DNA of 20,898 nt from positions 1 to 20,898 of the IMG/VR virus record IMGVR_UViG_3300027734_000363, one strand, 5' to 3'. Under the pieces are notes generated by a model. That model had not been told where the DNA came from and made no database searches. It saw only the letters and a list, made by a program, of their open reading frames with translations. The position numbers and the translations under genes were made by a program. Shown piece after piece: positions 1 through 20,898 of this stretch (within the stretch, counting starts at the first letter, position 1; each line of letters begins with the position of its first letter). The DNA is from a virus.

Positions 1-1388
1 ATGACTTCATGGTGTTTGTGCAGGAGATGTGGCCTAACTTCATCCATGGTCGGCACCATGCCAAAATGGCTCAGGCATTTGAGCGAGTGGCGCGAGGCGA
101 GTGTAAAAGGCTCATCATCAACATGCCGCCACGGCATACCAAGTCAGAATTTGCGTCTTACCTGCTGCCAGCTTGGTTTTTTGGCAAATTTCCGGGTAAA
201 AAAGTCATTCAAACCAGCCACACTGCTGAATTAGCGGTAGGTTTTGGTCGAAAAGTGCGTAACTTGGTTGACTCTGACCGGTACAAGGACATATTTCCTG
301 AAGTTTCGCTCCAAGCGGATTCAAAAGCAGCAGGGCGTTGGGCTACTAATTATGGTGGGGACTACTTCGCTATTGGTATTGGTGGCGCGGTTACCGGTAA
401 AGGTGCCGACCTATTAATTATTGACGACCCGCACTCGGAGCAAGAGGCGACCATAGCTGAGACTAACCCCGAGATTTACGACAAGACTTACGAGTGGTAC
501 ACATCCGGCCCACGTCAGCGTCTCCAGCCGGGTGGGGCTATTGTGGTTGTGATGACTCGTTGGTCTAAGAAAGATTTGACGGGGCAAACACTCAAAGCAG
601 CGGCGCAGCGTGACGGAGATGAGTGGCGCGTGATTGAGTTTCCGGCAATCCTGCCTTCGGGTAAACCCCTATGGCCGGGGTTTTGGTCTATTAGGGAGTT
701 GGAAGCACTGCGCACTGAGTTGCCCGCAAGCAAGTGGCAAGCGCAGTACATGCAGCAGCCGACTTCGGACGTGTCGGCCATCATCAAGCGGGAATGGTGG
801 CAAGTGTGGGATGAGGATAGTCCGCCCTCGTGCGAATTTATCATTCAGTCGTGGGATACGGCGTTTCTTAAAACGGAGCGGGCCGACTATTCGGCATGCA
901 CAACGTGGGGTGTTTTTTATATGGACGACGACACGGGTAGGCCGCAGTCCAACATTATTTTGCTCAATGCGTTTAAAAAGCGGATGGAGTTTCCTGAATT
1001 GAAGGCGAGAGCGCAGCAAGAGTTCAAGGAATGGGAGCCGGACTCGTGCATTGTGGAAGCGAAAGCGGCGGGTAGTCCACTGATTTTTGAGCTTCGGGCG
1101 ATGGGAATTCCCGTGCAAGAGTTCACACCAAGCAAAGGAAATGACAAAATAGCCCGTCTGAATGCTGTGGCTGACCTATTTGCAAGTGGTCGTGTGTGGG
1201 TTCCCAATACACATTGGGCGGAGGAACTGGTTGAGGAAGTTGCAAGTTTCCCGTCAGGCGAGCATGACGACATGGTGGACTCGATGAGTCAGGCATTGCT
1301 ACGTTACAGACGTGGTGGCTTTATTCAACTTGATACTGATGAACAAGATGAACCACGGGCTTTCCGCAGGAAAGTGCCGTACTACTGA
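1..1388 (+). CDS. terL: Terminase large subunit (TerL), 5' partial
   Basis: ATP-driven motor and nuclease that cuts and packages phage DNA through the portal. The reading frame is open to the left edge, and the codons before the first ATG (position 9) read D-F, which fits the family's ...DF-x-x-FV...WP-x-FI region. The true start therefore lies upstream and ATG 9 is probably an internal Met. Counting from ATG 9, a Walker A-like P-loop (PPRHTKSE) is at residues 40-47, Walker B (LLIIDD) at 135-140 and a coupling motif (VVVMTRW) at 179-185. The RNase H-like nuclease half shows SWDTA (D283), IVEAK (E350) and HDDMVD (D420, D421, D424). The 459 aa seen, with the N-terminus missing, fits a normal TerL. 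It ends 10 bp before the portal gene. The family call is very secure; the packaging type (cos or headful) cannot be told from this. Confidence 0.95.
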   Translation, partial: DFMVFVQEMWPNFIHGRHHAKMAQAFERVARGECKRLIINMPPRHTKSEFASYLLPAWFFGKFPGKKVIQTSHTAELAVGFGRKVRNLVDSDRYKDIFPEVSLQADSKAAGRWATNYGGDYFAIGIGGAVTGKGADLLIIDDPHSEQEATIAETNPEIYDKTYEWYTSGPRQRLQPGGAIVVVMTRWSKKDLTGQTLKAAAQRDGDEWRVIEFPAILPSGKPLWPGFWSIRELEALRTELPASKWQAQYMQQPTSDVSAIIKREWWQVWDEDSPPSCEFIIQSWDTAFLKTERADYSACTTWGVFYMDDDTGRPQSNIILLNAFKKRMEFPELKARAQQEFKEWEPDSCIVEAKAAGSPLIFELRAMGIPVQEFTPSKGNDKIARLNAVADLFASGRVWVPNTHWAEELVEEVASFPSGEHDDMVDSMSQALLRYRRGGFIQLDTDEQDEPRAFRRKVPYY

Positions 1389-1398
1389 GGATTAAATT

Positions 1399-3867
1399 AT
1401 GGCAATCGAGAAGTCACTTTACGCAGCGCCCCAAGGGATTGAGGAGCTGATAGCCCAAGATGCAGCGTCTCCTCAGATAGAGATTGAGATCGAAGATCCT
1501 GAATCAGTGGATATAAATGTGGGGGGTCTAAATATCCACATGGAGCCCGCAGAAGAATCGGACGAAGACTTCAGTGCCAATCTGGCTGAGTACATTAGCG
1601 AAGAGGCTCTACAGAATCTTGCTTCCGAACTGATTGGTGACTACGACGAAGATGTAGCCAGCCGCAAGGATTGGATGCAGACTTACGTGGACGGCTTGGA
1701 ATTGCTGGGTATGAAACTGGAAGACCGCACCGAACCTTGGGAGGGCGCGTGTGGTGTATATCACCCGATGCTGTCTGAGGCTCTGGTGAAGTTTCAGTCT
1801 GAAACCATGATGGCCACGTTTCCAGCTTCCGGCCCTGTGAAGACTCAGATCATTGGCAAAGAAACACCGGCCAAGAAAGAATCTGCTCAGCGTGTCGCAG
1901 ACGACATGAACTACCAGCTAACAGACGTGATGAAAGAGTACCGTCCCGAGCATGAGCGCATGTTGTGGGGCTTGGGTCTGGCAGGAAATGCGTTCAAGAA
2001 AGTGTATTTTGACCCGTCAATTGACAGGCAAGTGTCGTACTTTGTCCCTGCGGAAGATATCGTCGTGCCGTATGGCGCGTCCAATTTGGACTCTTCTCCT
2101 CGGGTGACTCACGTCATGCGCAAGACCGAGAACGAATTGCGCAAGTTGCAGGTTGCTGGGTTCTATAGAGACATTGATCTAGGCACTCCAGAGAACGTGC
2201 TCGATGAAGTCGAGAAGAAGATCGCGGAGAAGATGGGCTTTAGAGCTACCGCCGATGACCGCTTCAAAGTCTTGGAAATGAACATAGACCTTGATCTTGA
2301 GGGCTATGAACACAAAGACAAGAACGGGGAAGAGACTGGAATTGCACTACCTTATATAGTGACTATAGAGAAAGGCTCTGGCAGTGTTTTGGCGATTCGC
2401 CGTAACTGGGAGCCCGACGACGAGACACACACCAAGCGTCAGCACTTTGTGCATTACGGCTATGTGCCGGGCTTTGGCTTCTACTGTTTTGGTTTGATTC
2501 ACCTGATTGGTGCATTTGCCAAGTCGGCCACAAGCACCATGCGTCAGCTTATTGATGCGGGTACGCTGAGCAACTTGCCCGGTGGTTTCAAGACTCGCGG
2601 TATGCGGGTTAAGGGAGACGACACTCCGATTGCTCCCGGCGAGTGGCGCGATGCGGACGTTGCCAGCGGTACGCTAAAAGATAACTTGTTGCCACTGCCA
2701 TATAAAGAGCCCTCACAAGTTCTTGCTATATTGATGGAGAAAGTTGTCGAGGAAGGCCGTCGCTTTGCCAACACTGCGGATATGCAGATCAGCGACATGA
2801 GTGCTAACGCACCCGTGGGCACCACACTGGCAATCCTTGAGCGCACACTGAAGAACATGTCGGCCATACAGGCGCGTGTCCACTACAGCATGAAGCAGGA
2901 GTTGGGTCTTCTTAAGAAGATTATTGCGGACTACACCCCTGAAGATTACGACTACCAGCCCGTTGAAGGCAGTCGCAAAGCCAAGAAATCTGACTACGAC
3001 GACGTGGATGTGATTCCCGTCAGCGATCCAAATGCGTCCACCATGGCGCAAAAGATTGTTCAGTATCAGGCGGTCATGCAGTTGGCTCAGGCATCCCCTC
3101 AGTTGTACAACTTACCACTTCTGCACCGTCAAATGTTGAGTGTGTTAGGCATCAAGGATGCGAACAAACTGGTGCCGATGGAAGACGACATGAAGCCGAC
3201 CGATCCGGTGACCGAGAACCAGAACGTGCTGATGGGCAAACCTGTCAAAGCCTTCTTGTATCAAGATCATGTGGCGCACATCACGGTTCACACGGCAGCT
3301 ATGAAAGATCCAAGGATTGGACAGTTGCTCCAGAACAACCCGATGGCGCAGGCCATGCAGCAGGCCATGATGGCTCACATCAACGAGCACTTGGGATTTG
3401 AGTACCGTCGTCAGATCGAGCAACAACTTGGTATGCCTTTGCCACCGCAGAAGGATGAATCTGGTGAAGAGATGCATATGAACCCCGAGATCGAAGCGCG
3501 TCTGTCTCCATTGTTGGCTCAAGCGGCTCAGCAACTACTGCAAAACAACCAGCAGCAAGTGGCTCAGCAGCAAGCCCAGCAACAGGCTCAAGATCCATTG
3601 ATCCAAATGCAGCAACAAGAGCTGCAACTTAAGGCGCAAGAAGTCATGCTCAAACAGCAGAAACAGCAGATTGATGCCGCTGCTAAAGCAGATCAGTTGG
3701 ATATTGAGCGTGAGCGAATTGCCAAACAGCAGGAAACCGAATTCAAGCGGATTTCAGTTGACGCATTGAAAGTGGCTGCGCAAATGGAAGAAGACCGCGA
3801 GAAGCAAACAATGGATCGCAGAGCGGATATTCTTAAAAATTTGAGGATCAATAATGAACGCACTTGA
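1399..3867 (+). CDS. Portal protein (large, podovirus-type)
   Basis: Predicted dodecameric portal at the capsid vertex, the channel for DNA entry and exit. It directly follows terL with a GAGGA ribosome site 8 nt before the ATG. At 822 aa it is in the size range of P22-like and other podovirus portals rather than the roughly 450-550 aa siphovirus type. Residues 1-60 are acidic and carry an IEIEIEDP stretch (27-34) that recurs in the probable scaffold. The central part (about 90-600) contains a W-EG-CGVYHPML region and long helices. The C-terminal 115 residues are Gln-rich and predicted coiled coil, as expected for a portal barrel. The call rests on position after TerL, length and remembered resemblance to portals of uncultured aquatic phages. 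The last 14 nt overlap the next gene. Confidence 0.85.
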   Translation: MAIEKSLYAAPQGIEELIAQDAASPQIEIEIEDPESVDINVGGLNIHMEPAEESDEDFSANLAEYISEEALQNLASELIGDYDEDVASRKDWMQTYVDGLELLGMKLEDRTEPWEGACGVYHPMLSEALVKFQSETMMATFPASGPVKTQIIGKETPAKKESAQRVADDMNYQLTDVMKEYRPEHERMLWGLGLAGNAFKKVYFDPSIDRQVSYFVPAEDIVVPYGASNLDSSPRVTHVMRKTENELRKLQVAGFYRDIDLGTPENVLDEVEKKIAEKMGFRATADDRFKVLEMNIDLDLEGYEHKDKNGEETGIALPYIVTIEKGSGSVLAIRRNWEPDDETHTKRQHFVHYGYVPGFGFYCFGLIHLIGAFAKSATSTMRQLIDAGTLSNLPGGFKTRGMRVKGDDTPIAPGEWRDADVASGTLKDNLLPLPYKEPSQVLAILMEKVVEEGRRFANTADMQISDMSANAPVGTTLAILERTLKNMSAIQARVHYSMKQELGLLKKIIADYTPEDYDYQPVEGSRKAKKSDYDDVDVIPVSDPNASTMAQKIVQYQAVMQLAQASPQLYNLPLLHRQMLSVLGIKDANKLVPMEDDMKPTDPVTENQNVLMGKPVKAFLYQDHVAHITVHTAAMKDPRIGQLLQNNPMAQAMQQAMMAHINEHLGFEYRRQIEQQLGMPLPPQKDESGEEMHMNPEIEARLSPLLAQAAQQLLQNNQQQVAQQQAQQQAQDPLIQMQQQELQLKAQEVMLKQQKQQIDAAAKADQLDIERERIAKQQETEFKRISVDALKVAAQMEEDREKQTMDRRADILKNLRINNERT

Positions 3868-4042
3868 TGTTCTAGTCCAACAAGCGGATGAAAAAGTATC
3901 TCAGATAAAGGATTGGCTGGCAGACGGCAAAGCTGATTCTCTTGAGGAGTACAAGAAACTGTGTGGTGAGGTTCGCGGTCTACTCATCATGCGGGGTTAC
4001 ATACTAGACCTGAAACAAACCATGGAGAACTCGGATGACTGA
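3854..4042 (+). CDS. Small helical protein between portal and co-chaperonin
   Basis: A 62-residue, mostly helical, charged protein with no signal peptide, membrane segment or recognised catalytic motif. Its ATG lies 14 nt inside the end of the portal gene, and its own end overlaps the next ATG by 8 nt. It is therefore probably translationally coupled in the packaging/head operon. The core reads EEYKKLCGEVRGLL followed by a short helix ending in an acidic tail. Similar small proteins behind portals occur in related uncultured phages as I remember them, but I know no function. Head assembly or connector accessory roles are only suggested by position. Confidence 0.7.
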   Translation: MNALDVLVQQADEKVSQIKDWLADGKADSLEEYKKLCGEVRGLLIMRGYILDLKQTMENSDD

Positions 4043-4457
4043 ATCCATTTTGTTGGCTACAGACGCCAACAACCCCCAAGTTGTGGGAGCCTACAACTTC
4101 ACTGCCACCGCAGAGGAAAAAGGCAAACAACTACCCAAACCGTCAGGCTATCGCATTCTTTGCGCCATTCCGGAAGTGGAGCGAGAGTACGAAGACAGCG
4201 GTTTAATTAAAGCAGATGAAACCATACGCAACGAAGAGACTCTTACAACAGTCTTATTTGTTGTTGATATGGGGCCGGACTGCTACAAAGACGAGAAACG
4301 GTTCCCAACAGGGCCGTGGTGCGCGAAGGGTGATTTTGTCCTTGTGCGTCCCCATGCGGGTTCACGTTTGGTCATCCATGGCCGAGAGTTCCGAATTATC
4401 AATGATGATTCGGTCGAGGGGGTAGTAGATGATCCCCGTGGTATTAAACGTAAATAA
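4035..4457 (+). CDS. GroES-like co-chaperonin
   Basis: A 140-aa protein whose central part matches the GroES (Cpn10) layout. A first beta strand, SGYRILCAIPEVE (37-49), is followed by a long loop with the tripeptide GLI (56-58), which corresponds to the hydrophobic GroEL-binding IVL of the GroES mobile loop. Next come TTVLFVVDMGP, a G-x-W-C-x-x-GD-x-VL segment (93-103) and a terminal strand with HGREFRIINDDSVEGVV. GroES is about 97 aa; the extra length here is an N-terminal extension of about 35 residues and a longer mobile loop. Phage co-chaperonins such as T4 gp31 replace GroES so that host GroEL can fold the capsid protein, and position between portal and scaffold suits that role. It overlaps the preceding gene by 8 nt. 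The fold assignment is by motif reading and not aligned. Confidence 0.75.
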   Translation: MTESILLATDANNPQVVGAYNFTATAEEKGKQLPKPSGYRILCAIPEVEREYEDSGLIKADETIRNEETLTTVLFVVDMGPDCYKDEKRFPTGPWCAKGDFVLVRPHAGSRLVIHGREFRIINDDSVEGVVDDPRGIKRK

Positions 4458-4468
4458 AGGAGCACAAA

Positions 4469-5431
4469 ATGCCTTTAGACCAAGACGAATTTAAGTTTCC
4501 TGACGAAGTAGCGCAGGAGAGTAAGGGAAAACCCGTAGAGAATGCGGCACCCGAAATTGAAATTGAGATTGAGGACGATACCCCCGTCGAAGATCGTGGC
4601 CGTCAGCCGTTGCCAAAACCCTTAGTTGAGGATTTGGAAAGAGATGAATTAGACCAATACGACGACAATGTTAAGAGCAAACTTAAACAGATGCGTAAGG
4701 TTTGGCACGATGAGCGGCGCGAGAAAGAGGCTGCTTTACGAGAACACCAAGAAGCACTTTCTGTAGCTCAAAAGCTACTTCAAGAAAACCAGCGCATTAA
4801 ACAGATCCTGACAAATGGCGAAAAAGAATTCGCCACCACAGTGCAGAGTAATGCGTCCATGGAATTGGATGTAGCTAAGCGGGCCTATAAAGAAGCCTAC
4901 GATGCCGGGGATTCTGATAAGTTGGTTGAAGCTCAGCAGGCAATGCAAGAAGCAAACTTGAAACTTATTCAAGCAAAAAACTTTAAATTACCCTCTTTAC
5001 AAGAGGAACAATATGAAGTACAACCCCCACAACAGCAGCAACAATCTGTTCCTAAACCCGATCCTAGGGCTGAAGCGTGGCAAGAACGTAACAGTTGGTT
5101 TGGTCGGAGTAAGGCGATGACAGCGTTTGCTTTAGGTTTACACGAAGAACTTAAAGAAACTGGAGTCCAGATTGGTTCTGATGAGTATTACGGCACATTG
5201 GACAAAACGATGCGCAAACGGTTCCCTGATGCCTTTGGTATTGAGGAAGTGGAACAAGGTCGTGAACAGCCACGGGCAAAACCTGCGACTGTTGTGGCTC
5301 CGGCAACGCGCAGTACGGCCTCCAACAAGGTCAAACTAAAGCAGAGCCAGATGAATACGATCAAAAAACTTGGAATTACTCCTGAGCAGTATGTGAAGGA
5401 ATTCCTTAAAGTGGAGGCCCAAAATGGCTGA
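4469..5431 (+). CDS. Probable capsid scaffolding protein
   Basis: A 320-aa, highly charged protein placed between portal and capsid genes, where scaffolds normally lie. An AAGGAG ribosome site precedes the ATG. Residues 1-75 are acidic and low complexity, with EIEIEIED at 29-36, nearly the same as a motif in the portal. Residues about 80-180 are rich in E, K, Q and A and look coiled-coil. A Gln-rich linker (near 195-205) leads to a globular part with ERNSWFGRSKAMTAFALGLH. The C-terminus is basic with VKLKQSQMNTIKKLGITPEQY, a likely capsid-binding end. No enzyme motif or protease signature is visible. The scaffold role is inferred from context and composition. The last 8 nt overlap the next gene. 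Confidence 0.65.
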   Translation: MPLDQDEFKFPDEVAQESKGKPVENAAPEIEIEIEDDTPVEDRGRQPLPKPLVEDLERDELDQYDDNVKSKLKQMRKVWHDERREKEAALREHQEALSVAQKLLQENQRIKQILTNGEKEFATTVQSNASMELDVAKRAYKEAYDAGDSDKLVEAQQAMQEANLKLIQAKNFKLPSLQEEQYEVQPPQQQQQSVPKPDPRAEAWQERNSWFGRSKAMTAFALGLHEELKETGVQIGSDEYYGTLDKTMRKRFPDAFGIEEVEQGREQPRAKPATVVAPATRSTASNKVKLKQSQMNTIKKLGITPEQYVKEFLKVEAQNG

Positions 5432-5873
5432 AAATAGACTCGCAAGAGAACTTGAAACACGTGCGATAGTGGAGCGTCCTAAGCAGTGGATGCAACCTGA
5501 ATTGTTGCCCGAGCCAGACAAACAGGCTGGGTATAGATATCGCTGGATTCGTGTTTCGACGAATAACATGGCAGATCCCCGTAACCTATCGGCCAAACTC
5601 CGTGAAGGTTGGGAGCCCGTTCCCGTCGAAGAACAACCCAAATTCCGACTGTTAGCTGATCCCAATAGTCGTTATAAAGACAACATTGAGATTGGCGGGC
5701 TATTACTTTGCAAGACACCTTCTGATTTTGTAGACCAGCGAAATGAATTTTTTGCTAAACAGACACAAGCTCAGACGGACGCTGTAGATAATAGTTTCAT
5801 GCGTCAAAGCGATGCGCGGATGCCGCTCTTTAGAGAGCGTAAATCTTCAAGTAGCTTTGGCAAAGGTACTTAA
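5424..5873 (+). CDS. Conserved capsid-region protein of unknown function
   Basis: A soluble 149-aa protein starting 8 nt inside the scaffold gene, so probably translationally coupled. It has RYRWIRVSTNNMADPRN (38-54), LREGWEPVP (59-67), NIEIGGLLLCKTP (91-103) and a C-terminal MPLFRERKSS segment. I recall this pattern from many uncultured aquatic phage contigs, always near the capsid gene and without a known function. There is no signal peptide or membrane segment. A role in the prohead, as a minor capsid or assembly factor, is inferred from location only. Confidence 0.75.
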   Translation: MAENRLARELETRAIVERPKQWMQPELLPEPDKQAGYRYRWIRVSTNNMADPRNLSAKLREGWEPVPVEEQPKFRLLADPNSRYKDNIEIGGLLLCKTPSDFVDQRNEFFAKQTQAQTDAVDNSFMRQSDARMPLFRERKSSSSFGKGT

Positions 5874-5878
5874 TCTTT

Positions 5879-5896
5879 TTTAAGGAGTCTTAAATG
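5879..5896 (+). promoter_or_regulatory. Ribosome-binding site in a mini-hairpin (copy 1)
   Basis: The sequence TTTAAG-GAGT-CTTAAA (5879-5894) is a perfect 6-bp inverted repeat with a 4-nt loop. The Shine-Dalgarno GGAG spans stem and loop, and the last A is the A of the ATG. Positions 5880-5899 are identical for 20 nt to 14611-14630 in front of the long fibre gene. The hairpin is short and AU-rich, so it would be weak; a regulatory effect is inference. Confidence 0.5.
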
Positions 5897-6775
5897 GCTT
5901 ATCCAACTGTATCGGCACCCTATGGGTTTAAGCCGCTCAACCGTCTGGACGGACTGCCCTATGCTGGCGCTACCCGTAAAGTACCGATTGAGTACGCTTA
6001 TGCTCAAAACTTGTTCTACGGTGACGTAGTTCAAATCTCTGGTGGAACTATTGTTCGCTCGTCTATGAGCGCCGCTTCGTCTCCCGGCACCCCCGTTGCT
6101 GGTACGCTCGGCATTTTCTTAGGCTGTTCTTACACTAGCCCCACAACCGGCCAAAAATTGTTTGCTCAGTACTACCCTGCTAGTACCGCTGCTAACGATA
6201 TTGAAGCTATTGTTGTTGACGATCCTCGCGCCCTGATGAAGGCCGTGGTTACCGTCCAAAGTACTTCTTTGGCTAATACCAGCACTACTGTTGGCTATCT
6301 GAACCCCTACTATGTTGGCTCCAATCTGTACATGATTGGTGGCGCTGGTGGTGTTTCTGGCAGCACAACTACCGGTAATTCCGCTCAGTCGGTTTCCGGT
6401 GCTGTCGTTACCTCTGGCACTTCTGGTGCTGGTGATCGTGCTACTACTGCTCTGCCATGGCGCATGGTTGGCGTTGTTCCTGAGACTGCTGTTACCTTGA
6501 CCGGTACTGGTAGCACCTCTGGTTCCAGCGCAACTGTTACCTTGACAGCAGCCGTAACTGGCTTGCTCCCCGGTATGCAGCTTATTTGCTCGACTGGTAC
6601 TGGCACTTTGGCTGGCCAATATGCAACCGTTATTAATGTGGCTACCACCACACTGACCTTGGATACCTCAGTTACTCTGGCTTCCGGTTCAGCTTTATCG
6701 TTTGTAGGTTTCCCAGAAGTCTTGGTGGCTTGGAATGGAAACTTCCATAGCTATAACAACACAACCGGCGTATAA
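5894..6775 (+). CDS. Capsid-associated structural protein with inserted beta domain
   Basis: A 293-aa protein rich in S, T, G and V, just upstream of the major capsid gene. The N-terminus has APYGFKPLNRLDG (8-20), AGATRKVPIEYAYAQNLFYG and later DDPRALMKAVV, a pattern I recall from capsid-region proteins of uncultured phages. The C-terminus FPEVLVAWNGNFHSYN completes that family core. Between about residues 195 and 272 lies a separate beta-rich piece, with GSSATVTLTAAVTGLLPGM and a following TLTLDTSVTLASGSAL, which looks like an inserted surface domain. Decoration or minor head protein is the likely role. The strong ribosome site suggests high expression. Confidence 0.65.
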   Translation: MAYPTVSAPYGFKPLNRLDGLPYAGATRKVPIEYAYAQNLFYGDVVQISGGTIVRSSMSAASSPGTPVAGTLGIFLGCSYTSPTTGQKLFAQYYPASTAANDIEAIVVDDPRALMKAVVTVQSTSLANTSTTVGYLNPYYVGSNLYMIGGAGGVSGSTTTGNSAQSVSGAVVTSGTSGAGDRATTALPWRMVGVVPETAVTLTGTGSTSGSSATVTLTAAVTGLLPGMQLICSTGTGTLAGQYATVINVATTTLTLDTSVTLASGSALSFVGFPEVLVAWNGNFHSYNNTTGV

Positions 6776-6786
6776 GGAGCTAAATC

Positions 6787-7695
6787 ATGGCAATTTCACG
6801 CGCACAACTATTGAAAGAGCTGCTCCCCGGCCTGAACGCTTTGTTTGGTCTGGAATACGCTAAATACGGCGAAGAGCACAAAGAGATCTACGAAACCGAA
6901 ACTTCGGAGCGTAGTTTTGAAGAGGAAACCAAGCTGTCCGGATTCTCCGCCGCTCCGGTGAAGAACGAGGGCGCTGCCATTGCTTATGACAATGCGCAGG
7001 AAGCATGGACTGCTCGATACAACCACGAAACCATTGCTTTGGGCTTCAGCTTGACTGAAGAGGCTATCGAAGACAACTTGTATGACTCGTTGTCCGCTCG
7101 TTACACCAAAGCCTTGGCTCGCGCTATGGCATACACCAAGCAAGTAAAAGCTGCTTCCGTTTTGAATAACGGTTTCAACAGCGGTTACGTTGGTGGTGAC
7201 GGCGTTCCGTTGTTCTCGTCAGCACATCCTTTGATCTCTGGTGGCACCAACAGCAACATCCCATCTACCCCTGCCGACTTGAATGAAACATCGTTGGAAA
7301 ACGCTGTGATTCAGATCAGCTTGTGGACTGATGAGCGTGGCTTGTTGATCGCTGCTAAGCCTAACAAGCTGGTGGTTCCTCCCGCTTTACAGTTCACGGC
7401 AACTCGTTTGCTGGAAACTGAATTGCGTGTGTCTACTGCTGACAACGACATCAACGCATTGAAGAACAATGGTTCTATCCCCGGCGGATACACCATTAAT
7501 CACTTCTTGACCGATACAAACGCTTGGTTCCTGACCACAGACGTTCCAAACGGCATGAAGCATTTCGTGCGTACCCCGTTGCAACAGTCAATGGACGGTG
7601 ATTTTGACACCGGCAACGTCCGTTACAAGTCTCGTGAGCGTTACAGCTTCGGCTGGTCTGACCCTCTGGGCATGTACGGTTCCGCTGGAGCCTAA
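6787..7695 (+). CDS. Major capsid protein (Mu gpT-like, HK97 fold)
   Basis: Predicted main shell subunit, 302 aa. The N-terminus MAISRAQLLKELLPGLNALFG is followed by a stretch with Y-x-ETETSERSFEEETKLSG, probably the E-loop region. Then come YNHETIALGFSLTEEAIEDNLYD, a helical spine, GVPLFSSAHPL, and a C-terminal part with KPNKLVVPP and RERYSFGWSDPLGMYGSAG. This pattern matches Mu gpT-type major head proteins as I remember them. There is no obvious protease-cleaved N-terminal scaffold domain, consistent with a separate scaffold gene. It lies 11 bp after the previous gene, with a GGAG ribosome site, and is followed at once by a strong terminator. Codons are regular and GC-richer at third positions, which fits high expression. 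Confidence 0.85.
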   Translation: MAISRAQLLKELLPGLNALFGLEYAKYGEEHKEIYETETSERSFEEETKLSGFSAAPVKNEGAAIAYDNAQEAWTARYNHETIALGFSLTEEAIEDNLYDSLSARYTKALARAMAYTKQVKAASVLNNGFNSGYVGGDGVPLFSSAHPLISGGTNSNIPSTPADLNETSLENAVIQISLWTDERGLLIAAKPNKLVVPPALQFTATRLLETELRVSTADNDINALKNNGSIPGGYTINHFLTDTNAWFLTTDVPNGMKHFVRTPLQQSMDGDFDTGNVRYKSRERYSFGWSDPLGMYGSAGA

Positions 7696-7696
7696 T

Positions 7697-7722
7697 AAAA
7701 GGGAGCTTCGGCTCCCTTTTTT
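7697..7722 (+). terminator. Rho-independent terminator after the capsid gene
   Basis: AAAAGGGAGC (7697-7706), loop TTCG, then GCTCCCTTTT (7711-7720) followed by more T. This gives a perfect 10-bp stem with a stable UUCG tetraloop and a U-tract, directly after the capsid stop codon. It should end the head-gene transcript or reduce read-through. Confidence 0.92.
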
Positions 7723-7723
7723 G

Positions 7724-7751
7724 TTGCATTATTTTTTTATTAGAGTATATT
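7724..7751 (+). promoter_or_regulatory. Possible promoter downstream of the capsid terminator
   Basis: TTGCAT (7724-7729) and TATATT (7746-7751) are 16 bp apart inside an AT-rich stretch, the only sizeable intergenic gap in the window. The -10 box is one base from consensus and the -35 box is weak. A promoter here makes sense because a terminator lies just upstream and a gene begins at 7840. It could equally be an AT-rich spacer. Confidence 0.3.
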
Positions 7752-7770
7752 TATCCAATCTTGGATTTTT

Positions 7771-7838
7771 GGGGTGTCAGGCAGACCAAGCTGACGACAT
7801 GCAGACAGACACCCTCCAACTCGCATGTGAGGAATCAT
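7771..7838 (+). promoter_or_regulatory. Structured leader (possible pseudoknot) before gene 7840
   Basis: Two perfect inverted repeats interlock. GGGTGTC (7772-7778) pairs with GACACCC (7808-7814), and ACATGC (7797-7802) pairs with GCATGT (7823-7828). Their order is that of an H-type pseudoknot. A third pair, GTCAG/CTGAC (7776-7780 with 7791-7795), competes with the first. The second stem ends directly before the ribosome site GAGGA (7829-7833), so folding could gate translation. The pairings are seen in the sequence; function is inference. Confidence 0.4.
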
Positions 7839-7839
7839 C

Positions 7840-8361
7840 ATGGCAAATACCACATTCAACGGCCCAGTTCGCTCGCAGAACGGCTTTCAAACTGTATCTA
7901 TTGACGCCACCACTGGCGCAGTCACTACCACGGCTACCCTTGGCGTTACTACTAGCGTAACCAACCTGACTACTACAAATCTGGTTTTTACTGACCAGAA
8001 TCACCCAAGCACCGCTGCCATCAACGCCACAGCAACTGCTACAGCAGCACAAGTTGCTACAGGCTATATCACTTCTACCTCAGCCGCAGCTACTACCATC
8101 ACTTTGCCTACCGGCACTTTGCTTGGCGCAGCACTTAGCGCAACTGCCGGTACTGTGATGGATTTGTTTATTGATAACACCGCTGGCGCAAGCACCGTGA
8201 CTATTGCCGTAGCTACAAACGGTATTTTGTCTGCCGCAGCGGCTGCTGGTTCTGGTGCTGGTGCAGGCTTGTTGACTGTGCCTTCTGGTGTAACAGGCTT
8301 GGCTCGTTTCACGATCATGTTCTCTAGTGCAACGGCCTACGTGTTTACCCGTACAGCCTAA
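7840..8361 (+). CDS. Beta-rich virion surface protein, capsid-associated
   Basis: A 173-aa protein of very simple composition, dominated by A, T, S, G and V. It has no Cys, signal peptide or long membrane helix. It begins NTTFNGPVRSQNGF, a start I recall from small structural proteins next to capsid genes in uncultured aquatic phages. It continues with short strand-like repeats of the TxTxTxTLG type and ends FTIMFSSATAYVFTRTA. The gene stands alone between two UUCG terminators and has its own leader, so its dose may be set independently of the capsid gene. Decoration or cement protein is the favoured role; a fibre-like trimer is the alternative. Confidence 0.6.
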   Translation: MANTTFNGPVRSQNGFQTVSIDATTGAVTTTATLGVTTSVTNLTTTNLVFTDQNHPSTAAINATATATAAQVATGYITSTSAAATTITLPTGTLLGAALSATAGTVMDLFIDNTAGASTVTIAVATNGILSAAAAAGSGAGAGLLTVPSGVTGLARFTIMFSSATAYVFTRTA

Positions 8362-8369
8362 TTGATCTT

Positions 8370-8388
8370 AGGGGCTTCGGCCCCTTTT
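8370..8388 (+). terminator. Rho-independent terminator after gene 7840
   Basis: AGGGGC (8370-8375), loop TTCG, GCCCCT (8380-8385) and a run of T. This is a 6-bp GC-rich stem with the same UUCG tetraloop as the terminator after the capsid gene. It begins 8 nt after the stop codon and sits only 17 nt before the next start, so some read-through is needed unless another promoter exists. Confidence 0.85.
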
Positions 8389-8404
8389 CTAGAGGAGATT
8401 GATT

Positions 8405-8698
8405 ATGATGCAATATGACGTAAAAAGTGCGCACCTTAGCGCGGCTGGCTCTTACTACGCAGGTCGAACACGGCTAAAGGGTATTGTTGTATCCCCAAAA
8501 ATAAGCACGTCGGTAACATTTGAAATCCGAGACGGTAGCGCCACAGCCGCCGTTCTCTACACGATGGACTTAGCTGGCAACAGTAATCCAAACACGTTTT
8601 ATGTCATAGTCCCCGGTGAAGGTATTTTGGCTAATACAGGTTTGTATTTAACGTTTAGTGCGGGTTCCGTAACTGGAATTACGGTGTTCTATGGCTAA
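8405..8698 (+). CDS. Small beta-rich virion protein
   Basis: A 97-aa protein. An in-frame TTG at 8399 would extend it by two residues, but AGGAG (8393-8397) lies 7 nt before ATG 8405, so that start is chosen; ATG 8408 is also possible. The protein reads as alternating strands: QYDVKSAHLSAAGSYYAGRTRLKG, then VTFEIRDGS, a PGEGILANTGLYLTF segment and a final VTGITVFYG. I recall proteins of about 100 residues with this RTRLKG...PGEGI...FYG pattern next to capsid genes in uncultured phages. It is probably a minor head or spike component. The last 8 nt overlap the next gene. Confidence 0.7.
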   Translation: MMQYDVKSAHLSAAGSYYAGRTRLKGIVVSPKISTSVTFEIRDGSATAAVLYTMDLAGNSNPNTFYVIVPGEGILANTGLYLTFSAGSVTGITVFYG

Positions 8699-8945
8699 GA
8701 GTCCAGCATGGACTCGCAAAGAAGGCAAGAACCCCAAAGGCGGCTTGAACGCCAAGGGACGTGCGTCCTACAATGCAGCGAATCCGGGGAAACCGGGGCT
8801 AAAGAGGCCTCAACCCGAGGGCGGCAGCAGGCGAGACTCTTTCTGCGCAAGGATGACTGGGCACAAGAAGAAAAACACAAGCCCAGAAGTGGCCAGAGAT
8901 CCAAATTCCCGAATCAATAAATCCCTAAGAGCGTGGAACTGCTGA
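8691..8945 (+). CDS. Small basic protein, DUF6321-like
   Basis: An 84-aa basic protein starting 8 nt inside the previous gene. Clear motifs are WTRKEGKNPKGGLNAKGRASY (7-27), ANPGKPGLKRPQP (30-42), RRDSFCARMTGHKKK (47-61) and DPNSRINKSLRAWNC at the C-terminus. I recall this set of motifs from a widespread phage family of unknown function (DUF6321 from memory). There is no membrane segment. The high Lys/Arg content and the Cys in SFCARM suggest nucleic-acid contact, which is inference. It opens the cluster of small Lys/Gly-rich proteins. Confidence 0.8.
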   Translation: MAKSPAWTRKEGKNPKGGLNAKGRASYNAANPGKPGLKRPQPEGGSRRDSFCARMTGHKKKNTSPEVARDPNSRINKSLRAWNC

Positions 8946-8946
8946 T

Positions 8947-9159
8947 ATGAAACCCGAAACCGTTGACATAGTGAAACAAGTTGGTGATGGCCTGTCGTTT
9001 ATCACGGCTGTAGCCACGATCACCAATATGTTGCCCTCTATTGCCGCCCTGTTTACGATCATTTGGACAGGTATGCGGATTGCCGAAATGATTACAGGCA
9101 AAGAATTTTCTGTGCTGATTGGTTGGAAAAAGGTGTCCAAAGATGCCCAGCACAAGTAA
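8947..9159 (+). CDS. Small membrane protein, holin-like
   Basis: A 70-aa protein with a charged N-terminus (KPETVDIVKQVGDG), a hydrophobic stretch over about residues 16-45 broken by a Pro (two short or one long membrane helix), and a basic C-terminus. Size and topology fit phage holins, which make holes in the inner membrane for lysis. No endolysin is adjacent, so another membrane function is possible. It starts one base after the preceding stop and overlaps the next gene by 17 nt. Confidence 0.5.
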   Translation: MKPETVDIVKQVGDGLSFITAVATITNMLPSIAALFTIIWTGMRIAEMITGKEFSVLIGWKKVSKDAQHK

Positions 9160-9685
9160 AAAACAACATGATTTCATGGAGGCTGTGGCGCATAGTCCAG
9201 CTTTTGCGAAGAAGGTGGGTGTCCCACAGTCCGTGGGCAAGGATTTTTCCAACGCGGACAAGGGCCGCAAATTTTCAAAAGGCGGTGATACTATGGCTAC
9301 AGCAAAAAAAGTTGCTCCTTCTCCAATGGGCAAACCAGTAATGAAACCCGGCATGAGCACGGCTAAGGACGGCATGAAGAAGCCAACTCCTATGGCCAAA
9401 ACCGCTATGGCCGGTAGCATGATGGGTATGAAAAAAGGCGGCATGGCCAAGTACATGTCGTTTACCGATACGGGCAAGCCTGCGGGCATGAAAAAAGTTC
9501 AAAAAATGGCTTCTGGCGGCATGGCAGCTTCCTCGATGGGCAAAGTTCGTACTGCCGCCCCCAGCCGTGATGGCGTTGCAACCAAGGGTAAAACCAAAGG
9601 TATGCAAGTCAAGATGGCCGGATCCGGTGTGCCTAACGGCATCGGTTCCCGTGTGATGAAAAAAGGCGGAATGGCCAAGTGTTAA
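9143..9685 (+). CDS. Met/Lys/Gly-rich protein with two MKKGG motifs, possible fusion
   Basis: The frame opens at 9119, but ATG 9143 is chosen: AAGGTG lies 9 nt upstream and MPSTSKKQHDFMEAVAHSP is the N-terminus I recall for this family. The product is 180 aa. Residues 1-48 form a small domain (FAKKVGVPQSVGKDF, ending KFSKGG). Residues 51-180 are low complexity, rich in M, K, G and A, with MKKGGMAK at 96-103 and 172-179 and a DGVATKGKTKG motif at 143-153. Met 51 (ATG 9293) has its own AAGGCGG-type site, so a shorter nested product of 130 aa is possible. The two halves look like separate genes joined in frame. The function is unknown; similar low-complexity proteins sit near heads and adaptors in other uncultured phages. 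Confidence 0.7.
   Translation: MPSTSKKQHDFMEAVAHSPAFAKKVGVPQSVGKDFSNADKGRKFSKGGDTMATAKKVAPSPMGKPVMKPGMSTAKDGMKKPTPMAKTAMAGSMMGMKKGGMAKYMSFTDTGKPAGMKKVQKMASGGMAASSMGKVRTAAPSRDGVATKGKTKGMQVKMAGSGVPNGIGSRVMKKGGMAKC
9428..9452 (+). repeat. MKKGGMAK-coding repeat, copy 1
   Basis: Twenty-five bases coding MKKGGMAK plus one base. They match 9656-9680 with a single mismatch, and the core AAAAAAGGCGG recurs exactly at 9659, 10797 and 12537. The repeat is within one gene, so an internal duplication is likely. Confidence 0.8.
9656..9680 (+). repeat. MKKGGMAK-coding repeat, copy 2
   Basis: Second copy of the 25-base repeat, with one mismatch to 9428-9452. It forms the C-terminal end of the same protein, followed by Cys and the stop codon. 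Confidence 0.8.
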
Positions 9686-9700
9686 TTTAAGGAGAACGAC

Positions 9701-10207
9701 ATGGCATTAAATCCAATGAATCGCAAGCTGGATAGAAAAGGCAATCCGATTGTTTCAAAGGCAGAGCTTGAAGACTTCAAGAGTAAGTATGGCCAAAACA
9801 TGGAGTTGCGCGACTTTCTAAACAAAGAACGTGGTTTAACTCGCCGTGGCAGTGCGGGAACAAAAGCACCCGTGTCCGTGTCTGAAGAACGTTCTCTCAC
9901 AATTGACAGCCCTGACACTGCAACCGCAAAAGAAGTTGCTTCCCTCATGCCTTCCCCAGCTAAGCCAGCAGATAGATCACGTGAAGTAACTGCAAGAGAA
10001 TTAGCAGAGAACTTTAACCCCACACCATCAACCATGCCAAGAAGTCGCGGTATGTCTTCTTCTAGTGCTGAAGATAAAAGTGAGTTCATGCCCGGTGGTA
10101 TGAAAAAAGGTGGTATGACTGCTTCCAAGCGTGGTGATGGCTGCGCCGTTAAGGGCAAAACTCGTGGAACTATGGTCACTATGAAAGGCGGCGGTTACGC
10201 CCGTTAA
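9701..10207 (+). CDS. KKGG/KGKT-motif protein of unknown function
   Basis: A 168-aa protein with a good ribosome site (AAGGAG). The N-terminal 45 residues are charged and helical (RKLDRKGNPIVSKAELEDFK). The middle, about 50-125, is Ser/Thr/Pro/Glu-rich and probably disordered. The C-terminus carries GGMKKGG (132-138), DGCAVKGKTRG (146-156) and MKGGGYAR. The end thus repeats the motif order of the preceding protein (MKKGG plus DG-x-A-x-KGKT), which points to shared ancestry of the C-terminal module. No enzyme motif, signal peptide or membrane segment is seen. The function is unknown. Confidence 0.75.
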   Translation: MALNPMNRKLDRKGNPIVSKAELEDFKSKYGQNMELRDFLNKERGLTRRGSAGTKAPVSVSEERSLTIDSPDTATAKEVASLMPSPAKPADRSREVTARELAENFNPTPSTMPRSRGMSSSSAEDKSEFMPGGMKKGGMTASKRGDGCAVKGKTRGTMVTMKGGGYAR

Positions 10208-10210
10208 ATT

Positions 10211-10486
10211 ATGATGGCATCCCGTGGTATGGGCGCAATCCGCGCCAGCAAAATGCCGAGCGGGGCTAGAAAGCCTCGTCGGGATGACACTGATTTCACC
10301 CAGTACAAAGAGGGTGGCAAGGTTAATGCTGCTGGTAACTACACCAAACCCAGTCTGCGCAAGCGGATTGTGTCGCAGGTAAAGGCAGCGGCAACTCACG
10401 GCACCGGTGCAGGGCAATGGTCGGCACGTAAGGCACAGCTTGTTGCCAAGAGGTATAAGGCGGCTGGCGGGGGCTATCGAGATTGA
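10211..10486 (+). CDS. Small basic protein with GQWSARKAQL module
   Basis: A 91-aa basic protein starting 3 nt after the previous stop (ATG 10211 or 10214; no strong ribosome site). It has a disordered basic N-terminus, YKEGGKVN (32-39) related to the KKGG motifs of its neighbours, then NYTKPSLRKRIVSQVKAA (43-60) and GQWSARKAQLVAKRYKAAGG (68-87). I remember the last module, in which a conserved W is followed by a basic helix and GGGY, as common in uncultured phages, with unknown function. DNA or RNA binding is plausible from charge only. Its stop overlaps the next start in a TTGA. Confidence 0.75.
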   Translation: MMASRGMGAIRASKMPSGARKPRRDDTDFTQYKEGGKVNAAGNYTKPSLRKRIVSQVKAAATHGTGAGQWSARKAQLVAKRYKAAGGGYRD

Positions 10487-10716
10487 AGGCACCTCAAAAA
10501 TCCTTAAAGGATTGGGGTGACCAGAAATGGAGAACCAAGAGTGGAAAGCCGTCTAGTAAAACAGGTGAGCGATATCTTCCAGAAGCTGCGATCAAAAGTC
10601 TCAGCCCTGCTGAGTACGCTGCAACGACCAAAGCCAAGCGGGCAGGAAAAGCTGCCGGAAAACAATTCGTAGCCCAACCCAAAACGATAGCAAAGAAAAC
10701 AGCGAGGTTCCGATAA
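10483..10716 (+). CDS. Small basic protein, KSLKDW...KWRTKSGKPS family
   Basis: A 77-aa protein of strongly basic composition, with KSLKDWGDQKWRTKSGKPSS (6-25), GERYLPEAAIKSLSPAEYAA (28-47) and a Lys/Ala-rich tail ending KKTARFR. The only fitting start is TTG 10483, which overlaps the upstream stop codon (TTGA), so stop-start coupling is likely. I recall the KWRTKSGKPS motif from many uncultured phage proteins, all without a known role. Its stop codon shares one base with the next ATG (TAATG). A nucleic-acid-binding role is suggested only by charge. Confidence 0.75.
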   Translation: MKAPQKSLKDWGDQKWRTKSGKPSSKTGERYLPEAAIKSLSPAEYAATTKAKRAGKAAGKQFVAQPKTIAKKTARFR

Positions 10717-10982
10717 TGGCAAAGTTTCCTGATTTAACGGGTGATGGCAAAGTTACCCAAGCGGACATCCTTAAAGGTCGTGGCGTAGAAACCATGAAAA
10801 AAGGCGGTTCTGCTAAAAATTGGATTCAAGATGCAATTAAAAAGCCCGGTGCTTTGAAGAAGCAGCTTAAGATCAATCCGAAGAATCCTATTCCTCCAAA
10901 AAAGTTGGCTAATGCCGCTAAAGCTCCCGGCAAACTGGGCCAACGTGCTCGTCTGGCGCAAACGCTTAAGAAAATGAAGTAA
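10716..10982 (+). CDS. EF-hand-like loop plus basic helical module
   Basis: An 88-aa protein in TAATG overlap with the gene before it. Residues 6-17 read DLTGDGKVTQAD, which satisfies the EF-hand/dockerin calcium loop: D6, T8, D10, G11, V13, T14 and D17 at positions 1, 3, 5, 6, 8, 9 and 12. MKKGGS (27-32) follows, using the same AAAAAAGGCGG bases as the neighbours. Then comes NWIQDAIKKPGALKKQL (35-51) and a basic end with KAPGKLGQRARLAQTLKKM. The second half is a module I recall from phage proteins of unknown function. Calcium binding is inferred from the motif; a single loop may bind only weakly or after dimerising. Confidence 0.75.
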   Translation: MAKFPDLTGDGKVTQADILKGRGVETMKKGGSAKNWIQDAIKKPGALKKQLKINPKNPIPPKKLANAAKAPGKLGQRARLAQTLKKMK

Positions 10983-10984
10983 TC

Positions 10985-11917
10985 ATGGCATCGACCACCG
11001 GAACCTCAGTCTTTAATCTCGACATGAACGACCTCATTGAGGAGGCGTTTGAGCGTTGCGGTCAGGAGTTGCGTACAGGCTATAACTTTCGCACGGCCCG
11101 CAGGTCTTTAAACATCCTGACCATCGAGTGGGCAAATCGGGGTATCAACTTTTGGACGGTTGAGCAGGGGCAGATTCCCATGGTGACTGGGCAAGCCATC
11201 TATCCAGTGCCCGTAGATACGATTGATTTGTTAGACACTGTGATCCGTCAGAACAACGGTACAAGCAATCAGATTGATATCAACATCAGCCGGATTGCAG
11301 AGCCTACCTATATGAGCTTGCCAAACAAATTAGCTCAGGGGCGTCCTATTCAAGTTTGGTTCAACCGTCAATCTGGGCAAGAAAACCTGAGCACAGCCAC
11401 ATTGGCTGCAACCATTTCCAGTACTGCCACGACCATCACCGTTTCGTCTGTGGCCAATCTGACGACTGCCGGTTTTATCAAAATTGGTAGCGAAACCATC
11501 AGCTACCCTAACGTAGACCCTGTAAACAACCAGTTGCTTAATTGCGCTCGCGGGCAAAACAACACAACGGCAGCCGCGCACACTTCGGGTGCGGCTATCA
11601 CGGTTCAGAACCTTCCGGCCATCAACGTCTGGCCAACGCCCAACGCACCGGGTGACCAGTACATGTTTGTGTACTACCGTATGCGGCGTATTCAGGATGC
11701 TGGCTCCGGCGTGACGGTTCAAGATATCCCATTCCGCTTTATCCCTTGTATGGTGGCTGGGCTGGCTTATCAGTTGAGCACCAAGTTGCCCAATGTGGAT
11801 CAGCAGCGGGTTATCGGATTAAAAATGGAATATGAGCAGCAGTGGGATTTGGCCGCTGCGGAAGACCGAGATACATCTCCTTTGCGGTTTGTGCCAAGGA
11901 ACATGTTCTATGCCTAA
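10985..11917 (+). CDS. Head-tail adaptor-like protein with inserted beta domain
   Basis: A 310-aa protein. Residues 11-60 are helical (NDLIEEAFERCGQELRTGYN, then RRSLNILTIEWANRGINFWT), as in adaptor or tail-tubular-A-type proteins that seal the portal ring. Residues 205-310 return to that core (NVWPTPNAPGD, YRMRRIQDAGSG, IPFRFIPCMVAGLAY, ending with RFVPRNMF). Between about 134 and 209 sits a separate module, with TTITVSSVANL, GFIKIGSETISY and CARGQNNTTAAAHTSGAA, which I recall as a mobile beta unit in many phage structural proteins. Relatives as I remember them lack it at this site. It starts 2 nt after the upstream stop, and its last 8 nt overlap the zinc-ribbon gene. Confidence 0.75.
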   Translation: MASTTGTSVFNLDMNDLIEEAFERCGQELRTGYNFRTARRSLNILTIEWANRGINFWTVEQGQIPMVTGQAIYPVPVDTIDLLDTVIRQNNGTSNQIDINISRIAEPTYMSLPNKLAQGRPIQVWFNRQSGQENLSTATLAATISSTATTITVSSVANLTTAGFIKIGSETISYPNVDPVNNQLLNCARGQNNTTAAAHTSGAAITVQNLPAINVWPTPNAPGDQYMFVYYRMRRIQDAGSGVTVQDIPFRFIPCMVAGLAYQLSTKLPNVDQQRVIGLKMEYEQQWDLAAAEDRDTSPLRFVPRNMFYA

Positions 11918-12338
11918 TCGTTTTGCGTCAGGCAAACATGCGATTGCGGAATGTGATAGGTGTGCTGGGCGTTACATGCTTAAGGAGTTGCGCACTCAGA
12001 CGGTTAAGACAAGACCTTTCAAAATTAAAGTTTGTCGTGCGTGTTGGGATCCAGATCATCCACAGTTGCAGTTGGGCATGTACCCAGTTAACGATCCGCA
12101 AGCTGTGCGTGAGCCACGTCCTGATGTGAGCTACCAAGTTTCGGGCCAGAACGGGTTGCAGATTTTGTTGACTAATAGTGTGTCCCCAGATGGCTTTGGT
12201 TACCCAGAAGCAGGTAGCAGGATCTTTCAGTGGGGGTGGAACCCGGTTGGCGGAGCTAGGAATTTTGATACTGATCTAACGCCAAATAACTTGGTTCTAG
12301 CTGTAGAACTTGGTACAGTAACGGTAAGCGTAACTTAG
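11910..12338 (+). CDS. Zinc-ribbon structural-locus protein
   Basis: The frame opens at 11832, but ATG 11910 is preferred: AAGGA lies 9 nt upstream and ATGCCTAA gives the usual 8-nt overlap with the adaptor gene. The product is 142 aa. Residues 15-45 hold CDRC (15-18) and CRAC (42-45), a two-knuckle zinc-ribbon pattern, followed by WDPDHPQLQL. The C-terminal half (about 75-142) is beta-rich with SPDGFGYPEAGSRIFQWGWN. I recall the C-x2-C...C-x2-CWD-x-x-HP pattern from uncultured phage genomes, again beside adaptor genes. Its function is unknown; it may contact DNA or stabilise a virion interface. Zinc binding is inferred. Confidence 0.75.
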   Translation: MPNRFASGKHAIAECDRCAGRYMLKELRTQTVKTRPFKIKVCRACWDPDHPQLQLGMYPVNDPQAVREPRPDVSYQVSGQNGLQILLTNSVSPDGFGYPEAGSRIFQWGWNPVGGARNFDTDLTPNNLVLAVELGTVTVSVT

Positions 12339-12347
12339 GAGTCTAAT

Positions 12348-12551
12348 ATGGACAAAATGGATTTAAAACAGGACAAGAAAATGATTGCTGGTGCCGTGCA
12401 TAAGCACGAAAAACACATGCATCCCGGCAAGCCTATGACTAAGCTGGCTAAAGGCGGCAAGACCAACTTGCAAATGAAGCAGTTGGGTCGTGGTTTGGCT
12501 AAGGTTGCCAATCAGAAGAAGTCTTCTTTCACCTACAAAAAAGGCGGTTGA
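12348..12551 (+). CDS. Small Lys/His/Met-rich protein ending in KKGG
   Basis: A 67-aa basic protein with AGGAG 6 nt before the ATG. It contains DLKQDKKMIAGAVHKHEKHM (5-24), LAKGGKTNLQMKQLGRGL (33-50), and ends with YKKGG at the stop. The four His in the first 25 residues could bind metal, though without a recognised motif. The KKGG codons (AAAAAAGGCGG, 12537-12547) also form the ribosome site of the next gene, whose ATG follows the stop by one base. Function unknown. Confidence 0.75.
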   Translation: MDKMDLKQDKKMIAGAVHKHEKHMHPGKPMTKLAKGGKTNLQMKQLGRGLAKVANQKKSSFTYKKGG

Positions 12552-12552
12552 T

Positions 12553-12891
12553 ATGGCTAAATTCAGTCAAAAAGTTATGGGCAAAGAAGTTGGTAATGCC
12601 AGCGTTTATGCCAAACCACACAACAACCCAGTAAAGCCCGGTCGCCCCGTGCCTGCTGGTGAGACATTGGTTGCTACACGTGTAAATGGCCCCCAGCCCT
12701 CTACAGCCGGTGGTGTGGACATCAAGAACAGCGGCTATGACGGTGGCAACCGCATGAAGGCCAACGATGTCAATATGTCTGTTGGAAACATCAGCCGCGA
12801 TGACTATCCCGCTCCTAAAACCTCCGGCATTAAAATCCGTGGTACTGGCGCAGCCACTAAAGGCGTAATGGCTCGGGGGCCGATGGCGTGA
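12553..12891 (+). CDS. KG-motif protein ending GAATKGVMARGPMA
   Basis: The frame is open from 12490, but ATG 12553 is chosen because AAGG lies 9 nt upstream and the earlier codons lie inside the previous gene. The product is 112 aa, low complexity, rich in G, N, P and K, probably mostly disordered. The C-terminus has SGIKIRGTGAATKGVMARGP (91-110), which echoes the DGVATKGKTKG and DGCAVKGKTRG motifs of the 9143 and 9701 proteins. I recall this C-terminal signature from many uncultured phages, often just before an adaptor gene as here. The stop overlaps the next start (GTGA). Function unknown. Confidence 0.75.
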   Translation: MAKFSQKVMGKEVGNASVYAKPHNNPVKPGRPVPAGETLVATRVNGPQPSTAGGVDIKNSGYDGGNRMKANDVNMSVGNISRDDYPAPKTSGIKIRGTGAATKGVMARGPMA

Positions 12892-13571
12892 ACTATACGC
12901 AGCTTGTAGCCGCTATAACTGATTACACCCAAAATCAGTTTGATACCACCTCGATAAATACAATTATCGCGCAGGCGGAACAGCGCATCTACAACTCGGT
13001 TCAGTTCCCTTCGTTGCGTAAAAACGTGACGGGTAGCGTCACCTCTGTAAACAAATATTTGTCTTGCCCAGAAGACTTTTTGTCTACTTACTCTTTGGCA
13101 GTCATTGACGCCAGTGGCAACTACGAATATTTGTTGAACAAGGATGTGAACTTCATCCGGCAGTCTTACCCTAACCCGACCACAGACGTTGGCATCCCTA
13201 AGTACTACGCCCTGTTCGGCCCGACAGTCAACACCAGCACAATCACCAACGAGTTGTCGTTCATTGTTGGCCCAACGCCCGATGCCTCCTATTCTGTGGA
13301 GTTGCACTATTACTACTATCCAACTTCAATCACTACAGCTAGTACTACGTGGCTGGGGGATAACTTTGATACCGTCCTCTTGTATGGTTCTCTGGTTGAA
13401 GCGTACACCTACATGAAGGGCGAACAAGATTTAATTGTTTTGTACGATACCAAGTACAAAGAAGCACTGGCCTTGGCTAAGCGTTTGGGTGATGGACTTG
13501 AGCGCAGCGATGCGTATCGCAGTGGCCAGTACCGTGAAGCGCCTCTACCTCAAAATTCGGGGGTTAGATAA
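12888..13571 (+). CDS. Phage adaptor protein (second head-tail connector)
   Basis: A 227-aa protein starting at GTG 12888, which overlaps the upstream stop (GTGA); the N-terminus MNYTQLVAAITDYTQNQF fits the family with this start. It continues with IIAQAEQRIYNSVQFPSLRK (26-45), SCPEDFLSTYSLAVID (59-74), FIRQSYPNPTTDVGIPKYYA (89-108), FIVGPTPD and WLGDNFDTVLLYGSLVEAY. I recall this pattern as a phage adaptor family of the kind found under the portal in podoviruses (SU10 adaptor-like, from memory). It would form a ring between portal and tail. The adaptor-type protein at 10985 suggests two stacked connector rings. Confidence 0.8.
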   Translation: MNYTQLVAAITDYTQNQFDTTSINTIIAQAEQRIYNSVQFPSLRKNVTGSVTSVNKYLSCPEDFLSTYSLAVIDASGNYEYLLNKDVNFIRQSYPNPTTDVGIPKYYALFGPTVNTSTITNELSFIVGPTPDASYSVELHYYYYPTSITTASTTWLGDNFDTVLLYGSLVEAYTYMKGEQDLIVLYDTKYKEALALAKRLGDGLERSDAYRSGQYREAPLPQNSGVR

Positions 13572-14005
13572 TGCCGTTTACGGGAAATTGGACTACCAAT
13601 ACATTCAAGGTTGGCTTGCTTGATGGGGTGTTTGATTTTGATGGTTCTCAAACGTACAAGATTGCCTTGTACACCAATGCCGCTACATTGGATCAAACTA
13701 CTACCGCATACACAAGCACGGGCGAGACTTCAGGTGGAAACTATGTTGCAGGCGGTCAGGCTTTGACCATCTCTCAAGTTCCCACTGTTGGTGCAACCGG
13801 CGGAACAACTGCCTATATCTCTTTTTCAAACGCCGCATGGACTGGTTCTATAACTGCCAGAGGTGCTTTGATTTATTTAGCCAATGGCACCACAAACCCC
13901 GCAGTATGCGTACTAGATTTTGGTTCAGATAAGACCTCTACGAGTACATTTACCGTACAATTCCCAGCAGCCACTAACACGTCTGCAATCATTCGACTCG
14001 CTTAA
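13571..14005 (+). CDS. Beta-rich tail or virion structural protein
   Basis: A 144-aa protein, TAATG-coupled to the adaptor gene. It begins with NTFKVGLLDGVFDF (9-22) and YKIALYTNAATLDQTTTAYT (29-48), then has GNYVAGGQALT, ITARGALIYLANGT (90-103) and VCVLDFGSDKTSTSTFTVQF. This is the pattern of a small all-beta structural protein I recall from many environmental phage contigs. It has no signal peptide, Cys pairs or membrane segment. Position after the adaptor and before the fibres suggests a tail-side or spike-base component. Confidence 0.7.
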   Translation: MPFTGNWTTNTFKVGLLDGVFDFDGSQTYKIALYTNAATLDQTTTAYTSTGETSGGNYVAGGQALTISQVPTVGATGGTTAYISFSNAAWTGSITARGALIYLANGTTNPAVCVLDFGSDKTSTSTFTVQFPAATNTSAIIRLA

Positions 14006-14014
14006 GGAGCAATC

Positions 14015-14614
14015 ATGCATAAAGAACAATCCGGTTTTGGCGATCACGCTGTAGCCACATTGCAAGCTAACGCATCTATCCCAGAAGGTATGGGTATTGA
14101 CGGCCACTACCATGTAGAGTGCCGCGATGCAGACGGTAACCTCAAGTGGAACGAAGAGTTCCCCAATCTGGTAGTGGCCGTAGGCAAACAGTTGTTGCTG
14201 GACACCTTGTTGCGCACTTCTGGAACATACACCACTGTTGGCCCATTCTTAGGTCTGATTAACAACAGCACCACATTTGCTGCCGCAGACACTATGTCTT
14301 CTAAGACATGGACTGAGTTGACCACCTATACCGTGGGCGGTTCAGCAGTGCGCGGTACAGCGGTATTTGCAGCATCCACTTCGTCTGGTACAACTCCATC
14401 GAACGTAACCACCTCAACGGCTACAGCGATTACGTACACCATGACAGGTTCTGCTACGGTTTATGGCTGTTTCTTGGTAACAGGTTCTGGCGCAGTCAGC
14501 ACAATCTCTAGCACAGCAGGTACTTTGTACTCAGAAGGCAACTTTTCTACTGCTAAGACTGTTACTTCTGGCGATACCGTAACTGTTACTTACTCGACTA
14601 CTGCGACTTCTTAA
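14015..14614 (+). CDS. Putative structural protein, tail-fibre locus
   Basis: A 199-aa protein with a clear AAGGAG site. The N-terminal part (HYHVECRDADGNLKWNEEFPNLVV, residues 31-54) looks globular and is followed by a helix (VGKQLLLDTLL). The rest is Ser/Thr/Gly/Ala-rich beta sequence with TYTVGGSAVRG and a repetitive end (GDTVTVTYSTTATS). I recall the HVECRDADGNLKW and TYTVGGSAVRG blocks from uncultured phages, upstream of fibres. Likely a baseplate-hub or fibre-attachment protein by position. Its stop codon lies inside the hairpin ribosome site of the next gene. Confidence 0.65.
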   Translation: MHKEQSGFGDHAVATLQANASIPEGMGIDGHYHVECRDADGNLKWNEEFPNLVVAVGKQLLLDTLLRTSGTYTTVGPFLGLINNSTTFAAADTMSSKTWTELTTYTVGGSAVRGTAVFAASTSSGTTPSNVTTSTATAITYTMTGSATVYGCFLVTGSGAVSTISSTAGTLYSEGNFSTAKTVTSGDTVTVTYSTTATS

Positions 14615-14627
14615 GGAGTCTTAAATG
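14611..14627 (+). promoter_or_regulatory. Ribosome-binding site in a mini-hairpin (copy 2)
   Basis: TTAAG-GAGT-CTTAA (14611-14624) is a 5-bp inverted repeat holding the Shine-Dalgarno and the stop codon of the preceding gene. It is part of a 20-nt exact match to 5880-5899. Both copies precede genes starting MA and both genes encode virion proteins. Confidence 0.5.
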
Positions 14628-17303
14628 GCTCTTGCCCTTAATGATCGGGTACAGCAGACTGGCACAGCCAACACCACAGTAAGTTTCACGCTTACTGGCT
14701 CGGTCACGGGCTTCCAGTCTTTTGCCGTGGTTGGCAATGGAAACACCACCTATTACTCAGCATTTGACGCTACGGGTAACTGGGAGGTGGGGGTTGGTAC
14801 GTATTCAACTACTGGCCCGACGCTCACGCGCACGACCATTCTGTCTTCCAGCAACTCCGGATCAGCGGTTACGTTCACAGGAACGGTCAACGTATTTGTC
14901 ACCTACCCATCTAGTAAGTCTGTCAATTTAGACGGGTCTAACAACGTCAGTGCTTTGGGTACGGTATCTTCTGGTACTTGGCAAGGCTCTACTGTAGCCG
15001 TGGCTTATGGTGGCACAGGCGTAACTGCTTCTTCTGGTGCCAACTCGGTTGTATTAAGAGATGCAAGCGCCAACGTCACGTTTAATAACTTCATACCGGG
15101 CACAACGGCAACAACGGCATCTGGTGGTACAACGGTTTTAACCGTAGCCTCTTCAAGAACTCAGATTTTAGTTGGCTCTACCACTCACACATTCCAGCTA
15201 CCTGACGCTACAACCTTGCAGCTTGGGCATAGTTTTATTTTTGTAAACAGCTCTTCGGGTACTTTGACCATTACAAACAATGGTAGTGCAACGATTGAAA
15301 CAATTCCGTCTGGTGGCGCTTCTCAGTTAGGCGCAACAAGTATTGCCACTGCTTCGGGTACTTGGGGCATCTATTCTTTCCTGCCCGGAACTTATAACTT
15401 CAATACCGCTACCGCAGATTTTGGTACAGCGACAATAACTAACGCCACATGGAATGGCGGAACTATTGCATCAGGCTACGGCGGTACAGGCTTAACTACC
15501 TTTACCGGGGCCAACAACGCGCTGTATTCGACAAGTGCTTCTGCTCTGGCTGCGGGTACTTTGCCTGTTGCAGCGGGCGGTACAGGACTTACAACCTTAA
15601 CAGCAGGATATATTCCTTTTGGTGCTGGCACATCTGCGTTTGGTTCAAGTGCTAATCTTGTTTGGGATAACGCCAATATTAGATTTAGTGTTGGTGGCGG
15701 TGGCAGTCTTTCAACTTTTAATGTTGCGTCAACAGACGGCTCTGCACCATCAAATTCAACTGGAAATGGTTTAATCAGAATAAGGTCAACGGCTACTGCG
15801 GCTGTTGGTACAGGGCCTTCAATTATATTTGAAGGGCAAACAGGCAATTCAACAGCAAATTATGCGTTTGCTGGTATTCAAGGATTTAAAGCATCTGCTA
15901 CTGCAAGTGATTATTCAGGTGCAATGGCGTTTTATACTCAAAATAGCGGTGGAAGTGCTGCGTTAACTGAAGGTATGCGCTTAACCACAACAGGGTTGGG
16001 TATTGGTACAAGTTCGCCAGCAGCAAAGTTGGATGTGCAAGGTTCGGCTGTTTTTGCACGTGTTAAATCAAACAGTACAACATACAACGGTTTTAGAGCG
16101 CAAAACGATAACGGGAACTTCTATGTTGGCTTAGACGACGCTTCTGGTGCCTTTTACGGCACAGCAAACGCCCGTGTTCTTTACGCTGACGGCGCTTACC
16201 CAATGGTGTTCTACACCAATGCCACCGAACGCATGCGCCTCGACGCCTCAGGCAATCTAGGCTTGGGAGTTACTCCGAGTGCTTGGTCTGGAAGCCCCTC
16301 AAAGGCAGTTGAATTTTTGGGTGGTTCAATTAGCAGTAATACTGCGGGGGCTTTGTATTTAGCGCAAAACATATACTACAACGGCTCAAATTGGATTTAC
16401 AAAACTACTGCCGCGGCTACTTACTATATACAAAGTGCAGGTTCACATATTTGGCTAAATGCGCCATCAGGCACAGCGGGAAACACAGCGTCTTTAACTC
16501 AGGCGATGACTCTGGATGCAAGTGGGCAGCTTGGTATTGGGACGAGTTCTCCAGCGACTAGGCTAAATGTAACAGGCGGGTCTTTAGCAACGTCGGGTAG
16601 TGGTATTTTGGCAGCGGGCAATCTTGCTGCTGGACGTTTAATATCAGATGGTTCAACCGCATCAATTAACCCAATCCACACCTACTATGATGACAGAGCT
16701 TATGAAATAAGTGCGGGTAGCACATCTGGATATGTTACTGGAGTTGTAGTTGCGGCCCGTTCATTTACAGGGACAGGTGGCGAAGGCGTTTCATTTTGGA
16801 CTCGCAGCACAGAACGCGCCCGTATCGACTCCAGCGGTAACGTAGGCATCGGCACAACCACTCCAACCTCTGGTTTGCAAACCGCTGGCTCGTCTTCTAA
16901 GTCTGCTTTCAAGACTCCTAACATTGCCGAAGTAAATACTGTTTCCGCAACAGCAGCTACAGGAACGATCAACTACGACGTGACTACACAGTCCGTTCTG
17001 TACTACACCAGCAACGCATCAGGCAACTGGACAGTGAACTTCCGTGGATCGTCTGGTACATCTTTGAACACTGTGATGCAGACTGGCGAATCCATCTCTG
17101 CAACCTTCTTGGTGACTCAAGGTGCTACTGCTTACTACAATTCAGCCGTAACTATTGACGGCTCTTCCGTAACTCCCAAGTGGCAAGGCGGCACGGCCCC
17201 AACAAGCGGCAACGCAAGCTCAATTGATAGCTACACTTATGTGATTATTAAAACGGGAAGTGCAGCATTTACTGTACTCGCCGCGCAGACTAAGTTCGCA
17301 TAA
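14625..17303 (+). CDS. Long tail fibre protein, mosaic
   Basis: A fibre of 892 aa, rich in S, T, G, A and N and predicted nearly all beta. The N-terminal 110 residues (ALNDRVQQTGTANTTVSFTL, then YYSAFDATGNWEVGVGTY) form a conserved attachment domain. The shaft has three GGTG(L/V)T turns (AYGGTGVT, GYGGTGLT, AAGGTGLT). It also has four units of the type MRLDASG-x-LGIGT-x-x-P-x-x-x-LxVxG (15972-16043, 16222-16285, 16497-16580, 16806-16874). The C-terminal about 120 residues (INYDVTTQSVLYYTSNASGN, ending with VLAAQTKFA) look like a conserved head domain. No chaperone-peptidase motif is seen. Base composition alternates between GC-richer and AT-richer blocks, suggesting module exchange. Receptor binding at the cell surface is likely. 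Confidence 0.8.
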   Translation: MALALNDRVQQTGTANTTVSFTLTGSVTGFQSFAVVGNGNTTYYSAFDATGNWEVGVGTYSTTGPTLTRTTILSSSNSGSAVTFTGTVNVFVTYPSSKSVNLDGSNNVSALGTVSSGTWQGSTVAVAYGGTGVTASSGANSVVLRDASANVTFNNFIPGTTATTASGGTTVLTVASSRTQILVGSTTHTFQLPDATTLQLGHSFIFVNSSSGTLTITNNGSATIETIPSGGASQLGATSIATASGTWGIYSFLPGTYNFNTATADFGTATITNATWNGGTIASGYGGTGLTTFTGANNALYSTSASALAAGTLPVAAGGTGLTTLTAGYIPFGAGTSAFGSSANLVWDNANIRFSVGGGGSLSTFNVASTDGSAPSNSTGNGLIRIRSTATAAVGTGPSIIFEGQTGNSTANYAFAGIQGFKASATASDYSGAMAFYTQNSGGSAALTEGMRLTTTGLGIGTSSPAAKLDVQGSAVFARVKSNSTTYNGFRAQNDNGNFYVGLDDASGAFYGTANARVLYADGAYPMVFYTNATERMRLDASGNLGLGVTPSAWSGSPSKAVEFLGGSISSNTAGALYLAQNIYYNGSNWIYKTTAAATYYIQSAGSHIWLNAPSGTAGNTASLTQAMTLDASGQLGIGTSSPATRLNVTGGSLATSGSGILAAGNLAAGRLISDGSTASINPIHTYYDDRAYEISAGSTSGYVTGVVVAARSFTGTGGEGVSFWTRSTERARIDSSGNVGIGTTTPTSGLQTAGSSSKSAFKTPNIAEVNTVSATAATGTINYDVTTQSVLYYTSNASGNWTVNFRGSSGTSLNTVMQTGESISATFLVTQGATAYYNSAVTIDGSSVTPKWQGGTAPTSGNASSIDSYTYVIIKTGSAAFTVLAAQTKFA

Positions 17304-17312
17304 GGATTCACA

Positions 17313-18968
17313 ATGCCACGTTTATCCAAAATTGGTGCAGCGTCACTAGCCGCCTTTGGGTGGACAGGTGGCGTTTCTCCTGTAACTGCTAGTTACCTTG
17401 TGGTGGCTGGTGGTGCGGGTGGCGGTGCAGACGGCGGCGGCGGTGGCGGTGCAGGTGGATTGCTTGCATCTTCAACCTCTCTAAACCCCGCGCTTTCATA
17501 CGTGGTAACCGTTGGAGCTGGTGGCGTTGGCGGTGTATATCCCAACGTATCGGTTGCGACCCAAGGATCAACCTCATCATTTGGAAGCATTGCGTCCACA
17601 ACTGGTGGTGGTTACGGCGGCGGAAATTCGGGCACTTTAGCTGGCGGTAATGGCGGCTCAGGTGGGGGTGGTCGTGGTAACGGCTCTAACGCTGGTGGTA
17701 CTGGTGTTTCTGGTCAAGGTAATGCTGGCGGCGCTGGTGTTGGTGGCGCTGCTGCTGGTGGCGGCGGTGGATCAAGTGCGGCTGGAGGCTCTGGAAGTGC
17801 AAACGGTAATGCTGGTGGCGCTGGTACAGCATCTTCAATTAGCGGTACATCAACCTATTATGCTGGCGGCGGCGGTGGTGGTAACCCCGGTCTTGGTAGC
17901 GGCGCTGGTGGCGCTGGTGGTAGCGGCGGCGGAGGCTCTGGTAATGCTGAACCCGGTGGTGCTGGAACTGCAAACACAGGCGGTGGCGGTGGTGGAGAAA
18001 CAGGTTCTGCTACTGGCACACGCGCTGGTGGCAACGGCGGTTCGGGAGTTGTAATAATTTCTTATGCTGGCTCACAACAATTTGGAGGTGGCGTAGTCAC
18101 ATCAAGCGGTGGTAACACTATTCATACATTTGTTACATCAGGCTCGCTTGCTCCTATTGCATCTTTTTCAGTAAACTATTTAATCGTTGCTGGTGGTGGT
18201 GGTGCGGGTAATCACGGAGGCGGTGGTGCGGGTGGTTTGCTATCGGGTTCAAGTTTAATTATTAACAATTCAACGTATCTTGTTACCGTTGGCGCTGGTG
18301 GTGCTGGTATTGCCCAGCAAACAACACTTAGTAGCGGTACAAACGGTGGCAATTCTGTATTTTCATCAATAACTTCTACTGGTGGCGGTGGTGGTGGTTC
18401 ATACGGAGGAAATGGATTAAGTGGCGGTTCTGGAGGCGGTTCTGGTTCAAATGATGGCGGAACTTTAACTGGTGGCACAGGAGTTACTGGTCAAGGTTTT
18501 GCTGGTGGTGGAACAAGTTTTGCTGCTGGCGGTTCTGGTGGCGGTGGTGCAAGTGCAGTTGGTTCTGCTGGAACTGGCTCAGAACGAAATGGCGTTGGTG
18601 GAGATGGTGGCAATGGCACAGCATCATCTATAAGTGGCTCAAGCGTAACTTATGCAGGTGGCGGTGGCGGTGGTGGTGGTGATAACCGCACAAGCGGAAC
18701 TGCTGGTACTGGTGGTTCAGGTGGCGGTGGAAATGGAAACAACGGAAGACCCGGAACCGGAAGCAACGGAACTACAAACCTTGGCGGCGGTGGTGGCGGT
18801 GGTTCATCAACAACTGGCTCAAACTACGGCGGTGGCGGATCAGGCGGATCAGGCGTAGTCATCATTTCTTACGCTGGCGCACAAAAATTTACTGGTGGAA
18901 CAGTTACATCAAGTGGCGGCAATACTATCCACACATTTACGTCTAGTGGGTATTTAAATTCACTTTAA
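17313..18968 (+). CDS. Glycine-rich adhesin-like fibre protein, duplicated domain
   Basis: A 551-aa protein in which Gly is by far the most common residue. After about 26 residues come two copies of the same domain (about 27-283 and 284-551). Each copy opens with YL(V/I)VAGG, runs through GGGGAGGLL and YxVTVGAGG, then a long Gly-rich array broken by ASSISGxSxxYAGGGGGG, and ends with GSGVVIISYAG-x-Q, VTSSGGNTIHTF and a terminal SG-x-L. Polyglycine arrays in phage adhesins (the gp38-type of Salmonella phage S16) form polyglycine type II helix packs, so a receptor-binding adhesin is a reasonable inference. It lies between a fibre and small fibre-locus genes, with an AAGGA site. Opposite-strand and frame-shifted open frames here are by-products of GGN codons. 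Confidence 0.75.
   Translation: MPRLSKIGAASLAAFGWTGGVSPVTASYLVVAGGAGGGADGGGGGGAGGLLASSTSLNPALSYVVTVGAGGVGGVYPNVSVATQGSTSSFGSIASTTGGGYGGGNSGTLAGGNGGSGGGGRGNGSNAGGTGVSGQGNAGGAGVGGAAAGGGGGSSAAGGSGSANGNAGGAGTASSISGTSTYYAGGGGGGNPGLGSGAGGAGGSGGGGSGNAEPGGAGTANTGGGGGGETGSATGTRAGGNGGSGVVIISYAGSQQFGGGVVTSSGGNTIHTFVTSGSLAPIASFSVNYLIVAGGGGAGNHGGGGAGGLLSGSSLIINNSTYLVTVGAGGAGIAQQTTLSSGTNGGNSVFSSITSTGGGGGGSYGGNGLSGGSGGGSGSNDGGTLTGGTGVTGQGFAGGGTSFAAGGSGGGGASAVGSAGTGSERNGVGGDGGNGTASSISGSSVTYAGGGGGGGGDNRTSGTAGTGGSGGGGNGNNGRPGTGSNGTTNLGGGGGGGSSTTGSNYGGGGSGGSGVVIISYAGAQKFTGGTVTSSGGNTIHTFTSSGYLNSL
17391..18960 (+). repeat. Duplicated Gly-rich domain (two direct copies)
   Basis: Two direct copies, about 17391-18161 and 18162-18960, share the order of conserved blocks listed for the gene. 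The last block (GVVIISYAG and TSSGGNTIHTF) is nearly identical, while the array between differs in length and detail. This fits an old in-frame duplication with later change of the variable array. Confidence 0.7.
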
Positions 18969-18981
18969 TAAAGGATTAAAC

Positions 18982-19320
18982 ATGGCACATTTTGCAAAAG
19001 TTGAAAACGGCATTGTTAAACAAGTAATTGTTGCGGAGCAAGACGTTATTGACACAGGCGTATTTGGTCATGGTTGGGTTCAAACTTCATACAACACACA
19101 TGGTGGCGGTCACTCTAATGGCGGCACACCATTGCGTAAAAACTACGCTGGCATTGGCTACACCTACGATGAGCAGCGTGATGCATTTATCCCTCCACAG
19201 CCTTACGCAAGCTGGCTTTTGAACGAAGACACTTGTTTGTGGGATGCTCCTGTTGCCATGCCTACAGAAGGTGGCCCGTTTACTTGGAACGAAGAAACCC
19301 AAGCATGGGTTGCTGTGTAA
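18982..19320 (+). CDS. Conserved fibre-locus protein (RKNYAGIGYTYD family)
   Basis: A 112-aa soluble protein with an AGGA site. Motifs are MAHFAKVENGIVKQVIV (1-17), GWVQTSYNTHGG (31-42), RKNYAGIGYTYDEQRDAFIP (52-71), PQPYASWLLNEDTCLWDAPV and a closing WNEETQAWV. I recall this as a very widespread small protein of marine and freshwater phages, usually beside fibres; some relatives are annotated as tail-fibre assembly or left unknown. It is probably a fibre-associated or fibre-folding factor. There is a His/Gly-rich insert (HGGGHSNGG, 40-48) just before the core motif. The next gene begins 3 nt after its stop. Confidence 0.75.
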   Translation: MAHFAKVENGIVKQVIVAEQDVIDTGVFGHGWVQTSYNTHGGGHSNGGTPLRKNYAGIGYTYDEQRDAFIPPQPYASWLLNEDTCLWDAPVAMPTEGGPFTWNEETQAWVAV

Positions 19321-19323
19321 TAA

Positions 19324-20193
19324 ATGTTTGGAATATCGGCTTTTGCCCAATCCCCTTTTGCTGCATTAGGCACAACTGGGATTTTTCTGTCCATCTCTGA
19401 GGACATAGGCTTAGCCGATTCCAGCATTCAATCGCAGACTCTGCTCAACTCCATCATCGAGAATATCGGGGTTGCGGACGTTGAGAATGACGTAGGTGGT
19501 AATTTTTTTGGCAGCGTTACAGAGGCAATCACGCTGAACGACTCCAGCACACAAGCATCTACCTTCCTGCAATCCATCACTGAAAATTTGCTGCCAGCGG
19601 ATATCCCAGTCATCTCTGCTCAGTTTGCTGTGAGCCGTGCCGAAGCCATAACAATGGCGGATAGCCAAGCGGTCTTTGTGGCCTTGCTCAATAGTAGAGC
19701 AGAGCCGTTTACTCTAGACGACTCCAGCACCCAGTCTTCTGCTTTCGTACAAGACATAGCAGAAAACGTCAATCTTGCTGATGCCCAAACCATGACGGCG
19801 CAGTTTGCTGTGGCTATTTCAGAAGCCATAACGCTGGAAGACGTTGAATCTATTGCGGCTCAGTTTGCGGCCAGCATCACTGAGAACATAGGCGTAGCTG
19901 ATGTAATTGATATTTTTAATGCATTCTTTGCGGACATTACCGAAAACTTTGGTGCAGCGGATAGCTTTACGGCGGCTCTAAATGTCTACCTGACAATCAT
20001 AGAAAACATCAACCCTGCGGATGTACCTTCAATTCAAGCCGCCTTCGTAGCCGCCATTGCCGAGAACATCAATATGGCAGACAATACGCAAGTGTCAGGT
20101 TGGATCAAGATTATTGATGACCAGACTGCCAACTGGACGTTAGTAAACACAACGAATTCCGCAGGCTGGCAGACAATCAACAACCTACAGTAA
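19324..20193 (+). CDS. Virion protein made of twelve 20-residue repeats
   Basis: A 289-aa acidic protein starting 3 nt after the previous stop with no obvious Shine-Dalgarno, so translation is probably coupled. Residues 1-20 (MFGISAFAQSPFAALG...) resemble N-termini of phage virion proteins I recall. Residues 21-258 are twelve tandem units of consensus SITENI-x-LAD followed by about ten variable residues ending in a Phe/Ala-rich patch. Glu at position 4 and Asp at position 10 are present in every unit. The C-terminus (WIKIIDDQTANWTLVN, then W-x-x-INNL) has Trp repeats typical of fibre tips or attachment pieces. Repeat proteins of this kind near fibres have no known role to me. A rod or spacer with metal or surface contacts is a guess. 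Confidence 0.7.
   Translation: MFGISAFAQSPFAALGTTGIFLSISEDIGLADSSIQSQTLLNSIIENIGVADVENDVGGNFFGSVTEAITLNDSSTQASTFLQSITENLLPADIPVISAQFAVSRAEAITMADSQAVFVALLNSRAEPFTLDDSSTQSSAFVQDIAENVNLADAQTMTAQFAVAISEAITLEDVESIAAQFAASITENIGVADVIDIFNAFFADITENFGAADSFTAALNVYLTIIENINPADVPSIQAAFVAAIAENINMADNTQVSGWIKIIDDQTANWTLVNTTNSAGWQTINNLQ
19384..20097 (+). repeat. Tandem 60-bp coding repeat, 12 units
   Basis: Eleven full units of 20 codons (one of 21) and a shortened twelfth. DNA identity between units is low, but Glu-4 and Asp-10 are invariant and Ala-9 frequent. Units 3-5 and 6-8 match each other better than their neighbours, giving a 180-bp higher-order period. Confidence 0.85.
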
Positions 20194-20202
20194 AGGAACA
20201 AC

Positions 20203-20898
20203 ATGTCTAGTACGTACTCAACCAATCTGGCAATAGAACTGATCGGTGCTGGCGAGCAGGCTGGTAACTGGGGATCGACTACCAATACAAACCTTGGGAC
20301 GCTCATTGAGCAAGCCATTTCCGGCTATGTGACTCAGGCCGTTGCTACAGGAACCGACACCACAATCACGATCCCCAACGGCGCGACGGGCGTGGCTAGG
20401 AACATGTTCATTGAGCTGACAGGAACGGGTGGAACCAACACCAACTTAATAGTTCCTTCTAACAAGAAGCTGTACTACATCTATAACAACACGGCGTCAG
20501 GCCAAGTTACCGTCAAGGTAAGTGGACAGACTGGTGTTTCCGTTATTAACGGGTCTAAGGTTACGCTTGTATCCAACGGCACAGACATTGTGGTTGCAAA
20601 CAACTATGTCAACACGGCGTTGACTGGTGTACCCACTGCCCCTACTGCGTCAGTTGGAACCAACACCACACAAATTGCCACAACTGCATTTGTTCAGGCG
20701 GCGGCTACACCCTTGGCCACTATTGCTAATACCCTGTATCCAGTTGGCTCAATCTACACAAGCACAGTCAGCACTAACCCTGCTAGTTTATTTGGGGTAG
20801 GCACATGGGTTGCCTTTGGTGCGGGTAGGGTGCTAATTGGTAATGGTGGTGGATATTCTGCTGGGGCGACAGGCGGTTCTGCTGATTCTGTAGTGGTT
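20203..20898 (+). CDS. Tail-collar/fibre protein, 3' partial
   Basis: The frame from ATG 20203 (AAAGGA 6 nt upstream) is open to the window end, giving 232 codons and no stop. The N-terminus MSSTYSTNLAIELIGAGEQA followed by GNWGSTTNTNLGTLIEQAI is a start I recall from phage fibres. A beta-rich part follows, then TALTGVPTAPTASVGTNTTQ and IATTAFVQAA, the repeat type of many tail fibres. Then comes LYPVGSIYTSTVSTNPASLF with GTWVAFGAGRVLIG, the typical phage tail-collar or baseplate-wedge C-terminal domain (T4 gp10/gp12 type), whose end lies beyond the window. Likely a receptor-binding or collar protein of the tail. Confidence 0.85.
   Translation, partial: MSSTYSTNLAIELIGAGEQAGNWGSTTNTNLGTLIEQAISGYVTQAVATGTDTTITIPNGATGVARNMFIELTGTGGTNTNLIVPSNKKLYYIYNNTASGQVTVKVSGQTGVSVINGSKVTLVSNGTDIVVANNYVNTALTGVPTAPTASVGTNTTQIATTAFVQAAATPLATIANTLYPVGSIYTSTVSTNPASLFGVGTWVAFGAGRVLIGNGGGYSAGATGGSADSVVV

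Follow-up and report, generated by a model that had tools for sequence, protein, structure and literature searches.

Gene cluster of the window

The window analysed here is the whole 20,898-nt stretch of a virus record (IMG/VR record IMGVR_UViG_3300027734_000363), and its region between the major capsid protein (MCP) and the second SU10-type adaptor contains a cluster of small genes, all on one strand (Table 1). All eight small basic ORFs that the original prediction placed around the first adaptor gene are present at the predicted starts, and their products have pI values of 10.0-11.1 and net charges of +9 to +27. As was also predicted, the cluster genes overlap or nearly touch each other, with intergenic distances of -17 to +15 nt, which is consistent with co-translation. 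Between g8691 and g9143 lies one more small ORF, which the original prediction overlooked; this ninth product is hydrophobic and holin-like and has no family match in profile searches. The MCP belongs to the Mu gpT family and thus probably adopts the HK97 fold.

Table 1. Features of the gene cluster and flanking structural genes in the window
Feature	Position	Strand	Description
Major capsid protein (MCP), Mu gpT-like	6787..7695	+	defines tag-bearing clade
g8691	8691..8945	+	DUF6321 (PF19846) small basic protein
Holin-like small hydrophobic ORF	8947..9159	+	assigned from sequence only; no family match
g9143	9143..9685	+	N-terminal three-helix domain (phrog_16759/phiKZ PHIKZ165.1-like), disordered middle, C-proximal tag, KKGGMAKC end
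Bipartite tag of g9143	9509..9601	+	ASGGM ... DGVATKGKTKG, subterminal form
g9701	9701..10207	+	variable body, mostly disordered; tag at C-terminus
Tag of g9701	10103..10204	+	KKGGMTASKRGDGCAVKGKTRG, then extension TMVTMKGGGYAR-COOH
g10211	10211..10486	+	phrog_17747-like small basic protein (6.3e-23)
g10483	10483..10716	+	phrog_14910 small basic protein (2e-37), TTG start
g10716	10716..10982	+	EF-hand-like loop, MKKGG and basic phrog_20603-like C-terminus, in that order
EF-hand-like loop DLTGDGKVTQAD of g10716	10731-10766	+	
MKKGG of g10716	10794-10808	+	
SU10-type adaptor 1	10985..11917	+	PF24175, 28.2 bits (cut-off 27)
g12348	12348..12551	+	small basic protein; ends in YKKGG-COOH in the window
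g12553	12553..12891	+	variable N-terminal part, conserved C-terminus
C-terminal tag variant of g12553	12838..12888	+	RGTGAATKGVMARGPMA-COOH
SU10-type adaptor 2	12888..13571	+	PF24175, 81.6 bits

The two sequence motifs that drew attention to this cluster are both real. KKGG, expected in four of the genes, occurs five times (twice in g9143 and once each in g9701, g10716 and g12348), compared with a mean of 0.25 after shuffling of the same proteins (none of 5000 shuffles reached five), and is missing from the 20 further genes of the window that were tested. G-x-A-x-KG occurs in g9143, g9701 and g12553 (3 observed versus 0.19 expected, P 0.0006). The original prediction needs to be amended in that the two motifs are the two halves of one bipartite peptide, hereafter referred to as the tag.

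The view that the eight genes form one system did not hold. The products of g8691, g10211 and g10483 carry neither motif and are members of widespread phage families, and DUF6321, phrog_17747 and phrog_14910 occur near lysis genes, without the tag, in marine phages. The cluster is two-layered, consisting of tag-bearing proteins and untagged, widespread small basic proteins. Together with phrog_16759, these families, represented in four of the cluster genes by the whole protein or by a domain, are found in cyanomyophages, HMO-2011-type pelagiphages and phiKZ; the tag is not a defining feature of them, and they are mostly untagged. The match of g8691 to DUF6321 scores 62.8 bits (gathering cut-off 28.5, E 4.7e-17), and that of g10483 to phrog_14910 is full-length (residues 1-77 on profile positions 3-79 of 80). 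In g9143, residues 1-56 match positions 1-56 of the 58-position phrog_16759 profile (E 1.9e-20), with 74% identity to PHIKZ165.1 of phiKZ over residues 1-43; the rest of the protein lies outside this family, and confident helices were modelled only at residues 6-38. In S-SM1, whose virion proteome has been measured, the DUF6321-bearing SSM1_115 is still annotated as hypothetical and not as structural, so DUF6321 is not necessarily a virion component.

No relatives of solved structure were detected by sequence for DUF6321, g9143, the tagged proteins, the MCP or adaptor 2. That search returned one chance match at E 0.39. A fold search with the DUF6321 and g9143 models yielded nothing significant, the weak, helix-turn-helix-like matches (E 5-10) being too poor to interpret.

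Form and variants of the tag

The tag is about 25 amino acids long and mostly C-terminal, with the consensus [FYM]K[KAS]GG[SKM]-x(~6)-SAS[KS]RADG[IC]A-x-[RK]GKT[RK]G[KR][MIF][VC]-COOH, in which the core is preceded, at a distance of about 11 residues, by a conserved GG and the invariant residues include D, G, G and T. The window copies represent a C-terminally extended form. Among 54 relatives of g9143, the GG, the GKT and a terminal Cys are near-invariant. The variant of g12553 lacks GKT, and 188 of the 216 relatives of this gene match its C-terminal pattern. The tag also occurs in a cultured phage, MinM2 (OQ594354; protein WEV89192), where GRT replaces GKT; a tblastn search of cultured phages with the 26-aa consensus gave no match, the query being so short that it missed even MinM2.

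As a described entity, the tag was not found in Pfam, PHROGs, NCBIfam or the literature searched; the tag alone did not match PHROGs, and literature searches with the motif strings returned no relevant paper. Nor did the papers searched include a virion proteome of a tag-bearing phage. Neither a protease nor a cleavage site could be assigned to the tag, in contrast to the targeting sequence of T4.

Distribution and portability of the tag

We collected 776 C-terminally tagged bodies, which fall into 196 sequence clusters, a clustering that is approximate because many bodies are low in complexity. An alignment of 140 cluster representatives contains invariant columns only within the tag, and 82 further representatives yield the same consensus. 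The motif pattern matched 738 times in the ORFs versus 0 times in shuffled and twice in reversed ORFs, so the compositional bias that was named as a potential refutation does not account for the motif; the other, a scattering of the genes among relatives, was not observed either, the genes being syntenic within the clade. In the set retrieved through the MCP, 48 of 87 motif matches end exactly 3 residues ahead of the stop codon. When the same tag residue is compared between copies of one genome, its codons differ 53% of the time (equilibrium ~65%). This synonymous scrambling points to selection on the peptide and contradicts an origin of the tag from a DNA repeat.

The bodies are exchanged readily. 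In 42 of 60 pairs of loci with MCPs at least 93% identical, the two loci have no related tagged body in common. Close relatives of the whole body of g9701 occur at only a few loci (matches at 10 loci, 4 of them in the tag only). Natural fusions to domains that are otherwise widespread without it place the tag on DUF6321 (behind the native C-terminus in 26 of 270 relatives), on the phrog_16759 domain and on the g10716-type C-terminus. In relatives of g12348 the tag core is N-terminal in 27 proteins and C-terminal in one. We also considered a single homologous family with a diverging N-terminus and rejected it, because the bodies cannot be aligned with each other and because DUF6321, g12348 and phrog_16759 proteins all bear this tag.

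The location of the tag is equally restricted. It is present in 108 of the 113 loci that span the MCP to adaptor 2, the copy number over all loci being 0-5, and across these spans no motif-bearing ORF lies outside this interval. On long contigs, 24 of 26 carry one to five copies clustered on a single strand (0 for the reversed-pattern control). Core structural genes of the lineage were found in 442 of 450 tagged loci, and the remaining 8 are fragments of 3.2 kb or less with neighbouring cluster genes. In the MCP tree, the tag is confined to one clade (support 100/100) of mostly uncultured, freshwater-type tailed phages, and untagged marine sisters fall outside; three seemingly untagged members (L199, L225 and L227) in fact carry variants missed by the regular expression. 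Taken together, these observations show a mostly C-terminal peptide that is selected as protein, moves from body to body and is linked to a single MCP clade and a single gene region. At positions +2, +5, +12 and the last residue, copies within a genome agree more than in shuffles, DNA-diverged pairs included, as expected if every genome has its own partner for the tag.

Disorder was predicted in 118 of the 140 bodies. Their median pI is 9.6, and the range extends to neutral and acidic bodies (net charge -1 at the 5th percentile); 10% contain a hydrophobic stretch (a 19-mer of at least 1.2). No effector or enzyme domain was recognisable among 222 tagged representatives, and no function is recorded for the bodies in Pfam, PHROGs or NCBIfam.

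Comparison with known targeting systems

The internal proteins of T4 are small, basic and poorly conserved and have an N-terminal capsid targeting sequence (CTS) in common (PMC9026906), which on its own suffices for the packaging of foreign proteins in the head (PMC9026906; PMC7411985). As in IPI, IPII, IPIII and Alt of T4, a short terminal peptide is common to several small, basic, fast-diverging proteins encoded with the head genes, here across 196 body clusters. The tag differs, however, in being Lys/Arg/Gly-rich, about 25 aa long and mostly C-terminal, whereas the CTS is an N-terminal propeptide of 10-19 aa removed by gp21; it is also found on far more types of body, at 0-5 copies per genome. 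We know of no sequence likeness between the two, and by analogy the tag may be a functional counterpart of the CTS that is C-terminal and unrelated in origin.

A second parallel is the encapsulin cargo-loading peptide (CLP), a short peptide, usually C-terminal and in some cargos N-terminal, that is recognised by an HK97-fold shell (PMC7355545). In both cases, a terminal peptide is carried by unrelated proteins encoded alongside the shell, which in the phages is an MCP of probable HK97 fold; the tagged genes lie between it and adaptor 2. Encapsulins, however, are bacterial compartments with folded enzymes as cargo, and their CLP of about 10 aa enters a hydrophobic pocket, in contrast to the basic, Gly-rich phage tag. 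The tag may also be compared with the scaffold of P22, whose basic C-terminal coat-binding segment can direct fused cargo into procapsids. This segment is likewise basic and C-terminal, and directs cargo in P22; it is, however, helical, belongs to a single scaffold protein and is not a naturally shared tag.

Possible roles of the tag

For the shared role, the original prediction offered several options, among which a protein-tagging or assembly signal is favoured by the portable peptide, its selection at the protein level, its head-to-neck span and its restriction to one MCP clade. Another option, condensation of the packaged DNA, is not supported as the shared function. It would make the proteins basic core components with the tag as a mere Lys/Arg/Gly DNA-binding tail, in keeping with the basic nature of all eight window proteins, the median pI of the bodies and the binding of DNA by T4 internal proteins at low salt (PMC9026906). 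However, conservation concerns a specific peptide, with its invariant D, G, G and T, and not charge. Neutral or acidic bodies also exist, the copy number ranges from 0 to 5, and sister phages with similar capsids lack the tag; we consider this role unlikely. Attachment of variable proteins to the virion exterior (the capsid surface, neck or adaptor region), for decoration or binding to the environment, would suit disordered bodies and genes that flank both adaptor genes and come after decoration-like genes, as well as the EF-hand-like loop that adjoins KKGG in g10716. Since the 222 representatives yielded no adhesin, Ig-like or carbohydrate-binding domain and the bodies are basic and disordered, not beta-rich, such anchoring also appears improbable.

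The tag might instead act in the infected cell, by docking variable phage proteins on a nucleoid, ribosome or membrane factor of the host or as a C-terminal degron. The end of the tag, where two hydrophobic residues close a basic stretch, is reminiscent of ClpX C-motif signals; the minority of bodies with a hydrophobic stretch and the proximity of DUF6321, phrog_17747 and phrog_14910 to lysis genes in other phages could be read in the same way. We doubt this explanation, because the tag follows one structural-gene clade, every copy lies within the head-to-neck gene block, and subterminal and N-terminal copies are unlike a C-degron. A mini P-loop that binds nucleotide or phosphate is highly improbable: GIAQRGKT and GVATKGKT literally fit the Walker A-like pattern GxxxxGK[ST], but the motif is situated in a stretch of predicted disorder, 3 residues short of the chain end, without the strand-loop-helix context of P-loop NTPases, and its GKT is neither kept in MinM2 nor present in the g12553 variant. 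Scarcely any weight can be given to an artefact of compositional bias or of a translated DNA repeat; the proteins are Lys/Gly-rich and the motif recurs within genomes, but residue shuffling abolishes all matches, synonymous sites are nearly randomised between copies of the same genome, and the distance to the stop codon is fixed.

We therefore propose, with moderate confidence, that the tag is a virion-targeting (cargo-loading) recognition signal carried by hypervariable proteins that are internal or ejected, the bodies being exchangeable cargo. During prohead assembly, the tag would bind one of the structural proteins of the lineage, with the scaffold, the portal and the capsid interior as candidates, and the small proteins that bear it, for the most part disordered and basic, would in this way enter the head. 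These would be ejected with the DNA, a passage through the portal that the predicted disorder would suit, and would then meet host-specific targets, possibly in the service of host takeover or counter-defence. More tentatively, the clade may possess its own universal sorting tag, a short and mostly C-terminal peptide by which any protein becomes a passenger of the virion, so that cargo is swapped and the loading machinery stays constant.

Should the tag prove to be a loading signal, hundreds of hypervariable candidate cargo proteins of abundant uncultured phages could be recognised from their sequence alone. They would form a catalogue in which to look for new host-takeover or anti-defence proteins, and the tag itself would offer a short C-terminal handle with which to package chosen proteins into phage heads. 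In that case, the strategy of T4, a constant address peptide with a variable payload, would also have been reached independently by small podovirus-like phages of a different capsid lineage.

Gene content and order of the cluster

The 20,898-bp virus record derives from a podovirus-like phage and encodes TerL, a portal, two adaptors of the SU10 type, GroES-like and scaffold-like proteins and a major capsid protein (MCP) of the Mu gpT type. By MCP, the nearest cultured relatives are MinM2, Pag-Yong1 and Pra-JY27 (74% identity), followed by DSL-LC04 and HTVC023P (64%). MinM2 (OQ594354), Pag-Yong1 (OL906435) and Pra-JY27 (PP438419) share a length of 65,014 bp and score identically as matches; they are probably one phage, although three different cyanobacterial hosts have been reported for them. 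The annotation of their DUF6321 gene as 'RecA-like recombination protein' is apparently mistaken.

Eight small basic genes lie where the original prediction placed them (pI 10.0-11.1, net charge +9 to +27; genes are named here by their starts). The enrichment of their motifs is real: KKGG occurs five times in the cluster against 0.25 expected by shuffling (0/5000 shuffles) and GxAxKG three times against 0.19 (P 0.0006), and both are missing from the remaining 20 window genes tested.

Features in and around the cluster
Feature	Position	Remark
Ninth small ORF, hydrophobic, holin-like	window 8947-9159	between first two cluster genes; small membrane protein in slot after DUF6321
Small membrane protein, same slot	L005 (relative locus) 14091-14339
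Small membrane protein, same slot	L225 (relative locus) 12629-12880
EF-hand-like loop of g10716, DLTGDGKVTQAD	window 10731-10766	in gene 10716-10982, shortly before MKKGG
Gene between the two adaptors (g11916)	window 11916-12338	CxxC pairs (CDRC...CRAC)
551-aa protein, tail fibre-like	window 17313-18968	38% glycine
289-aa acidic repeat protein	window 19324-20193	ITEN-x-x-x-AD repeats

The CxxC pairs suggest that the g11916 product may bind zinc; in marine relatives the first pair has disappeared (ISDRSG). EF-hand-like loops number 22 in the loci versus one in shuffled ORFs, with GG following in 21, and HTVC023P gp53 contains a canonical EF-hand loop and then KKPGG.

In loci retrieved by MCP and cluster proteins, gene order varies little: MCP, decoration-like genes, DUF6321, (holin-like), g9143, variable genes, g10211, g10483, (g10716), adaptor 1, g11916, g12348, g12553 and adaptor 2. 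Of the 113 loci that extend from MCP to adaptor 2, 108 have DUF6321, 101 have g9143, 104 have g10211, 103 have g12348 and 98 have g12553. The slot after DUF6321 is occupied by differing small membrane proteins, holin-like or coiled-coil plus TM.

The eight genes do not form the single shared system that had been proposed, because DUF6321, phrog_17747 and phrog_14910 are widespread in other phages; all three occur together near lysis genes in Lederberg and HTVC033P. The two phrogs are also present in HMO-2011-type phages. Cyanomyophages have DUF6321 at the C-terminal end of a longer, Lys-rich protein whose gene lies near gp16/gp17; in S-SM1, a phage with a measured virion proteome (PMC3037559), this protein is still annotated as hypothetical. 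Such composites (L256, L389 and L390; cyanomyophages ACG-2014f, S-B43 and S-SM1) also contain modules like separate HTVC023P small genes (KWFNEKW.. and YPSAYAN..), and this joining suggests that these small basic proteins may work together.

A portable terminal peptide

Reading the cluster proteins of relatives revealed that unrelated proteins share one terminal peptide of ~25 aa, mostly C-terminal, hereafter the tag (the remainder being the body). Searched as a regular expression, its core matched 738 times among 36,857 ORFs in 374 loci (tag abundances are lower bounds throughout), versus none with residues shuffled within ORFs and two in reversed ORFs. In 403 of the 738 matches the core sits at a distance of exactly three residues from the stop codon; because some loci had been retrieved with a stop-containing pattern, this test was redone on loci retrieved by MCP alone, where 48 of 87 did so. 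The consensus of 435 C-terminal copies is [FYM]K[KAS]GG[SKM]-x(~6)-SAS[KS]RADG[IC]A-x-[RK]GKT[RK]G[KR][MIF][VC]-COOH, with GG at most 14 residues from the tag D in ~97% (modal distance 11). It contains both KKGG and GxAxKG, which therefore represent the halves of a single peptide. Of the window genes, g9143 and g9701 carry an extended, subterminal form and g12553 a divergent terminal variant, RGTGAATKGVMARGPMA.

Clustering by BLAST on these low-complexity proteins (E < 1e-5) divided 367 unique tagged bodies into 140 clusters, and at least 776 bodies into at least 196 once loci from two further scans, with patterns lacking the stop-codon requirement, were added. In an alignment of the 140 representatives, only tag columns were invariant; 82 extra representatives gave the identical consensus. 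Fusions also join the tag to proteins that lack it elsewhere: 26 DUF6321 copies run beyond the native C-terminus (...RAWNC-ADGGYIKSADGIAQRGKTKGKIC), one g10716-type C-terminus bears it, and 27 g12348 relatives have the core at the N-terminus. In the g9143 family it is joined to an N-terminal domain that occurs without it in phiKZ PHIKZ165.1 (L007), a 58-aa jumbo-phage protein with 74% identity over 43 residues to this domain in g9143 of the small podovirus-like phage.

The bodies turn over fast. Median best-pair identity between loci is 0.25 for bodies, which equals background, versus 0.68 for tags, 0.85 for MCP and 0.82 for g10483, and 42 of 60 locus pairs with MCPs at least 93% identical have no related tagged body in common. 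Bodies have a median length of 103 aa (with gene starts as called), a median pI of 9.6, a net charge of about -1 to +20 (5th-95th percentile) and essentially no recognisable domains; a charge-hydropathy plot places 118 of 140 on its disordered side. The predicted model of g9143 has three confident helices (residues 6-38), the rest, including the tag, being of low confidence.

Identical tag residues are encoded by different codons in 53% of cases within a locus and 60% between loci, compared with ~65% at codon-usage equilibrium. The within-locus figure excludes a recent DNA repeat as the origin of the tag; selection acts on the peptide. Even for tag pairs with diverged DNA, agreement within a genome exceeds that of shuffles at +2, +5, +12 and the final residue, and not at +9 or +11. 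A binding partner specific to each genome would fit this agreement, to which shared ancestry or gene conversion could also add.

Distribution of the tag

At least one tag is present in 108 of the 113 MCP-to-adaptor 2 spans (mean 2.16, maximum 5; 23 of 26 in the MCP-retrieved subset), and none lies beyond the span in these loci. Of 26 long contigs (31-87 kb), 24 contain the tag-core DNA pattern 1-5 times, all on one strand, and repeated copies lie no more than a few kilobases apart. The reversed pattern is found in none of the 26. Core structural genes of the lineage accompany the tag in 442 of 450 tagged loci, the other eight being fragments no longer than 3.2 kb that carry neighbouring genes of the cluster.

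In the MCP tree, every tagged phage, including cultured MinM2, falls into a single clade with 100/100 support, whose 'freshwater' label comes from cultured relatives, not contig metadata. HTVC023P, HTVC027P, 023Pt, DSL-LC04, CRP-902, QDWS535, ct2G2228 and GB2A are placed outside it and have no tag. Three seemingly untagged members of the clade carry variants overlooked by the regular expression. When bacterial and archaeal genomes (257 Gb) were scanned, eight places matched, four of them with genuine tags (L375, L378, L379 and L380), all in metagenome-assembled bins. L375 (JAGYJT010000012.1, an 83.8-kb Chitinophagales MAG contig), with two tags, was binned with a Bacteroidota genome and is either a misbinned phage or a host clue.

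Possible role of the tag

The closest working analogy is with the T4 internal proteins. These small, basic proteins, weakly conserved among related phages, have in common an N-terminal capsid targeting sequence sufficient to load foreign proteins, and they leave with the DNA on ejection, IPI inhibiting a restriction enzyme (PMC9026906; PMC7411985). Encapsulin cargo-loading peptides, found at either protein end, follow the same logic of a terminal peptide for an HK97-fold shell (PMC7355545). We assign the tag to neither family, because the T4 signal is N-terminal and cleaved, and tag binding is putative.

Taken together, the constant peptide, the exchangeable bodies, the location among head genes and the restriction to one capsid clade suggest that the tag may be an address label read by one of the clade's structural proteins. 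Such a protein would recognise the constant terminal peptide, the exchangeable bodies would be cargo addressed to the virion, and we infer that the tagged proteins may be ejected and function in the host.
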